In this document: in pieces, positions 1 to 64,000 of the stretch
How the letters are laid out: each line of letters starts with the position of its first letter
Position numbering within the stretch: the stretch's first letter is position 1
Origin: Nitrospira sp. ND1
Lineage (GTDB): Bacteria; Nitrospirota; Nitrospiria; Nitrospirales; Nitrospiraceae
Direction of reading: 5' to 3'
DNA: 64,000 bases
Assembly: GCF_900170025.1 (NCBI RefSeq)
Contig: NZ_FWEX01000006.1
Location: 838,795 to 902,794 of the forward strand
The notes under the pieces: model-generated
Told to the model about the DNA's origin: nothing
What the model saw: only the letters and a program-made list of their open reading frames with translations
The model's database searches: none
Position numbers and translations under genes: made by a program

Positions 1-281
1 TGCCCCACGTGTTGATTATTCACGAAGTCGAAGCCTACCCCGCCTGGAAAGCTGTGTTCGATGGCGCGGCGGATCTGCGGAAACGTGCCGGAGAAATCAG
101 CTACCAGCTCCTGCGCTACGACCAAGATGCGAATAGCATTGTCCACTTCTCGGCCTGGTCTAGCTTGGAGAACGCCCGGCGCTTCTTCGAGTCCCTGGAA
201 TTGGTCGAATTGAGGCGAGCTGCCGGAGTGAAAGCGCCGGATTTTCTGTATCTGGAAGAGATCGAGCGAGGGGTGCTCTAG
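1..281 (+). CDS. ABM-superfamily-like small protein (5' end at window edge)
   Basis: A roughly 90-residue protein of the size and pattern of antibiotic-biosynthesis-monooxygenase-like dimeric alpha/beta-barrel proteins: an initial beta strand (VLIIHEVEAYPAWKAVFD), a helix, then strands around SIVHFSAWSSLENARRFF. The window opens with TGCCCCACGTG in the reading frame. If the preceding base is A, the real start is an ATG one base outside the window, giving MPHVLIIHEV and 93 residues; the internal GTG at 9 is then not the start. Catalysis cannot be read from the sequence. The family assignment is by fold pattern only. Confidence 0.6.
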   Translation, partial: PHVLIIHEVEAYPAWKAVFDGAADLRKRAGEISYQLLRYDQDANSIVHFSAWSSLENARRFFESLELVELRRAAGVKAPDFLYLEEIERGVL

Positions 282-289
282 GCCGAACC

Positions 290-334
290 ATTCATGAAAA
301 ATCCGGGCTAGCAGGCTGCTCACAATGCCCGCCG
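290..334 (+). repeat. Isolated end of the dispersed modular repeat
   Basis: The segment starts with ATTCATGAAAAATCCGGGCT, nearly the same as the right terminus of the element at 20678-20848 (20 of 22 bases over the first 22). It continues with TAGCAGGCTGCT, which resembles the copy that begins at the ygfZ-like stop codon at 9291. It lies between the first gene and the acetyltransferase, ending just before the latter's ribosome binding site. Confidence 0.5.
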
Positions 335-341
335 GAGATCT

Positions 342-794
342 ATGACACACACCGTCAGACAAGCCACCGTCGATGATGTCGAACAACTCGTTCCACTCTT
401 CGACGCCTATCGTCAGTTTTACGGTCGGACCAGCGATGTGGCTGCCGCGCGGGCGTTCCTACTCGCCCGTTTTGCGAACAGAGAGTCCACGCTGTTCATT
501 GCGCACGAGGGAGATACGGCGATCGGATTTGCACACCTCTATCCGAGCTTCTCGTCCGTGTCGCTGGCCCGGATTTTTATCCTCAACGATCTTTTCGTGC
601 AGGAGCAGGCCCGGAGAACCCGCGTGGCTTCTTCGCTGTTGTCGGCTGCCGCCACCTTTGCAGTTTCACTCGGTGCGGTGCGCCTCTCGCTCTCAACTGC
701 GCTCACAAACGACGCCGCCCACGCGCTCTATCGATCAGCGGGATGGAAGCGCGACCAACAATTCTCCAACTATCATCTGGTGCTCTCAGTTTAG
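342..794 (+). CDS. GNAT family N-acetyltransferase
   Basis: A 150-residue Gcn5-related acetyltransferase, the full length of a single GNAT domain. The N-terminal VRQATVDDVEQLVPLF matches the first strand and helix. The acetyl-CoA region lies around LNDLFVQEQARRTRVASSLL, where the usual R/Q-x-x-G-x-G/A loop is degenerate (QARRTRVA). The C-terminal NDAAHALYRSAGWKRD is the standard final helix/strand of the family. The start is supported by GGAG four bases upstream of ATG. The acceptor substrate is unknown. A hairpin follows the gene. Confidence 0.8.
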   Translation: MTHTVRQATVDDVEQLVPLFDAYRQFYGRTSDVAAARAFLLARFANRESTLFIAHEGDTAIGFAHLYPSFSSVSLARIFILNDLFVQEQARRTRVASSLLSAAATFAVSLGAVRLSLSTALTNDAAHALYRSAGWKRDQQFSNYHLVLSV

Positions 795-847
795 GCCAAG
801 CAACGTTCTATCCGGGCCGCGCCGACCCCTCGTAGACGCTCACAGTC

Positions 848-879
848 AGCGGGCCAATGCCTCACGGCATCGGCCCGCT
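848..879. terminator. Hairpin between convergent genes
   Basis: Arms of 14 bases (AGCGGGCCAATGCC and GGCATCGGCCCGCT) pair at 13 of 14 positions around a TCAC loop. It sits between the converging acetyltransferase (+) and metzincin (-) genes. There is no strong T tract on either side, so it may be a bidirectional or weak terminator. Confidence 0.55.
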
Positions 880-899
880 CCTCTACCGCCCTTTCAGGC

Positions 900-3152
900 T
901 TAGCGAGACACCGGCTCTTGATCTTTGAGGCTGGAGAGTGTCTCCTTAATCACTCTCATCGTGTGCTCGATATCACCATTCTTTTCGCGCTTGGCATCTC
1001 GTTTGACGTCCCGCGGCTCTTTCTTCAACACCGCCCCATGCTCCATCAATGACTCCCTGAACCGGCCCAGATAATATTCATAGTCGGTCCGTCCCAAGGT
1101 CGCGATCGCCTGATCTTTCTTCTCAAGCAGAGCGCTCGTATAGAGCTGCCGTGCCTCCTCAATACGGGGGGCGGCGCGACGGAGACGGCCTCCGGCCTCC
1201 TTTGCAGACGCCATCTCCCCCATCCGATCGCCCATGTCGAGCACCTTGTAATCCTTTGCCAATGGCGCCGCCAGGGCCACACGCGCATGGTAGGCCACGG
1301 CGCGATCGCCGAACCGGTCACTCACCTCCCTGAGCGTATCGTTCCCTCGACGGAGTATGGCGCTGCCGTCGAAATTGAGGATGCGTCCGACGTCATCAGA
1401 GAAGAAGTCCTGCGCAATAAATTCTTCGTCGTAGCCCCGTGGAGGAGCGACACGGATGGTCAGGGCCTCAGAGACGACATCCTCCGTCTCCATATGGAGC
1501 GCGATCTGGATCGTGTAATATCCCGGCTCGGCGATATCCCAGCCGTTCCGCCCGACAGAGATAAAGAGCGAATCGGTCACAAATTCCCCGGGCATCACCA
1601 CCTGAGCCTGCATGTCGTGGCAATAGCGCGCAAAGGGCAGGTACTGCCGGGCCGGCTTGTCCCGCTTCTTGACGATGACGGTCATGTGATCCGTCATGGA
1701 CAGCAACTCCTTTTCCAGCACCAGTGGACGCGAACCGATGTTGGTCAACTTGAGCTCAAGCACAACCGGCTCAAGGAATTGATAGGTGGCTTGGGCCCGA
1801 TCGACGCGAAGGTTGAGCTTCAACGCGGGCTCCGGCGAAGCACTTGCCTGCTCGAATCCATGGTGATCGAACCAATCGGCATTCCCCATCTGCACAAACC
1901 GCTCCGGCGCATGGCGCATGAATACCAACTCGTTGTCGCTGAACCGATAGGCGAAGTCGGAAAAAAACGCCGTCTGTCCGCCGGACACGTTGTACGGATA
2001 ATTCATGAAGCTGCGGGCTTCCGGTTCGTTCGCCAAAGGAATCCACGGGGTCCCCCAGTCCGGCGGGTGTTGCTTCTGCCACGAATGCGCCAGATTGAAG
2101 GCGTGTCCCATTTCATGGCACGCCGTCCAGAACCGCATCCGCTTGGCCCACGCGACCGGATTAGCATCACCGGTCGGCGCCGTAGAGATGAACGACTCGT
2201 TGAAAATCGCTGTCCCCTGGCGATGATTCGGCCCGATATCGTCGAACATGATGCCGCCCAGGCTTGTGCCCTGCTCGTGCAACCGGGCAAAGAACACCCA
2301 CAGGGACCACTGCGCCTTGCCGGCAAATCGCGACCAATACACTTGCATCGCATCATGCATTTCGTTGTCGCTCCAACGCGCGTTCGTCCCCGCGTCGCCG
2401 ATAGGGACGATGCTGTCGCTACCGGACTTCCGCACATCGAACCCGACCCTTCGGTAGACCTCCTCGATGGTGAGCGTCTCGCCCGGCAATGTGGCCGGAC
2501 GATTCGGATGGTCATGGGTGCCGATGTGCGTGGTCGCGGTGACGCCGGTGGCGCAGTCGAACTCGAATTCCACCTGTCTGAAGTACGGAGATTTGAACGC
2601 CAGCGTTCTCGTCCGAACCGACGTGCCCCCGCCTGAGAACCGGACAACGGCCTTGCGCTGGCTGGAGAGAAAGGTTGCCGTCGTCGTGATCTCGACCATC
2701 GTGTAGGGGAAGCTGGCGACATCGCCATCCTTGAACCAGATTGAGCCGGTCCAGGCATTCGGCCCGGATGCGGTGAGACGGGCAATCCAGTGCACACGTT
2801 TGGCCAACACGCCATAGAGCGTTCCGCTGGCCATCATCTGCGGATAGCGCCCGTCGACATCGAGGCGCAGCTCTTCGCGAAGAAAGCCCCAGGGGAGCAG
2901 TTCCTCAATTTGCCACGGACCGGCTGCTGTCGGCGCGATGCCCGGCATCGGCTGAGCGAGTGGAACGGGCTGAATCGGCAGGGGGCCGGGCGCCGGGATG
3001 GGGGGCGTCACGATCCGGGATGCGGCGTACAACCCGCTCACGCGGACACGTGGCGGCCAGGGCAGGATCGGTATGAGGGGCTCTATGCCCGGACGGGCTA
3101 TTTCGGCGGCTTCGACACGATACTCCTGATCGATTTGGTCTTGCTCTTTCAT
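900..3152 (-). CDS. Metzincin-like zinc metallopeptidase, 750 aa, no signal peptide
   Basis: A large protein with a zinc-protease motif HEMGHAFNLAH: His346, Glu347, His350 and His356 form HExxHxxxxxH, the metzincin spacing, though the usual glycine is Asn. About 30 residues on comes SFMNYPY, a good candidate Met-turn. The N-terminal 110 residues are proline-rich. The region after about 430 looks beta-rich and Ig-like (LKLTNIGSRPLVLEKELL), and the last 150 residues are charged and helical. No signal peptide or membrane segment is visible, unusual for this clan. The start is well supported (AGGAGG six bases before ATG). It probably shares a transcript with the 99-aa gene upstream. The substrate is unknown. 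Confidence 0.7.
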   Translation of the reverse strand: MKEQDQIDQEYRVEAAEIARPGIEPLIPILPWPPRVRVSGLYAASRIVTPPIPAPGPLPIQPVPLAQPMPGIAPTAAGPWQIEELLPWGFLREELRLDVDGRYPQMMASGTLYGVLAKRVHWIARLTASGPNAWTGSIWFKDGDVASFPYTMVEITTTATFLSSQRKAVVRFSGGGTSVRTRTLAFKSPYFRQVEFEFDCATGVTATTHIGTHDHPNRPATLPGETLTIEEVYRRVGFDVRKSGSDSIVPIGDAGTNARWSDNEMHDAMQVYWSRFAGKAQWSLWVFFARLHEQGTSLGGIMFDDIGPNHRQGTAIFNESFISTAPTGDANPVAWAKRMRFWTACHEMGHAFNLAHSWQKQHPPDWGTPWIPLANEPEARSFMNYPYNVSGGQTAFFSDFAYRFSDNELVFMRHAPERFVQMGNADWFDHHGFEQASASPEPALKLNLRVDRAQATYQFLEPVVLELKLTNIGSRPLVLEKELLSMTDHMTVIVKKRDKPARQYLPFARYCHDMQAQVVMPGEFVTDSLFISVGRNGWDIAEPGYYTIQIALHMETEDVVSEALTIRVAPPRGYDEEFIAQDFFSDDVGRILNFDGSAILRRGNDTLREVSDRFGDRAVAYHARVALAAPLAKDYKVLDMGDRMGEMASAKEAGGRLRRAAPRIEEARQLYTSALLEKKDQAIATLGRTDYEYYLGRFRESLMEHGAVLKKEPRDVKRDAKREKNGDIEHTMRVIKETLSSLKDQEPVSR

Positions 3153-3214
3153 ACGCTACCTCCTGTTGTGATAGACCGCGACCTTCAGGCGTCACGCTGT
3201 TTCGGTACGTCTCG

Positions 3215-3514
3215 TCACAGGTACCCGAAGGGTTCGTACGAGGTTTTCCAGGCCAGGTTCCCTTCAGTGGTGAGTGACACACCGAGATAGGTCGGACGAT
3301 CCACCGAAACCGATTTGGTTTGAGCCACCCCCCGCTTGCTCAGCACGACCTCCACGACGACCGGGGTATGTGCGACGTCGACTTCCACAGCAGCCGCATA
3401 TCCGGTTTGTCGACGCGTCGTGAGATCGGCACTGCCCCACACCTCCCGGGCATCCACCGACACACGCACCTCGTCATGATGAAAGCCCTCTTGTAGAGCG
3501 ATGTGCAGCAACAC
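3215..3514 (-). CDS. Small hypothetical protein upstream of the metallopeptidase
   Basis: A 99-residue, mostly beta-strand protein (VEVDVAHTPVVVEVVLSKRG, SVSVDRPTYLGVSLT) with no signal peptide, starting at GTG after GAGGTGG. It lies 62 bases upstream of the metallopeptidase on the same strand and is probably cotranscribed with it. I do not recognise a family. It could be a partner, inhibitor or chaperone of the peptidase, but only position suggests this. Confidence 0.55.
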   Translation of the reverse strand: MLLHIALQEGFHHDEVRVSVDAREVWGSADLTTRRQTGYAAAVEVDVAHTPVVVEVVLSKRGVAQTKSVSVDRPTYLGVSLTTEGNLAWKTSYEPFGYL

Positions 3515-4095
3515 GAGCCACCTCGTCCGAGCTATGGAGTGATCAAGATTGACTGGGGGAGAGGTCCCCTTACACTGCTGTTCTCCCTGTCAAAAGCAAA
3601 CGGTATACCGGGTGAGGCGTCTGGTCACGCAGCGGTCAGGAGATAAAAACAAGTATTTGGAACCTCGCGAAATGTTTGCGGCGACCAGCAGGATGGCGGC
3701 GGGCACGGAAGCACGACGCAGACTTCACGGGAATCTTGGGAGGAACCAGCGGGCGTTCTCGTATCCGATACGATACGAGGGCGGTATCTGATGCGATACA
3801 AACGGTCATCGCAACGCGGCCCCTCTTCGCTCTGGCTTGCAATTGGTACTCTCCGATGATGCGCAAGCGTGCAGCTTCTCACCCTGAATGCACCCGGCGT
3901 TCAACCATCCCTTGAGCATGACCCATTGTGCATTGAACATTCCGCGACGAATCTCCCGCCGCATTATTCAGGCCACTTGCCTAGGCACTCCGCATTACTC
4001 GCCCGAACTGGAATTCCCTGCCCGAGAAGCCCCTTGACCACTAGGTCCTCCGGAAGATTGACTTCGCTCCGGCAGGTCGGTACGATCATCTTCGA
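3515..4095. other. 580-base non-coding stretch upstream of the TPP riboswitch
   Basis: No reading frame here looks like a protein. It must hold the divergent promoters for the 99-aa gene (-) and the thiC transcript (+). The only strong structure I see is the pair of GTATC/GATAC dyads listed separately. Confidence 0.5.
3759..3799. promoter_or_regulatory. Tandem operator-like dyads (GTATC-N6-GATAC)
   Basis: TCGTATC-N6-GATACGA lies at 3759-3778 and GTATC-N6-GATAC at 3784-3799. Both have six-base spacers and their centres are 23 bp apart, about two helical turns. This is the look of a double site for a dimeric repressor of TetR/MerR-like size. The cognate regulator is not evident in the window. 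Confidence 0.4.
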
Positions 4096-6202
<2,107 letters not shown>

Positions 6203-6247
6203 GGCTGATCAACATGGCTATCCGGCAAGGCCACAGGCGAACTCAAA

Positions 6248-6327
6248 CCGGAGGCGTACCCTCCGGGGTACGTTGAGGATTTGATGGAGCCGAGAACGAA
6301 GCCGGGAGTCATGTTCAGCAGCCGCTG
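6248..6327 (+). repeat. Dispersed repeat, copy A
   Basis: It contains GGCGTACCCTCCGGGGTACG, a hairpin of CGTACCC/GGGTACG, followed by TTGAGG, CGAGAACGAAG and TTCAGCA. The same ordered blocks occur at 62484-62562 and, reversed, at 9293-9351. It lies in the thiC-thi4 gap, so it is part of the thiamine transcript if the two genes are cotranscribed. Confidence 0.8.
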
Positions 6328-6341
6328 AGAGGGAAGGTAGC

Positions 6342-7151
6342 ATGGGAAAGCCGAAGCCGGCGCCATTACGCGAGCGCGATATCACCCGCCAGATTGCGCG
6401 GGAGTACTATAAAGAGTTCGATCAGCTTATCGAGAGCGACGTCATCATCGTCGGCGCCGGGCCCTCCGGCCTCATTTGCGCCCACGATCTTGGCCGAATG
6501 GGCATCAAGACTCTCATCGTAGAGCAGAGTTTGGCCCTCGGCGGCGGCTTCTGGTCCGGCGGGTATTTGATGAACAAAGCCACCATCTGCGCCCCCGCGC
6601 ATAAGATTCTCAAAGAAGTGGGGGTGCCTTGCAAGCAGATCAAGGAATGCCCCGGCATGTACATGGTCGATCCTCCGCATGCCACCGGGGCGCTGATTGC
6701 CGCCGCCTACAACGCCGGCGCGAAGATCATGAACCTGACGCGGGTCGTCGATCTGATCCTGCGCCGCGAAGGCGTGCTTGAAGGCGTCGTCGTCAACAGC
6801 ACCACCGCCGAAATGGCGGGCCACGATATTATCCATGTCGATCCGATCGCCTTGGAGAGTAAAATCGTGGTCGATGCCACCGGACATGATGCCGTGGTGG
6901 TCAATCTCCTGCATAAGCGGGGGCTCTACCAGCAGGTGCCGGGCAACGGCGCGATGTGGGTGTCGCGGTCGGAAGAAGAAGTGATGGACCGGACCGGGGA
7001 AGTCTCTCCCAATTGCTTTGTGATCGGGTTGGCTGTCGCGGCCGTGTTCGGCACACCACGAATGGGCCCGGCCTTCGGATCGATGCTGCTCTCCGGCCGC
7101 TATGGCGCGGAGTTAATTCAAAAGAAACTGAAACAAGGCAAGAGCATATAG
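6342..7151 (+). CDS. thi4: Thiamine thiazole synthase, Thi4 family, sulfide-dependent type
   Basis: Thi4 makes the adenylated thiazole half of thiamine from NAD and glycine. The 269-residue protein has the dinucleotide-binding GAGPSG after VIIVG near residue 35, a GGGFWSGGY loop, and RMGPAFGSMLLSG near the C terminus. Where yeast Thi4 has the suicidal sulfur-donor cysteine, this protein has His165 (IIHVDP). In characterised archaeal and bacterial homologues that change marks a catalytic enzyme using external sulfide. It lies 139 bases after thiC, so both thiamine halves are probably made from one riboswitch-controlled transcript. An alternative name, ribose-1,5-bisphosphate isomerase, applies to archaeal relatives and is less likely here. 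Confidence 0.93.
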   Translation: MGKPKPAPLRERDITRQIAREYYKEFDQLIESDVIIVGAGPSGLICAHDLGRMGIKTLIVEQSLALGGGFWSGGYLMNKATICAPAHKILKEVGVPCKQIKECPGMYMVDPPHATGALIAAAYNAGAKIMNLTRVVDLILRREGVLEGVVVNSTTAEMAGHDIIHVDPIALESKIVVDATGHDAVVVNLLHKRGLYQQVPGNGAMWVSRSEEEVMDRTGEVSPNCFVIGLAVAAVFGTPRMGPAFGSMLLSGRYGAELIQKKLKQGKSI

Positions 7152-7230
7152 CTGATAGCGAACGGCTGGTAGCAGGGAACAGACCATCGAACTGCTATGC
7201 TCCATAGGCCATTGGCTCTTGTGATCACAC

Positions 7231-7746
7231 ATGGATGTTCAGGACTTTCTTATACAAGGCGACGGCAGCGAAGAAGACAAGCGCGAAGCCTGGCAGCTCT
7301 TTCAGCAAGCCTACGAGCAGCAGATGAAGGGGCAGCTGGAAGAAGCGGTCAGTCTCTACAAACTGTCGCTCGCGACGCATCAGACTGCCGAAGCCTATAC
7401 GTTCCTCGGATGGACCTACAGCTTCATGGGTAAGCTGGACGAGGCGATCGACGAATGCCACAAGGCCATCGCCTGCGATCCGCATTTCGGGAATCCCTAC
7501 AACGACATCGGAGCCTACCTGATCGAAAAGGGTGATCTGGAGGAGGCGATTCCCTGGTTTCAAAAAGCCATGCAGGCCAGACGGTATGAGAGCCCGGCTT
7601 TCCCACACCTGAATCTTGGCCGTGTCTACGAACGCCAGGGCAAGTGGAGCGAGGCGATTGACTGCTACAAACAGGCGCTCGCCCTGAACCCGGACTACGC
7701 CTTGGCCAAGAAGGCTCTGGGTCGGCTCATCAGCTCACTGAATTAG
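7231..7746 (+). CDS. TPR-repeat protein
   Basis: A soluble 171-residue protein with at least three tetratricopeptide repeats: AEAYTFLGWTYSFMGKLDEA, then NPYNDIGAYLIEKGDLEEA, then PHLNLGRVYERQGKWSEA. A helical N-terminal stretch precedes them (DKREAWQLFQQAYEQQMKG). No signal peptide. It is followed at 21 bases by the receiver-like gene, so the two are probably cotranscribed. A scaffold role is likely, but the partner cannot be deduced. Confidence 0.85.
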   Translation: MDVQDFLIQGDGSEEDKREAWQLFQQAYEQQMKGQLEEAVSLYKLSLATHQTAEAYTFLGWTYSFMGKLDEAIDECHKAIACDPHFGNPYNDIGAYLIEKGDLEEAIPWFQKAMQARRYESPAFPHLNLGRVYERQGKWSEAIDCYKQALALNPDYALAKKALGRLISSLN

Positions 7747-7767
7747 GGACCATAGGACAGGAACCGG

Positions 7768-8181
7768 ATGAACACCACGATTTTAGTGGCCGTCACTGAC
7801 ATTTTCTTCTACACCAAGGTACGCGATGCCTTGCGGCCGCAGGGCTACACGCTGGAGCGGATCCGCAGCCAGGATGAGGTGGCTGAAAAAACCGCCTCAG
7901 CTTCGCCTGCCGCCCTGATTCTCAACATGAACGACCTGGCCATCGATGCCTTCAAGGCGTTGGAAACCCTCCAGGCCGACCCCGCGTTGCGGTCGCTTCC
8001 CATCCTGGCTTTTGCCAATCACGAAGAAACGGACACCTGGCGCCGAGCCAAGGAACTGGGCGTGACGAAAATTGTCTCCAGAAATGAGTTCTCCACACGA
8101 ACCAGAGAACTGGTTGAAGACATCATAGCCAACAGCAGTCAGCAATCACCGGTCCGCTCAGAGCTGAACGCTGAAGGCTGA
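7768..8181 (+). CDS. Degenerate receiver-domain protein
   Basis: A single CheY-like fold of 137 residues: first strand TTILVAVTDIFF, third strand AALILNMNDLAIDAF, then LPILAFANHEE and the K/S-type end VTKIVSRNEF. The position of the phospho-acceptor aspartate in the third strand is Asn (LILN), and the acidic pair after strand one is reduced to a single Asp. It is therefore probably not phosphorylated in the usual way and acts as a binding module. It lies between the TPR and YgfZ-like genes at spacings of about 20 bases. Confidence 0.75.
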   Translation: MNTTILVAVTDIFFYTKVRDALRPQGYTLERIRSQDEVAEKTASASPAALILNMNDLAIDAFKALETLQADPALRSLPILAFANHEETDTWRRAKELGVTKIVSRNEFSTRTRELVEDIIANSSQQSPVRSELNAEG

Positions 8182-8201
8182 GAGCAGAGGGCAAGAATCC
8201 A

Positions 8202-9293
8202 ATGAAACAATCCCGACTCCACGATCAGCATCAACAACTAGGCGCCATTTTCGAGGACACCGCAGGATGGTCGATGCCGGCCCATTACGGCGATCCCGCC
8301 GCGGAATATGCCGCCGTCCGCGGTGCCGTCGGGCTGTCCGACCTGTCGCACCGCGGAAAAATCCGGGTGACCGGCGACGATCGCATCAAGTGGCTCCAGA
8401 GCATCATCAGCAACGACATCCTCCCGCTCCAACCCGGCCAGGGGCGCTACTCCAGCTTCCTGACCCATAAGGGGAAAATGCTCGGCTACTTCCGGGTATA
8501 TGTGCAAGCCGATGCCGTGTGGGTCGAAGATGTGGGCGAGGTGGGCGAGGCCACATTTCAGGCGTTGCGAAAATTCCTGCTCTACGGCACCAAGGCCAAG
8601 ATGGAGAATTGCGGAGAAAGCTGGGGTTTGTTGCTGGTGAGCGGACCGAAATCAGCAGAGGCCGTTGCTGCGGCATTCGGTATCGAGGTCCGCGCCCTTC
8701 AGCTCTTGCATACCCTGCCCGCCACCATCGGCGGGCAGCAGGCGCTGATCCTGCGTACCGAAGAAACCGGCGAACAGGACTTTGAAGTCTTGCTGCCGGC
8801 CGATGCGGTCCCCGCCGCCTGGAACCAGCTCATGACATCAGGCGCACCGTTCGGCATCAAGCCCGTCGGCGCACAGGCGCGCGAACTGTTGCGCATCGAA
8901 GCCGGTCTGCCCAAGGCCGGTCCGGATCTCAACGAAGAGATTGTCCCGCCGGAAGCCAACCTGGAAGGCAAGGCGTTCAGCCTCTCAAAGGGTTGTTACC
9001 CGGGACAGGAAGTCGTGGCCAGGATGGATACCTATGGGAACGTGCGCCGGCATCTGGTCGGATTGATCATCCAGGACAAAACGGTTCCGCCCGCGGGCTC
9101 GAAGTTATTCAGCGGAGATCGGGAGGTGGGATGGGTCAGCAGCGCCGTCTTTTCGCCGCAACGCAATGCCGCACTGGCATTCGGTTTTCCATTGCGCGAC
9201 TTTTCGGCACCTGACACCACACTGACGGTCGAAGTGGCAGGGACGCGCCATCAGGCTACCGTCCATGCCCTACCGTTTCAGAAGCACTCGTAG
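8202..9293 (+). CDS. ygfZ: YgfZ/GcvT-family folate-binding protein
   Basis: 363 residues with the family signature KGCYPGQEVVARMDTYGNV near residues 264-282, the YgfZ hallmark KGCYxGQE. GcvT proper lacks this cysteine motif. YgfZ supports assembly or repair of some iron-sulfur proteins, such as MiaB, in a folate-dependent way. Neighbouring ThiC is an iron-sulfur enzyme, a possible functional link. The gene is 20 bases downstream of the receiver-like gene. Its TAG stop is the first triplet of a dispersed repeat, so the terminus may have been set by repeat insertion. Confidence 0.85.
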   Translation: MKQSRLHDQHQQLGAIFEDTAGWSMPAHYGDPAAEYAAVRGAVGLSDLSHRGKIRVTGDDRIKWLQSIISNDILPLQPGQGRYSSFLTHKGKMLGYFRVYVQADAVWVEDVGEVGEATFQALRKFLLYGTKAKMENCGESWGLLLVSGPKSAEAVAAAFGIEVRALQLLHTLPATIGGQQALILRTEETGEQDFEVLLPADAVPAAWNQLMTSGAPFGIKPVGAQARELLRIEAGLPKAGPDLNEEIVPPEANLEGKAFSLSKGCYPGQEVVARMDTYGNVRRHLVGLIIQDKTVPPAGSKLFSGDREVGWVSSAVFSPQRNAALAFGFPLRDFSAPDTTLTVEVAGTRHQATVHALPFQKHS

Positions 9294-9351
9294 CAGGATG
9301 CTGAAAACGTTCGCCGGCCTCGTTCTCGCGTCATTCAGCGCCTCAACGTAC
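9291..9351 (-). repeat. Dispersed repeat, copy B (inverted)
   Basis: Read on the minus strand it gives GTACGTTGAGG, CGAGAACGAGG, CCGGCGAACG and TTTTCAGCATCCTGCTA, matching copies A and C in order and spacing. It begins at the stop codon of the YgfZ-like gene. Weaker similarity may continue to about 9425. The CGTACCC hairpin arm seen in A and C is missing. Confidence 0.75.
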
Positions 9352-9472
9352 CACTGAGCGCACGCATCAGTGCTTCACCAGCTGCGGCCCTCCTGAACGG
9401 CCGTTTTGAACACCCTGCGGGGCTTCAATCACACGAACCGATGACCACCCTTTTTCGAGTGGCAGAGGTGTT

Positions 9473-9955
9473 CTACTTTTCAGGATTACGCACGGCCGAC
9501 ACGGCTGACGCGAATCCGAGCAGGCTCTTCCGCTCGTCGTCATCCAATGCCAACAACAGATGCGTCTCTTCGGCGTGCATCAGCCGGAGGCTCAAGAAGG
9601 GTTCTTCCCGGCGCTTTTCGCGGTTATCCCACATGGCATCGATGACCTGCACCTTATCCAGCTGACCGACGGACACCACATCGTAGCGGAAATAGGAATC
9701 CCCGATGACGATGTCGAAAATGACGTTGCCGGCCGTGAGCAGCACTAGATTGAACCGCCCCTGATCTTCGTACCCTTCGGGCAGGAACTTATTGATATGG
9801 CACCGCGCCACTTTGCGATCGCCCAAGGCTGCCTGGAACTTGAGTTGCAATGCTTCGTAATCGATTTGGAGCGCCTTTTCATCGGCATTGGTCGCCCCGA
9901 CCGCCGCGTCCTTCGCCTTTTCAAAGATCTCGTCTGCTGACAACAACCCTGCCAT
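9473..9955 (-). CDS. Hypothetical protein, 160 aa
   Basis: A soluble acidic protein with no family I can name. The N terminus is helical (MAGLLSADEIFEKAKDAAVG). The middle has beta strands (RFNLVLLTAGNVIFDIVIGD) and the C-terminal half LSLRLMHAEETHLLLALDDD. The ATG is well supported by AAGGAG nine bases upstream. It stands alone between the repeat and the small membrane protein gene on the same strand. Confidence 0.7.
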   Translation of the reverse strand: MAGLLSADEIFEKAKDAAVGATNADEKALQIDYEALQLKFQAALGDRKVARCHINKFLPEGYEDQGRFNLVLLTAGNVIFDIVIGDSYFRYDVVSVGQLDKVQVIDAMWDNREKRREEPFLSLRLMHAEETHLLLALDDDERKSLLGFASAVSAVRNPEK

Positions 9956-10009
9956 AGTTCCCTACTCCTTCGTTACAAGACTGCCCGATGTTTATTGTGT
10001 ATGGGCGAT

Positions 10010-10264
10010 TTAGAGGCTACGCGCAGCCCGCCTGGCGCGGATCGCCCGGGCGACCCCGACCAGCGCAATGCCGGCCCACGCGAATTCCAGCAGAACAAAA
10101 CCCACCCGTCGGTCTTCGATGGCCACAATTCCCAGCAGCAACGAGCCCAGGATGTTCAGCGCCAGATACCCCGCGTCCAATTCACGCCAGGTGCCGGCCT
10201 GAATGAGGCCATAGGCCACGAGCACCATCAGAGCTCCGATCACCGATATGACCTGCATCGCCAT
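10010..10264 (-). CDS. Small three-helix membrane protein, CBU_0592-like
   Basis: The 84-residue product has three hydrophobic segments: VISVIGALMVLVAYGLI, GYLALNILGSLLLGIVAI and RVGFVLLEFAWAGIALVGVA. This arrangement matches the small CBU_0592-like integral membrane family. I chose the ATG before MAMQVIS because the hydrophobic domain starts there; the frame is open further upstream (to 10354) but reads as low-complexity arginine-rich sequence. Function unknown. Confidence 0.65.
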   Translation of the reverse strand: MAMQVISVIGALMVLVAYGLIQAGTWRELDAGYLALNILGSLLLGIVAIEDRRVGFVLLEFAWAGIALVGVARAIRARRAARSL

Positions 10265-10516
10265 GGTATGCTCGGGCACTCCTTCCCGGACGCCGCGTGA
10301 GAACGGGGTACGGTACCTGGCTGCTGGATGTGATTGCAAGCGGAAACTCCCCATGAAGAAGCGGGCAAGGAGACGCTGATGGGTTGGTGCCGATGTGGTT
10401 GAGCATCACTCCGGCGCGGTGCGTCGGCCTGTCTGGCAGGCTGCGCTCGCCGGGCCACCACATTGCATTTCCAGGTCGATCTCCGGCATACTTTGGGGCA
10501 ATCAGGGGGGATACCG

Positions 10517-10753
10517 ATGAGCGGACAGAGCTGTTTAATCGACGGATGTCAGGCGAGAGTGTATGCGCCGGCAGGCACCCATGCCATCTGCAAGGATCAC
10601 TTTCTCGGCTTCCTCACGTGGAGGCGGCGACGGGGCCCACAGATGTTTCGTAAATATGCCGGCATGACGATGGACGAACGCGATCTGATCGCGGGTGAGT
10701 GGCTCCAGACCCTCGGCACCAAAGACCTGCCCCACCCCATTCCCGGCTTGTAA
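10517..10753 (+). CDS. Small cysteine-containing protein, 78 aa
   Basis: Product starting MSGQSCLIDGC, with CLIDGC and AICKDHF giving a Cys-x4-Cys...Cys-x2-His set that could bind one metal ion, followed by a basic stretch (FLTWRRRRGPQMFRKY) and an acidic helix (MTMDERDLIAGEW). The start is supported by a GGGGGG ribosome binding site six bases upstream; an upstream in-frame ATG at 10463 is less likely. Function unknown. A small nucleic-acid-binding role is possible from the Cys/His and Arg clusters. Confidence 0.6.
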   Translation: MSGQSCLIDGCQARVYAPAGTHAICKDHFLGFLTWRRRRGPQMFRKYAGMTMDERDLIAGEWLQTLGTKDLPHPIPGL

Positions 10754-10772
10754 GTCTCCCCGCTTCACCTGC

Positions 10773-10801
10773 ACCTTCCTGTCCTGCACCGGACGGAAGG
10801 T
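10773..10801. terminator. Hairpin between convergent genes
   Basis: ACCTTCC-T-GTCC and GGACGGAAGGT pair with one bulged T around a six-base loop. It lies between the 78-aa gene (+) and the LuxR-type gene (-). There is no clear T tract, so termination strength is uncertain. Confidence 0.45.
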
Positions 10802-10836
10802 CGGGCAATTCAAACCGGTCTCCTGGCTGTCGGCCC

Positions 10837-11193
10837 TCAGCGTTGGCCTCCCCGACCGGGACGCCTCAGGCCCGGGTCGGTCTCTAGCAGATTTCCCTCC
10901 AGCGCCGCTTTAAGTAATTGGGCAGTATTACACGCGCGCAACTTTTTCATCATGTTCGAGCGATGGGTATCGGCTGTCTTCATGCTGATGTTCAGCTGCT
11001 CTGCGAGACTTCGATTGGTATGACCATCCCAGATCAGGCGAAGAATTTCCAACTCACGTGGCGTGAGATCCTCCGGCCTTCGCTTCACGGCGGCCGGTGC
11101 AAGAGCGTCAGACGATGGACGATGTGTTGTGAAGCCCCCGTCCTCCGTCGCCTCTTGATTCCCTACCCGGCTGTCTTTTTTTTCAGCCAACAT
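10837..11193 (-). CDS. Stand-alone LuxR-type HTH regulator (cassette 1)
   Basis: A 118-residue protein made of a disordered N terminus and one LuxR/GerE helix-turn-helix domain (about residues 40-103): LTPRELEILRLIWDGHTNRS, then LNISMKTADTHRSNMMKKL. There is no receiver or autoinducer domain. It is clearly paralogous to the gene at 12889-13209; both carry VKRRPEDLTPRE. ATG 11193 follows GGAGGG at five bases. It is downstream of an 81-aa gene that is likewise duplicated, so the two form a repeated cassette. Confidence 0.85.
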   Translation of the reverse strand: MLAEKKDSRVGNQEATEDGGFTTHRPSSDALAPAAVKRRPEDLTPRELEILRLIWDGHTNRSLAEQLNISMKTADTHRSNMMKKLRACNTAQLLKAALEGNLLETDPGLRRPGRGGQR

Positions 11194-11252
11194 CAAGTCC
11201 CTCCTTCGTCACCCTTTCCGCATGCTTCACTTCGCGGAGGATGCCGCTTTCT

Positions 11253-11498
11253 TTAGTTCCCCCGCGCCAAGGCAGGCTTGGACGTGTCCCAGAGACGTTG
11301 CAGGTACCCCAACACAGCGGTAATGGCTTGTGTCCGCGGCTGCCAGGAACCCTGTGCATTCCCATTGAGCTCGACCCAAGACCCATCGATCTTTTGGCGG
11401 ACAATCAACCGCTCGAATATGCCGTGGGTGGCCGGTTGAATGGCCAGCAGATACTCCTGCTCTTCCCTGTCTTTGAGTAAGAACCCCTTCACCATCAT
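11253..11498 (-). CDS. Small conserved protein of the LuxR cassette (copy 1)
   Basis: 81 residues. The pattern GFLLKDREEQEYLLAIQP...IDGSWVELN...AVLGYLQRLWDT aligns along its whole length with the 88-aa protein at 13226-13492, so the pair arose by duplication. ATG 11498 is chosen because GGAGG lies seven bases upstream. No membrane segment or known domain is seen. It is the first gene after the sigma-54-like promoter at 11598-11613 and precedes the LuxR-type regulator by about 60 bases. Confidence 0.7.
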   Translation of the reverse strand: MMVKGFLLKDREEQEYLLAIQPATHGIFERLIVRQKIDGSWVELNGNAQGSWQPRTQAITAVLGYLQRLWDTSKPALARGN

Positions 11499-11597
11499 GA
11501 TCACTCCTCCCTTTTTTTCTGCACACTCAGGACCCTCGAATGCCCGTCTCCATCAAAGTCCCCAAGGTCTTTGCCCTACGAGACATATCCCCGCTAT

Positions 11598-11613
11598 ATC
11601 AAGGGCTGTGCCA
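11598..11613 (-). promoter_or_regulatory. Sigma-54-like -24/-12 promoter of cassette 1
   Basis: The minus strand reads TGGCACAGCCCTTGAT. It matches the consensus TGGCACG-N4-TTGC in the -24 block, the TT, and the exact GG-N10-G spacing; the final C of the -12 GC is A. The second cassette has the same element with the same deviation, which argues against chance. Confidence 0.5.
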
Positions 11614-11691
11614 AGTGACGACGGATAGATATTGTTCAAAATAAAACAATATGTTGAGCAAGAATTCTGGATTTATCCCAAACGCCACAAG

Positions 11692-11702
11692 TTGTGCCAC
11701 AA
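11692..11702. promoter_or_regulatory. Candidate activator site upstream of cassette 1
   Basis: TTGTGCCACAA is a perfect dyad with a one-base centre, about 80 bases upstream of the -24/-12 element, where sigma-54 activators bind. A related TTGTGCCA...TGTGCCA pair lies at a similar distance upstream of cassette 2. Confidence 0.35.
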
Positions 11703-11916
11703 GAAACAAGAGTGCGCCAAAATTCAAGCGTGAGACAGTATCGCGAGACACTTTCAGGCGACAGATTGGCCCCGTGCATCTGCCGTATAGGAACGGATAC
11801 TGGGGAATCTTGAGGAACTAGACGGCGAGAGGGAATTGTGCGTGACCGATGGGGCGACGGTTTACAGAACCAAAGAGAACGGCAGGGAAACTGGAAGCGC
11901 AACCGTCAGGCGACGG

Positions 11917-12324
11917 TCATTCAGCGCAAGCACAACCGTCAAGGGAACGCGTGGAAATATAGGTCAGGTTATTGGTGTACCGGGTAAACCCCTTCTGGCG
12001 GCCGAACAAGCGCAGGAGACACCCCTCACCTTTACGCTGCACGAAGAAACTATAGTCGGTGCCGGAGGGCGAAGAGACACCGAAGGGGCGGGGGCCCAAA
12101 GAACCGGTCGCCAACACCACGGTGGTATTCACGGCCAGGCGATTCGCGATATCCCCTTGTTCACCCTCATCCGTGAGGATAGATTGAAGCTGGTCTTTGA
12201 CCTTCTGCCGGCAGGACTCATCCGACCACGTCGTCACCTGAGCGACGGTCGTACAGCCGGAGAGGAAGAAGAGTCCCAACGCCACCCACCCAACACCGAG
12301 AGACCTTCGATCTTCGCCGGACAT
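11917..12324 (-). CDS. Hypothetical lipoprotein
   Basis: 135 residues. The N terminus MSGEDRRSLGVGWVALGLFF ends in a lipobox LSGC, predicting signal peptidase II cleavage and lipidation at Cys24. The mature part has few recognisable features beyond several cysteines (ESC, GEGC, GCAC). It lies 22 bases downstream of the SnoaL-like gene and is probably cotranscribed with it and with cassette 2. Function unknown. Confidence 0.75.
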   Translation of the reverse strand: MSGEDRRSLGVGWVALGLFFLSGCTTVAQVTTWSDESCRQKVKDQLQSILTDEGEQGDIANRLAVNTTVVLATGSLGPRPFGVSSPSGTDYSFFVQRKGEGCLLRLFGRQKGFTRYTNNLTYISTRSLDGCACAE

Positions 12325-12346
12325 CCGGACCTCCCCAGCGATGGGG

Positions 12347-12739
12347 CTAGCCCATCACCGGCGAGCCATGGTGATGGATCATCAACCACTCGTCGCCGAT
12401 ACGCTCAAAGAGATTGGTCGCGAGGACACGCGTTTCGACCGGCTGGTCGTCTTGACGGCTGGTGAGATGTTCGGTGCAGATGACCCACCCCAGGTCCCCT
12501 GCGACCTGAACCTGCACGTCCGACAGCTCAAATTTCATGGAGAAGGTATTGTTGAAGATCAGCACCCAGGAATCGCGCACCGCCGGCCAGTCGCTGCGGA
12601 GGCTCCACCCCGGATGAATGCAGGTGACGTATTCGAGATGCGCCCACACTTTGTCCATCTGGAGCATGTCCAGGCTTTCAAAGGCGGCATAAAAGGCGAG
12701 ATTGGCACGGGTGATTTCTTCGATACGCTGTTCGACCAC
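12347..12739 (-). CDS. SnoaL/NTF2-like fold protein
   Basis: 130 residues with the pattern of a small SnoaL-like cone fold: an N-terminal helix (ANLAFYAAFESLDMLQMDKV), the typical WPAVRDSW helix, and strands ending LATNLFERIGDEWLMIHHHG. Such proteins are often ligand-binding or orphan enzymes. I chose GTG 12739 because GCAGGAG lies six bases upstream; a TTG at 12754 is possible. It is between cassette 2 and the lipoprotein gene. Confidence 0.75.
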   Translation of the reverse strand: MVEQRIEEITRANLAFYAAFESLDMLQMDKVWAHLEYVTCIHPGWSLRSDWPAVRDSWVLIFNNTFSMKFELSDVQVQVAGDLGWVICTEHLTSRQDDQPVETRVLATNLFERIGDEWLMIHHHGSPVMG

Positions 12740-12888
12740 GGCTCGCTCCTGCAACGGTGCGGCATTCTACTGCAAACACCCTCGCCGGCGCGAGCCTCAT
12801 TTCTGCTGTGAGGGGGCGGATTCGCGGGGAGCCGCTGCGCCGCCGGGAGTGGGACTTCCCCCGAGAACGCAGGCCGCCGCGAACCCCA

Positions 12889-13209
12889 TCAGCCCGCATG
12901 GGTGGCGAGCAGCCCCTCTTCCAGCGCGGTCTTCAAGAGTTGCGCAATGTTGGACACGCGCAACTTTTTCATCATATTGGCGCGGTGAGCCTCCGCGGTC
13001 TTGATGCTGATATGCAGCCGCTCCGCGATCGTACGATTCGTCAGGCCGGCCCAAACCAACTGCAAGATTTCCTGTTCGCGAGGAGTCAAGTCTTCAGGAC
13101 GCCGTTTGACCGCCAGGCCTCCGCCCAACGCCTGCGCGATCCCCGGTGTCGAGCCCTGCGCATTCGCCTCACGTTCAACCTGCACAACATTCTGCTGTTC
13201 ACTCCACAT
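12889..13209 (-). CDS. Stand-alone LuxR-type HTH regulator (cassette 2)
   Basis: 106 residues, with a single LuxR/GerE HTH domain at about 35-98: LTPREQEILQLVWAGLTNRT, then LHISIKTAEAHRANMMKKL. No receiver domain. It is the paralogue of 10837-11193. A strong ribosome binding site (AAGGAG, six bases before ATG) supports the start. It is 16 bases downstream of the 88-aa cassette partner and upstream of the SnoaL-like gene. Confidence 0.85.
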   Translation of the reverse strand: MWSEQQNVVQVEREANAQGSTPGIAQALGGGLAVKRRPEDLTPREQEILQLVWAGLTNRTIAERLHISIKTAEAHRANMMKKLRVSNIAQLLKTALEEGLLATHAG

Positions 13210-13225
13210 GGTGCTCTCCTTGGTT

Positions 13226-13492
13226 CTAGTTCTGGCCCTTCATTCCTTCACGAATCGCGAGCGGAAATCCCGATGAGATCGGCGCCAACCCTTGCAGATA
13301 GGTCAGCACCGCTCCGACTGCCCTCCTTCGATCCGTCCAGGTTCGGTGCGGCACTTGCGACATATCGATCCAAGATCCGTCAATCTGTTCTTTTACATCA
13401 GGCTGATCGAAGGGACCCAGGGACGAGGGTTGAATCGTCACCAACACTTCCTGCTCCGCATCGTATGAGAGTAAAAAACCTGCGACATCCAT
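13226..13492 (-). CDS. Small conserved protein of the LuxR cassette (copy 2)
   Basis: 88 residues. GFLLSYDAEQEVLVTIQP...EQIDGSWIDMS...AVLTYLQGL matches the 81-aa protein of cassette 1 through its length. GAGGGG six bases before ATG supports the start. The conserved IDGSW core suggests a small beta-rich fold. No known domain. It is first in its operon after a sigma-54-like promoter. Confidence 0.7.
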   Translation of the reverse strand: MDVAGFLLSYDAEQEVLVTIQPSSLGPFDQPDVKEQIDGSWIDMSQVPHRTWTDRRRAVGAVLTYLQGLAPISSGFPLAIREGMKGQN

Positions 13493-13875
13493 ATGCGTCC
13501 CCTCTTTGGCCTCTCCCCGTCGTTCGACCCGTTATGGCCTGTAGCACCTCGCTCGCATGCTTCTTCTCATATCAAGGATCGTGCCATCGGCGATGGTGGG
13601 CGAAGCATCAAGCAATACTAGGGACTTGTGCCGATCGATGGAGAATCCATCCATTTCGTGCGTCAAGGACATGGCGCAATGCGTTGTGCCAGACCTGTGC
13701 CATGTGCCTCGATGCACAGTCTCAACACATGCACCCGCGCGCGAGGCTGAAGCCGAATCTGATGCGCACGGAATGGCGCGTCAGGCGAAGAAAGTAGGAA
13801 ATGGTGGATTCAGAGGAAAGATCTATCTGACGCGGAGGTACAGGTCCCCGCATTTAGATCGCAATCGAGGCGGAT
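13493..13875. other. Non-coding stretch with promoter elements of cassette 2
   Basis: About 380 bases between cassette 2 and the end of the sigma-54 activator gene. No credible coding sequence. It contains the -24/-12 element at 13571-13586 and a pair of TGTGCCA motifs around 13684-13705. Confidence 0.5.
13571..13586 (-). promoter_or_regulatory. Sigma-54-like -24/-12 promoter of cassette 2
   Basis: The minus strand reads TGGCACGATCCTTGAT: the full TGGCACG block, four bases, then TTG, with GG-N10-G spacing. The -12 C is A, exactly as in cassette 1. It lies about 80 bases before the 88-aa gene. The sigma-54 activator gene ends 290 bases upstream on the same strand. Confidence 0.5.
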
Positions 13876-15270
13876 TCACTGAAGCGGAGCATCCCCTCCG
13901 TCACCCAGTGCGGACACATCGTATTCAGCCAGGCGGCGATAGAAGGTTCGCCGGCTCATCCCTAACAACCGTGCGGCTTCCGAGCGATTGCCGCCCGTTT
14001 GTTGCAGCGCCCCGACCATGCGAGTCCGTTCATCCTGGCGTTTAAAATGCACATAGGTCGCCGCCGGCTCCGGATTCCGGACCTCCGGCGGAAGATCCTC
14101 CACCCGTACCACGGTCCCCTTACAATGAATCAGGGCCGACTCCACTGCACTCTTGAGTTCTCGCACATTGCCGGGCCACGAATGGTTGATGAGGACCTGC
14201 AGCGCTTCCGGACTCACCTGTAACACAGGCTTCTCCATCACGGAGCGGAACTGTCCGAGGAAGGCATGGACCAGTAACGGAATGTCGGTGAGCCGTTCCC
14301 GGAGCGGGGCGAGTTGGAGTCGAGCCACCTTGATGCGATACAACAGGTCCCGTCTGAACGTGCCTTTTTCCACATCTTCGGCGAGATTGTGGTGTGTCGC
14401 CACCACCACCCGCACATCCACCTTGCGCGGCTTGGATTCTCCCAACCGGGTCACTTCACGTTCCTGCAGCACACGCAGGAGGCTGGTCTGCACGGCGGGG
14501 GAAATATCGCCGATCTCATCCAGAAATATGGTGCCCCCCTGCGCAGCCTCAAACACGCCTTCCTGATTATCGATCGCCCCCGTGAAGGCCCCCTTCTTAT
14601 GACCGAAGAGCTGGCTGCCCAGAATCGAGTCGGTAAACCCGGCGCAATTGACGGCCAGAAAAGTGTGGGACGCGCGGCGGCTGGAGAGATGAATTGCGCG
14701 GGCCACCAATTCTTTTCCCGTACCGGTTTCGCCTTCGATCAACACGGTCGCATCGACGGCGGCGACCTTCTGGATCTCTTCGTAGAGCACCACCATCGCG
14801 GGACTCCGGCCGATCAAGTCATGAAACTTGCCGTGATCGGCCAACTGCGACTGCAAGGCCTGCGCTTGATCTTCCGCCGCGAAGCGCCGTCGCACACTCT
14901 CCACCCACTGCTCCGCGATCGTCAACCGCAGCTTCAAGAACTCCACACCGACGGGCTTCACCAGATAGTCGTTGACCCCTGCCTGGAGCGCCGTACGCAA
15001 GGATTCCGGGGAGTCATGCCCGGTGATCATGACAATGACACAGCGGTCCCCGCCGGGACTCGATCGGATGGTCCGGCACACCTGCAGGCCGTCCATTCCG
15101 CCCCCCCGCAACTCCCAATCGAGCAGCACGAGTTCATAGGGTCGCCGACTGTAGGCCTCCCAGGCCGACTCGCCGTCCGCGCAGGCCGTGACGTCATGTC
15201 CACGCGCCTCAATGACCTGTTCGAACAGGCGCCGGATATCGATATGATCTTCCACCAGCAAGACACGCAT
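13876..15270 (-). CDS. NtrC-type sigma-54-dependent response regulator
   Basis: 464 residues in three parts. A receiver (1-120) has phospho-acceptor Asp51 in LVLLDWEL. A sigma-54 AAA+ domain (about 145-380) has Walker A GETGTGKE and the sigma-54 contact loop GAFTGA. A C-terminal Fis-type HTH reads RSEAARLLGMSRRTFYRRL. I chose ATG 15270 because AAGGAG is ten bases upstream and the receiver starts there (MRVLLVEDH). It follows the hybrid kinase gene by 14 bases; the kinase stop codon overlaps the ribosome binding site, so the two form one operon and presumably one phosphorelay. The nearby cassettes with sigma-54-like promoters are its most obvious candidate targets. Confidence 0.95.
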   Translation of the reverse strand: MRVLLVEDHIDIRRLFEQVIEARGHDVTACADGESAWEAYSRRPYELVLLDWELRGGGMDGLQVCRTIRSSPGGDRCVIVMITGHDSPESLRTALQAGVNDYLVKPVGVEFLKLRLTIAEQWVESVRRRFAAEDQAQALQSQLADHGKFHDLIGRSPAMVVLYEEIQKVAAVDATVLIEGETGTGKELVARAIHLSSRRASHTFLAVNCAGFTDSILGSQLFGHKKGAFTGAIDNQEGVFEAAQGGTIFLDEIGDISPAVQTSLLRVLQEREVTRLGESKPRKVDVRVVVATHHNLAEDVEKGTFRRDLLYRIKVARLQLAPLRERLTDIPLLVHAFLGQFRSVMEKPVLQVSPEALQVLINHSWPGNVRELKSAVESALIHCKGTVVRVEDLPPEVRNPEPAATYVHFKRQDERTRMVGALQQTGGNRSEAARLLGMSRRTFYRRLAEYDVSALGDGGDAPLQ

Positions 15271-15284
15271 GGCTTGCTTACTCC

Positions 15285-18200
15285 TTACACATAGACCAGT
15301 TGCAGCCGCTCCAGAAAACGGGTGAGCCTGTGGAGCGCCTCGCGAACGCACACGCCGTCCTTCTGACCCGCCGCCGTCTCCAAGGCTCGTCCATAGGCGC
15401 TGATTGCTTCGAGGCCATAGGTCCCCCCGGCCCCCTTAAGGCCATGCCCGATCTCGCGAATCGTCTCAAAATCTCCTCGATCCAATGCGTCCGCAATCTG
15501 GATGAGTTCCTGCCGTCGATGCTCCAGGAACCCCGGCATCAGGGATTCAAACTCTGCGCTCACCTGCAACACGACGGTGTCGGCTGACGCATCCGCCGAC
15601 GACGGCACGACCGGAACGGAAGTTTGGAAATACAGTTGTATGGCTTCCAGCAGGCGGGCCTTTCGGATAGGTTTCGTCAAATGCGTCGTACACCCCGCCT
15701 CCAGACTCCGCTGGACTTCACTCTGCAACGCATTGGCCGTCAGCGCCAGAATCGGTACCGGACTCCGGCCCTGCGCCTGCTCCCACGACCGAATCGCCCT
15801 CGTCGCGGCATACCCATCCAGCACGGGCATCTGAATATCCATCAGAACCAGGTCGTACGAGCCCCGCTGGAACATCTCGACGGCAAGTTGGCCGTTGGCC
15901 GCGGTCTCAACCCGATGAGGCGTCGATTTAAAATAGAACTCCATCATGCGGCGGTTGTCGACAAAGTCTTCGGCCAACAAGACCTTCAGCCCCGGCATGT
16001 CCCCGGTCGAATCCGGCGGCTGAGACAGCAGCGCATTGCCCTCAGCCAACGCCACCTTGCCGATCACCGCCATCATACCGTTGAACAAATCCGATCGTCG
16101 AAACGGTTTCGTGAGATAGCGCACCACCCCGCACTCACGGGCTCGCGCCTGGTCACCGGCGCGCCGCTCCGAGGTCAACATGATAATGGATACTCCTGCC
16201 AGGCCCGGAGTACGTGCAACCGTCTCCGCGACCTGCCACCCGCTGAGTTTCGGCATGCGCACATCCAAGATCACCAACCGATACGGCACTCCGGCCTTCG
16301 ACGCGCGACGCAGCTCAAACAGGGCCTCCTCGCCACCAGGGACCTCGGCCGCGGGAATGCCCCATCCCGCCAGCGTTTCCCGCACAATCAGGCGGTTGGT
16401 CGCATTGTCGTCCACGATCAAGGTCCGCAAGCTCGCCAATTGCTCCCACTGCGCCGGCGGGACCGCCGGCGCCGGCTGAACATGCACAGCAAACTTGGCC
16501 GTGAAGCTGAACGTACTCCCTCTGCCCAGTTCGCTGTCCACCCACATCTTGCCGCCCATCCGCTCAACCAGTCGTCGGGAAATCGTCAACCCGAGCCCGG
16601 TGCCGCTGTACGGCCGGGTCGTTGAGGAATCCACCTGGGTAAATCGTTCGAAGATGGCAGTCAACTTGTCTGTGGGAATTCCGATGCCGGTATCCCGCAC
16701 CGTAAACAGGATGGTCCCGGGGCCGTCCGCCTGCGGGTCCCGTTCCACACGCAACACCACTTCGCCTTCATCGGTGAACTTGATGGCATTGCCCAACAGG
16801 TTGAGCAACACCTGCCGGAGACGATTCGGATCGCCCACCAGCGACGTCGGCACATCCGGCTGAATCTGGTAGGCTAACTCCAGGTTTTTCTCGCTGGCGC
16901 GCACGGCAACCAGTTCAGCCGCCCGTTGCACCAGGTCGTTGAGATCAAAGTCCACCAAATCCAGATCCAAGTGGCCGGCTTCGATTTTTGACAGATCCAG
17001 CACATCGTTGATCAGGCTGAGCAGGTTGCTCCCGGCATCGCGAAAAATCTGCACATACTCCCGCTGATCCTCGTTCAAGGGTGTTTCCGACAACAGATCC
17101 GCCATGCCGACGATCGCATTCATCGGCGTCCTGATCTCGTGGCTCATGGTCGCCAGGAAGTCGCTCTTGGCCCGGTTCGCGAACTCGGCCGCCTCCTTCG
17201 CCGTCATGAGCGCATTTTCAGCCTCCAACCGTTGTTTCGCTTCGTAGGCCAGGGTCACCAGATTCCCGACGGACGTGGCGAACTGCACTTCTTCTCGCGT
17301 CCACTCGCGCGGCACACCGACCCGCTCATGGCAGACCACGCCGGCCAATCGACCGCCGAAGAAAATGGGCACGTCCAACAACGAAGCGATTCCGAGAGCC
17401 CCGAGATAGGGCTGCACCAATTCGCTCGTGCGCGGATCAGCGGCAACATCATGTGCATCGACCACTTGCTCCTGGAGCAATTCGGCGAAGTAGCGAGGGT
17501 ACTCGACCACATTCAATCGTTGCCCCCGTGAATGCCGCGCCTGACCTTGCTCATACAGTTCCACACAGTCCATTATGGTTCCGGTTCGATCCAGCAACCA
17601 GACACTCGCCCGATCCACGGCCAGCACCAGTGCCGACGTCTGCATCAGTTCTTCCAGCGCCGACTGCCAGTCTCCCGACCCGATATGCTGGCTTTTTGTC
17701 AGCCGCATCAACGCATGTTGGTGAGCCTGCAGCACTGCTTGACTGCGACGCAACGCCGCCTCCGCTTCCGTACGTCTCGTGATGTCCAGCACGAGGGTGA
17801 GCACGCAGGTCTCTCGGCCGATGCAGACCGGCTCGACATTGAACAGCCCGTGCCGCACCTCGCCGGATTTCGTGCGGAACTCTTTTTCCAGATGTCGCAA
17901 AAACCCGTCTCGCCTCAATATCTCGGCCAAGTGCCGGCGATCCTCCGGATTCACCCAGATTCCGATGTCGAGCGAGGACATGCCGATCAGCTCTTCACGG
18001 GAAAATCCGGACACCCGCACGAACGCCTCATTCACGTCGAGCACCCGGCCGTCCTCAAGTCGGCTGATCGCCATCCCGGCCGGACTGCTGTGAAACGCCT
18101 TGGAAAACCGCTCCTCGCTTTCGCGCAACGCCTGCTCGACACCTTTCCGCTCGGTGATATCCCGGGCCACCACTTGAAAGCCGCTGACGACGCCCCCCTC

Positions 18201-19337
18201 CAGTAACAGCTGCGTATGTTGCCCCAACCACACTTCTCGACCGTCCTTGGTAGCCACCGGCACCTCATAGACGGTACGGGGCGTTTTACGGATAAACTGG
18301 CGGCCATAGAACCGCTCGGCTTGCGGACGGCACTGCGGCAGCACGATCTCTAAGTAATGCCGACCGAGCAACTCCTCCGGAAGATAGCCCAGGACACGAA
18401 GCGAGGTCGGGTTACAGTAGGTGAACCTCCCGGCGGCATCGGTCCGATAGATGATATCGCCGGCCTGCTCCACCAACGCGCGGTATCGGTCTTCGCTTTC
18501 TCGTCTCGCCTCCTCAGCCTGTGTCCTCGCCGTGACATCCAGGTGAATGCCGGTCATCCGGATCATCCGCCCCTGCTCATCAAATACTCCCGCGCCCAGC
18601 GAAGAGATCCAGCGATAGGACCCGTCGTGATGCCGGAGGCGATGGTCCAGACGATACTGTTTGGTATATCCTTCCTGAAACAACGTGACCGTCGCCAGCG
18701 CCCGCGTGCGATCGTCAGGGTGAAGACGCGCCTCCCAGTCGGCGACCGTCGCCCCGATTTCCGATTCGGCGCACCCAAGCTGGCTTTTCCAGCGCGGGGA
18801 ATAGTAGGCGGTGTGTTCCTGCAGATCCCACTCCCACACCCCAACATCCGCACCTTCCGCGGCCAGTTCGAACCGCTCCCGACTCTCGCGCAGCTCGGCC
18901 TCTATCTGCCGCTGCTCAGCCAATTGAGCCGTCAGCCGGCCGTTGGCGGAAACCAGATTCTTCGTCTGCTCCGCCACTCGCAGCTCCAGACGACTATTGG
19001 CGGAACGAAGTGCGTCCTCGGCTTCACGCCGCTGCGACAGCAGGTAGGCTGCCCCCCAAATCACGACGGTACCCAGGGCACGACTGAACATCACCGTCGT
19101 CACATCGACACCGGGAGGCGCCAGCCACAATCCTCCGGCAAGTAAGACCGTGCATACCGAGGCATATCGCAGGGGAGCCGCAGGCGGGGCCAGTCGCGAA
19201 CTCAGCCAGAGCGGGAACAGGTACAAAAGCCACATCCCATGCCCCAGCGGAATCGCCGCATCCAACACGAAGACTCCCGCAGTGACCAGGGAAATCGCAG
19301 CCAGCATCCTTAGAATCGTCTCCTCCGAACTCCGCAC
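15285..19337 (-). CDS. Multidomain hybrid histidine kinase
   Basis: 1350 residues. Four hydrophobic segments occupy the first 105 residues, followed by a coiled coil. Three PAS domains (about 155-520) and a GAF domain (about 535-690) follow. The HisKA domain has His733 in MSHEIRTPMNAIVG. The ATPase domain carries DTGIGIP and GTGLGLTI. Receiver 1 has Asp1025, receiver 2 has Asp1167, and a C-terminal HPt domain has His1298 in GHGLKGAGGTYG. All phosphotransfer residues needed for a His-Asp-His-Asp relay to the downstream activator are present. The PAS2 and PAS3 segments contain typical YLPEELLGRH and FSREELIGMS. The signal is unknown; the short loops between membrane helices suggest sensing at or in the membrane or by PAS/GAF ligands. 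Confidence 0.95.
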   Translation of the reverse strand: MRSSEETILRMLAAISLVTAGVFVLDAAIPLGHGMWLLYLFPLWLSSRLAPPAAPLRYASVCTVLLAGGLWLAPPGVDVTTVMFSRALGTVVIWGAAYLLSQRREAEDALRSANSRLELRVAEQTKNLVSANGRLTAQLAEQRQIEAELRESRERFELAAEGADVGVWEWDLQEHTAYYSPRWKSQLGCAESEIGATVADWEARLHPDDRTRALATVTLFQEGYTKQYRLDHRLRHHDGSYRWISSLGAGVFDEQGRMIRMTGIHLDVTARTQAEEARRESEDRYRALVEQAGDIIYRTDAAGRFTYCNPTSLRVLGYLPEELLGRHYLEIVLPQCRPQAERFYGRQFIRKTPRTVYEVPVATKDGREVWLGQHTQLLLEGGVVSGFQVVARDITERKGVEQALRESEERFSKAFHSSPAGMAISRLEDGRVLDVNEAFVRVSGFSREELIGMSSLDIGIWVNPEDRRHLAEILRRDGFLRHLEKEFRTKSGEVRHGLFNVEPVCIGRETCVLTLVLDITRRTEAEAALRRSQAVLQAHQHALMRLTKSQHIGSGDWQSALEELMQTSALVLAVDRASVWLLDRTGTIMDCVELYEQGQARHSRGQRLNVVEYPRYFAELLQEQVVDAHDVAADPRTSELVQPYLGALGIASLLDVPIFFGGRLAGVVCHERVGVPREWTREEVQFATSVGNLVTLAYEAKQRLEAENALMTAKEAAEFANRAKSDFLATMSHEIRTPMNAIVGMADLLSETPLNEDQREYVQIFRDAGSNLLSLINDVLDLSKIEAGHLDLDLVDFDLNDLVQRAAELVAVRASEKNLELAYQIQPDVPTSLVGDPNRLRQVLLNLLGNAIKFTDEGEVVLRVERDPQADGPGTILFTVRDTGIGIPTDKLTAIFERFTQVDSSTTRPYSGTGLGLTISRRLVERMGGKMWVDSELGRGSTFSFTAKFAVHVQPAPAVPPAQWEQLASLRTLIVDDNATNRLIVRETLAGWGIPAAEVPGGEEALFELRRASKAGVPYRLVILDVRMPKLSGWQVAETVARTPGLAGVSIIMLTSERRAGDQARARECGVVRYLTKPFRRSDLFNGMMAVIGKVALAEGNALLSQPPDSTGDMPGLKVLLAEDFVDNRRMMEFYFKSTPHRVETAANGQLAVEMFQRGSYDLVLMDIQMPVLDGYAATRAIRSWEQAQGRSPVPILALTANALQSEVQRSLEAGCTTHLTKPIRKARLLEAIQLYFQTSVPVVPSSADASADTVVLQVSAEFESLMPGFLEHRRQELIQIADALDRGDFETIREIGHGLKGAGGTYGLEAISAYGRALETAAGQKDGVCVREALHRLTRFLERLQLVYV

Positions 19338-19618
19338 GAATAACGGATTCGCAAGTCGGTCTCGCCCAAATCCATCGGTAAGATACGCCCATGACTCACT
19401 GAGGTAAACCCCGGCAATCGGCCCTAGTACGGCCCTACTCCCTGGAGCAGTAATCAGAAGAGGTTGAAAGCGAAACCGTCACGTTCACGGCAGACAAGCA
19501 CGCGATCACATCATGTGAGACCAGGAGAAGGGAAGGGGGTTATGAGTCGGTCGACTCCTGCATGCGGCTCCGGATCACGGAGGGGGCTTGCCTGACGGAC
19601 CGATGTAACGGGACGGAA
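19338..19618. other. Intergenic region upstream of the hybrid kinase
   Basis: About 280 bases, presumably with the promoter of the kinase-activator operon and the end of the upstream transcript. A short dyad GAGTCGGTCGACTC lies at 19542-19555. Nothing else is convincing. Confidence 0.4.
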
Positions 19619-20464
19619 CTACGATTTGAGGAGGTAGGGCTCCCAGAAGGCGCGATCATACCGCGGCCAGGCATGGCAACCGAAAGGTAGTCGGCGATTG
19701 TTGAGCTCAAAGCAATGCCTGGGAACAACCTCGAAAGCGAACCGAAGCCCCATGTCGAACGAGGCGACCTTAAACTGATCGTCATATCGCACCGCCTCGT
19801 CGGACCAGAAATGATCTTCATTTTTGGTTCCATCGGGACGTAGATGCCATTGCGCGACCTGTCGCTTCACCCCATTGAACCGTTTGATATATTTGAACCA
19901 CTTCCTTGGCAGATACACCCCTCGGATGTACCAGGGCGTCCCCGAAACGACTCGCTGCCAATACACATCAGGATGAATCCAATATTGTTCCGACGAGAGC
20001 ACGCGCAGAAAACTCGAGACTTTTCGGAGAGACAACCCGCCGTTTCCGACACGCGGCGTCCCCACCCAGGGGCTGTCGGCACATTGCACCCACGGTGCGC
20101 CGATATAATCGACATCAGTGGCGCACCATTCCAACAACTGATCCGAAAACACCAGGGCATCGAGCTGATAAATGAGAATATAACGATACTTCCGGAACGA
20201 CTCGTAAAAGGCAGGCGACAGCATCAGTTTCCCATTTGCAATCGCACTCCCGAAATAGCCGTCGTCGAACCGTTGAATCTGGTAGCCCGGCCGCTCAATC
20301 TCCAGACTCCGCGGCACCGCCAGAAATTTGTCGTACCGGCCGAGAACATGCTCCAGATGGCGAAACGAGATTTCTTCGTCCGGGGTAAATTGCGCCCTGT
20401 TATAGGCGGGCACCACCACCGCGACGCTTCCTCTGTCGAGCACACCGTCCTGCGATATCATCAT
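19619..20464 (-). CDS. DUF5672-like putative glycosyltransferase
   Basis: 281 residues of the DUF5672 type often found near glycan genes. The N-terminal strand is VAVVVPAYNRAQF. A probable acidic motif is ILIYQLDALVFSD, then YIGAPW, VGNGGLSLRKV and the late acidic TKNEDHFWSD. The QLDA motif takes the place of a DxD motif, and GNGG/NED are glycosyltransferase-like. The start ATG follows a GAGGTGAGGGCGG purine run. The sugar and acceptor are unknown. No glycan cluster surrounds it here. Confidence 0.75.
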   Translation of the reverse strand: MMISQDGVLDRGSVAVVVPAYNRAQFTPDEEISFRHLEHVLGRYDKFLAVPRSLEIERPGYQIQRFDDGYFGSAIANGKLMLSPAFYESFRKYRYILIYQLDALVFSDQLLEWCATDVDYIGAPWVQCADSPWVGTPRVGNGGLSLRKVSSFLRVLSSEQYWIHPDVYWQRVVSGTPWYIRGVYLPRKWFKYIKRFNGVKRQVAQWHLRPDGTKNEDHFWSDEAVRYDDQFKVASFDMGLRFAFEVVPRHCFELNNRRLPFGCHAWPRYDRAFWEPYLLKS

Positions 20465-20677
20465 CCGCCCTCACCTCGCCTACGTGGCAATATCAGCATC
20501 AGCCGCTTCGATCATACCGTGCAGTTCCATCGTGGTCGTGGTCTTGCCCCTCTCAGGACCGACGGGCGACTGATGCATGCGCAGTGACAGGCCGCACCCT
20601 GTCCGAGCCAGGCCGCGCAACGGCCCGCACCACATGAACAATCGGCCAGGTTATGCCACTCCGTCGAAGGCCCCAGT
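20465..20677. other. Non-coding region before the inverted-repeat element
   Basis: About 210 bases between the glycosyltransferase-like gene and the terminal-inverted-repeat element. I see no gene or convincing site in it. Confidence 0.4.
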
Positions 20678-20848
20678 CCGGACTATTCATGAATGCCGTC
20701 GCGAGACGTTCGAGACGGAAGCCCGCCGAGGCTGCTCGCACGTAAGGCCGACGCAGGCGTACTGGCAGTCCGTCGAGGAGGCCGAACGAGAACAGCCTCG
20801 CCGAGCGGGAGGATCGGACGCCGGAGCAGGTATTCATGAATAGTCCGG
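20678..20848. repeat. 171-base element with 17-bp perfect terminal inverted repeats
   Basis: CCGGACTATTCATGAAT at 20678-20694 is the exact reverse complement of ATTCATGAATAGTCCGG at 20832-20848. The interior (about 20750-20810) holds GCAGGCGTACTGGCAGTCCG, TCGAGGAGG, AACGAGAACAG and CGCCGAGCGGG, a diverged version of the dispersed repeat core. No coding capacity. It resembles a MITE or REP-type element. The right terminus overlaps the last codons and stop of the oxidoreductase gene. Confidence 0.75.
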
Positions 20849-21934
20849 GCTAGGATCGAAAGCGGCCTTCAGGGAGATTGCAGCGGGTTCGGCTGAGGAT
20901 TGTCGCACCGCATCCATGGCGCGCTGCACGGCGAGTCCGTCATGAAAGGACGCATCGATCTCCCCATTCAAACTTCCGCGAAGACAGGCCTCGACAAAAC
21001 TGTGCATCATGCGGGAAAGACAATGAGGTTGGCCATCCGAGGCCTGGACCGGCAACGGTACGACTTCCCAGCCGGGTTGCGACGGGCGTGAGATTGTCAA
21101 GACATCCACCGACCCACGGCTCAATGAAGCCTTCAGGGCTCCCTGTCGCCCGACCAACTCGATGTACGCTTTGTCGCCGGAATTCGGGGTCGCGCGACTC
21201 GCAAACAACTGTCCCTGAATCCCACCTCGACAGGTAAACGCCGCCGATGCGATGTCGTCGGTTTCCACATGAGCGAGCGCGCCGGTTCTCGCATCGATCC
21301 GTTTCCGTGGAACCAGAATGGTATTTCCTGAAACGGCCTCGATCGGCCCGAGCACAAATCCGACAAGGTCAAAGAGGTGGGACCCAACGTCGTACAATAC
21401 CCCGGCTCCGGCGGAATCGAGGTGTTCGCGAAAACCAATCTTCGAACCAGGTCTCAAGCCGTCCCAGGAATCATAGTGCACCGCCACATAATACGGCTCG
21501 CCGATCTCCCCGTTCAAAAGCCGGCGCTTCAGCTCCTGCACACCGTACAAGTAGCGATACGTGAACGCGGTCTGGTGAACCTTGCCGCTCGGCTCCGCGG
21601 CCCGAAGCATGTCAGCTGCTTCCTCCGTGTTCATCCCGAGGGGTTTTTCACAGAACACGTGCTTGCCGGCAGCAAATGCGGCCTGGGCCTGACGGGCGTG
21701 CACTACATTCGGGGTTGCAATCGTGACTGCATCGATGTCAGGCCGTGCGCAAACCTCCTCATAGTCGAGCGATACTTCCGGCACACCCAACCGCTGCGCC
21801 GCCGCGCGGGTCCGTGCCGAATCTCGCCCACAGAGGACCACAACCTCCGCTTCCGGATGCGACTGCACGCCGGGCACATGACAGCTTTCGGCAAACGCTC
21901 CGGCCCCGATAACGCCCACTCTTAATTTGGTCAT
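20834..21934 (-). CDS. Gfo/Idh/MocA-family oxidoreductase
   Basis: 366 residues. The N-terminal Rossmann fold has RVGVIGAGAFAE. The family motif CEKPLG lies near residue 94 (HVFCEKPLGMN), where the lysine is catalytic. The substrate-binding C-terminal domain includes YDVGSHLFDLVGFVLG. ATG 21934 is preceded by AAGGTGG; five more upstream codons are open. The last residues, PDYS and the stop, are encoded by the terminal inverted repeat of the adjacent element, so the native C terminus may have been replaced. The substrate, probably a sugar or sugar nucleotide, is unknown. Confidence 0.9.
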   Translation of the reverse strand: MTKLRVGVIGAGAFAESCHVPGVQSHPEAEVVVLCGRDSARTRAAAQRLGVPEVSLDYEEVCARPDIDAVTIATPNVVHARQAQAAFAAGKHVFCEKPLGMNTEEAADMLRAAEPSGKVHQTAFTYRYLYGVQELKRRLLNGEIGEPYYVAVHYDSWDGLRPGSKIGFREHLDSAGAGVLYDVGSHLFDLVGFVLGPIEAVSGNTILVPRKRIDARTGALAHVETDDIASAAFTCRGGIQGQLFASRATPNSGDKAYIELVGRQGALKASLSRGSVDVLTISRPSQPGWEVVPLPVQASDGQPHCLSRMMHSFVEACLRGSLNGEIDASFHDGLAVQRAMDAVRQSSAEPAAISLKAAFDPSPDYS

Positions 21935-22182
21935 TCCGCCACCTTGCAAAAAATGTCACATCTGACGCGACGGAATCAGATCCCCTCGCGACAGGTCGGC
22001 GACAACCGTGTACGGTATGCTCACACAGGATGAGAGCCATGGCAGGCATCTGGGCTCACTGGTTCACTCTAGCGGATTACCGGAGGCGTGTCGAGACTGC
22101 TGCTTTATGGGAGTGAGAACTGCGTAGATGAACCGATGACACCGCAAACGCATGCTGTACCTGTTTATGCGGCGGGAAGAAG

Positions 22183-23097
22183 CTATCCGCCGGCGTGTTT
22201 GAGTCGGGCCGATTGCCAACCGACCAACCAGACACCGGCCAGGATGAGCGCAATGCCCACGATCTCGCGGACGCCGATCGCCTCACCCAACACCAGCGCA
22301 GACAGAAGCAGAGCCGATACCGGGATGAGATTCACGAACACGCCGGCCCGCGAAGGACCCACCCCTTGCACCCCGTACAACCAGGCCTGCTGCCCCAATG
22401 CCGTAGCGAACACGATCAGATACCCTAAAGCCACCCACCCGGAGACCGGGACCACACTCGCTCCGGTCAACAGCAACTTCTGATCGGTCCACAGCAGAGG
22501 AATCTGCAACAAGAGGGACAGCAGCAGCGTTGTCCAGTTGACGGTGAGCGGAGAGAGCCGCTCCATCACCTGGCGACCACCGATGGAATACAACGCCCAA
22601 CTCACCAATCCCAACAACACCAGTGTGCCGCCCAGCCAGGGATTGTCCCCGCTCGGCGCCTCCCCTCCGACACCGGACACGAGTGCGACTCCGGCAAAGG
22701 AGACCGCACAACCGGCCGCCACCGTGTTGAATGGAATGTCTCGCACGAGAAGAGACGACAGCAACGCCGTAATGGCCGGGCTGGCGCCGATAATGACGCC
22801 GGCGGTCGCTGCGCCGATATACCGTAGGCCGAAGAGGGTCAGAAGATGATTGCCCAACACCCCGAGCCCCAGCAGCATCAACAGCCTGAGATCGCGAGCA
22901 GTCCATGTCGTACGACCGCCCTCGCTCCACCACCACAGAGGAATCAGGATCACCAGCGCGCCGAAGCCGCGCAGCAAGGACGTTTCTACTGCCGAAAACG
23001 CGCCAAGCGCCAGCTTCTGTCCCACAATGGACCCGCCCCAAACCAGCGCCGAGGTGGTCAACGCGGCATAGGCGGCGAATACCGATGGTTTCTGCAT
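22183..23097 (-). CDS. EamA/DMT-superfamily transporter
   Basis: 304 residues with ten hydrophobic segments in two EamA halves. The first half includes ALTTSALVWGGSIVGQKLAL and GVLGNHLLTLFGLRYIGAAT; the second includes GTLVLLGLVSWALYSIGGRQ and GVFVNLIPVSALLLSALVLG. This is the inner-membrane drug/metabolite transporter layout, commonly exporting amino acids or other metabolites. No clear ribosome binding site is seen before the ATG. The substrate cannot be predicted. Confidence 0.9.
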   Translation of the reverse strand: MQKPSVFAAYAALTTSALVWGGSIVGQKLALGAFSAVETSLLRGFGALVILIPLWWWSEGGRTTWTARDLRLLMLLGLGVLGNHLLTLFGLRYIGAATAGVIIGASPAITALLSSLLVRDIPFNTVAAGCAVSFAGVALVSGVGGEAPSGDNPWLGGTLVLLGLVSWALYSIGGRQVMERLSPLTVNWTTLLLSLLLQIPLLWTDQKLLLTGASVVPVSGWVALGYLIVFATALGQQAWLYGVQGVGPSRAGVFVNLIPVSALLLSALVLGEAIGVREIVGIALILAGVWLVGWQSARLKHAGG

Positions 23098-23156
23098 GGA
23101 CGCAATTCCTCAATCGACGACACACGTGGGTTGCCACGGGCCGCGAGCACCGGATG

Positions 23157-23807
23157 CTAGGCGAATGGTGTCGGGGTGATGATCCAAATACCGTCCCGGA
23201 TGGTCGCCAACACAGCAGACACCCGCTGGTCTGTCCTGACGACCCGGTTGAGTTCCTGAATTGCAGCAGTACGGTCGTCAGGCGGCGGTTCGAGCAACAC
23301 GTCGCCGTCCCACAACACATTGTCGATGAGAATGACCCCGCGCGGGGACAACAACTCCATCGCGCGGCGATAGTAATTCACGTAGTTGAGTTTGTCGGCG
23401 TCGATAAAAATGAGATCAAAAGGGCCCGTGAGTCCCGCCATCGTCTCCAAAGCCGGCCCCATACGGATCTCGACCTTTCGACCATGGGGGGATTGCGCAA
23501 AAAACCGTCGAGCAACCGCCGCGGACGCGTCATCGACTTCGCACGTCGTGACCTGCCCCTGCTCGGGCAGCGCTTCCGCGAAACACAGTGCGCTATAGCC
23601 CGTGAACATGCCGATTTCCAGCACTCGCGTGGCCTGCACCAGGCGGGTCATCATATGCAAGAACGCCCCTTCGAGGGGCCCCACCAGCATACGCGCAAAC
23701 TCCATCGTCCGTTCGGTCTCCTCGCGAAGCGCGCGGCGGACGGGAGTTTCGGGCAATGAATAGGCCGCCGCGTAGGCATCAATTTTCGGCAACACGAGAT
23801 CGGTCAT
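23157..23807 (-). CDS. SAM-dependent O-methyltransferase (CCoAOMT-like)
   Basis: 216 residues matching the small bacterial caffeoyl-CoA-type O-methyltransferases. Motif I is VLEIGMFTGYSAL. The acidic residue of the next strand is in TTCEVDDAS. The metal/SAM segment is FDLIFIDADKLNYVNYY, followed by GVILIDNVLWDG. I chose the ATG at 23807 (MTDLVLPKID) because the family starts there; the open frame further upstream overlaps the start of the divergent carboxypeptidase gene. The acceptor is unknown. Confidence 0.88.
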   Translation of the reverse strand: MTDLVLPKIDAYAAAYSLPETPVRRALREETERTMEFARMLVGPLEGAFLHMMTRLVQATRVLEIGMFTGYSALCFAEALPEQGQVTTCEVDDASAAVARRFFAQSPHGRKVEIRMGPALETMAGLTGPFDLIFIDADKLNYVNYYRRAMELLSPRGVILIDNVLWDGDVLLEPPPDDRTAAIQELNRVVRTDQRVSAVLATIRDGIWIITPTPFA

Positions 23808-23893
23808 TGGTTTCACTCCGGCAGAGAGTTGTGCGACAATTCGCACCGGCCGCGGGATCATACCATGGACGTGCCCGGAGAAGGAGCCTGAAG

Positions 23894-25414
23894 GTGAAGA
23901 CACTGGCGACATTGGAACCCTTGACGACACGTTTGTTGGAAATCCGTCGCATCCAGAGCGCGGCCGCAGTTCTCTCGTGGGACCAGGAGACGTATATGCC
24001 CGCCGGCGGCGGGGCGGCGCGCGCGGAGCAGATCGCGACGCTCGAAGGTCTTGCCCATCAAAGACTCGTGTCCGCTGAGCTCGAAACGCTGCTCACCGAA
24101 TGGATCGACCCCGCGACCGGACAGGCCGCCGACAGTTGGGATGAACCCTCCCGGTCGCTGTTGCGGGAAACCTGGCGCGACTTCAGCCGGGCCAAGAAAC
24201 TTCCATCCGACTTTGTGATCCGCCTCAGCCGCGAGTGTTCCTTGGCCCAGCAGGCCTGGGTGACGGCACGGGAAGAAAGTCGGTTTTCAAAATTTCTGCC
24301 CTCACTGAAGATTATCCTGGACCTCAAACGTGATGAGGCTCGGTATTTAGGGTATCGAAACTCGCCCTACGATGCGCTCTTGGATACGTATGAGCCGGGT
24401 GCCACCATCGCTCAACTCGCGCCGCTGTTCACACAATTACGGGAACGCCTTGTCCCGCTCTTACGGCGCGTTCAGGCCAGTCACGTCACCATCGACGACC
24501 GTTGCCTGCACCAGAGTTTCGACCAATCCAAGCAGGTGGAATTCGGTCGGCTTGTGCTGACCGCCATGGGCTATGACTTCGAGCGTGGGCGCCTCGATCT
24601 CTCGGCCCATCCCTTCACGACCTCTTTTCATCCGACCGATGTCCGGGTCACGACACGGGTCTTCGAGAAAGATCTGCCGTCGTGCCTGTTTAGTTGCATC
24701 CATGAAGGGGGCCATGGCCTGTACGATCAAGGCTTGGATCCTCGCTATTATGGCTCGCCCCTCGGCGAATCCGTGTCACTCGGCTTTCACGAAAGCCAGT
24801 CCCGCCTGTGGGAAAATTGTGTCGGCCGGTCCCGTGCGTTCTGGCACTGCTTCTACCCGATGTTGCAGCACACGTTCCCGCAACAGTTGGCGGACGTGCC
24901 TCTCGACCGGTTCTATGCGGCCATCAACCGGGCCACCCCCTCGCTGATCCGCGTCGAAGCCGACGAATTGACCTATAACTTGCACATCATGTTACGCGTC
25001 GAAATCGAGCAGGCCCTTATTGAGGGACGAGCAGAACCGGATGATCTGCCCGGCCTTTGGAACGAGAAAATGCAGTCGTATTTGGGTATTGTGCCGGAAC
25101 GGGATGCCGAGGGGGTCTTGCAGGATGTGCATTGGTCGATGGGCGCCTTCGGATATTTCCCGACCTACACCTTGGGCAACCTGTATTCCGTGCAATTCTT
25201 CGAACAGGCCACACTCGAACTTCCGCAGCTGGAGGAGGAGATGAGAGCAGGACACCTCTTGCCTCTGCGGCGATGGCTCGAGCAGAAAATCCACCGCTGG
25301 GGACGGATGTTCACACCCGACCATCTGGCACGACGGGTGACGGGTAGCGGGGTGAACCCCGAGCCGTTTCTCCGTTATCTCGAAACGAAATACGCGGAGC
25401 TATACCGACTCTGA
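23894..25414 (+). CDS. M32 family carboxypeptidase (Taq-type)
   Basis: 506 residues, the usual length for M32 zinc carboxypeptidases. The HExxH motif is HEGGH, with His270, Glu271 and His274 in SCIHEGGHGLYDQG. The family-specific later Glu falls in LGESVSLGFHESQSRLWEN, and the C-terminal PEPFLRYLETKYAELY is typical. I chose GTG 23894 because AAGGAG is seven bases upstream and the homologous N terminus (TTRLLEIRRIQSAAAVLSWD) follows. It is cytoplasmic and trims C-terminal residues from peptides. Confidence 0.93.
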   Translation: MKTLATLEPLTTRLLEIRRIQSAAAVLSWDQETYMPAGGGAARAEQIATLEGLAHQRLVSAELETLLTEWIDPATGQAADSWDEPSRSLLRETWRDFSRAKKLPSDFVIRLSRECSLAQQAWVTAREESRFSKFLPSLKIILDLKRDEARYLGYRNSPYDALLDTYEPGATIAQLAPLFTQLRERLVPLLRRVQASHVTIDDRCLHQSFDQSKQVEFGRLVLTAMGYDFERGRLDLSAHPFTTSFHPTDVRVTTRVFEKDLPSCLFSCIHEGGHGLYDQGLDPRYYGSPLGESVSLGFHESQSRLWENCVGRSRAFWHCFYPMLQHTFPQQLADVPLDRFYAAINRATPSLIRVEADELTYNLHIMLRVEIEQALIEGRAEPDDLPGLWNEKMQSYLGIVPERDAEGVLQDVHWSMGAFGYFPTYTLGNLYSVQFFEQATLELPQLEEEMRAGHLLPLRRWLEQKIHRWGRMFTPDHLARRVTGSGVNPEPFLRYLETKYAELYRL

Positions 25415-25902
25415 TCTGTGAGCCGCTTTTCACTACCCTCCCATAGCCCACTACCCCCTGCGTCTCCCCACGACGCCCTTTCTTTTACTCAAGGATTACG
25501 ACAGGTCAGGCACACCTCTAGGGCCACAACAGGGCCCTTTAGCTCTATTCGACCAATCGGTCTTCGTGGTACTACTCCGCCCCACATGAAATAGGAAATT
25601 TCTCTTAGTTTCTTACCCTGCTCCAGGGGATGAATCGGCTGAGCACGTGGGATTAGGAATCGAAAGACAAGTCCTTGGACTTTCCCGTTGGCCCGAATGG
25701 GTTCCGGCAGAACAAGGTCTTCAGCATCGATGTCCGAGTCAGTGGCTGCCACGACTAGACGACATGCAGGAGCCTATCGAGTGTTCTCTCCGCGTACGAC
25801 CCAGACATTGACCGCCCCCCACGACGACACCGACTTGAGGGCGGATCGGACCATTCTCTGTGCTCGGCCGGAAACGGGCAGAGTGGAATTCCGGGGTGCT
25901 CC
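25415..25902. other. Intergenic region before the NarL-type regulator
   Basis: Nearly 490 bases. It contains one low-confidence minus-strand reading frame, listed separately. I found no terminator or promoter in it that I would defend. Confidence 0.4.
25489..25752 (-). CDS. Doubtful small hypothetical protein
   Basis: An 87-residue frame starting at GTG. The product has a believable amino-acid mix (VQGLVFRFLIPRAQPIHPLE, EISYFMWGGVVPRRPIGRIE) ending in a CLTC pair. Third-position GC is lower than in the neighbouring genes and there is no ribosome binding site, so it may be a remnant or not a gene. No family recognised. Confidence 0.3.
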   Translation of the reverse strand: MAATDSDIDAEDLVLPEPIRANGKVQGLVFRFLIPRAQPIHPLEQGKKLREISYFMWGGVVPRRPIGRIELKGPVVALEVCLTCRNP

Positions 25903-26607
25903 ATGAGCGGAACGCTGGCCGTGGATGCATGCCAAGAGTCGCACCCGGCGAAAGCCGAAGTCCGAATTCTGCTCGCGGATGACCACGCCTTACTCCGTCG
26001 CGGCCTGCGAGAGTTCCTACGGGACTTCCTCGTTGAGGACGGACTGACGCCCGACATTGTCGAAACAGCCTCTGCCCGCCATGCAATCGATCACATTCGC
26101 ACAGGCACCTGGGATCTCGTCATCCTGGACTTGAATCTGCCGGACATGCCGGGACTCGAAATCCTGCGCATTCTCAAATCGTTGCGGCCGGCCCTGCCTG
26201 TCCTGGTTGTCAGCATTTATGCCGAAGAACATTACTCGGCTCGTGCCATTCGAGCCGGTGCACTCGGATACCTGACAAAAGAGCGAGGGCCGCAGGAACT
26301 TCGGATGGCGGTCTCACGCATCCTTCAGGGTGGACATTACCTGCCGCCTCCCGAAACCGAACACAACCAGGACGAGGGACCGCACCGAAACCTCTCCTCC
26401 ACCGACACCCTCCCGGCAACACTCTCGGATCGCGAAATTGAAGTACTGCAGTGGATCGCACAGGGACGACGCCTGACGGAGATCGCGGAACATCTCAATT
26501 TGAGCATCAAGACGGTGAGCACCTACCGTTCGCGGCTCCTCATCAAATTAGGAATGAGAACCACGGCAGAATTGATTCGCTACGCCCTGGACCAGCAGTT
26601 GGTCTGA
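25903..26607 (+). CDS. NarL/FixJ-type response regulator
   Basis: 234 residues. The receiver domain (about 20-140) has acidic pocket ADDHALLRRG, phospho-acceptor Asp76 in LVILDLNLPDMPG and lysine in GYLTKERGP. A LuxR/GerE HTH (about 170-232) reads LSDREIEVLQWIAQGRRLTE, then HLNLSIKTVSTYRSRLLIKL. The cognate kinase is not adjacent. A receiver-like orphan lies 130 bases downstream on the same strand. Confidence 0.93.
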   Translation: MSGTLAVDACQESHPAKAEVRILLADDHALLRRGLREFLRDFLVEDGLTPDIVETASARHAIDHIRTGTWDLVILDLNLPDMPGLEILRILKSLRPALPVLVVSIYAEEHYSARAIRAGALGYLTKERGPQELRMAVSRILQGGHYLPPPETEHNQDEGPHRNLSSTDTLPATLSDREIEVLQWIAQGRRLTEIAEHLNLSIKTVSTYRSRLLIKLGMRTTAELIRYALDQQLV

Positions 26608-26737
26608 CACTGAAAGATGATCGCGTTGACCGACCCGGCACAACAATTCTCTGCAAGCGGACGGGCACCTGGGATCGGTCGGCATAGACTCCCGCAGCCG
26701 CCGGTCAGTACACCCTGCACCCTCTCATCGGAGGACT

Positions 26738-27124
26738 ATGGCCAATATTCTGATCATCAATGCCGACGCGAATCTGAAGCGGCTTATCAAGCTGGCCTTA
26801 CCGGGCATGGAACATTTTGTTCAACACAGTGCGACCTTGCAGACCGCCGGCGCTCAGTCCACGTCGTCCAAGCTCGACCTGGTGATCAGTCGCTTCGTCG
26901 CGGACGACGATCAAGGGCCGGAAGACCTAATGGAACTTCGCAAAACCTTTCCGAGCGCTCGCCTGATCGTCACAGCAGCGCTACACGATCCCGCACTCGA
27001 AGGCGAGAAACTTCAGCGCGTCGTCCGCGAACTCCACATCGAGTATTGTTTGCTGGAACCGATTGAGACCGGTGCCATGCTCCATACGATCCAGGCGGCG
27101 CTCGCCCTTCCGAAACGACCCTAG
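26738..27124 (+). CDS. Degenerate receiver-like protein
   Basis: 128 residues with the alternating strand/helix pattern of a receiver: NILIINADANLKRLIKLALP, LDLVISRFVADD, ARLIVTAALHD and the final CLLEPIETGAMLHTIQAALA. The phospho-acceptor position in LDLVISRF is Ser/Arg rather than Asp, so it cannot accept phosphate normally. GGAGGA precedes the ATG closely. It follows the NarL-type gene and may modulate it, but the link is positional only. Confidence 0.7.
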   Translation: MANILIINADANLKRLIKLALPGMEHFVQHSATLQTAGAQSTSSKLDLVISRFVADDDQGPEDLMELRKTFPSARLIVTAALHDPALEGEKLQRVVRELHIEYCLLEPIETGAMLHTIQAALALPKRP

Positions 27125-27211
27125 ATCGACCCATTTTCACCGGTCGCCCGCCACCCAACCGCTGCCACAACACGTCAGCGCCAACGACCTACCGGACCGG
27201 GAGCCTCCGGT

Positions 27212-27775
27212 TCAGTATCCCATGGCCGTGTTGAGCTTCGCCAACTGGCTTGGAGGCAGGAGAAACTCCGCCGACGCTTCGATGCGGGCAGGAACCAGCA
27301 GCGTGGTGTGGAACACAATATCGCGGATGGGAATCTTGAAATCGGGTTGCTGCGGGGTACTGAGTTCGACGGATTCGACGGACTGCGTAATGGCAGTGAC
27401 ATCCTGCGGCCCGTAGGTGGTGATCACCGCCTGCATGAGGTCACGAATTTTCTCATTGGTTTCATTTCCGTCGATGCCTTTCATCAGCAGAGGAAGGACC
27501 TCGTCGCGAACCTGGTCGGACGGGCTGAAGTTTTCGACCCGTTCCTTGCGTCGAAGGGACGTCAAGTCATTGTCCAGATCGCGGCTGAAGGCGCCATAGG
27601 CAAACCGGACGAACTCGAAATGAAACCCCTTCATCCCCTTTCCAAACATCTGCAGTTCGCACAGGAAACAGAGCTGCTGCAGCTTGACGTCACTCAACAA
27701 GCCATAGGGCTCGGCCAGCGATAAGGCATACAGCAGTAGCACTCGATCGATCGTCATTTCGTGAGATTTGCGCAC
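27212..27775 (-). CDS. SocA/DUF4065-like protein
   Basis: 187 residues. The stretch VKLQQLCFLCELQMFGKGMK, then FHFEFVRFAYGAFSRDLDND, follows the pattern of the SocA/Panacea (DUF4065) domain: a KLQKLxFL helix followed by a segment like F-x-P-x-x-YGP-x-S. Such proteins are antitoxins or proteolytic adaptors in several bacteria. No toxin-sized partner gene adjoins it. The GTG start has GGAG nine bases upstream; an internal ATG at codon 7 is an alternative. It is divergent from fur. Confidence 0.55.
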   Translation of the reverse strand: MRKSHEMTIDRVLLLYALSLAEPYGLLSDVKLQQLCFLCELQMFGKGMKGFHFEFVRFAYGAFSRDLDNDLTSLRRKERVENFSPSDQVRDEVLPLLMKGIDGNETNEKIRDLMQAVITTYGPQDVTAITQSVESVELSTPQQPDFKIPIRDIVFHTTLLVPARIEASAEFLLPPSQLAKLNTAMGY

Positions 27776-27928
27776 CTATTGAATCTCCTCTGAATCGTCC
27801 ACAACCGGCAGGACTATAAACAGGCAGGTTTCGGTTCGTCAATTGATGATCGTACCGGCCGGATCCCCTCTTGACCCGCCGAGGCACTTTCGTCTTTAAT
27901 GGGCGTCTTTCATGCCGGTTCACGCGCC

Positions 27929-28360
27929 ATGAGCAAGACTCTCAAAGAAATGGACGTGCTTCGCCAGCACCTGGCCAAGCATCAGTTGAAGCTGACTCGT
28001 CAACGCGAACTCATCCTGACGGCGTTCCTGCGACAAGAACACGTCACGGCCGAGACGATGTATCATCAGCTGGCGAAGAAAGATCCCCACCTCGGACTCG
28101 CCACGATTTACCGCACGCTGAATCTCTTCTGCGAAGCAGGCATCGCCCAAGCCCGCCACTTCGGCACCCAGACGCAATACGACAATATCTCGCATAAGGG
28201 CCATCACGACCATCTCATCTGCACCGGCTGTGGGACTATTGTAGAGTTCGAGAATTGCGAGATTGAACGGCTACAGGAAGAGGTCGCGACCAAGAACGGC
28301 TTTGTGATCCAAACCCACCGGCTGGAGCTGTACGGCCTCTGTGCGCGCTGCCGCCATTGA
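27929..28360 (+). CDS. fur: Ferric uptake regulator Fur
   Basis: 143 residues from ATG 27929; an in-frame ATG at 27899 is possible and neither has a strong ribosome binding site. The winged helix reads LTRQRELILTAFL, then LATIYRTLNLFCEAG. The dimerisation domain has HKGHHDHLICTGCG, a Fur metal site, and a second cysteine pair CARC at the C terminus, giving the structural Cys4 zinc site. The Fur/PerR distinction is not certain from sequence. The iron-uptake operon follows immediately, supporting Fur. Confidence 0.9.
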   Translation: MSKTLKEMDVLRQHLAKHQLKLTRQRELILTAFLRQEHVTAETMYHQLAKKDPHLGLATIYRTLNLFCEAGIAQARHFGTQTQYDNISHKGHHDHLICTGCGTIVEFENCEIERLQEEVATKNGFVIQTHRLELYGLCARCRH

Positions 28361-28455
28361 CGAATCGCTTCCGCATCCAGTACTATCTTGAGACGGCTTA
28401 TCAATTTCAACTAGGATGGCCATTACAGGCTGTCCCCACTCTGGAGGCACGCCGC

Positions 28456-29487
28456 ATGGCTTCATCCTGTCGCACATTTTTGGCGCTGACGCTACTCCTC
28501 GGGGCGCTGACGTTTTTGCAGTGGGCCACCGGAACCGCGGAGGCCGCCGAGAAACTTGTCGTCTATTCGGGTCGCGCAGAACGGCTCATTAAGCCGGTGC
28601 TGGATGAATTTCAGGCCAAGAGTGGCATCCAAATCGAATTGCTGTCGTCGGGCACCACCGAGTTGGTCAACCGCTTACAAGCCGAAGGCGACCATACCCC
28701 GGCCGACGTCTTCCTGACGAACGATGCCGGGAGCCTCGAGCATGCCCGGGAACTCAAACTCCTCCGGCCCATGAATATGCGCGAAGTTGAACGAGCCATC
28801 CCGTCGCAATTCCGCGCGGCCGACAACAGCTGGATCGGACTCTCAGGCCGCTTCTGGATCGTCGTCTACAACACCAATCTCGTCAAACCCGATCAGATCA
28901 AATCACTGTTCGACCTCGCCCAGCCGCAATGGAAAGACAAAATCGCCGTTCCCAATTCCGGTAGCGAATATCTTCAGGCCGGCGTTTCAGTAATCAAAGC
29001 CACCTTCGGAGACGAACGGACGAAGCAGTTTCTGCAAGGACTCAAGGCCAATGCGGACACGCAGGTATACCAAAAGAGTTCGCAGATTGTGGACGCCGTC
29101 GCGAAGGGGCAGGTCGCGGCAGGCATTGTGAACCACTACTATATCTATCGGCACCTTGCCACGCAGCCCACCGCTCCGATCGCCGCGGTCATGACCGATC
29201 AGCAGGAAGGCGGTATGGGCGCCATCATGAACGTGACCGGAATCGGGGTCACCCGCGCGTCCAAACACGTTGAAAGTGCCAAACTCCTGATCGAATTCCT
29301 GGTTGCCCAGGCCGGGCAAAAAATGTTCGCGGATCTGGACAAGGAATACCCTCTCCATCCGGACGTGAAAGCCGATCCGACACTCATCGACCGGCGCACG
29401 TTCCGTGCGGCGCAAGTCCCCCTGGCTCGACTGGCCGAATTACGCGAGGCCACCCTCACGCTGATCGAACAGGTCGGCCTTCGCTAA
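28456..29487 (+). CDS. fbpA: Fe(III) ABC transporter, periplasmic binding protein
   Basis: 343 residues. The signal peptide (MASSCRTFLALTLLLGALTF, cut near TAEAA) precedes EKLVVYSGRAERLIKPVLDE, the usual FbpA/FutA mature start. The paired tyrosines that bind iron are in IVNHYYIYRHLA. GGAGG eight bases before ATG 28456 fixes the start; the longer open frame overlaps the fur stop. It is the first gene of an iron-import operon directly after fur. Confidence 0.93.
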   Translation: MASSCRTFLALTLLLGALTFLQWATGTAEAAEKLVVYSGRAERLIKPVLDEFQAKSGIQIELLSSGTTELVNRLQAEGDHTPADVFLTNDAGSLEHARELKLLRPMNMREVERAIPSQFRAADNSWIGLSGRFWIVVYNTNLVKPDQIKSLFDLAQPQWKDKIAVPNSGSEYLQAGVSVIKATFGDERTKQFLQGLKANADTQVYQKSSQIVDAVAKGQVAAGIVNHYYIYRHLATQPTAPIAAVMTDQQEGGMGAIMNVTGIGVTRASKHVESAKLLIEFLVAQAGQKMFADLDKEYPLHPDVKADPTLIDRRTFRAAQVPLARLAELREATLTLIEQVGLR

Positions 29488-29505
29488 GCCCTTGTGTAGC
29501 CGCGC

Positions 29506-31110
29506 ATGCTTACCGCCACAAGAGCTCACGCCCCCTCTTCGCTGCAATGGATCAGCCTGATCACTGCCGCATTTCTGGTTCTCCCCACCTGCTACATCAT
29601 CTATGTGGCGCTCACCGCCGCACCGACCGTGTGGAGCCGTCTCTGGTCGACGCGCATTCCCGAACTTCTCTGGAACACCCTCTCGCTGGCCACCGGCGTC
29701 GCTTTGACCACACTGCTGCTGGGCGTCTCCCTCGCCTGGATCACCGTTCGGTACGAATTTCCTGGTCGCCGGGTCTGGGAATGGGCACTCGCCTTACCCC
29801 TCGCCATGCCGACCTATGTGCTGGCCTATGTGTATGCCCATCTTCTGGGAATGGGCGGCCCGGTGGAACAAGGGTGGCAGACGCTCATGGGGTCCGACGC
29901 GCGACTGCTCTCCCCTCAAAGCTTTGTCGGCGTCACACTGATCATGGCCCTCGACACGTTTCCGTTTGTGTACCTGCTGGTCCGAGGAGCACTGCTGAAT
30001 CTGAATATCTCCTTCGAGGAAGTGGCACGCGTCTGCGGCGTTTCTCCTTGGAGCACACTCTGGCGCGTCACGCTCCCGCTCATCCGCCCCGCCATTGCCG
30101 CAGGACTAGCGCTCGTGATTTTGTATGTGATCTCGGACTTCGGGGCGGTCTCTCTGCTCCGCTACCAGACACTCACGTATGCGGTCTATCAACAGATGAC
30201 CAGCCGCTACGACCATACGTCCGCCAGCATTCTCAGCCTGCTCCTCGTCGTGATGGCAATCATCTTCCTGGTCACGGAACGATGGTTTCGCCAGCGGAGT
30301 CGCTTCTACCAAACATCCGGCCGCTATCGACAAGCGACCCGGCACCACGCCGGCCCCGCTGGAACGGCACTCATCACCGGGTACGTCGTACTCGTGTTCG
30401 GAGCCGCATTCGGGATTCCGGCTGTCATGTTGATCCAGTGGAGTATCGAAGCGATTGCACAGGGCGCCCTGGATGCGCGTTTTTTCGGCTTCATCTGGAA
30501 CAGCAGCTTCCTGTCGGCACTGGCAGCCTGTGGGGCCGTGATCATCGGACTTCCGCTGGCCTACCTCGCCAGCCGCCGTCCTTCGCGACTCAATCTCGCC
30601 TGCCTCCAAGCCGCCTATGCCGGCTATGCCTTGCCCGGTCCTGTCGCCGCCCTCGCGGTCCTTGTGCTCTTTACGCACTTCGTGCCGGTCTTGTACGGTA
30701 CCGTCGCGGTGTTGCTCGTTGCCTACATCCTGCATTTTCTCCCGGTCGGCCTGCAGTCGATGGAGCCGGCTCTCCAACAAGTCACCCCCAATGTGGAAGA
30801 GGTGGCACGCACCCTGGGCTGCACGACTCGCCGGACCCTCCGGCGCGTGACCCTTCCGCTCATTCGTAACGGTTTTATTGCGGCCTGGGTCCTGATGTTC
30901 CTCCAGACCATGAAGGAACTTCCAGCCACATTGCTGCTGCGGCCGGTAGGATTTGATACACTGGCGATTCGTGTATGGCTCGAAGCCAGCGAGGAGTATT
31001 ATCAGCTGGCGGCGCCCGCCGCATTGCTGATCGTGCTCCTGAGCCTGCCGGCCTTGCTGCTACTGGTATCCAAGGATTGGCGCGGACGTGACCAAGAGGT
31101 CGTTAGTTGA
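29506..31110 (+). CDS. fbpB: Fe(III) ABC transporter permease
   Basis: 534 residues with about twelve membrane segments in two homologous halves, the arrangement of FbpB/SfuB-type fused permeases. Each half carries an ATPase-coupling EAA loop: EEVARVCGVSPWSTLWRVTL in the first, EEVARTLGCTTRRTLRRVTL in the second. It lies 18 bases after the binding-protein gene and its stop overlaps the start of the ATPase gene, indicating translational coupling. Confidence 0.95.
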   Translation: MLTATRAHAPSSLQWISLITAAFLVLPTCYIIYVALTAAPTVWSRLWSTRIPELLWNTLSLATGVALTTLLLGVSLAWITVRYEFPGRRVWEWALALPLAMPTYVLAYVYAHLLGMGGPVEQGWQTLMGSDARLLSPQSFVGVTLIMALDTFPFVYLLVRGALLNLNISFEEVARVCGVSPWSTLWRVTLPLIRPAIAAGLALVILYVISDFGAVSLLRYQTLTYAVYQQMTSRYDHTSASILSLLLVVMAIIFLVTERWFRQRSRFYQTSGRYRQATRHHAGPAGTALITGYVVLVFGAAFGIPAVMLIQWSIEAIAQGALDARFFGFIWNSSFLSALAACGAVIIGLPLAYLASRRPSRLNLACLQAAYAGYALPGPVAALAVLVLFTHFVPVLYGTVAVLLVAYILHFLPVGLQSMEPALQQVTPNVEEVARTLGCTTRRTLRRVTLPLIRNGFIAAWVLMFLQTMKELPATLLLRPVGFDTLAIRVWLEASEEYYQLAAPAALLIVLLSLPALLLLVSKDWRGRDQEVVS

Positions 31111-32285
31111 ATCCCGTGAACAACTCAGACATCCGCGAGCACCGGGCACAGGGTGCATCTACGATGCCTGACGCCATGGATCTCGCCGCCGAACAGTCTC
31201 CCGTCCTTGAACTACGCGGGATCTCCTGCGCCTACGAGCCCAATCGTCCTGCTGTCGAACAGATCACGCTCACGGTCCACCAGGGCGAAATTCTCTGTCT
31301 CCTGGGGCCATCCGGGTGCGGAAAAACCACCATTCTCCGCGCGATTGCAGGATTCGAGCGGGTAACCGACGGGAGCATTTCTCTGTCCGGCCGGCTCGTG
31401 TCATCGCGCGACGTGATGGTGCCGACTGAACAGCGGCACATCGGCATGGTCTTTCAAGAATACGCGCTGTTTCCACATCTGCGCGTGGAGAAAAATATCG
31501 CCTTCGGTCTCAGCCACCTCTCCCGCCCACAGCAGAAGGCCATCGTCGATGACCTCCTCACCCTCACCGGCTTGCGCGGACTGGAACAGCGGTATCCGCA
31601 TGAGCTCTCAGGGGGACAACAGCAACGCGTCGCGCTCGCCCGCGCCCTCGCCCTGCGCCCGGTGTTGTTGCTGCTCGACGAACCGTTCAGCAATCTCGAC
31701 CCCGACATGGCGAGCCGTATGCGACAAGATCTCCACGCCCTGCTTCGACAGACCAAGACCACGGCCATCCTTGTCACTCATGACCACGACGAAGCGTTTT
31801 CCATGGCCGACCGTGTCGCAGTCCTGAACCGGGGTCGACTGGAGCAATTCGATACCCCTGAAGCGATTTACCACGTCCCCACCACTCCCTTTGTAGCCGA
31901 CTTCGTCGGACAGGCAGATTTTATCTCCGGGGTCGTGGCCAATGATCTGGTGACCACCGAGATCGGGGAATTCCCCAACACGCAGCATCTCGCGACTGGA
32001 ACCAGCGTGGTCGTGATGATTCGCCCCGACGACATTCATATCGTCCCGACCAAAGGCGCAGATGCCCATATTCTGGCAAGGCAATTCAAAGGCTCCGAAA
32101 ATGTGTACACGATTCAGCTCCCCTCCGGACAGATCGTCCACAGCAGCGAATCGTCTCTGAGTATTTATCAGGTTGGCACGGCGATTGCGCTTCGAGTGGT
32201 AGCAACCCATACCGTCCTCTTCCCACAACCACCCGAATCGTCAGGAAAAAATGAACCAGGACACGGCAACGCCCCACCCCCGTAA
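31107..32285 (+). CDS. fbpC: Fe(III) ABC transporter ATPase
   Basis: 392 residues. Walker A GPSGCGKTT, signature LSGGQQQRVALARAL and Walker B LLLLDEPFSNLD are intact, and a C-terminal TOBE-like domain (about 290-380) is present. The TTG at 31107 has AGAGGT six bases upstream and overlaps the permease stop; an ATG at 31164 is the other candidate and would drop 19 residues not needed by the domain. It energises the FbpB permease. Confidence 0.94.
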   Translation: MNPVNNSDIREHRAQGASTMPDAMDLAAEQSPVLELRGISCAYEPNRPAVEQITLTVHQGEILCLLGPSGCGKTTILRAIAGFERVTDGSISLSGRLVSSRDVMVPTEQRHIGMVFQEYALFPHLRVEKNIAFGLSHLSRPQQKAIVDDLLTLTGLRGLEQRYPHELSGGQQQRVALARALALRPVLLLLDEPFSNLDPDMASRMRQDLHALLRQTKTTAILVTHDHDEAFSMADRVAVLNRGRLEQFDTPEAIYHVPTTPFVADFVGQADFISGVVANDLVTTEIGEFPNTQHLATGTSVVVMIRPDDIHIVPTKGADAHILARQFKGSENVYTIQLPSGQIVHSSESSLSIYQVGTAIALRVVATHTVLFPQPPESSGKNEPGHGNAPPP

Positions 32286-32371
32286 AACCGGACTCAATCC
32301 AGGCCTCCATGCCGAGAGCAGGGCGGGGGTGCCCCCTTAGACAACCAACACGAGAGGCGGAGGATCGACGA

Positions 32372-32803
32372 ATGGATCTGCTGAAGAATGCGGTAGAATA
32401 TGGAATTATTGGCATGCTGATAGCGCTCAGCATCTGGTCGGTGGCAGTGGCGGTCGAGCGGTGGCTCTACTATCGACGCGTGGACCTGTCCCAATTCACG
32501 GACATTCAAACATTTGAAATGGCGCTGACCAAACGCCTGGTCATTATAGGCACGGTGGCCGCCAATGCCCCTTACATCGGATTGCTGGGGACCGTCCTCG
32601 GTATTATGATGACCTTCCATACGATGGGAACCTCAGGCACGATGGCCGTGAATACCATTATGATCGGCTTAAGCCTGGCCCTGAAGGCAACGGCTGTCGG
32701 CCTGCTCGTCGCCATCCCCTGCGTCGTGATGAACAATATTCTCCGGCGGCGGGTCACCGAACTGCTGACGATCTATAAGGTGCAACATGGAACGCGAGGT
32801 TAA
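32372..32803 (+). CDS. exbB: ExbB/TolQ-type proton channel subunit
   Basis: 143 residues, shorter than most ExbB proteins. A membrane helix at the N terminus is GIIGMLIALSIWSVAVAVER. The conserved cytoplasm-proximal segment reads APYIGLLGTVLGIMMTFHTM, and IMIGLSLALKATAVGLLVAI forms the proton-pathway helices with the typical Ala-Thr pair. GGCGGAGGA precedes the ATG. It overlaps the exbD start by 17 bases. It drives TonB. Confidence 0.93.
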   Translation: MDLLKNAVEYGIIGMLIALSIWSVAVAVERWLYYRRVDLSQFTDIQTFEMALTKRLVIIGTVAANAPYIGLLGTVLGIMMTFHTMGTSGTMAVNTIMIGLSLALKATAVGLLVAIPCVVMNNILRRRVTELLTIYKVQHGTRG

Positions 32804-33161
32804 TCAAATCAACGTCATTCCGCTGGTCGACGTGATGCTCGTGCTGCTCGTCATCGTCCTCACCACCGCCACCTTCATCAGCACCGGCCAGATCCCTGTG
32901 AATCTCGCCAAGGCCAAAGAGGCCGGAGATCATAAAGATGTCCCCGTCGTGGTGACCTTAACCGCGAACGGCGACCTGTTCCTCAACGACCGCCCCGTCC
33001 CACCGGACGGCCTCAAGACTGTCATGCTCGCGCACCCACGCGAATCGCTGGTGGTCGTACGAGCCGACAAAGTCACATTACTGGAACGGTTTGTCTCAGT
33101 GGTGGACGAAATACGAGGTCTTGGATTTCAGTCCGTCAGTCTGGAGGTGGTACGGCTGTGA
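32787..33161 (+). CDS. exbD: ExbD/TolR-type proton channel subunit
   Basis: 124 residues. The single membrane helix begins VIPLVDVMLVLLVIVLTTAT and contains the essential aspartate of ExbD. The periplasmic domain has ANGDLFLNDRPVPPDGLKTV. It starts inside the exbB end and its stop overlaps the tonB start, so the three are translated together. Confidence 0.94.
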   Translation: MEREVNQINVIPLVDVMLVLLVIVLTTATFISTGQIPVNLAKAKEAGDHKDVPVVVTLTANGDLFLNDRPVPPDGLKTVMLAHPRESLVVVRADKVTLLERFVSVVDEIRGLGFQSVSLEVVRL

Positions 33162-34117
33162 CGTCCCGCCAGCCCGGCATATCGGACCCCTTCATCCGCT
33201 TCCATGCAAGCGGATGGATCATCTCGCTCTGCCTGCACGGCAGCGCCATTCTCCTGGCCGGACTCCTCGTCGCCAAAATCGGCCTGGCTCCTCCATCTTC
33301 ATCCTTTCAATGGGATGTCACGGTCGTCGGCTCTCAACCTCCGGCGACGCCTGCCCAGGTCGCACCCGGTACGCAACCACCTGCTACAGCGGTTATCCGA
33401 CCGGCTCAACGTAACGCTCCAGCGGCGGCCCTGCGTCCCACACCTTCTCAGGCAGCGCTCCCGACCATACCGGCAACTACCTCAAGCTCTTCGGCAACGG
33501 TCGAGCGCAACACCATCGAAGCAGCCCTCACCCCGGCTCACCAGGCTCCCGCACAACTGCTTGAACGCGCTCCTGTGGTGTCTCCTCCCGAACCTCACGA
33601 AACGAAGGATGAACTTCAAACTTCCCTGCACACGACATCGGCACCGGTCGAGGCCCCCCCTGATCCCCGCTCACTGCCCCAGATGGCGAATCCGCCGCAT
33701 GCAGACGCTCCTCTCGCCCCAGAAATGTCAGGACCGACATCACAACCGCCCTCTGAGCTCGCCACCTCTCCGGCTCAAACGGCATCGCTCGTTCCCTCGA
33801 GCAGTACGACTCAGGCTTTACGAAAACCGGATTATGGCTGGCTCGCAGGGCCTTTGCTCCAGCGGATTGAAGCACTCAAACAATATCCCGCCACGGCGAG
33901 GCTGCATCGCCTGGAAGGTCGGGTGATTGTACGGATCGTGATTCAGCAAGACGGACACATTACATCGGCCACCGTCGCAAGAAGCTCAGGGCACGATGTG
34001 CTCGATCAAGCCGCACTGGAAACCATTCGGCAGGCCTCACCGCTCACCTTGTCCCAGCCGCTCGAAAAATCCTCGGTCACGATGCAAATACCGCTCGGCT
34101 ACTACCTGGATCGATAA
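33158..34117 (+). CDS. tonB: TonB energy transducer
   Basis: 319 residues. An N-terminal anchor helix WIISLCLHGSAILLAGLLVA with the functionally important His is followed by a long Pro/Ala-rich periplasm-spanning region (about 55-230) and a C-terminal TonB domain: RIEALKQYPATARLHRLEGR, VIVRIVIQQDGHITSATVA, SSGHDVLDQAALETIRQASP. GTG start with GGAGGTGG upstream. Joined to fbpABC and exbBD, it would power outer-membrane receptors feeding the importer; no such receptor is in the window. Confidence 0.93.
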   Translation: MTSRQPGISDPFIRFHASGWIISLCLHGSAILLAGLLVAKIGLAPPSSSFQWDVTVVGSQPPATPAQVAPGTQPPATAVIRPAQRNAPAAALRPTPSQAALPTIPATTSSSSATVERNTIEAALTPAHQAPAQLLERAPVVSPPEPHETKDELQTSLHTTSAPVEAPPDPRSLPQMANPPHADAPLAPEMSGPTSQPPSELATSPAQTASLVPSSSTTQALRKPDYGWLAGPLLQRIEALKQYPATARLHRLEGRVIVRIVIQQDGHITSATVARSSGHDVLDQAALETIRQASPLTLSQPLEKSSVTMQIPLGYYLDR

Positions 34118-34126
34118 GCTGCAGAG

Positions 34127-34423
34127 TTATCCCTGGCAGGGTTGCTGTTCCCAGCCTCGCAAGACCGCCTGCTTGTCGAACGTCAAGACATAGGCCCGGC
34201 AGCCGCCTCCCCGCACTTGACCACCGAAGCCTGCCGTTCCGCTGCCGCGTTCGAAATAGGTCCAGATTTCTCCCCCGCCGGTAGCCGCTTGTGTCTTATG
34301 CGGTGATCCATATCGCTTCCCGACCATCTCTTGCGTCGCCTCGTTGACCGCATCGTGAAAATATTTGGAACTACCGCTGCATGCGCTCAATACGAGCAGG
34401 CCGACTACTATCCCTGCGCGCAT
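34127..34423 (-). CDS. Small hypothetical lipoprotein
   Basis: 98 residues from ATG 34423: signal MRAGIVVGLLVLSAC with the lipobox LSAC, then a basic/glycine-rich mature part (GGGEIWTYFERGSGTAG) with two cysteines. The frame is open to an ATG at 34498 that overlaps the apbE stop, so a longer, translationally coupled form with a 25-residue N extension is possible. It follows apbE and is probably in its operon. Function unknown. Confidence 0.7.
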   Translation of the reverse strand: MRAGIVVGLLVLSACSGSSKYFHDAVNEATQEMVGKRYGSPHKTQAATGGGEIWTYFERGSGTAGFGGQVRGGGCRAYVLTFDKQAVLRGWEQQPCQG

Positions 34424-34481
34424 ACCTTCCCAGCGCCGACCAGGGGCCAAGCCCCATCCGGAACGTCCGCCTTGGATGGAA

Positions 34482-35507
34482 TTACTCGATGCCATCATTC
34501 ATCCTCACCCTCCCCTTGAGATACGAAGAAACCCAGACTTTGCCGTCGCGATCTACGATCATCGCACCGACCCCCGGCAACCGCTCAACCAAGGCCAGTC
34601 CTCGCTCACGTCCCATCACAAAGATGCCGGTATCCAGGCCATCTGCGGTCAGTCCGTCGCGGGCGACCACGGTCACGCTTTGGCAGTCACGAGCCGGTTG
34701 CAAAGTGATCGGATCGAGAATGTGGTGATAGCGCACTCCATCCCGCTCGAAGTACCGCTCATAGTCACCGGCCGTCGAAATCGCCTCATCCTGAAGCTCA
34801 ATAAAAGCCAGCACAGCCTCTTCATGCCTCGGATGCCGGACGCCGAAGGGAAATTTCATGCCGCCCGGCAGTCTGCCGAAGGTCCTGATATCCCCCGAGA
34901 GGGCCACGACCCCTGCAGTGGCTCCGGCCGCCTGCATGGCTGCGACAGCCATATCCGCGGCAAAGCCTTTGCCGATCCCGCCCACATCTACCCGCATTCC
35001 CGGCTTGGCCAAATAGACCGTCCTCTCTGCGACATTCAGATGTAGCGAACGCAACTCCGTCAGCGGGCGAACCGCCTGCAAGACCGCATCGGATGGAATG
35101 TGCTGCCGATCGAGAACACTCCAGGCCTCAACCGCCGGGCCGACGAGAATATTAAACCCTCCTTCCGTCAGCCGAGCCATTTCGAGCGAGGCCTCCAGCA
35201 CCTTCATCGTGTCGCGGCTGAGCATGACGGCGTCCCTGCCAGCGGCAGCATTCACCTGCGAGAGTTCGCTGGTCGCAATCCAGGTACTGAGCAACTCTTC
35301 CAAGCGATGAATCTCCTGAAATCCAGCCGATGCCGCATCCTGCGCCCGCCGACGATCAGACGCCACCGACGTAATGGTCACGAGCGTACCCATCTGCATC
35401 TGCGTTCGCTTCACGACGGCAGGAGCGGATTCAGACCTTGTAGTCGCACATCCGGACGAGAACAAGAGCAGGAAGATCCCGCTCATGACTGCAAAACGAT
35501 ATCCCAT
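34482..35507 (-). CDS. apbE: FAD:protein FMN transferase ApbE
   Basis: 341 residues, exported: signal VMSGIFLLLFSSGC predicts a lipoprotein. ApbE attaches FMN through a phosphodiester to Thr/Ser of exported flavoproteins. Family features are MGTLVTIT near the start of the mature domain, FNILVGPAVEAW, the glycine-rich VDVGGIGKGFAAD and the late STAGDYERYFERDGVRYHHI with LDPITLQP. The ATG follows GAGGTGGAG; a longer frame to 35639 reads as noise. It is divergent from the FMN-binding protein operon at 36-39 kb, whose product carries the target motif, so the pair is likely functional. Confidence 0.95.
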   Translation of the reverse strand: MGYRFAVMSGIFLLLFSSGCATTRSESAPAVVKRTQMQMGTLVTITSVASDRRRAQDAASAGFQEIHRLEELLSTWIATSELSQVNAAAGRDAVMLSRDTMKVLEASLEMARLTEGGFNILVGPAVEAWSVLDRQHIPSDAVLQAVRPLTELRSLHLNVAERTVYLAKPGMRVDVGGIGKGFAADMAVAAMQAAGATAGVVALSGDIRTFGRLPGGMKFPFGVRHPRHEEAVLAFIELQDEAISTAGDYERYFERDGVRYHHILDPITLQPARDCQSVTVVARDGLTADGLDTGIFVMGRERGLALVERLPGVGAMIVDRDGKVWVSSYLKGRVRMNDGIE

Positions 35508-35796
35508 CTCCACCTCACCACCTCCGACGAATATGACAAACAGGCTGCGCTTAACACTCAATAGATCACACAACTTCATTGGCGCAGCCCGGCGCTGATT
35601 TACGCGCACACGCGTCCATCTTCTGCGGGACGCCTGCAAAATGCAAATGTCGCCCGTCGCGCCGACCGGCAGGCAAACACTCCTTTCCCGTACCCCACTC
35701 TATCCGACACAATCACCTGTGGCAGGCGCGCAGCGCACACAAAAAAGCGGCCAACTTTTAATTGGTCGCCAGACTTGACATTCCTCCGCTGATCGG
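35508..35796. other. Divergent intergenic region left of the Fur box
   Basis: About 290 bases between apbE and the promoter. On the minus strand 35744-35770 forms a near-perfect hairpin (GCGACCAA with TTGGCCGC, one mismatch) followed by six T, terminator-like and directed toward apbE. Its role is unclear; it could be an attenuator or chance. Confidence 0.35.
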
Positions 35797-35804
35797 GATA
35801 TTAA
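35775..35804 (+). promoter_or_regulatory. Sigma-70-type promoter overlapped by a Fur site
   Basis: The -35 is TTGACA at 35775-35780. After 17-18 bases comes ATATTA or TATTAA as -10. The -10 lies inside the Fur-box candidate, so Fur binding would occlude it. It faces the zinc-ribbon peptide and porin genes. Confidence 0.6.
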
Positions 35805-35815
35805 TAATCGTTCTC
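35797..35815. promoter_or_regulatory. Fur box
   Basis: GATATTAATAATCGTTCTC agrees with the classic 19-mer GATAATGATAATCATTATC at 15 of 19 positions. It overlaps a good -10 and lies 30 bases before a start codon. fur itself is 8 kb away in the window. Confidence 0.65.
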
Positions 35816-35844
35816 AATTTCACAAACGAGACCGACCACCCGCT

Positions 35845-36024
35845 ATGACCACAGGAAAAAGTTTGGCATCCCCTACCTGCCAAGACAGTGAGACGCGCTG
35901 CGAGTGCGGACAACTCATTGCCAAAGTCCGTGGGCAAGGCCTTGAGCTCAAATGCAAACGCTGTAAGCGCATCGTCGTCATCCCATTCACCTCAATCGAA
36001 GGCTGGGGCACCGTCACAGCATGA
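35845..36024 (+). CDS. Com-like zinc-ribbon small protein, 59 aa
   Basis: A short gene that ordinary length cut-offs miss. The product has two cysteine pairs, RCECGQLIAKV and LKCKRCKRIVVI, the layout of the Mu-type Com zinc-binding family (CxC/CxxC knuckles about 17 residues apart). It lies 30 bases downstream of the Fur box and 135 bases before the porin start. Com of phage Mu is an mRNA-binding translational activator; a regulatory or metal-binding role is possible here but unproven. Confidence 0.75.
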   Translation: MTTGKSLASPTCQDSETRCECGQLIAKVRGQGLELKCKRCKRIVVIPFTSIEGWGTVTA

Positions 36025-36158
36025 TTCGATATATGAAAGGAGGCCTCACCACCAGGTACACCCCAGGGCATCGATCATGTACACCTGTTTTCCCTGTAGA
36101 CCAGAGACCTTTGAGTCCCGAGTCCAACCAAACCCTTACTCGCGGATGGAGGATACCC

Positions 36159-37607
36159 ATGAAAATCAGGGCAATCCTCGGGGCTCTCGTCTTAGCCAGT
36201 CTACCGGCAATGCCGGCACTGGCGGAAAACATGACCCCGGAGGACATTAAAAAACTGGTTGATGAAGCAGTCGAGAAGCGGCTTCAGGAACACGAACGAC
36301 GTGAAGGCGGCATGCAACCAGGCCAGAGCGAAGCGGCCGCGTCCCCGCAATATCCTGTCGCGACCGGTCCCATCACCGATATTCGCGTAGGACGACCGGG
36401 TGAGGAAAAGGTTCCATTGGGGTTTGGATCCACCGGATCCGGCAAACTCATTTACGCCAAGCCCTTCTTAAGTGCTCCGAAAGCAACAGTCGGTGGATAT
36501 GCCGATGTCATGTACAACTCGCTGTCCCGTCAAAACCTGGACAACCCTAGCCGCAATTCATTCGGCCAACAGCGGATGGTGCCTTTTATTTATGCGGATA
36601 TTACCGACCATATCAAGTTTGCCACCGAAATCGAGATCGAACGGGGCGGCCAGAATGCTCCGCAGAGCGGCGATGGGTCCATGCAGATCGAGTTCGCTCA
36701 GCTGGACTATTTGATCGACGAAGCCATCAATCTCCGCGCCGGTATTCTGCTGATGCCGGTCGGCAAGTTTAACTTGCTGCACGACTCACCCTTGAACGAT
36801 CTCGTCGATCGGCCGATGGTCTCTCGCATCGTCATCCCCAGCACCTGGTTCGAAGCCGGTGCCGGTATTTACGGAACCCTGTATCCCTCGTCACGCTCGA
36901 AACTGGACTACGAAGTCTATGCCGTCAATGGAATGAGCCAGACGGCCGGCGGCATTACCGACCTTGGGGTGCGAAGCGCGCGGGGCAGCGTCTCTCGTGA
37001 TCGCGACGACAACAAAGCCGTCGTCGGCCGCATCGCCTTCAGCCCGATGCTGGGCATTGAAATCGCCGGCTCCGGCTACCATGGAGCGTACAAGCCGGCC
37101 GCCGGAGCCGTGGGGGCGGGCTACATCGATATGTTCGCATTGGACTGGACGCTCCAAAGAGGCCCATTCGAAATAATCGGAGAGTCCGCGTGGACGAGAA
37201 TCAGCAACAACAATGCGACCGGCGTCGCCAACCGGGTCATTGGACCGGCCGGCATGCAGGGCTACTACGTTCAGGGGAATTATCACTTCATGCCGGAATT
37301 CCTCAAGAAATGGGCGCCCAGCCATTTCACCGACGCCTCTACGTTTACGGCAGTCGTGCGATGGGAACAGGTCAACACGGATACCGACGATCGCACCAAG
37401 CAGAACGCGCTGGGAGGCCAACGGAAGCTTGAGCGCTTGACCCTCGGTCTCAATTTCAGGCCGATTGAAGACACGGTGATCAAATTCGACTGGCAATTCA
37501 ATACCCAGAGGGACGCAAAGGGCCTTGTAGCCGCCGGGGATCTCGGCACTGCAGGCAGCCCGATGAATGGAAACGGATTCTTAATCCAAGCAGCCACGTA
37601 CTTCTAA
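36159..37607 (+). CDS. Outer-membrane beta-barrel porin
   Basis: 482 residues. The signal peptide MKIRAILGALVLASLPAMPA is cut after ALA. A short helical, charged N terminus (MTPEDIKKLVDEAVEKRLQE) resembles the coiled-coil linker of phosphate-selective OprP/OprO-like porins. The rest has amphipathic strands (VGGYADVMYNSL, FATEIEIERGG, RLTLGLNFRPIEDTVIKFDW) ending in aromatic ATYF. GGAGG precedes the ATG. Downstream of the Fur-controlled promoter, it probably serves iron-limited uptake or exposes redox components. The substrate is unknown. Confidence 0.85.
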   Translation: MKIRAILGALVLASLPAMPALAENMTPEDIKKLVDEAVEKRLQEHERREGGMQPGQSEAAASPQYPVATGPITDIRVGRPGEEKVPLGFGSTGSGKLIYAKPFLSAPKATVGGYADVMYNSLSRQNLDNPSRNSFGQQRMVPFIYADITDHIKFATEIEIERGGQNAPQSGDGSMQIEFAQLDYLIDEAINLRAGILLMPVGKFNLLHDSPLNDLVDRPMVSRIVIPSTWFEAGAGIYGTLYPSSRSKLDYEVYAVNGMSQTAGGITDLGVRSARGSVSRDRDDNKAVVGRIAFSPMLGIEIAGSGYHGAYKPAAGAVGAGYIDMFALDWTLQRGPFEIIGESAWTRISNNNATGVANRVIGPAGMQGYYVQGNYHFMPEFLKKWAPSHFTDASTFTAVVRWEQVNTDTDDRTKQNALGGQRKLERLTLGLNFRPIEDTVIKFDWQFNTQRDAKGLVAAGDLGTAGSPMNGNGFLIQAATYF

Positions 37608-37615
37608 CCGGTTCC

Positions 37616-37651
37616 TCGTCCAGGCCGTCCCGATCGGGACGGCCTGGACGA
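37616..37651. terminator. 36-base perfect palindrome after the porin gene
   Basis: Each half is TCGTCCAGGCCGTCCCGA or its exact complement, with no loop bases. It sits 9 bases after the porin stop and 17 bases before the next start. Lacking a T tract, it is more likely an mRNA-stabilising or attenuating hairpin than a full terminator. Confidence 0.5.
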
Positions 37652-37667
37652 TACCGACAGAATTGAT

Positions 37668-38129
37668 ATGACACAGCACTACCGCCGACTCAGCATCCTC
37701 CTAATTCCCGCTCTTCTGACCGCCTGTGCATCCCTGGGCGGTATGCAGGAACGATTCGCCGTCTGCAGCTACGACCATGCCTGGGAAGCTGCACTTGACG
37801 CAGTCAAAGATCGTGCGATAGCGCAGCAGGATAAGGCCGCAGGCCTGATCGACACCGCGTGGCTTGAAATACCCATGCCGGGACGGACCTTTGGTGCCCT
37901 TCAGCGAGACTTGGGGGATAGCAAAGATCGGTCCCGGATTTCCCTGGCAGTCAAACGACTCGACGATGTCACAAAAATCGGCTTCATCGAAGAGCGACAA
38001 CGGTGGGCATTCCGTGGCGGCTCTCGCCTGTTCGGCTGGACCGACACCGAGTCCTCGGCCCAAGTCATGACCGACGTACAGAACCGCTTAGACACCAAAT
38101 TGAAGGAGCATGGATGTTCAGTACATTGA
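37668..38129 (+). CDS. Hypothetical lipoprotein
   Basis: 153 residues. MTQHYRRLSILLIPALLTAC is a lipoprotein signal with the lipobox LTAC. The mature domain (HAWEAALDAVKDRAIAQQDK, then LIDTAWLEIPMPGR and LFGWTDTESSAQVMTDVQNR) is of the NlpB/BamC-like or DUF799-like general type, but I cannot assign a family. It overlaps the next gene by 16 bases, which implies translational coupling to the FMN-binding protein. Confidence 0.78.
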   Translation: MTQHYRRLSILLIPALLTACASLGGMQERFAVCSYDHAWEAALDAVKDRAIAQQDKAAGLIDTAWLEIPMPGRTFGALQRDLGDSKDRSRISLAVKRLDDVTKIGFIEERQRWAFRGGSRLFGWTDTESSAQVMTDVQNRLDTKLKEHGCSVH

Positions 38130-38800
38130 GTGCGTACCGCACCTTGACCGCAGTCGTATTGCTTCTGACCTCGTCGCTCCCGGCGCTGGCGACGGAGAAA
38201 GTCTGGGACAACGAATTGCGCCGCTTCCTGAAAGACGACGACTTCAAGTACGAAGAGTTCATGACCGAAGAGGAGGCCGTGAAGACCATCCTCCCAAAAT
38301 CTCAACGTGTGCGCAAGGAACTGATCCGACTCACGCAGGACAGGAAGGAACTCATCGAACAGCGCATCGGTTGGAAGTTTCCGGAAGACTCGTTCGATCT
38401 GTATATCGGGGAGACTGGAGACAAAGTCGACGGGTATGCGATGATCCACAACACCATCGGCAAATATAAACCCATGACCTATATGGTAGGAGTGGATCCC
38501 AAAGGGAATTGCACCGACGTCGAATTGCTGGTGTTTCGGGATGCAAAGGGCAGCGAGGTCGGGAAGAAGCGATTCAACTCTCAGTATGATGGCAAGACCG
38601 TCACGGACCCCATTCGAATCAACAAAGACATTATCAACATCAGTGGAGCCACGATGTCCGTCCGGTCGATGAACGCCGGCGTCAAACGAGTGTTAGTACT
38701 GGTAGACGAATTTTACTTGAAGCCGGCCGGCTTAGGCAGCGACACGGTCGCAGTGCAGAAGGCCGAGAGAGGACTGTTGGGGACCCTATTCGGCAACTAA
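38114..38800 (+). CDS. Exported FMN-binding domain protein, ApbE substrate
   Basis: 228 residues. The signal peptide MFSTLSAYRTLTAVVLLLTS is cut near ALAT. The C-terminal FMN_bind domain (about 120-205) has SGATMSVRSMNAGVKRVL; the SGAT motif with Thr180 is where ApbE attaches FMN in NqrC/RnfG-type proteins. AAGGAG five bases before ATG 38114 fixes the start. The apbE gene is 2.6 kb away in the divergent operon, and a membrane protein follows. I infer an extracytoplasmic flavin electron carrier, perhaps for iron reduction. Confidence 0.88.
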   Translation: MFSTLSAYRTLTAVVLLLTSSLPALATEKVWDNELRRFLKDDDFKYEEFMTEEEAVKTILPKSQRVRKELIRLTQDRKELIEQRIGWKFPEDSFDLYIGETGDKVDGYAMIHNTIGKYKPMTYMVGVDPKGNCTDVELLVFRDAKGSEVGKKRFNSQYDGKTVTDPIRINKDIINISGATMSVRSMNAGVKRVLVLVDEFYLKPAGLGSDTVAVQKAERGLLGTLFGN

Positions 38801-38823
38801 GGCCGTCGGGACACTGCACTGGC

Positions 38824-39342
38824 ATGCGAAATTTTAATGCTCGATTCCGCCTGCGTGATTCGGATCGTCATATCAGGTTGTTGTATACGCAATTCCTCTT
38901 TTTGATGCTGGTGGGGTTTCTTTTTTCTTTCTTCTGGGCGCACAGCATGACCAGCTTGAGCCCACAAGGTATCGCCGACCACTACCGTGGCTCTGATGCG
39001 ACCTTCGGCGAACCGATGTCGTTTCGGGAGCTGGCCGAGGTCACGCACTTTCACCTGTTCACCATGCCGGTCGTGTTTATGATTCTCGTCCATGTCCTCT
39101 ATCTCACGCAGGCCAGTCATGCCACGCAAGTCTGGTTGACATGGCTTTCGTTCGGAGGCGTGGCGCTGGACCTGCTCTCCCCCTGGCTGATCAGCTACAT
39201 CTCACCTATTTTTGTGCTCACAATGCTGGCCGGGGACACTCTGATGATGGGCAGCTTTCTCGCGATGATGGCTATCCCTCTCTACGAAATGTGGATTTTG
39301 AAGCAACCGCTGATGGCCGGGAAGCGAGGGGAAGAGTCATGA
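38824..39342 (+). CDS. Four-helix membrane protein of the flavinylation locus
   Basis: 172 residues with about four hydrophobic segments: LLYTQFLFLMLVGFLFSFFW, HLFTMPVVFMILVHVLYLTQ, WLTWLSFGGVALDLLSPWLI and MLAGDTLMMGSFLAMMAIPL. Histidines next to helices (THFHLF, LVHVLY, ASHAT) could ligate haem, but no standard haem family is recognisable. It begins 23 bases after the FMN-binding gene, so it may dock that protein to the membrane or pass electrons to it. No convincing ribosome binding site. Confidence 0.75.
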   Translation: MRNFNARFRLRDSDRHIRLLYTQFLFLMLVGFLFSFFWAHSMTSLSPQGIADHYRGSDATFGEPMSFRELAEVTHFHLFTMPVVFMILVHVLYLTQASHATQVWLTWLSFGGVALDLLSPWLISYISPIFVLTMLAGDTLMMGSFLAMMAIPLYEMWILKQPLMAGKRGEES

Positions 39343-39392
39343 ACGCCTAGAAGAAGTCCGTTGACTCCGTTGCGGCCAGAGGTATTCAGCCC

Positions 39393-39434
39393 AGAGCCCA
39401 AGATCGTGTGCAACGATCTTGGGCTCTTTTTTTT
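39393..39434 (+). terminator. Strong intrinsic terminator
   Basis: The fifteen-base arms AGAGCCCAAGATCGT (39393-39407) and its complement (39413-39427) pair perfectly around GTGCA and run into eight T. It closes the porin/flavinylation transcript just before the HD-GYP gene, whose ribosome binding site begins right after it. Confidence 0.92.
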
Positions 39435-39446
39435 CGGAGGATTCCC

Positions 39447-40202
39447 ATGCATCCATCGATATCGCCGATCAATGCCACAACACAGCTCATCCAGAAAATA
39501 ACCCGACAGCTTGATGCCTTGGATTCACTTCAGCTTTCCAAAGAATCATTGCACGCTGTTCGCCTGTTACAACTTCGACGCCTGACGCGGAGGATCGAAA
39601 CCCTCATTCCTGGACACTTCGGACATGGCGAGCGCACCGCACACTATGCCCGCTTGCTGGGCAAGGCCATCAGCCTTACGGATGACCAGCACATCGAGCT
39701 GCACTATGCAGCCCTGCTGCACGATATCGGACTCCTCACGTTACCCGGCAGACTGCTCGACGAGACAGCAACGCACAGCTTGGATGACTATGCCCTGATC
39801 CAAAGCCATCCCCGGGAAGGCGCTGCACTCCTGAGCCCCTATCGATTCCTCTCTGAGGCCGCACGCCTGATCGCTCATCATCACGAACGATGGGACGGCG
39901 CCGGATATCCTTATGGACTTCGCGGAGGCTATATCCCCTCGGCCGCCAGAATTTTGGCCATTGCGGACGTCTTCGACAGCATTGCCAATCGATCGACTTC
40001 GTTACACATGGCCCTACGAACCCTACAAGCGTCGGCAGGCTCACAATTTGATCCGATACTGACCGCCACATTTTGTGCACGGGTTCGCGATCAAGACCAG
40101 CTCCCGCCGCTACCATTCGGTGACGCGAGTGTCACCGCTCTCGCCGTTGAACCGACCCTCGACCAACCGAGTCACCAGCATATGCCCTTTTCAATGTTCT
40201 GA
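39447..40202 (+). CDS. HD-GYP domain protein
   Basis: 251 residues. The HD motif is HYAALLHDIGLLTLP and the GYP motif HHHERWDGAGYPYGL, with upstream HFGHGERTAHYARLLGKA. Both metal-binding sets (HD and HHxxxDGxGYP) look complete, so a cyclic-di-GMP phosphodiesterase is plausible. No receiver or sensory domain precedes it beyond about 55 helical residues. CGGAGG is six bases before the ATG. The gene starts immediately after a strong terminator, so it must have its own promoter or depend on read-through. Confidence 0.9.
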   Translation: MHPSISPINATTQLIQKITRQLDALDSLQLSKESLHAVRLLQLRRLTRRIETLIPGHFGHGERTAHYARLLGKAISLTDDQHIELHYAALLHDIGLLTLPGRLLDETATHSLDDYALIQSHPREGAALLSPYRFLSEAARLIAHHHERWDGAGYPYGLRGGYIPSAARILAIADVFDSIANRSTSLHMALRTLQASAGSQFDPILTATFCARVRDQDQLPPLPFGDASVTALAVEPTLDQPSHQHMPFSMF

Positions 40203-40264
40203 GGAGTCGAACGAAAACAGTCCATACCCGGCGTACGGGCTATTGGCCTCACTGATGGAGCTGA

Positions 40265-40828
40265 ATGATGATGAACAACGCGCCTGACATCGAAATTCCA
40301 ACTGATCGCCTCCGCACCCTCTCGTCCGAGCTTCGCGCACAGTCACCACACTGGGCTGATCGTCTTGAGCAGGCCACGACGGAACAGGAGCTACGCAATC
40401 TCGTGTGCGATCTCTTTAACCTGTCCCATGCCCTACCGTCCCACAGAGAGTCCGCTAATGAGACAACCACGCTGGCCGGACGCATCACCCGCTTCATCAA
40501 CGAAAATCTCCATCGTGGACTGACACTCAAAGTCCTGGCAAATTTCCTTGGCTATTCGGAGAAATATTGCTCTGATCTGTTTTACCGCATCATGGGTGAA
40601 TCGTTTTCCGGGTACATGAGACGACATCGGGTCGAACGGGCTCAATCACTCCTCACCACAACCGCGCAGACGTTGGCAGAAGTTGCTACAGCGGTGGGGT
40701 TCAGCGATCAGTTTGCCTTCAGCCATTTCTTCAAACGCGCGACCGGACATTCTCCCAGGGAGATTCGATCCCGGCAGGCACACTCACGGCATCGGCTGAC
40801 GGTCCACGCCATGCAGAAAGCACTGTAG
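40265..40828 (+). CDS. AraC-family transcriptional regulator
   Basis: 187 residues. The C-terminal double HTH covers about 77-180: LTLKVLANFLGYSEKYCSDL, then SGYMRRHRVERAQSLL, and ALTTTAQ...AEVATAVGFSDQFAFSHFFK with the hallmark GHSPREIR. The N-terminal 75 residues are helical with no known ligand domain. It starts 62 bases after the HD-GYP gene. Targets are unknown; the bacterioferritin genes are the next genes to the right, on the other strand. Confidence 0.92.
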   Translation: MMMNNAPDIEIPTDRLRTLSSELRAQSPHWADRLEQATTEQELRNLVCDLFNLSHALPSHRESANETTTLAGRITRFINENLHRGLTLKVLANFLGYSEKYCSDLFYRIMGESFSGYMRRHRVERAQSLLTTTAQTLAEVATAVGFSDQFAFSHFFKRATGHSPREIRSRQAHSRHRLTVHAMQKAL

Positions 40829-41080
40829 CCAGCGGCCAGACCAACCACACGGCTTCACTGCTTGGAGAACGGGAATGCCCCCTGCCCTGAATGGCCATGG
40901 AATACAGAACGATCGAGTCGCTTCGCAGCAGTGAGGGGAGAATGAATGCGCGGGTGATTCAAATTACCGGACGGCGGGGTTCAGCGAAGCATGTGCGTGG
41001 GGAGAGACGACAACAGAGGAAAGAGCCGGCCAGCGGGACGTTAGGGGATCCCACCGGCCGACCACCCGCGCACGCAAGGG
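40829..41080. other. Intergenic region between araC-type and bfr genes
   Basis: About 250 bases at a convergent junction. An imperfect hairpin (GGCCAGCGGGA with TCCCACCGGCC) at 41031-41061 may serve as terminator. No gene seen. Confidence 0.4.
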
Positions 41081-41560
41081 CTACAACTTCTCAGAATGAA
41101 TCTGCTCGGCCAAGTATCGATCGAGCCCCACTTGCTTGATGGTGCAGAGCTGAGTCTCAAACCAATCGATATGCTCTTCCGTATCGACGATCATCTCTTC
41201 GAGCCGACGACGGGTCGTGAAGTCAGCGACCTTTGTGCAATGGGCAATCCCGTCGCGGAGGACGTCCGCGTCGTCACGCTCGAAGGCCAGATCGGCCTCC
41301 AGCAGATCCGACACTTTCTTGCCGGCCGCAACCGCATCCAAATGATCCATCTCCGGCGCGCCACCCAGGTACAGAATATGATCGATCAAACCCGAGGAAT
41401 GACTCACTTCCTCCTGAGCCAGGTGATTGAAATGTTCGTGCAGCCGGCCGTAGCCCCAATGTTTGCACAAGGCCGCATGCAGAAGATATTGGTGCACCGC
41501 CGTGAGCTCACTCACCAGCACTTTGTTCAAAATATCGAGAACGCCCTCTTTCGCTTTCAT
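41081..41560 (-). CDS. bfr: Bacterioferritin, ferroxidase-type subunit (no haem Met)
   Basis: 159 residues. By alignment with E. coli Bfr numbering, Glu18, Tyr25, Glu51, His54 and Glu94 of the di-iron site are present, while the haem ligand Met52 is Val (QEEVSHSS). So it should oxidise iron but not bind haem symmetrically. GGGAG five bases before ATG 41560 fixes the start. It is the second gene of a tandem pair; the upstream copy has the opposite pattern, suggesting a mixed 24-mer. Confidence 0.93.
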   Translation of the reverse strand: MKAKEGVLDILNKVLVSELTAVHQYLLHAALCKHWGYGRLHEHFNHLAQEEVSHSSGLIDHILYLGGAPEMDHLDAVAAGKKVSDLLEADLAFERDDADVLRDGIAHCTKVADFTTRRRLEEMIVDTEEHIDWFETQLCTIKQVGLDRYLAEQIHSEKL

Positions 41561-41595
41561 GCATACTCCCATTCCCACGCCGGGCCGGCGCTCAC

Positions 41596-42072
41596 TTAAC
41601 TCTCTTTGTGAATCTGCTCAGCCAGGTAATTCTCAAGCCCCACTTGCTTGATCGTCTCAATTTGGGTCTCGATCCAGTCGATGTGCTCATCCACATCCTT
41701 CGCCATGTCTTCAAACATGTGGCGCGTGGTGAAATCTCCCACCTTCGTACAATGCACCACCCCGTCGCTCAGAAGGGTGAGCATTTCCTGTTCGGCCTTG
41801 AGATCAAGCTTCAACTGCTCGGGAACAGTTTCCCCGACATGCACCGTGTTCATACGCTGAACATTCGGCACCCCTTCCAAGTACAGAATGTGACTGATCA
41901 GTTCGTCCGCATCTTTCATTTCATCGATGCTACGTTCTCGAACCTTGTGATGCAGCCGCTCATAACCCCAGTTCGAGCACATTTTCGCATGGACGAAATA
42001 TTGATTGATCGCGGTGAGATCCGCGGTGAGGACTTTATTTAGAATCTCAATGACCCCTTGTTTGGCTTTCAT
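41596..42072 (-). CDS. bfr: Bacterioferritin, haem-type subunit (degenerate ferroxidase site)
   Basis: 158 residues, starting at ATG 42072 behind GGAGGGAGGGACC. It keeps Met52 for haem (SIDEMKDADELI), Tyr25 and Glu51, but His54 is Asp and Glu18 is Asp, weakening the ferroxidase centre. The conserved LEGVPN and EHIDWIETQ are typical Bfr segments. It lies 35 bases upstream of the ferroxidase-type copy on the same strand. Together they look like a two-subunit bacterioferritin that stores iron, with haem allowing electron entry for iron release. Confidence 0.93.
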   Translation of the reverse strand: MKAKQGVIEILNKVLTADLTAINQYFVHAKMCSNWGYERLHHKVRERSIDEMKDADELISHILYLEGVPNVQRMNTVHVGETVPEQLKLDLKAEQEMLTLLSDGVVHCTKVGDFTTRHMFEDMAKDVDEHIDWIETQIETIKQVGLENYLAEQIHKES

Positions 42073-42117
42073 AGGTCCCTCCCTCCAGCCTTGGAGCGCA
42101 ATGCTTTCCGTCGGCAT

Positions 42118-42392
42118 GTTGGTCCACGCCGACGCTGACGTGCGATCGACCGACTCTTTACTCTACACCTTAATTAGAGATTCTCGAAGCGCTTGTCAAC
42201 TAGAGAAGTACGTAGAAATGAGGCGAGTTATCAACATCGCCGAGAACGCTTCTCATTCTTCTCATCAGGACAAGATCGGGAACGGCTTGTCCCGCAAGAG
42301 CTCGGCGGGGACACGAACTGGAGTCGAGGGGGGAGATGCGGAACAACTGATCGAAACGAGCGAACCGCGACAGAGGAACGGATGCGCCTTGA
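42118..42392. other. Intergenic region upstream of the bfr pair
   Basis: About 275 bases. It holds a weak Fur-box-like sequence at 42242-42260 (13 of 19 bases on the minus strand, GAGAA-GCG-TTCTC core) and no gene. A promoter for bfr is expected but not obvious. Confidence 0.35.
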
Positions 42393-44732
42393 CTATCCTG
42401 CTTCCCGATAGCCGCACTCTTCTTCATTGCGGCATTGCACTGAACGGCCGGCCTGCTTGCTGACCTTCTCAATAAGAAACGGCGCCTGACATTTGGGACA
42501 GGGCTTATTGATGGGGCGGTCCCAGAGCGCATACTCACATTGCGGGTAACGACTGCACGAATAAAAATTTCGCCCCTTTTTCGTGCGCTTCTGAACCAGA
42601 TCCCCCCCGCACCCGGGCTGAGGACATTTCACACCCAGAGCAATGGCTTTGGTCGTCTTACATTCCGGATACGCGGAACAGGCCAGGAACTTACCGAAGC
42701 GGCCCGATTTCACCACCATCGGGCTGGAGCACTTTTCGCACTTCTCGTCCGTCGTCTCTTCCAGCTTGGGAACAATCTTAATCGTCCCATCCGGCAACTT
42801 TTCAAAATTTTGCGTATTTTTGCAGGGAGGATCGTCCTTATAGGCGGGGCACGCTAGGAACTTCCCATTCCGTCCCCATTTGATCTCCAACATGCGGCCG
42901 CATTTTTCACAGGGAAGGTTCGTGGGCGGCTCGACTATATCCTTCGGTCCAGGGATACCTTGAGCGAGTTCCATTTCCCTCACAAAGGGTGTGTAAAAAT
43001 CGCGCACCGCTGAAACCCAGGGCTTTGTGCCCTCTTCGACTTCATCGAGCTGCTCTTCCATGTGGGACGTAAATTCCGTATCCAGCAGATCCGGAAATCC
43101 CTTCAACAGAAAGTCATTCACCGTTCTCCCGGTTTCGGTCGGGAGAAACCGCCCTTCGACCTTCTCGACATACTTCCGGTCTTGGATCGTCGAAATGATC
43201 GAAGCGTAGGTGGAGGGCCGGCCGATCCCCTTTTCTTCCAGCTCTCGAATCAGCAATGCTTCATTGTACCGGGGAGGCGGCTGGGTGAAATGCTGTTTAG
43301 AAACGAGCCCGGGCAAGGTCTGGGCTTCCTGAGCGACCAGATGCAAGGATTCACCTTCGCGCAATGCGGGCAGCTGGCGATCTGATTCGTCCTCCGCCTC
43401 CTGCTCATTCTTGGGCTTGCGCGACGGCAATTCCTTGTCGGTTCCCTCTAAGTACACCGCCGTATGGCCGGCGAACTTGACCACGGTGCCGGTCGTGCGA
43501 AACACATATCGATCCAGAGTTCCCACCGGAGACGAATCCACACGCGTCACATCCATGATCGCAGGGACCATCTGTGAGGCAATGAAGCGATTCCAAATCA
43601 GCTTATACAGGTTGTACTGGTCCTGCTCTAGGTATTGCCTGATGGATTCGGGATCGCGCGCCGCGGACGTCGGTCGAATGGCTTCATGCGCCTCTTGCGC
43701 GGCTTTCTGGGTTTTATACACGTTGGGCGTAGCAGGCAGATACTCCACTCCGAACCGCTCCCGAATCACAACTCTGGCGTCTTCGGTCGCTTCTTGCGAA
43801 ATCCTCGGCGAGTCCGTTCTCATGTAGGTAATGAGACCGGTGGGCCCTTCTGCCCCGATTTCAATGCCTTCATACAACTGCTGCGCCAGCGTCATCGTCT
43901 TCTTCGGGCTGAAATGCAGCTTTCTGGCGGCTTCCTGCTGAAGCCGGCTCGTGATGAAGGGTGCGACCGGATTGCGTTTCTTTTCCTTGCGCTCGATCGA
44001 TTGCACGACGAACGGCTTCCCCTGCACGGCATCCAGGATCTGCTGGGCCCGCTCGCCCGTGCCGATATCGGCATCCTGACCGTTCACGGAATGCAATTTG
44101 GCTTCGAACGCTGGTGGATTGTCCCCAGCCAACAACGCAACGATAGACCAGTATTCTTCCGCCCGGAAGGCTTCGCGCTCCTTCTCCCGGTCGCAAATCA
44201 ACCGCACGGCCACGGATTGCACCCGGCCCATGCTGAGACCCCGGCGCACCTTTTTCCACAGCAACTGACTGCCCTGGTACCCCACGATGCGATCGAGGAC
44301 TCGTCTCGCCTGCTGAGCCTGGACCAGCTTCATATCGATTTCACCCGGCGACTTCAGTGCCCGCTTGATCGCCGATTCCGTGATCTCATTGAACAGCACA
44401 CGATAGACTTTGCCGTCTTTCTTCTTTCCCTTGCCGTGCAGTTCCTGCGCAATATGCCAGGCAATCGCCTCGCCCTCGCGATCAGGGTCCGGCGCGAGAA
44501 ACACGGTGTCGACTTCCTGGGCTTTCTTTTTAATGTCGGCAAGGACTTTCGACTTGCCCTTGATCGTGACGTACTGGGGTTCAAAATCGTTTTCGAGATC
44601 AACGCCCAGCTTGCTGGTGGGGAGGTCTTTGACATGGCCGACAGAGGCCATGACGGAGTAGCCACGACCGAGATATTTCGTGATGGTCCGCGCCTTGGTC
44701 GGCGACTCAACGATGATCAGCGATTTGGCCAT
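42393..44732 (-). CDS. topA: DNA topoisomerase I
   Basis: 779 residues. The N-terminal Toprim domain starts KSLIIVESPTKARTITKYLG and contains DPDREGEAIAWHI. The active-site tyrosine lies in TGLITYMRTDSPRIS. The C terminus (from about 590) has four zinc-ribbon cysteine clusters: CEKCGRMLEIKWGRNGKFLA, CEKCSSPMVVKSGRFGKFLA, CPQPGCGGDLVQKR and CPKCQAPFL. GTGGAG before the ATG. It relaxes negative supercoils. Confidence 0.97.
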   Translation of the reverse strand: MAKSLIIVESPTKARTITKYLGRGYSVMASVGHVKDLPTSKLGVDLENDFEPQYVTIKGKSKVLADIKKKAQEVDTVFLAPDPDREGEAIAWHIAQELHGKGKKKDGKVYRVLFNEITESAIKRALKSPGEIDMKLVQAQQARRVLDRIVGYQGSQLLWKKVRRGLSMGRVQSVAVRLICDREKEREAFRAEEYWSIVALLAGDNPPAFEAKLHSVNGQDADIGTGERAQQILDAVQGKPFVVQSIERKEKKRNPVAPFITSRLQQEAARKLHFSPKKTMTLAQQLYEGIEIGAEGPTGLITYMRTDSPRISQEATEDARVVIRERFGVEYLPATPNVYKTQKAAQEAHEAIRPTSAARDPESIRQYLEQDQYNLYKLIWNRFIASQMVPAIMDVTRVDSSPVGTLDRYVFRTTGTVVKFAGHTAVYLEGTDKELPSRKPKNEQEAEDESDRQLPALREGESLHLVAQEAQTLPGLVSKQHFTQPPPRYNEALLIRELEEKGIGRPSTYASIISTIQDRKYVEKVEGRFLPTETGRTVNDFLLKGFPDLLDTEFTSHMEEQLDEVEEGTKPWVSAVRDFYTPFVREMELAQGIPGPKDIVEPPTNLPCEKCGRMLEIKWGRNGKFLACPAYKDDPPCKNTQNFEKLPDGTIKIVPKLEETTDEKCEKCSSPMVVKSGRFGKFLACSAYPECKTTKAIALGVKCPQPGCGGDLVQKRTKKGRNFYSCSRYPQCEYALWDRPINKPCPKCQAPFLIEKVSKQAGRSVQCRNEEECGYREAG

Positions 44733-44814
44733 GCGGCTCCACGTTCCTCAGTACCTACGCCCAGACTACCACACCCACTATAACAAATATCGAGCCCTTG
44801 TCAGCTCTAATCTC

Positions 44815-45951
44815 TCAATGCATGCCCGATGTGACACGCACGTACTCGTTGCCGGGTAGCTGACGAATACTATTGTTCAATTCGAGCGATAACAGGATCG
44901 CCGCCACTTGAGCGGCAGGCAATCCACTGCGCCGAATCACATCGTCGACCGATTGCGGCAAGACGGACAAGACATCGTATACCAACGTTTCATCCGGGCT
45001 GAATTGCACCTTCGGCTGGGCGACGGTCCCTGCTCCCCCGGCCAGCCGCTCACGGAAGGCCGGATCAAGCTGCGGCAACAATTCCTCCAGAATATCCTGC
45101 GCCGACTCAACCAAGCGGGCACCATCCTTGATCAAACTGTTCGGGCCACGACTCTGTTCAGCTTTGACAAAACCCGGCACCGCAAACACTTCCCGCCCCT
45201 GCTCACCGGCCAATCTCGCCGTAATAAGAGACCCGCTCTCAATGGCCGCTTCCGTCACTACTACGCCCAACGACAATCCGCTGATGATGCGATTGCGCCG
45301 CGGGAAGTGATAGCTGTGCGGTGCCGCCCCCAACGGGAGTTCAGACAACACGGCTCCCTCCTGTTCAATCGTCTCCCGCAACTGCCGATGGTCAGCCGGA
45401 TAGGTCCGATCCAGTCCGCAGCCCATGACGGCAAGCGTTCGCCCCTTACCGGCAAGGGCCCCGCGATGCGCGGCCGCATCGACTCCACGCGCCAAACCAC
45501 TGACGATCGTAAAACCCATCTTCACCAAGTCGCGCGCCAACTCCTCAGCCACGATGCGCCCGGCGGCACTGACTTTTCTCGTGCCGACAATCGCCACGGC
45601 ATGCCGATCGGTTTCCAGCAGCGAGCCCTGAACGTACAACAACGGGGGCGGGTCCGGAATCGTCCTGAGCGGCGCGGGGTACTGTGCATCAAGATACGTC
45701 AGCACCGTAACCTTCCGGCGCTGCAGCTGCTCTAATTCCTTGTCGAGTTCCCGGATCGCATCCGGAGCCGGCCCTCGACGAATCGCCTCGACTAGAGGCG
45801 GCCGGCAGCCAATCTCCTCTAACGCCGACTGCGGCGCCGAGAGCACAGCATCCGGCGCCCCGAATGCATGCACAAGCTTGAGAAGGATGGCGTCGCCCAC
45901 ACCGGGAATCGCGCGCAACACCAACCAGGGACGGAGAGATCGATGACTCAC
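44815..45951 (-). CDS. dprA: DNA-processing protein DprA
   Basis: 378 residues. An N-terminal helical SAM-like domain (LVLRAIPGVGDAILLKLVHA) precedes the Rossmann-like DprA core with SGLARGVDAAAHRGAL, GCGLDRTYPADHRQL and FPRRNRIISGLSLGVVVTEA. A C-terminal winged-helix DML1-like domain has VDDVIRRSGLPAAQVAAILL. It binds single-stranded DNA and loads RecA during transformation. topA lies 82 bases downstream on the same strand, a common pairing. Confidence 0.95.
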   Translation of the reverse strand: MSHRSLRPWLVLRAIPGVGDAILLKLVHAFGAPDAVLSAPQSALEEIGCRPPLVEAIRRGPAPDAIRELDKELEQLQRRKVTVLTYLDAQYPAPLRTIPDPPPLLYVQGSLLETDRHAVAIVGTRKVSAAGRIVAEELARDLVKMGFTIVSGLARGVDAAAHRGALAGKGRTLAVMGCGLDRTYPADHRQLRETIEQEGAVLSELPLGAAPHSYHFPRRNRIISGLSLGVVVTEAAIESGSLITARLAGEQGREVFAVPGFVKAEQSRGPNSLIKDGARLVESAQDILEELLPQLDPAFRERLAGGAGTVAQPKVQFSPDETLVYDVLSVLPQSVDDVIRRSGLPAAQVAAILLSLELNNSIRQLPGNEYVRVTSGMH

Positions 45952-46070
45952 TATCGTCTCAACTCATCACACGTCGTCAGTGCGATGTCATGCCCGTTGT
46001 ACTGGAGAAAGACCGCGTTCAGCGGCAGGATGCCCACCCGGAACAGGTACACGCCCGGTCGCTCGGCGGA
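45952..46070 (-). other. Open frame continuing past the rng stop
   Basis: About 120 bases between rng and dprA. On the minus strand the rng frame continues after its TAA for another 38 codons (including VYLFRVGILPLNAVFLQYNG) to a TAG. No start with a ribosome binding site is seen. It may be a remnant C-terminal extension or a tiny peptide. Confidence 0.3.
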
Positions 46071-47582
46071 TTAGATCACGACCAGATCGAATTGCTCCAG
46101 ATGCAACCGATCGTCGGGCGTGACCAGAATTTTTGCGCTATATCGCCGTTCGAGTTCCTCGACGCCCGGTTGCTCCTGTTCCTGCAAGAGCAGAGCAACG
46201 GCAGGATGCGCGCCGACAACCACGCGCTGCTGCTCGATCTCATGGCCGAGCCGCCGCACTTCACGGAAAATCTCGTAGGCCACCGACATCGGCGACTTGG
46301 TGTAGCCGCGACCGTCGCAATAGTGGCAGGGCTCCGACAACGAACGCAGCAAGTCCTCTCGCACACGCTCACGGGAAATTTCGATCAACCCGAGATCGGA
46401 CACCCTGGAAATTCTGGTGCGGGCTTTATCAGACGACATGGCATCCACCAGCGCATGGTAAACCTTGTCGCGATTTTTCTCCCGCTCCATGTCGATGAAG
46501 TCCACGATGATGATGCCGCCGATTCCCCGTAACTTCACCTGATAGGCGATTTCGCGCGCCGCTTCCAGGTTGTTTCTGAGGATCGTTTCTTCCTGATCGC
46601 GCTTCCCGACAAACCGGCCGGTATTCACGTCGATCACCGTCATAGCCTCGGTATGGTCGATGACCAAATACCCTCCGGACTTGAGCCACACCTTGCGGCT
46701 CATCGCACGGGCAATTTCCTGCTCCACGCCCAGGTAATCGAACAGGCTTTCTTCTTTGTCGTAGAAATGAATCCGCGAGGTTTGCTCCGGCGAAAACCGT
46801 TGCACGAACCCCTTGATCGCGTTGTACTCCTCGCGGGAATCGATCAATAACCGGTCCACCCGACGACCGAAGAGATCCCGCACGACGCGGAAGCTCAGAC
46901 TTAAATCGCTGTGCAACAGACTGGGAGCCGGCTGCTGATCACGCTTCGTCAATACGTCCTGCCATAAGACATGCAGGAACTCGACGTCCGAGCGCAGCTC
47001 CTCTTCCTTGACCCCTTCACTGACTGTCCGCACGATGTAGCCGAACCCCGGGCGGCGCGCCCGCTTCATGATTTCTTTCAATCGCGCCCGCTCCTCATCA
47101 CGAGGGATACGACGGGAGACGCCGATATGCTCGACCGTCGGCATAAACACCAGGTACCGGCCCGGCAAGGACACATAGGTCGTCACGCGCGATCCCTTGG
47201 TGCCGATCGGACCTTTGGAGATCTGCACCATGACTTCCTGTCCCTCGGACAGCAACTCTTCAATGGGTTTTGAACTTTGCCGTTTTGGCTTGGGGACCTC
47301 CGAGTCCTTGTTATCGTCGTCGTCGCCCTCTACGAGGGTATCCCCGGGTTCGACATCCATCGAGAGGTCGGAGACGTGCATGAATGCCGCTTTTTCCAAC
47401 CCGATATCGATGAACGCCGCCTGCATGCCGGGCAGCACTTTCGCCACACGGCCCTTATAAATATTCCCGACGAAATCCTGGTCTTTGGCGCGGTCGCCAT
47501 AGAGGTCGGTGACAACCCCGTTGTCGAGTACCGCCACGCGGGTTTCTTCTCGCGCTATACTGATTGCTATCTCCACACCCAT
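46071..47582 (-). CDS. rng: Ribonuclease G/E family endoribonuclease
   Basis: 503 residues, RNase G length with no long RNase E scaffold. An S1 domain (about 38-125) has VGNIYKGRVAKVLPGMQAAF. The DNase-I-like catalytic part has both magnesium-binding aspartates, in AMTVIDVNTGRFVG and GGIIIVDFIDM. The zinc-link CHYCDGRGY is present. An acidic insert DDDDNKD lies in the S1 region. It processes rRNA and mRNA. A normal TAA stop ends it, with an in-frame open stretch beyond. Confidence 0.94.
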   Translation of the reverse strand: MGVEIAISIAREETRVAVLDNGVVTDLYGDRAKDQDFVGNIYKGRVAKVLPGMQAAFIDIGLEKAAFMHVSDLSMDVEPGDTLVEGDDDDNKDSEVPKPKRQSSKPIEELLSEGQEVMVQISKGPIGTKGSRVTTYVSLPGRYLVFMPTVEHIGVSRRIPRDEERARLKEIMKRARRPGFGYIVRTVSEGVKEEELRSDVEFLHVLWQDVLTKRDQQPAPSLLHSDLSLSFRVVRDLFGRRVDRLLIDSREEYNAIKGFVQRFSPEQTSRIHFYDKEESLFDYLGVEQEIARAMSRKVWLKSGGYLVIDHTEAMTVIDVNTGRFVGKRDQEETILRNNLEAAREIAYQVKLRGIGGIIIVDFIDMEREKNRDKVYHALVDAMSSDKARTRISRVSDLGLIEISRERVREDLLRSLSEPCHYCDGRGYTKSPMSVAYEIFREVRRLGHEIEQQRVVVGAHPAVALLLQEQEQPGVEELERRYSAKILVTPDDRLHLEQFDLVVI

Positions 47583-47727
47583 AGAAACTCCTTTACCCTC
47601 AGATCGGGCGGATCGGCAGACGAACGCGGACGCACAGCCCGGGTTCTTCCTCGTCTCGCCGTCAGTCCGGCACCAATCTGGTTCACATGGTTATTTCATA
47701 CCCAGTCGGCCCCTGTCCAGGCATGGC

Positions 47728-48849
47728 CTAATAGAACAAGGTCAACCGACGTCGTTTGACGTTCAACAATAATCCCAATGAGGCCATGGTCATGATCGTG
47801 GCGCTCCCTCCGTAACTGACCAACGGAAGCGGAATGCCGACAATGGGAAACATCCCTGCGGTCATCCCGATGTTCACGACCACACAAAAACAGAGCATCG
47901 CCACAATCCCTGCCGCGAGTAACGCCCCCAAGGTGTCCTTCGCACGCGCGGCAATTTCCAATGAGACCCATATCAGCGCAATAAACAGCGCCAAGAGCAC
48001 CAGCACTCCGACAAAGCCCCATTCTTCCGCGTACACCGCAAAGACGAAGTCGGTATGCCCTTCGGGAAGGAACTTCAGCTGGCTTTGTGTGCCGCCGTAC
48101 AGCCCTTTTCCCGACAACTCCCCGGAGCCGATGGCAATTCTGGACTGGAGCGCATGATAGCCTTTTCCTCCTGGATCGTACTCTGGATCGACAAAGGCCA
48201 TGACACGCTCCCGCTGATAGTCGTGCAGGGAAGCCCAGACCATTTCCCATACAAACGGGAAGAGCATGACGGAGAGCAGCAAAATCACCCCCAACGTCTT
48301 CGAGCGCACACCGACCATCAACAACATGGCCGCGTAGACGGCCAGAAAACTCAACCCGCTCCCCAGATCAGGCTGCTTGAGGATCAACAGCAGGCCGGGC
48401 AACACAATCAACCCCGGCAAAACCACCCGGTGCAGCCACCCCGCGCGAGACACCCGGGAGTAATAGTTCGCCAGCACCAACACCAGGACCAGTTTGGCAA
48501 ATTCAGACGGTTGGAACGCGAAGGGCCCGATCGGAATCCACCGTTGGGCACCACGGCTGGACTTACCCATGACCAACACGACCGCCAACATAATCAGAAT
48601 CACCGCATAAGTCGGATAGGCCAGGCGCGCAATCTTGTGATAGTCGGACAGGTACATCACCAGGAACGCGATCGTGCCCAGCAGAATCCACACGAGCTGT
48701 TTGAGATAAAAAGGAAAGGCGGTGTCCTGAGAATGCGTGACGCTGTAGATCGACAGCACCCCGACCGACAGGATGACCGCGATCAACCCCATGAAACGGA
48801 GGTCGAAACTATCTAACCCTCGACTGTCGATTACCCGATCAATCATCAC
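47728..48849 (-). CDS. rodA: Rod-shape peptidoglycan glycosyltransferase RodA
   Basis: 373 residues with about ten membrane helices of the SEDS family. Motifs are GSSRGAQRWIPIGPFAFQPS, EFAKLVLVLVLANYYS, and KGLYGGTQSQLKFLPEGHTD with the essential Asp after FLPE. The C-terminal part has GIPLPLVSYGGSATIMTMAS. It polymerises lipid II with the PBP2 encoded just upstream; its start overlaps the mrdA stop by four bases. Confidence 0.97.
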   Translation of the reverse strand: MMIDRVIDSRGLDSFDLRFMGLIAVILSVGVLSIYSVTHSQDTAFPFYLKQLVWILLGTIAFLVMYLSDYHKIARLAYPTYAVILIMLAVVLVMGKSSRGAQRWIPIGPFAFQPSEFAKLVLVLVLANYYSRVSRAGWLHRVVLPGLIVLPGLLLILKQPDLGSGLSFLAVYAAMLLMVGVRSKTLGVILLLSVMLFPFVWEMVWASLHDYQRERVMAFVDPEYDPGGKGYHALQSRIAIGSGELSGKGLYGGTQSQLKFLPEGHTDFVFAVYAEEWGFVGVLVLLALFIALIWVSLEIAARAKDTLGALLAAGIVAMLCFCVVVNIGMTAGMFPIVGIPLPLVSYGGSATIMTMASLGLLLNVKRRRLTLFY

Positions 48850-50717
48850 GTCTTTGGTCGCGCGTCAGCGGATTTCGTCCGCCCACCAGCAGGAACTCCA
48901 TTGAGGACCTCGGGATAGGCCTTCACGTAGGCTTCAATCACATCCTTCGCCAACGGGGCCGCGGCGGATCCGCCATGCCCCATGTGCTCAGCCAGGACCG
49001 CCACGGCAATGCGCGGAGCCTCCACGGGAGCAAAGGCGACGAACCAGGCATGGTCCCGAAGCCTTTTGGGAATATCTTTCTCCGGACCGGTACGGAGGGC
49101 CGCCGTTTGAGCCGTCCCGGTTTTCCCTCCGATTGTCACGAGGGACGACTTCGCTCGCGTCGCGGTTCCTTTGGTCACCACATCCGCCAGCGCCGCCTTG
49201 ATCAACGCGATGGTGGCCGGCTTCACCGCCACCTTGCCCCGGACCGTCGGAGGGAATTCGGCCCGTTCTCCCGTCGCACGATTCATCACCGCCTGCACCA
49301 GACGCGGTTTGATCGACAGGCCGTCGTTGGCCACCGTACCGATGACGCTGGCCATCTGCAAGGGTGTCACAGTGACATACCCCTGCCCAATCGCGGCAGA
49401 AATCGTTTCACCGGGATACCAGGGCTGGTTGCGGGCTTTCTGCTTCCAGGCTGTGGAAGGCACGATTCCAACACGTTCGGACGGGAGTTCGACTCCGGTC
49501 TCCTGCCCGAGCCCGAACTGCTTCGCATACTCGGCGATCGTATCGATCCCCATTCGCTGCCCGACGGTATAGAAATAGACGTCGCACGAGTGGATCAAAG
49601 CCTCGTTCATATCGACTGACCCATGACCGCCTTGCTTCCAGTCGTGAAACAGCCGATTCCCGAATTGATATCCGCCGTTACACCGAACCATGGTCGAGGG
49701 AGTCACGGTGTTGGATTCAAGCGCCGCCGCCGCCATGACGACCTTGAACGTCGAGCCTGGAGGGTATTGACCTTGCGTGGCCCGATTATTCAGCGGGCGC
49801 CGCTCGTTCTGGACGATTTCAACCCACTGTTTGTTCGTGAGTTCTTTCGACAACATGTTCGGATCGAATCCCGGACGGCTGGCCATCGCCAGAATATCCC
49901 CGTTGGTCGGATCCAGCGCGACGATGGCACCCGACTCCTCCCCAAGAAGATCTTCGGCGGTTTTCTGAAGCCGGGCATCGATGGTGAGATACAGATCGTC
50001 TCCGGCGACCGGCTTGTCCGACACCACGGCGCGTTTTTCGTGGCCGAGTGCATCGACTTCCACGCTCTTCTGCCCCGCGCGCCCGCGCACCTGCCGGTCG
50101 AACCACTTCTCTACTCCATACTGCCCGACCACGCTGCCTTGATGGAGATCGGCAAAGTCCGCCTTTTCAAGTTGATCCGCCGACACTTCTCCCACATATC
50201 CCAGTAGATGCGCCGCAACCGGCCCGCCGGGGTAGTTCCGTTGCGACTCCACTTGAATCATCACACCGGGCAAATCCAACCGATGAGACTCGATCAATGT
50301 CGCCTCGCGCAACGTCAGCCGGTCTTTCACCTTGCGAGGCTGCAGCTTGCTGCCCTTGCCGGTCGACAGCTTCTTTTGAATCACCTCCGGCTCAAGGTTG
50401 AGCAACGAGGCCAATTGCGCAACCAAGGCCGGCCGATCCTTCACGTCTTCCAGCGTGACATAGAGGGCAAAGCTCGGCACATTGTTCGCCAGCAACACAC
50501 CGTTCCGATCGAAGATAAGACCGCGGGCCGGCTCCAACACCACCGAGCGCGTCCGGTTGTTTTCAGACAGGTCCCGGTAATAGGGGCCTTCCCGAATCTG
50601 GAGATGCCACAGACGCAAGGCGAGCAACGCGACGACCAGCAGGAGGCCCACACGCAGAATGACCAGCCTCCGCTGGAGATCGAGGAGATCCGAATCGTTA
50701 AACCCTATCGAGGCCAT
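48846..50717 (-). CDS. mrdA: Penicillin-binding protein 2
   Basis: 623 residues. An N-terminal membrane anchor (VILRVGLLLVVALLALRLWH) is followed by a dimerisation domain and a transpeptidase domain. The catalytic serine is Ser322 with Lys325 in PGSTFK. The second motif is SCD in IHSCDVYFY, and the third is GGKTGTAQT. It is the monofunctional transpeptidase of the elongasome and pairs with RodA. Order in the operon is mreB, mreC, mreD, mrdA, rodA. Confidence 0.97.
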   Translation of the reverse strand: MASIGFNDSDLLDLQRRLVILRVGLLLVVALLALRLWHLQIREGPYYRDLSENNRTRSVVLEPARGLIFDRNGVLLANNVPSFALYVTLEDVKDRPALVAQLASLLNLEPEVIQKKLSTGKGSKLQPRKVKDRLTLREATLIESHRLDLPGVMIQVESQRNYPGGPVAAHLLGYVGEVSADQLEKADFADLHQGSVVGQYGVEKWFDRQVRGRAGQKSVEVDALGHEKRAVVSDKPVAGDDLYLTIDARLQKTAEDLLGEESGAIVALDPTNGDILAMASRPGFDPNMLSKELTNKQWVEIVQNERRPLNNRATQGQYPPGSTFKVVMAAAALESNTVTPSTMVRCNGGYQFGNRLFHDWKQGGHGSVDMNEALIHSCDVYFYTVGQRMGIDTIAEYAKQFGLGQETGVELPSERVGIVPSTAWKQKARNQPWYPGETISAAIGQGYVTVTPLQMASVIGTVANDGLSIKPRLVQAVMNRATGERAEFPPTVRGKVAVKPATIALIKAALADVVTKGTATRAKSSLVTIGGKTGTAQTAALRTGPEKDIPKRLRDHAWFVAFAPVEAPRIAVAVLAEHMGHGGSAAAPLAKDVIEAYVKAYPEVLNGVPAGGRTKSADARPKT

Positions 50718-50762
50718 GGTCGCCAGACTTTTTCCGATTGTTGCCGGGACACCCGCACGCGA

Positions 50763-51263
50763 TTACAACGCCCCCTCCGTCACCATGCGATCGTCGGACC
50801 AACGCTGACGAAACAACAGATACAAGCCAGTCCCGACAAGTGCGTCGAACCCGGCCTGCACGAGCACCGTCGAACGCACGCCCATCCAGACCTCATCGAT
50901 ACCCGCCGGATTCATCGAGTAGAGAAACACGGCACTGGACAGGCAGGAAATGATCGCCAACCCGGCGGTCAACACCGCCGGAGTGATATGGGCCATATGG
51001 CGGCCCGCCAACCCGGCCAGAAACCCGCCTCCGCCCTTGGTGACCACATTGATCCAAAGATCTCCCGCAGACAACATATCCTGAAAACACCCCAGCAGGA
51101 GCCCGAGAATCAATCCGTCCAACTCGCCGCCGAGAAACCCGACGAGACAGGCGGCCACCAGACCGAGGTCAGGACGCACACCAAAGATGCTGAAGTAGTG
51201 CAACAACGTGGTTTGAAAGGGAACGACCACCAGCGCCAGGAGCAGGTACAGCAGAAACTTCAT
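50763..51263 (-). CDS. mreD: Rod shape-determining protein MreD
   Basis: 166 residues with five or six membrane helices: FLLYLLLALVVVPFQTTLLH, LGLVAACLVGFLGGELDGLI and VLTAGLAIISCLSSAVFLYS among them. Its start overlaps the mreC stop by four bases and it sits in the usual mreBCD order. It links MreB/MreC to the PBP2-RodA synthase. Confidence 0.92.
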   Translation of the reverse strand: MKFLLYLLLALVVVPFQTTLLHYFSIFGVRPDLGLVAACLVGFLGGELDGLILGLLLGCFQDMLSAGDLWINVVTKGGGGFLAGLAGRHMAHITPAVLTAGLAIISCLSSAVFLYSMNPAGIDEVWMGVRSTVLVQAGFDALVGTGLYLLFRQRWSDDRMVTEGAL

Positions 51264-52147
51264 GGCTTTTTTCGATCCCCGCGAATCTCCTGCAGCAGTT
51301 TTTGCGCTGAGTCGGCATCCTCATACGGAGCCGTGATAATGAGGACTTCATCCAGCTTTGAAAGGTCCACTTCCGGCTCGATTTCGGCCGACTGAAACAG
51401 ATCACCCTCCGACTTCTCAACCTGGGTCAGTCCCCCGATCGCCAGACCGCGCGGAAAGGTCCCGGTCAATCCTGAGGTGACGACCCGGTCGCCCGCCTGA
51501 ACCCGCGACAACAGAGGGATATATTTGAGTCGCGCCCGCCCATGGCTTGTGCCCTCCACGATACCTTCATCGCGAGTCCGTTGCACCACTCCCGCAATCG
51601 CGTTGTTGGGATCGGTCACCAGGAGCACCACCGAGGATGTGGAATTGGTCTTCACGATTCGTCCCACCACACCTGCGGGGGTCACCACCCCCATCTCCAC
51701 ACGAACCCCGTCGCTTTCGCCCTTATTGAGAATCATCCCGCCATACCAATTCGTGGCATCTCTGCCGATCACCTGAGCCGCCAGAGTCTGGGACGGCGAT
51801 TGCTGCTTAAAGTTCAGCAGCGTCTCGTATCGTCGCGTGGCCGCGACGGATTCGCGCAGCTGATTGTTCTGTCCCTTGAGCAACTCGAGGTCGCGATGAA
51901 GCTGGCGGTTCTCTTCCTGGACACTCTGCAGGGCAAGATACGCATTCCAGGTTTCTGAAATGCCGTGATCGACAGAAGAAAACGCGGCGAGAGGAACACT
52001 GAGGATCTGACCGAGCGGTCCGCCGACGTACTGAAGCAACCTCTGGCTTTGACTAGGAAGAAGAAAAAGGGCGACGAGCAAGCAGGCGAACAGCACTATA
52101 GCAAGACGCCTGGTGCCGTATGTTGAGCGCGATATAGCCATCCACAC
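51260..52147 (-). CDS. mreC: Rod shape-determining protein MreC
   Basis: 295 residues. A membrane anchor (LAIVLFACLLVALFLLPSQS) precedes a coiled coil (YLALQSVQEENRQLHRDLEL) and two beta domains with QVIGRDATNWYGGMILNKGE and VVTSGLTGTFPRGLAIGGLT, the MreC signature. The first codon is GTG; an ATG two codons later is an alternative start. It is periplasmic and scaffolds the elongasome. Confidence 0.95.
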   Translation of the reverse strand: MWMAISRSTYGTRRLAIVLFACLLVALFLLPSQSQRLLQYVGGPLGQILSVPLAAFSSVDHGISETWNAYLALQSVQEENRQLHRDLELLKGQNNQLRESVAATRRYETLLNFKQQSPSQTLAAQVIGRDATNWYGGMILNKGESDGVRVEMGVVTPAGVVGRIVKTNSTSSVVLLVTDPNNAIAGVVQRTRDEGIVEGTSHGRARLKYIPLLSRVQAGDRVVTSGLTGTFPRGLAIGGLTQVEKSEGDLFQSAEIEPEVDLSKLDEVLIITAPYEDADSAQKLLQEIRGDRKKP

Positions 52148-52159
52148 TCGGGATGGAGA

Positions 52160-53239
<1,080 letters not shown>

Positions 53240-53257
53240 TCAACCACACCGTCCCGC

Positions 53258-53803
53258 TTAATCCGACACATCCAGTTGTCCGCTCTCCAGCACCTGGGTT
53301 TTGGCGATCTCATCGCCCAATCGCCGGCCCTGCTCATTCCCGATGACCAGCAACCCTTCCAGCGAGAGTACGGCGCCCCATCCGATCCATCCGACATACG
53401 GTATTTCAAATGCCAACTGGGCAAGACCGCAAGGCAGATTACGGATGATCGATTCTCGGAACCCTGCCGGGTCCCGGGTACGGGGCACGATGGTCTGGAG
53501 CCCGATGAGCCGCTTCCCGACACTGCGACCGCCGCCGAATCCGTCGGCCAGCAAGAGATAGGCAAGTCCGGCCAGGACACCGATCGGAGGAACCAACTTA
53601 CTCACCGCCGCGACGATCAGGAGATCGATCATTTTGGCAATGAAGCGATTCAGCACCTGGGCCTTGGGATAGACGCCCAGTTCGAGCGGGCTGTGCCCGA
53701 TTGCCTCCTCCACCACCGGAGATCTCTCCAATTCTTCGACACTATAGCAAATCTCTTTCACCTGCACAAACAAAGTCGCAATCTTGCCGCGCGCGCCGTT
53801 CAT
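53258..53803 (-). CDS. RDD family membrane protein
   Basis: 181 residues. The RDD hallmark is in VLNRFIAKMIDLLIVAAVSK (Arg...Asp), with later GGRSVGKRLIGLQTI and the third segment LAFEIPYVGWIGWGAVLSLE. Two or three membrane helices. The first 50 residues are soluble. I chose ATG 53803 (AGAGGAAG just upstream) over the longer frame, which would overlap the divergent SurA-like gene. RDD proteins may transport ions; function here is unknown. Confidence 0.85.
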   Translation of the reverse strand: MNGARGKIATLFVQVKEICYSVEELERSPVVEEAIGHSPLELGVYPKAQVLNRFIAKMIDLLIVAAVSKLVPPIGVLAGLAYLLLADGFGGGRSVGKRLIGLQTIVPRTRDPAGFRESIIRNLPCGLAQLAFEIPYVGWIGWGAVLSLEGLLVIGNEQGRRLGDEIAKTQVLESGQLDVSD

Positions 53804-53876
53804 GCGTCTTCCTCTTGCCTTTGTGATCGTCGCCTGAGTAGAATCCGCGAAACCTTGCCGACAAGAGGCGCGCTCG

Positions 53877-54575
53877 ATGATCAAACTGTTACGCGAAGCT
53901 GCTCACGACTATCCATGGTTCCTCAAATCCATCATGGGCCTGCTCGCCCTCGCGTTCGTCATTACGATGGGCTGGTGGGGCTTCGGCCAGGAAGGCGGCA
54001 ACGTCGTCGCCTCCGTCGGAGACCAGGTCGTCCCCTTGGATGAATATCGCCGGGCCTATGAAAATACGTATCGCTTCTACAAAGACAAGGGACAGAACGA
54101 CATCAAGGATGAGTTTCTGAAGCAGTTTGTGCTGGAGCAACTCATCGACAATCGCATGTGGCTGCACGTGGCGAAAGAGATGGGCCTGACGGTCTCCGAC
54201 GAAGACTTGCGCAAAGCGATCATGCAACGCACAGAGTTTCAGAAGAACGGGAACTTCGATCCCGAGGCGTACCGACGATTGCTGTCCGCAAATCGTTTGA
54301 CCCCCGCTTCATTCGAGGCCATGGAAGCCAAGGATATTCTCACCAACAAAGCGCGGCTGGTCATCATGGATGCTGTGGCGCTCACGCCGGCTGAATATAC
54401 GGAAGCACAGACACTCGCGGCTCGCGAAGGGGACGCCGATCCGGCCAAGGCTGCTGCGGCCAAGGAGCGGGTTTTCCAAAGCCTCCTGTTTCAGAAGCAG
54501 CAACGGGCGTTGATGGCCTACGCGGAGTCGATGAAGAGCAAAGTTCCCGTGAAAATTCACAAAGAGCTTATGTAA
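53877..54575 (+). CDS. SurA/PpiD-type N-terminal chaperone without PPIase domain
   Basis: 232 residues. One membrane anchor (SIMGLLALAFVITMGWWGFG) precedes a SurA_N/PpiD-like chaperone region: VVASVGDQVVPLDEYRRAYE, then LEQLIDNRMWLHVAKEMGLT, AIMQRTEFQKNGNFDPEAYR. In PpiD a parvulin domain follows the first 220 or so residues. Here the protein ends with FQSLLFQKQQRALMAYAESM and has none. It is thus a membrane-anchored periplasmic folding helper without isomerase activity. It is convergent with queA. Confidence 0.85.
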   Translation: MIKLLREAAHDYPWFLKSIMGLLALAFVITMGWWGFGQEGGNVVASVGDQVVPLDEYRRAYENTYRFYKDKGQNDIKDEFLKQFVLEQLIDNRMWLHVAKEMGLTVSDEDLRKAIMQRTEFQKNGNFDPEAYRRLLSANRLTPASFEAMEAKDILTNKARLVIMDAVALTPAEYTEAQTLAAREGDADPAKAAAAKERVFQSLLFQKQQRALMAYAESMKSKVPVKIHKELM

Positions 54576-55608
54576 CGGTCGCCCAGCCACTCCCGATCAG
54601 CATCGCATCCCCATAACTATAGAATCGATACCGTTGCGCCACTGCCTCTTCATAGGCGGCGCGGAGCGGTTGCACACCCACGAAGGCGGACACCAGCATC
54701 AGCAGGGTCGTCCGCGGCAAATGAAAGTTTGTCACCATCGCGTCGATCACCTGAAATTCAAATCCCGGGGTAATAAACAGTTCGGCCGGTCCCTGAAAGG
54801 GCTCAATCCCGCGCCCGCCTCGCGCCGCTGTCTCCAGGGCGCGCACGACCGTAGTGCCCACTGCCACCACACGATTCCCCCGCTCCCGCGTCAGGCGAAT
54901 CTGCGCCACCGTCTGCGCCGACACCTCGATTCGTTCGGCCAGCATGCGATGGTCTTCGATTCGCTCGGTCTTCACACTGCGAAACGTGCCGGGGCCGACG
55001 TGTAACGTCACCTGTGCCAGCTCGATTCCCTTTCGCGCCAGGGCCTGCACCAACTCGCGCGTAAAATGTAGCCCGGCGGTGGGCGCCGCAATAGCCCCTT
55101 CATGTTGAGCAAACATGGTCTGGTACCATTCCTGATCGTCCGCTGACGGTTCCCGTTTGATATACGGAGGAAGCGGCATCGTGCCCGTGGCCTGCATGAG
55201 TTCGTAGACGCTTGCGACACCCGACACCTGTACGGTCGTTCGAAGCCGGCTGCGCTCGACAATCTCTCCGGTACCGCCGCCCGGAAACTCGATCACCGCG
55301 CCTGGCCGAAAGCGTCCCTTGATCAGCACCTCCCAGATCCCCTGCCCGAGATCTTCCACAAACAGCAGGTCGAGGAGTTTTCCGTTCGACCGGACCTGCG
55401 CGGGCACACGGGCCGGCATCACCTTGGTGTTATTCACCACCACGAGATCCCCCGGCTTCAGCAATGATGGAAGGTCAGCCACCTGCCGGTGCACGCGTTC
55501 GCCTCCCTGCCGATCCAGCACAAGCAAACGCGCGCGATCACGCGGGATCACCGGGTGATCGGCTACAAGTACTGGATCAAAGGGGAAATCGAACTCGCTG
55601 AGTAACAT
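54568..55608 (-). CDS. queA: tRNA preQ1(34) ribosyltransferase-isomerase QueA
   Basis: 346 residues. It transfers the ribose of SAM to preQ1 in tRNA anticodons to make epoxyqueuosine. Family segments are LLVLDRQGGERVHRQVADLP, VVNNTKVMPARV, PLPPYIKREPSADDQEWYQT, AAPTAGLHFTRELVQALARK and HVGPGTFRSVKTERIEDHRM. The ATG at 55608 shares its A with the TGA of the upstream SpoIID-like gene, so the start is secure. Its 3' end overlaps the SurA-like gene end by eight bases. Confidence 0.96.
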   Translation of the reverse strand: MLLSEFDFPFDPVLVADHPVIPRDRARLLVLDRQGGERVHRQVADLPSLLKPGDLVVVNNTKVMPARVPAQVRSNGKLLDLLFVEDLGQGIWEVLIKGRFRPGAVIEFPGGGTGEIVERSRLRTTVQVSGVASVYELMQATGTMPLPPYIKREPSADDQEWYQTMFAQHEGAIAAPTAGLHFTRELVQALARKGIELAQVTLHVGPGTFRSVKTERIEDHRMLAERIEVSAQTVAQIRLTRERGNRVVAVGTTVVRALETAARGGRGIEPFQGPAELFITPGFEFQVIDAMVTNFHLPRTTLLMLVSAFVGVQPLRAAYEEAVAQRYRFYSYGDAMLIGSGWATVT

Positions 55609-56819
55609 CAGGGGGTCGGTATCACCGGCATCATCAACTGCGAGAGCGCCGCGTTGTGCAACTCGGTTCCAGGATAGTAATACTGCAGAATACTGCTGTA
55701 CGAATAGCCCAGCTCGGCCAACTCTTTCGCGCCCCATTGGCAGAGCCCCACGGCATGGCCTGCTCCATAGCCGGCAAACACCACCTCGGCACCGATCGAT
55801 TCCACCTCGAACTGGGTGCTGGGAATGACGGTGTACCCCACGGCCTTCCGAAGATCCTCGCCACGCAATACCGTCTCTCCGCCGGAGTGCAAAATCCGCA
55901 GGCGCGAGACCCGTCCGGCCCGGCTGTAGGCAATCGGAGTGATCGTGGCAATCGTTCCCACAGAGAAACCCTGATGCCGCAGATTGTGCTCAAGTTGATC
56001 GATCTTCACACTGGCCCGCCATTGATAGTAGGGCGATTCGAGATCGAATGGGCATTCGACCCCCTTGAGGTAGGGCAGGTCTTTGTTCGCCCAGACATTC
56101 ACGGCATCTTCCGTCGGACCGGCCGCGGTGGATGAGAACGCGGCATAGATCGGCGCCTGTTGATGGGTGACGACAATGCCTCGCGTCGATTCAACCGCAT
56201 CCTCCACTCGGCGGTCTACTCCTGTGCGACCTCGATACACCTGATCCTGAATGGTCGCCACCACATCATAGTCCCGTGCCGCACTGAGCATTTTGTTATA
56301 CAGCGCATAGGTCCGTGCCGCCACGGCCTGCACCTTCAACATTTCCTGGTGCCAGGCCGAACTGACCTCCGACGGCACGACCCCCTTCACATACTCCTCC
56401 AAATCGACCTGGTTGACAACCGAGAGCCCGTGCCCTTTGCGCGACAGACGCACAACCCCGCTGAGCGCCAATGGAGCTCCCGCGGTTGCGCCTCCCTCTT
56501 TGCCGATCACCAGCGAGAGGTTGTTCCGCAGCGGACGGATGAGGACCTGCCCGCCCATGCTGCGCCGGCCATCGACATGCACGCCGTCTCCTCGGGCCGT
56601 GAGATGGATCGGCGCTTGCAGGATTTTCGTGTCGCCCGTCTCCGTCACAAGAGCGAGAGCGCCCTCTGATCGCACTTCCACCAACGGCGCCTCTTGGGCC
56701 AAGAGGACGCGAATGGATTCGGCAAAGACGGCCGGTACGCAGAACAGCGCGAGCAGCAACATGCCCCCCGCTGCGGCCAGGCTGGATGACTGATGTCGAG
56801 TCAGCGGCGAAAGAGCCAT
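55608..56819 (-). CDS. SpoIID/LytB-domain protein
   Basis: 403 residues. A signal peptide (SLAAAGGMLLLALFCVPAVF, cut near AES) precedes a SpoIID domain with VDLEEYVKGVVPSEVSSAWH, QAVAARTYALYNKM and AFSSTAAGPTEDAVNVWANK. The C-terminal GAGHAVGLCQWGAKELAELG is the family signature. SpoIID-type enzymes are lytic transglycosylases acting on denuded glycan. In non-sporulating bacteria the role is in cell-wall remodelling. It overlaps the DUF2905 gene end by 19 bases and is coupled to queA. Confidence 0.9.
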   Translation of the reverse strand: MALSPLTRHQSSSLAAAGGMLLLALFCVPAVFAESIRVLLAQEAPLVEVRSEGALALVTETGDTKILQAPIHLTARGDGVHVDGRRSMGGQVLIRPLRNNLSLVIGKEGGATAGAPLALSGVVRLSRKGHGLSVVNQVDLEEYVKGVVPSEVSSAWHQEMLKVQAVAARTYALYNKMLSAARDYDVVATIQDQVYRGRTGVDRRVEDAVESTRGIVVTHQQAPIYAAFSSTAAGPTEDAVNVWANKDLPYLKGVECPFDLESPYYQWRASVKIDQLEHNLRHQGFSVGTIATITPIAYSRAGRVSRLRILHSGGETVLRGEDLRKAVGYTVIPSTQFEVESIGAEVVFAGYGAGHAVGLCQWGAKELAELGYSYSSILQYYYPGTELHNAALSQLMMPVIPTP

Positions 56820-57055
56820 GAAAGGAAGTAGAACACCAGGCTCAGCAGGATGCTGAACACGAGACTGGTCGCGATCGGGACATACAGACTGAATCGCTCT
56901 CGCGTGACCGAGAAGTCGCCCGGCAATTTACCGATCCACGCGAACGCAGAGCCAAGGCCTGGCCATTTTTCCGCCAGCGTGAGCAGCAGCCCGACGGCGA
57001 CCAACACCAGGCCCGCCACAATCAACGATCGACCGATACCAGTCCACGCTGCCAT
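56801..57055 (-). CDS. DUF2905 small membrane protein
   Basis: 84 residues with two helices, SLIVAGLVLVAVGLLLTLAE and PIATSLVFSILLSLVFYFLS, joined by LGKLPGD-like IGKLPGDFSVTRERFSLYVP, the diagnostic DUF2905 pattern. It sits between asd and the SpoIID-like gene. Function unknown. Confidence 0.9.
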   Translation of the reverse strand: MAAWTGIGRSLIVAGLVLVAVGLLLTLAEKWPGLGSAFAWIGKLPGDFSVTRERFSLYVPIATSLVFSILLSLVFYFLSWLFRR

Positions 57056-57058
57056 CGT

Positions 57059-58078
57059 TCATTGTATCAGACATTCGGCGATCTGCACGGCATTGAGGGC
57101 GGCGCCCTTCCGAAGGTTGTCGCTCACGACCCAGAGGTTCAACCCATTGGTGATCGACTCGTCCACACGAACCCGCCCGACATACACGTCGTCCTTACCG
57201 GACACGTCGAACGGCATCGGATACAGTTTCTTGACGGGATCGTCGTACACAATCACACCAGGCATCTCCGCCAGCGCAGCCCGCGCATCGTTCGCCTTCA
57301 ACGGACGTTCCAGCTCAACGTTGATCGCTTCGGAGTGACAGCGCAACACCGGCACCCGCACCGTAGTCGCCGTGACCCGCAACGACGGCATCTCCAGAAT
57401 CTTCCTGGTCTCTTGAACGATCTTGACCTCTTCCGAACAGTCACCGCCGTCACCGAATGAGCCGACCTGCGGCAAAAGGTTGAACGCGATCTGATAGGGA
57501 TAGACCTGCACCTTCACATCTTGGAAAGCCATCAAGGCCTTAGTCTGATCGACGAGTTCATCCATGGCCGCCGACCCGGTGCCCGATACCGACTGAAAGG
57601 TGGTCACCACCACCCGCTTGATGCCTGCAATATCGCGAAGCGGCTTCAGTGCCATGACCAAGGGGGTTGTGGTGCAGTTCGGAATGGCCACAATCCCGCG
57701 CTTCATCGAGCGCAACGCTGCCCCATTGACCTCCGGGACGACCAGCGGGACATCGGGATCCATCCGGAAAACCGCGCTGTCATCGATGACGACGACCCCG
57801 GCCGCGCCCAACCGCGCCCCGTAGTCCCGACTGATGGTATCGGTCGCGGACACGAACGCGATGTCGACTCCGGCAAAGGAAGAGGCCTCCGTCAGTTCCT
57901 CCACCTTATACTCCTTGCCCTGGCACGACAACACGTCGCCGGCCGACCGCTTGGAGGAGAACAGGCGCAACGTCTCGATCGGAAAGTTGCGTTCTTCCAG
58001 AATCTCTAGACTTTCTTTTCCCACGGCCCCGGTCGCACCGAGAATCGCCACCGTATAAGCCTGTTTCTTCTTCAACAT
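57059..58078 (-). CDS. asd: Aspartate-semialdehyde dehydrogenase
   Basis: 339 residues. The NADP-binding motif VAILGATGAVGKESLEIL is at the N terminus. Catalytic Cys135 lies in IPNCTTTPL, followed by the substrate region VSGTGSAAMDELVDQT. It makes aspartate semialdehyde for lysine, threonine and methionine. It lies 10 bases after the NHL-repeat gene and 3 bases before DUF2905, in the leu-containing minus-strand transcript. Confidence 0.97.
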   Translation of the reverse strand: MLKKKQAYTVAILGATGAVGKESLEILEERNFPIETLRLFSSKRSAGDVLSCQGKEYKVEELTEASSFAGVDIAFVSATDTISRDYGARLGAAGVVVIDDSAVFRMDPDVPLVVPEVNGAALRSMKRGIVAIPNCTTTPLVMALKPLRDIAGIKRVVVTTFQSVSGTGSAAMDELVDQTKALMAFQDVKVQVYPYQIAFNLLPQVGSFGDGGDCSEEVKIVQETRKILEMPSLRVTATTVRVPVLRCHSEAINVELERPLKANDARAALAEMPGVIVYDDPVKKLYPMPFDVSGKDDVYVGRVRVDESITNGLNLWVVSDNLRKGAALNAVQIAECLIQ

Positions 58079-58088
58079 GATGCTGTCC

Positions 58089-59303
58089 TTACGCAGTCGC
58101 GGTCAGAACCCTGATGCGGTGATTGAATGTATCCGCAACATAGACGGTCCCGGACGCGTCCACCGCTACACCGAATGGATAACTGAGACTTCCTGCCAAG
58201 GCATCGCCGCCATCGCCGCCGAACTGCGCGACACCGGTACCGGACAAGCGAGAGATCGTCTTGCTACGCCCGTTCCACACCCGAATCAAGTGACTGTCTG
58301 AATCCGTCATATACACGTTTCCATCAGAACCGACGGCAATCCCAGCAGGCCTGGAGAGGCTCGGCGAACTGGGCTCAGCCGGTCCCTGGTATCGATAGGT
58401 CCCGCCGTCTCCCGCTACCGTCGCAATCTGCCCCGTCGCCGGATCGACAGATCGTATCCGGCTGTTAAACGTATCAGCCACATAGACGACGCCGTCTCCG
58501 CCTAACGCCACGCCGCTGGGTCCGGCCAGACTCGCTTGAACGGCCGAAACCTGGTCTCCGCTATAGGCCGCCGTTCCATCTCCGGCCACCGTGGTGATGA
58601 CCCCGGTCGCCAGGTCGACCCGACGCACACGGTTATTGCTTTGATCCGCGATGTACAACGCCTCGTCGCTGACCGCCAACCCGGTCGGTTCATTGATCGC
58701 GGCCGACACCGCCGGTCCATCATCGCCGGAATACCGCGCCTGACCTGTGCCGGCCACGTTGGTGATGATCCCGGTCGCCGCATCGACCTTTCTCACCCGG
58801 TGGTTCATTGTGTCGGCGATGTAGAGGTTGCCTGCGCGATCGACGGCTACTGCGCTGGGGAAATTGAGTCGCGCTCGCCTGGCAGGGCCGCCGTCGCCTG
58901 AATCGTGCTCGACCGTCAAACGCCCTCCGGTCACATACCGAACGGTGCCACTCAGATCGGTCACCTGCGTGTAGGCCTTGGTACTATCACCGGAATGGTC
59001 GGCAAAGGGATCCTCGTCTTCCTCAGCCTGCGCCGCCACAGGCGGTTCAGGCACTGCCGGTCCGGTCGCTCCTGACGGACAAACTCCGGCCACGGTCGTA
59101 ATGATGCCTGTGACCCGATCAACTCGACGCACAACATGGTTTTCGGAATCGGCAATATAGAGGTTACCCTCCCGATCAACGCACAAGCCTTTCGGCTCGT
59201 TGAGTGAGGCGGCACCCGCAGGCCCACCGTCACCGGCGTACCCCGGCTCGCCGTTGCCTGCCAGAGTCTCAATGATTCCGGATTGTGTCGTGCGTGTCGT
59301 CAT
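58089..59303 (-). CDS. NHL-repeat beta-propeller protein
   Basis: 404 residues with six or so NHL-type repeats; the clearest are DREGNLYIADSENHVVRRVD, DRAGNLYIADTMNHRVRKVD, SDEALYIADQSNNRVRRVDL, GDGVVYVADTFNSRIRSVDP and ASGTVYVADTFNHRIRVLTA. An acidic insert (about 90-130, QAEEDEDPFADHSGD) separates the first repeat from the rest. No signal peptide is visible, so the propeller seems cytoplasmic. It is sandwiched between leuB (3 bases) and asd (10 bases), which is odd. Function unknown; NHL propellers bind proteins, RNA or ligands. Confidence 0.85.
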   Translation of the reverse strand: MTTRTTQSGIIETLAGNGEPGYAGDGGPAGAASLNEPKGLCVDREGNLYIADSENHVVRRVDRVTGIITTVAGVCPSGATGPAVPEPPVAAQAEEDEDPFADHSGDSTKAYTQVTDLSGTVRYVTGGRLTVEHDSGDGGPARRARLNFPSAVAVDRAGNLYIADTMNHRVRKVDAATGIITNVAGTGQARYSGDDGPAVSAAINEPTGLAVSDEALYIADQSNNRVRRVDLATGVITTVAGDGTAAYSGDQVSAVQASLAGPSGVALGGDGVVYVADTFNSRIRSVDPATGQIATVAGDGGTYRYQGPAEPSSPSLSRPAGIAVGSDGNVYMTDSDSHLIRVWNGRSKTISRLSGTGVAQFGGDGGDALAGSLSYPFGVAVDASGTVYVADTFNHRIRVLTATA

Positions 59304-59306
59304 AAC

Positions 59307-60383
59307 TTACGAGGGAAGGTTGCGCACAATCGCATCACCCATCTCAACGGTGCCGACCAGCTGCATGCCTTCGGCATGAATATCCTTGGTGCGGAACCCG
59401 AGTTCCAGCGTCTTGACGATGGCCTGCTCGATCGCCGCTGCTTCCTTGTCGAGCTGAAACGCATAGGACAACATCATTGCGGCAGAAGCGATCGTTGCAA
59501 TCGGATTGGCGATGTTTTTGCCGGCAATATCAGGCGCACTGCCATGGATCGGCTCGAACAACCCCACCTTGGCGCCGACACTGGCGGACGGCAACATGCC
59601 GATCGACCCGGTGAGCATCGCGGCTTCGTCGCTGAGAATATCCCCGAAGATGTTGTTGCACAGCAACACATCGAACTGCCGCGGATTACGCACCAGCTGC
59701 ATCGCGCAATTGTCGACATAGATGTGACTCAAGGCCACGTCGGGATACCCTTTGTGAACGTCCGTGACCACCCGCCGCCACAACTCCGAGGACTCCAGCA
59801 CATTGGCCTTATCCACCGAGGTGACCTTTTTACGGCGCTTGCGAGCCGCGTCGAACGCCACCACGGCAATGCGACGGATTTCCTCGGTCGTGTAGACCTC
59901 CGTATTGAAGCCACGCTCTCCGCCGCCCGGCAGCTTTTCAATCCCCTTCGGCTTGCCGAAATAAATCCCCCCGGTCAGCTCCCGGATCACGAGCATATCG
60001 ATGCCCTCAATCACGTCACGCCGTAACGTGGAGGCGTCGGCAAGCATGGGATAGAGCTTGGCCGGTCGGAGGTTGGCATAGAGTCCGAGTTGCTCCCGCA
60101 GCCCCAGCAAGGCCCGCTCAGGACGAAGGCTATATTCCAGACCTTCCCATTTTGGCCCGCCGACGGCGCCGAGCAACACGGCATCGCTGTGCTTTGCGAT
60201 GGCGAGCGTCTCAGCCGGAAGCGGCACGCCGACTTTATCGATCGCATGGCCGCCGACATCGCCGGATATAAATTCAAACGTATGCCCGTAGCGTTCCGCA
60301 ACGACCTTCAACACCTTGACCGCTTCCGGAACAATTTCACGGCCGACTCCATCTCCGGCCAGGACTGCGATTTTCGCGTTCAC
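59307..60383 (-). CDS. leuB: 3-isopropylmalate dehydrogenase
   Basis: 358 residues. Family motifs are [62 protein letters not shown], and [12 protein letters not shown] with the catalytic Lys. The later [20 protein letters not shown] is the NAD-binding signature. GTG start preceded by GGAGATCTGCAC. It oxidises 3-isopropylmalate in leucine synthesis. The leuCD genes are not in the window. Confidence 0.97.
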
Positions 60384-60401
60384 GTGCAGATCTCCTCTCG
60401 A

Positions 60402-60764
60402 CTATCCACCAACGGCCTCATCCTCCGCGGTCCAGGCTGGATCGACCAGGCAGAGAAACTCAATCGGGGCTGTTCCATTGTTCACTAACGATTGCTTGGC
60501 CCCCGGGGGCACGTAGATCACGGAGCCCGCCTCAACCGCAACCGATTCGTCCTCCACCTTCATCACCCCCCGGCCGGCAATGAAGTAATACACTTCGGAA
60601 GATTTTAAGCGATGCCAGAGGCTCTGCTGACCCGGGGCGAGCAGTCCGTGCGCCAGGCTATATCCGAGCGCGAGCGATGCCTTTGCCGGGTGCAGCAATT
60701 CCCGCAGCCTGGTGTGATCGCCCGCCAAGAATTCCGGGCATCGTTGAAGATGCGTGTTTAGCAT
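60402..60764 (-). CDS. Small cupin protein
   Basis: 120 residues with a single cupin barrel: SLWHRLKSSEVYYFIAGRGV supplies the first metal motif (H...E), and VIYVPPGAKQSLVNNGTAPI the second. ATG 60764 begins MLNTHLQRCPEFL; the longer frame upstream is not needed by the fold. It lies between leuA and leuB in the same direction. Metal and substrate are unknown; mannose-6-phosphate-isomerase-like or dioxygenase-like roles are both possible. Confidence 0.82.
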   Translation of the reverse strand: MLNTHLQRCPEFLAGDHTRLRELLHPAKASLALGYSLAHGLLAPGQQSLWHRLKSSEVYYFIAGRGVMKVEDESVAVEAGSVIYVPPGAKQSLVNNGTAPIEFLCLVDPAWTAEDEAVGG

Positions 60765-60866
60765 CGTGCACCGAGATCCATAGTAGGAATGACAGACGAT
60801 GTCGCTCCGTCCAGTCCGATACGAACGCATCGGCCCGGACGGAGGAATCTACCCTGCAGGTTGGGC

Positions 60867-62414
60867 TCAAATCAAGCTGACCTTCTGAATCCCTTCAGCC
60901 TGTTTCGCAGCAAAATAGGCCAATTTATTGAGCGCATTCAGATAGGCCCGCGCAGCCGCCGTAATGATATCGGTATCGGCGCCATGGCCGGAGACCGTTC
61001 GACCGTCCTCTTCGACCCGCACCGACACCTCCCCTTGCGCATCCGTCCCGCCGGTAATGGCATTGACCCCGAACATCAGTAACTTGCTCTTCGTCTGGGT
61101 CATCGCGGCGATCGTCCGGTAGACCGCATCCACCGGGCCGTCGCCGGTTCCGCTGTGAGAGACCAGTTTCCCATCGATTTCCAATTCCACAGTCGCCGTA
61201 GGAGTCTTATTGGTTCCACTTTCGACTTGAAACGATTTCAATACCACCCGTTCCGACATTTTCGCGACTTCTTCGGACACAATGACTTCGAGATCTTCCT
61301 CATAAATCTCTTTCTTTTGATCGGCCAGCCGCTTGAATCGTTCAAACGCGTGGTTGACCTCTTCTTCCGTCAACTTATAGCCCAAATCCTCGAGCCGCTG
61401 ACGAAACGCATGGCGCCCGGACAACTTGCCCATCACCAGCTTGACCTGCTCAAGACCGACAGATTCAGGCCGCATGATCTCGTAGGTCGTCTTATCTTTC
61501 AGCAACCCATCCTGGTGAATCCCCGACGTGTGGGCGAAGGCATTGGCACCGACAATGGCCTTGTTCGGTTGGATAACCATACCGGTAATCTTGCTCACCA
61601 GGCGGCTGGTTTTGGAAATCTCCTCCGCCACGACCTTGGTGTCAGCCCCGTACCAGTCTCTACGCGTCCGGAGACCCATCACAATCTCCTCCAGCGAGGT
61701 GTTGCCGGCCCGCTCGCCAATGCCGTTGATCGTGCACTCGACCTGCCCGGCCCCTGCCACCACCGCCGCCAAGCTGTTAGCGACGGCCAGCCCCAAATCG
61801 TTGTGGCAATGGACGGAGATGACGGCTTGCCCGCTATTCGGAACACTGTCTTTGATCCGCTTGATCAGGCCGCCGAACTCTTGAGGCACGGCATACCCCA
61901 CCGTGTCGGGAATATTGATCGTTCCCGCCCCGGCCGCAATGACCGCCTCGATCACTTCGCACAGATACGCCGGATCGGACCGGCTCGCGTCCATCGGTGA
62001 AAATTCGACGTCATCCACATAGGTGCGAGCCAACTGCACCATCTCCACCGCGCGCTTCTTCGCTTCCTCGCGGGTCATCCGGAACTGGTGCTTGAGGTGG
62101 ATGTCCGACGTCGAGAGAAACGTATGGATCCGCACACGGGGCGCGCCCTTCAACGCTTCCGATGCCTTCGTGATGTCTTCCGGCCTGGCCCGCGCCAGGC
62201 TGCACACCACTGGGCCTTCAACCTCCAAGGCGATCCGACGAACCGCTTCGAAATCTCCCGGCGAACTATAGGCGAAACCGGCTTCGATGATATCCACGCC
62301 GAGGCGCGCCAGCTGCTTGGCGATCATAAGTTTCTCTTCGACGTTCATGCTCGCCCCCGGTGACTGCTCACCGTCCCGCAACGTCGTATCGAATATTCTG
62401 ATCATCCTGGTCAT
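60867..62414 (-). CDS. leuA: 2-isopropylmalate synthase
   Basis: 515 residues. The N-terminal catalytic barrel has FDTTLRDGEQSPGASMNVEE and the metal motif HCHNDLGLAVANSLAAV. The C-terminal LeuA allosteric domain (about 390-500, ATVELEIDGKLVSHSGTGDG) is present, so feedback inhibition by leucine is expected. GGAGG before the ATG. A leucine T-box precedes it, so both enzyme and transcription are leucine-controlled. Confidence 0.97.
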   Translation of the reverse strand: MTRMIRIFDTTLRDGEQSPGASMNVEEKLMIAKQLARLGVDIIEAGFAYSSPGDFEAVRRIALEVEGPVVCSLARARPEDITKASEALKGAPRVRIHTFLSTSDIHLKHQFRMTREEAKKRAVEMVQLARTYVDDVEFSPMDASRSDPAYLCEVIEAVIAAGAGTINIPDTVGYAVPQEFGGLIKRIKDSVPNSGQAVISVHCHNDLGLAVANSLAAVVAGAGQVECTINGIGERAGNTSLEEIVMGLRTRRDWYGADTKVVAEEISKTSRLVSKITGMVIQPNKAIVGANAFAHTSGIHQDGLLKDKTTYEIMRPESVGLEQVKLVMGKLSGRHAFRQRLEDLGYKLTEEEVNHAFERFKRLADQKKEIYEEDLEVIVSEEVAKMSERVVLKSFQVESGTNKTPTATVELEIDGKLVSHSGTGDGPVDAVYRTIAAMTQTKSKLLMFGVNAITGGTDAQGEVSVRVEEDGRTVSGHGADTDIITAAARAYLNALNKLAYFAAKQAEGIQKVSLI

Positions 62415-62483
62415 GGCTTACCCTCCTCCTGTCCCGCAGCTTGCTCAAACGGATCTTCCAACGCGGCCGCAGGCGAGAAAACA

Positions 62484-62562
62484 CCGGAGGCGTACCCTCT
62501 GGGGTACGTTGAGGATGTTTTCGAGCCGAGAACAAAATTGGAAGGCCGTTTCAGCATGCTGC
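62484..62562 (+). repeat. Dispersed repeat, copy C
   Basis: GGCGTACCCTCTGGGGTACG, TTGAGGATGTTTTCGAGCCG, AGAACAAAA and TTTCAGCATGCTGC correspond block by block to copy A in the thiC-thi4 gap. It lies between the T-box terminator and leuA, so the leuA transcript carries the repeat in antisense orientation in its 5' region. Confidence 0.8.
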
Positions 62563-62566
62563 CAAT

Positions 62567-62601
62567 AAAAAAAGCCTCCGCCCCGGGACAGGGACGAAGG
62601 C
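62567..62601 (-). terminator. T-box intrinsic terminator
   Basis: On the minus strand GCCTTCGTCCC and GGGGCGGAGGC pair with two G-T pairs around a six-base loop and are followed by seven T. It is the expression platform of the leucine T-box and overlaps the antiterminator alternative. Confidence 0.9.
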
Positions 62602-62825
62602 CTTGCGAGCTTCGTGGTACCACCCTGATTCAGCGAGGGATGAAGTATGTCCTTCATCCGAACGCCCTTCATTCAATCCGTGACGCGGATCATTCGGAAC
62701 CCATTACAACCCCGGGGGGCTTCACAAGTCCAGCTCAGAGGCGAGTTCGGCAGATCACCGGCTGGTTCGCACCATCCACCAGCTCTCTCAGTTCGGTCAG
62801 CGCTGCCTACTACTCCTCGTCGTCG
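62567..62825 (-). ncRNA. Leucine-type T-box leader
   Basis: The minus strand carries the T-box landmarks in order. Near the 5' end of Stem I come GAGAGAGCTGGTGGATGGTG and CGAACCAGC. The specifier region CCGAACTCGCCTCTGAG then offers CTC, a leucine codon, at the expected place after GAA. The universally conserved AGGGTGGTACCACG (62613-62626) is the antiterminator bulge that pairs with uncharged tRNA, and a terminator follows. It starts just after the pssA stop and regulates leuA by tRNA(Leu) charging. Confidence 0.93.
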
Positions 62826-62831
62826 CTGTTG

Positions 62832-63632
62832 TTACTCTCTCGAATCGAGTACCGGCGTGTCCGTTTTCGCCACCGGCTTCCCTGCACTCTTGCTCACCAT
62901 CGTCCACAGACGCGCCAATGGACCCGACACGGCGTACCCGGTAAACGTCACGAACAACATCGCCTGCGGCCAGGCGACAATCAGCATCAGCGCAAGAATC
63001 CCCCACACCAGATAGGTGAAATGATCCCCACGCCGGAACTTCATGTCCTTGAAGCTGCGATACTTGATCGTGCTGACCATCAAGAACGCCAGCGCGAACG
63101 TGATCACGAGGATCAACAGCGGCTTCACTTCCGAGCCCATCTGGGTGATGTGCAGATCGAAGATCACCAACGACGCAATGACACCGGCTGCGGCAGGAAT
63201 AGCCAAGCCCGTGAAGTATTTGCTGTCGGAGGTGCTCACCGTCGCATTGAACCGGGCCAGGCGAACCGCCCCCATGGCCACATAGGCAAACATCACTGCG
63301 ACCCCGAACATGCCCTGGCCGCTCAGCGCATAGGAATAAATCAGCACGCCAGGTGCGACCCCGAACGACACCACGTCGGAAAGAGAATCATACTCGATGC
63401 CGAACTGGCCGGTACTGTTCGTCAGTCGGGCCAACTTCCCGTCCAACATGTCGAAAATCATGCCGACCAGAATGGCGATGGCTGCCACCAGATGCTGCCC
63501 GTTAAACACCGACAGGATCGCGAACACGCCGCAGAACAGATTTCCCGTCGTGCAGAGGTTCGGGATCAGATACATGGCCTGTCGCTTTCGATTGCCCTTC
63601 GCAAACGGAGCTCGCATGGCCGGTGATTTCAT
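62832..63632 (-). CDS. pssA: CDP-diacylglycerol-serine O-phosphatidyltransferase
   Basis: 266 residues with about eight membrane helices. The CDP-alcohol phosphatidyltransferase motif is DMLDGKLARLTNSTGQFGIE then YDSLSDVVSFGVAPG, that is DG-x2-AR-x8-G-x3-D-x3-D. The start overlaps the psd stop by four bases. It makes phosphatidylserine, the substrate of the Psd encoded just upstream. The leuA T-box begins a few bases after its stop. Confidence 0.96.
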   Translation of the reverse strand: MKSPAMRAPFAKGNRKRQAMYLIPNLCTTGNLFCGVFAILSVFNGQHLVAAIAILVGMIFDMLDGKLARLTNSTGQFGIEYDSLSDVVSFGVAPGVLIYSYALSGQGMFGVAVMFAYVAMGAVRLARFNATVSTSDSKYFTGLAIPAAAGVIASLVIFDLHITQMGSEVKPLLILVITFALAFLMVSTIKYRSFKDMKFRRGDHFTYLVWGILALMLIVAWPQAMLFVTFTGYAVSGPLARLWTMVSKSAGKPVAKTDTPVLDSRE

Positions 63633-64000
63633 CGGAGTTCCCCCACGATGGTTTCGCCCCCTTTGACGCGGTCACCCAAGGAGACACAAATCTTCGAGCC
63701 GAGCGGAAGGAAGGTATCCATCCGCGACCCAAACCGTATCAGCCCAAACCGCTCTCCCCGCTCCACACGATCACCCTGCCCGACCCAGCACACGATCCGC
63801 CGGGCAATCAGCCCGGCAACCTGCACACATAGCACTTTCGCCCCTGACTCCGTCTTCAGCATCACGGCGTTCTGTTCGTTTCTGAGCGTCGCCTCCGGCT
63901 TGCTCGCCACGAGAAACTGGCCGGGCTGGTAACTCACACCCTCCACCGTCCCAGCGCAGGGCATCCGGTTCACATGCACATCGAAGACGTTCAAGAACAC
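63629..64000 (-). CDS. psd: Phosphatidylserine decarboxylase, C-terminal part (cut by window end)
   Basis: The last 123 residues of a protein whose start lies beyond the right edge; the GTG at 64000 is not a true start. FLNVFDVHVNRMPCAGTVEG is the family core and RFGSRMD carries the Gly-Ser self-cleavage site that generates the pyruvoyl group. The short form, ending soon after (GETIVGEL), is the compact bacterial/archaeal type. It converts phosphatidylserine to phosphatidylethanolamine. Confidence 0.93.
   Translation of the reverse strand: MFLNVFDVHVNRMPCAGTVEGVSYQPGQFLVASKPEATLRNEQNAVMLKTESGAKVLCVQVAGLIARRIVCWVGQGDRVERGERFGLIRFGSRMDTFLPLGSKICVSLGDRVKGGETIVGELR

Follow-up and report, generated by a model that had tools for sequence, protein, structure and literature searches.

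Gene organization at the pssA-leuA junction

This study analyzed a 64,000-nucleotide stretch of DNA from Nitrospira sp. ND1 (the window), near the end of which a T-box leader separates pssA from leuA. The genes lie on the minus strand in the order ilvB-ilvN-ilvC-psd-pssA-[T-box]-leuA-(cupin)-leuB, and the arrangement ilvBNC-psd-pssA-[T-box]-leuA is retained in relatives. The psd gene (63629-64000, identified by a model match) runs off the window edge and overlaps pssA by 4 nt; ilvC, ilvN, and ilvB follow further upstream on the same strand, beyond the window (locus L165). The upstream neighbor of the leader, pssA (62832-63632), matched TIGR00473 at 128 bits (cut-off 107), and its stop codon meets the T-box.

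Downstream, the first gene that the leader would gate is leuA (60867-62414), encoding 2-isopropylmalate synthase, which scored 734.6 bits against TIGR00973 (cut-off 598.7) and was also above the cut-off of NF002086. The 3-isopropylmalate dehydrogenase gene leuB (59307-60383) matched TIGR00169 at 518.6 bits. Between the two is a small cupin-like open reading frame (60402-60830) that occupies the same place in relatives; it had no match in NCBIfam, and the designation cupin was read from its sequence. The spacer between the terminator of the leader and leuA (62421-62561) consists of one copy of a partly palindromic repeat that is dispersed in the genome (43 matches), and the leuA start lies approximately 150 nt past the terminator, on the far side of this repeat.

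Identification of a full-length T-box

T-box switches are well known from Gram-positive bacteria. An earlier note, made from the letters of the window alone, had proposed that a leucine T-box precedes leuA in a host other than a Firmicute and had suggested a covariance-model scan as a check. The scan with the Rfam T-box model RF00230 returned a match at 62832-62587 on the minus strand, covering model positions 1-219, the full length of the model, with a score of 91.3 bits and an E-value of 1.4e-20. This match, upstream of leuA, was the only one in the whole host genome (4.45 Mb) and is far above chance. The host is indeed not a Firmicute, and it shares its genus with Nitrospira sp. UBC2.

With the terminator and its T-run added to the RF00230 match, the whole leader spans 62567-62832 on the minus strand. 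Its 5' boundary is the pssA stop codon (62834-62832), and its 3' boundary is the terminator T-run at 62567. The extent first assigned to it (62567-62825) was therefore correct to a few bases and is revised here to 62832-62567.

The default Rfam scan of the window with curated cut-offs listed only a TPP riboswitch. The T-box was absent from this list because its 91.3 bits fall just under the gathering cut-off of 93 bits, which is a curation line and not a biological feature. Only 47 of the 94 Nitrospirota T-box matches passed this cut-off, indicating that the Rfam default conceals approximately half of the T-boxes in this phylum. The TPP riboswitch itself (RF00059) is located at 4091-4194 on the plus strand and scored 63.7 bits.

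Anatomy of the leader and its cognate tRNA

The claimed landmarks were all present, comprising the CTC specifier (62745-62743), AGGGTGGTACCACG (62626-62613), and the terminator (62604-62567). Stem I (62732-62827) is of the long form with an AG bulge and a distal loop; it was defined by the Rfam alignment and by covariation in 48 sequences. The AGUA strand of the specifier loop (loop E) lies at 62808-62811 and is conserved across the alignment, and the leucine specifier codon CUC (62743-62745) stands in the expected GAA-CUC-G context. The stem II helix region (62697-62731) and the stem III hairpin ahead of the antiterminator (62638-62659) showed compensatory change in 5 of 6 and 7 of 8 pairs, respectively.

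The antiterminator (62590-62626) carries the T-box sequence AGGGUGGUACCACG with a UGGU bulge at 62622-62619, and 100% of its cells were paired in the 48 sequences. It is followed by an intrinsic terminator (62567-62604) composed of a hairpin at 62604-62571 and a T-run at 62573-62567. The 3' strand of the antiterminator, UUCGUCCCU, serves in large part also as the 5' strand of the terminator hairpin, and the two structures are mutually exclusive through the strand that they have in common, UUCGUCCC. The computed energy of the antiterminator alone was weak (-4.8 kcal/mol), whereas that of the terminator was strong (-23.7 kcal/mol), and termination would therefore be the default.

Ten long tRNA genes were read in the genome, and five of them encode tRNA-Leu, with the anticodons UAA, UAG, CAA, CAG, and GAG. 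The tRNA-Leu(GAG) gene (L070) has the discriminator A (A73) and an encoded CCA and fits both the CUC specifier and the UGGU bulge, which is complementary to A73-CCA of this tRNA. The specifier was CTC in 91 of 93 Nitrospirota T-boxes and CTG, also a leucine codon, in the other two. Both CTG specifiers belong to the host family (L014 of genus g10 and L018 of genus g8) and represent a natural switch to another leucine codon.

Covariation of the leader structure

Covariation was examined in an alignment of 48 T-box copies (47 from the host family and one from family f8) over a 50-pair structure. Standard pairs occupied 95.3% of cells, compared with at most 47.6% in slid registers. Changes on both sides of a pair, which are compensatory, were observed at 30 of the 50 pairs and amounted to 295 cells in the true register, against 94 in shuffles and at most 71 in any slid register. 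The stem I helices were 87-100% paired across the 48 sequences, and terminator pairing was retained in 95.2% of cells among relatives. At the level of sequence, the membership of the element in its class is secure, and it is a genuine canonical leucine T-box.

Origin of the transcript and proposed mechanism

The motif TTGAC[CG]-17/18-TA[CG][CG]AT was present approximately 100 to 170 bases ahead of ilvB in 17 of the 18 host-family or Nitrospira loci checked; in the window genome it has an extended -10 (TGATACGAT). A consensus scan revealed no sigma70-like site on the T-box strand between ilvB and the T-box of the window genome. Just ahead of stem I, the mean of the best sigma70-like score was 6.2-6.6 of 12 across all loci, compared with 6.0-6.2 in pssA control windows, and no promoter above control was found before the T-box in the host family by this sigma70 consensus scan, which weak or non-sigma70 promoters could escape. 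At the same site, the same scoring detected promoters in f8 (TTGACA-18-CATAAT, 11/12) and in f14 (TTGACA-17-TAAGAT, 10/12) and is therefore able to detect promoters at the position of the T-box. In genera g1 and g4, synonymous variation showed no dip at the 3' end of pssA.

The earlier note had left a choice between a promoter inside pssA and attenuation of an incoming psd-pssA transcript. The scan, the synonymous variation, the pssA-leuA adjacency in relatives that have no T-box, and the ilvB motif give better support to attenuation; the incoming transcript, however, probably starts at ilvB and not at psd, as judged from the promoter motif. On the basis of the ilvB motif, the lack of a promoter signal ahead of the T-box, and the lack of a synonymous dip, we favor a model in which one transcript starts at ilvB and the T-box acts on it as a valve within the operon, and we infer co-transcription of the genes on both sides of it.

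Alternatively, a promoter within the pssA coding sequence might account for most transcription of the T-box, and leuA-leuB would then form an independent unit. This arrangement would accord with the near-consensus promoters situated exactly here in f8 and f14, of which that of f8 overlaps the pssA stop codon, and with the unrelated sequence upstream of the T-box in Geobacter, Sumerlaeota, and Omnitrophota, as if leuA headed its own unit. We nevertheless consider it unlikely for the host family, in which the best score ahead of stem I equals that of the pssA control windows and synonymous variation does not drop at the pssA 3' end, and in which the window genome has no promoter-like site on that strand from ilvB to the T-box. 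The spacing varies within the family: stem I starts -2 to +5 nt from the pssA stop codon in 44 of the 79 members, and the gap exceeds 25 nt in 29, leaving room for a promoter. In Nitrospirota loci that have no T-box, pssA lies directly before leuA in 48 of 50 cases, 28 of them at a distance of -25 to +15 nt, and this adjacency suggests that the two genes belong to an old operon and have no promoter between them.

Two further explanations appear highly improbable. A relic, that is, a former T-box that has lost switching, would agree with the score slightly under the curated cut-off but not with the presence of the element once in each of the 79 family genomes, always with a leucine codon as its specifier, nor with the strong covariation and the retained terminator pairing. 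A translational T-box that masks the leuA ribosome-binding site, a type that exists in Actinobacteria (PMC7583486), is equally hard to reconcile with a hairpin and T-run placed directly 3' of the antiterminator, with the distance to leuA across the dispersed repeat, and with the hairpin and tail of at least TTTT that relatives retain at the terminator position.

We therefore return to the mid-operon valve. The element very probably works as a canonical transcriptional T-box for tRNA-Leu(GAG) placed inside the operon, a reading drawn from its sequence features. RNA polymerase would start upstream of ilvB and transcribe ilvBNC-psd-pssA at any leucine level, and the nascent RNA at the T-box would then test the charging of tRNA-Leu. 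When tRNA-Leu is charged, the terminator at 62604-62567 would form, transcription would stop after pssA and before leuA, and leuA and leuB would remain unexpressed. When it is uncharged, we infer that it binds the leader, with the anticodon pairing with the CUC specifier and the tRNA 3' end (ACCA) pairing with the UGGU bulge; this pairing would stabilize the weak antiterminator and permit read-through into leuA-(cupin)-leuB.

Gating would be limited to the leucine branch, and the shared branched-chain enzymes and the phospholipid genes would be ungated. The suggested tie between the leucine genes and the lipid genes requires correction: the terminator is located 3' of psd-pssA, and leucine would therefore not regulate the lipid genes, which lie upstream of the valve. 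The position of the element points to a simple way of running a branched pathway, in which the shared genes are on and only the branch for the missing amino acid is gated.

Comparison with known leucine-responsive leaders

The closest described counterparts are the leuA T-boxes reported in Geobacter and Pelobacter (PMC2494555; PMC2700814), which are of the same RNA class, precede the same gene, and have a CUC specifier for which tRNA-Leu(GAG) has been predicted (PMC2700814). They differ in context: none of four Geobacter loci has the T-box immediately behind pssA (approximately 2.6 kb separates the two in Geobacter sp. OR-1), whereas that of the host family lies inside ilvBNC-psd-pssA-leuA. 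T-boxes have also been reported in Chloroflexi and Deinococcus. The leucine T-boxes of Bacillota, such as those of Paenibacillus, share the full landmark set and the transcription terminator, and 74% of leucine T-boxes use CUC as their specifier (PMC7778990). Bacillota genomes, however, contain many T-boxes (855 in 53 genomes; PMC2494555), whereas Nitrospirota carriers have one per genome, always at leuA.

Leucine-rich attenuators of the leuL type, such as the leucine-rich attenuator peptide of S. aureus (PMC5794164), answer the same physiological signal and control genes of the same kind, but they sense ribosome stalling at leucine codons and do not sense tRNA directly.

Distribution and evolution of Nitrospirota T-boxes

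Exactly one T-box was found in 94 of 295 Nitrospirota genomes, including all 79 of the host family and scattered members of f5, f8, f13, f14, and f17. No T-box was detected in the 19 sampled genomes of f2 and f3, which belong to the same order as the host. The view that leuA T-boxes outside Firmicutes and Actinobacteria are sporadic is thus contradicted by the complete occupancy of the host family, and those of Geobacter had already been reported (PMC2494555; PMC2700814). A fixed-pattern scan of named genomes, which is not a census, also revealed leuA T-boxes in Geobacteraceae, Thermomicrobia, Sumerlaeota, and Omnitrophota. Several Chloroflexota instead have one ahead of ilvB, which shares the CUC specifier and would gate the entire pathway.

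Our literature search yielded no report of a T-box in Nitrospira or Nitrospirota, and the sole paper in it that contained both T-box and Nitrospirae concerned RNase P; T-box databases lay outside the search, so absence of an earlier record is not proven by it. Within the literature searched, the phylum is apparently new for T-boxes, as are apparently the fixation in one family and the mid-operon placement. The described range of the T-box would thereby be extended by a phylum and, within it, by an entire family to which Nitrospira belongs.

The T-box sequences of Geobacter and Nitrospirota grouped together, against those of Bacillota and most Chloroflexota (91/96, with the sequences from other phyla selected by pattern). 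That the Nitrospirota T-boxes arose only once was neither rejected (p-AU 0.23) nor demonstrated. The LeuA tree required at least nine changes of state, in which gain and loss were indistinguishable. Families f1 and f2 formed a firm clade; the nesting of f2 inside f1 was undecided (p-AU 0.36), and it bears on whether f2 lost a T-box.

Other putative leucine sensors at the pssA-leuA junction

No T-box signal was detectable at the junction in the sister family f2. Most f2 leaders (L136-L154) contain a short open reading frame just past pssA with a run of leucine codons, followed by a terminator; examples of the peptides are MDQWQGKGRGTLLLGD..., MRKLQGKGRATLLLCKN..., and ...CLLLAKD*. At least three leucine codons within four were observed in 10 of 16 f2 leaders, compared with a mean of 0.61 and a maximum of 3 after shuffling, a count in which related leaders are not independent. 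Judging from these sequences, the short reading frame is probably a ribosome-dependent leucine leader-peptide attenuator, and the sister family thus seems to use a device of the leuL type at this junction.

A third arrangement was found in f8: in six of the seven genomes (L357-L362), the stem I of the T-box is ultrashort (54-64 nt) and lacks the distal, elbow-binding platform. Each of these T-boxes has a CUC specifier and a terminator and is preceded by a near-consensus promoter of its own, TTGACA-18-CATAAT in five cases and TTGACA-17-TATCAT in one. The seventh genome, G262 (L182), has an empty site with 23 nt between pssA and leuA. The f8 form, unlike the long stem I of the window element, resembles the ultrashort translational T-boxes of Actinobacteria (PMC7583486) in its stem I without the platform, but it differs from them in its terminator and leucine specificity. 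The platform has been described as expendable in translational T-boxes and essential in transcriptional ones (review PMC7583486), a requirement that the f8 form would contradict if the assignment is true.

It is an evenly balanced question whether leucine sensors interchange at the pssA-leuA junction of Nitrospirota within a fixed gene order. The occupants would be a long T-box valve without a promoter in the host family, a promoter-bearing ultrashort transcriptional T-box in f8, a leucine-rich leader peptide in f2, or no element at all, in which case the genes overlap. Junctions with no element, a T-box, a leader peptide, or a T-box with its own promoter would then make up a natural series for studying the gain, loss, and swap of cis-regulators. 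In f14, the junction T-box of L094 has a full stem I and only 58 nt from the specifier to the T-box sequence, a distance at which stem II seems to be missing.
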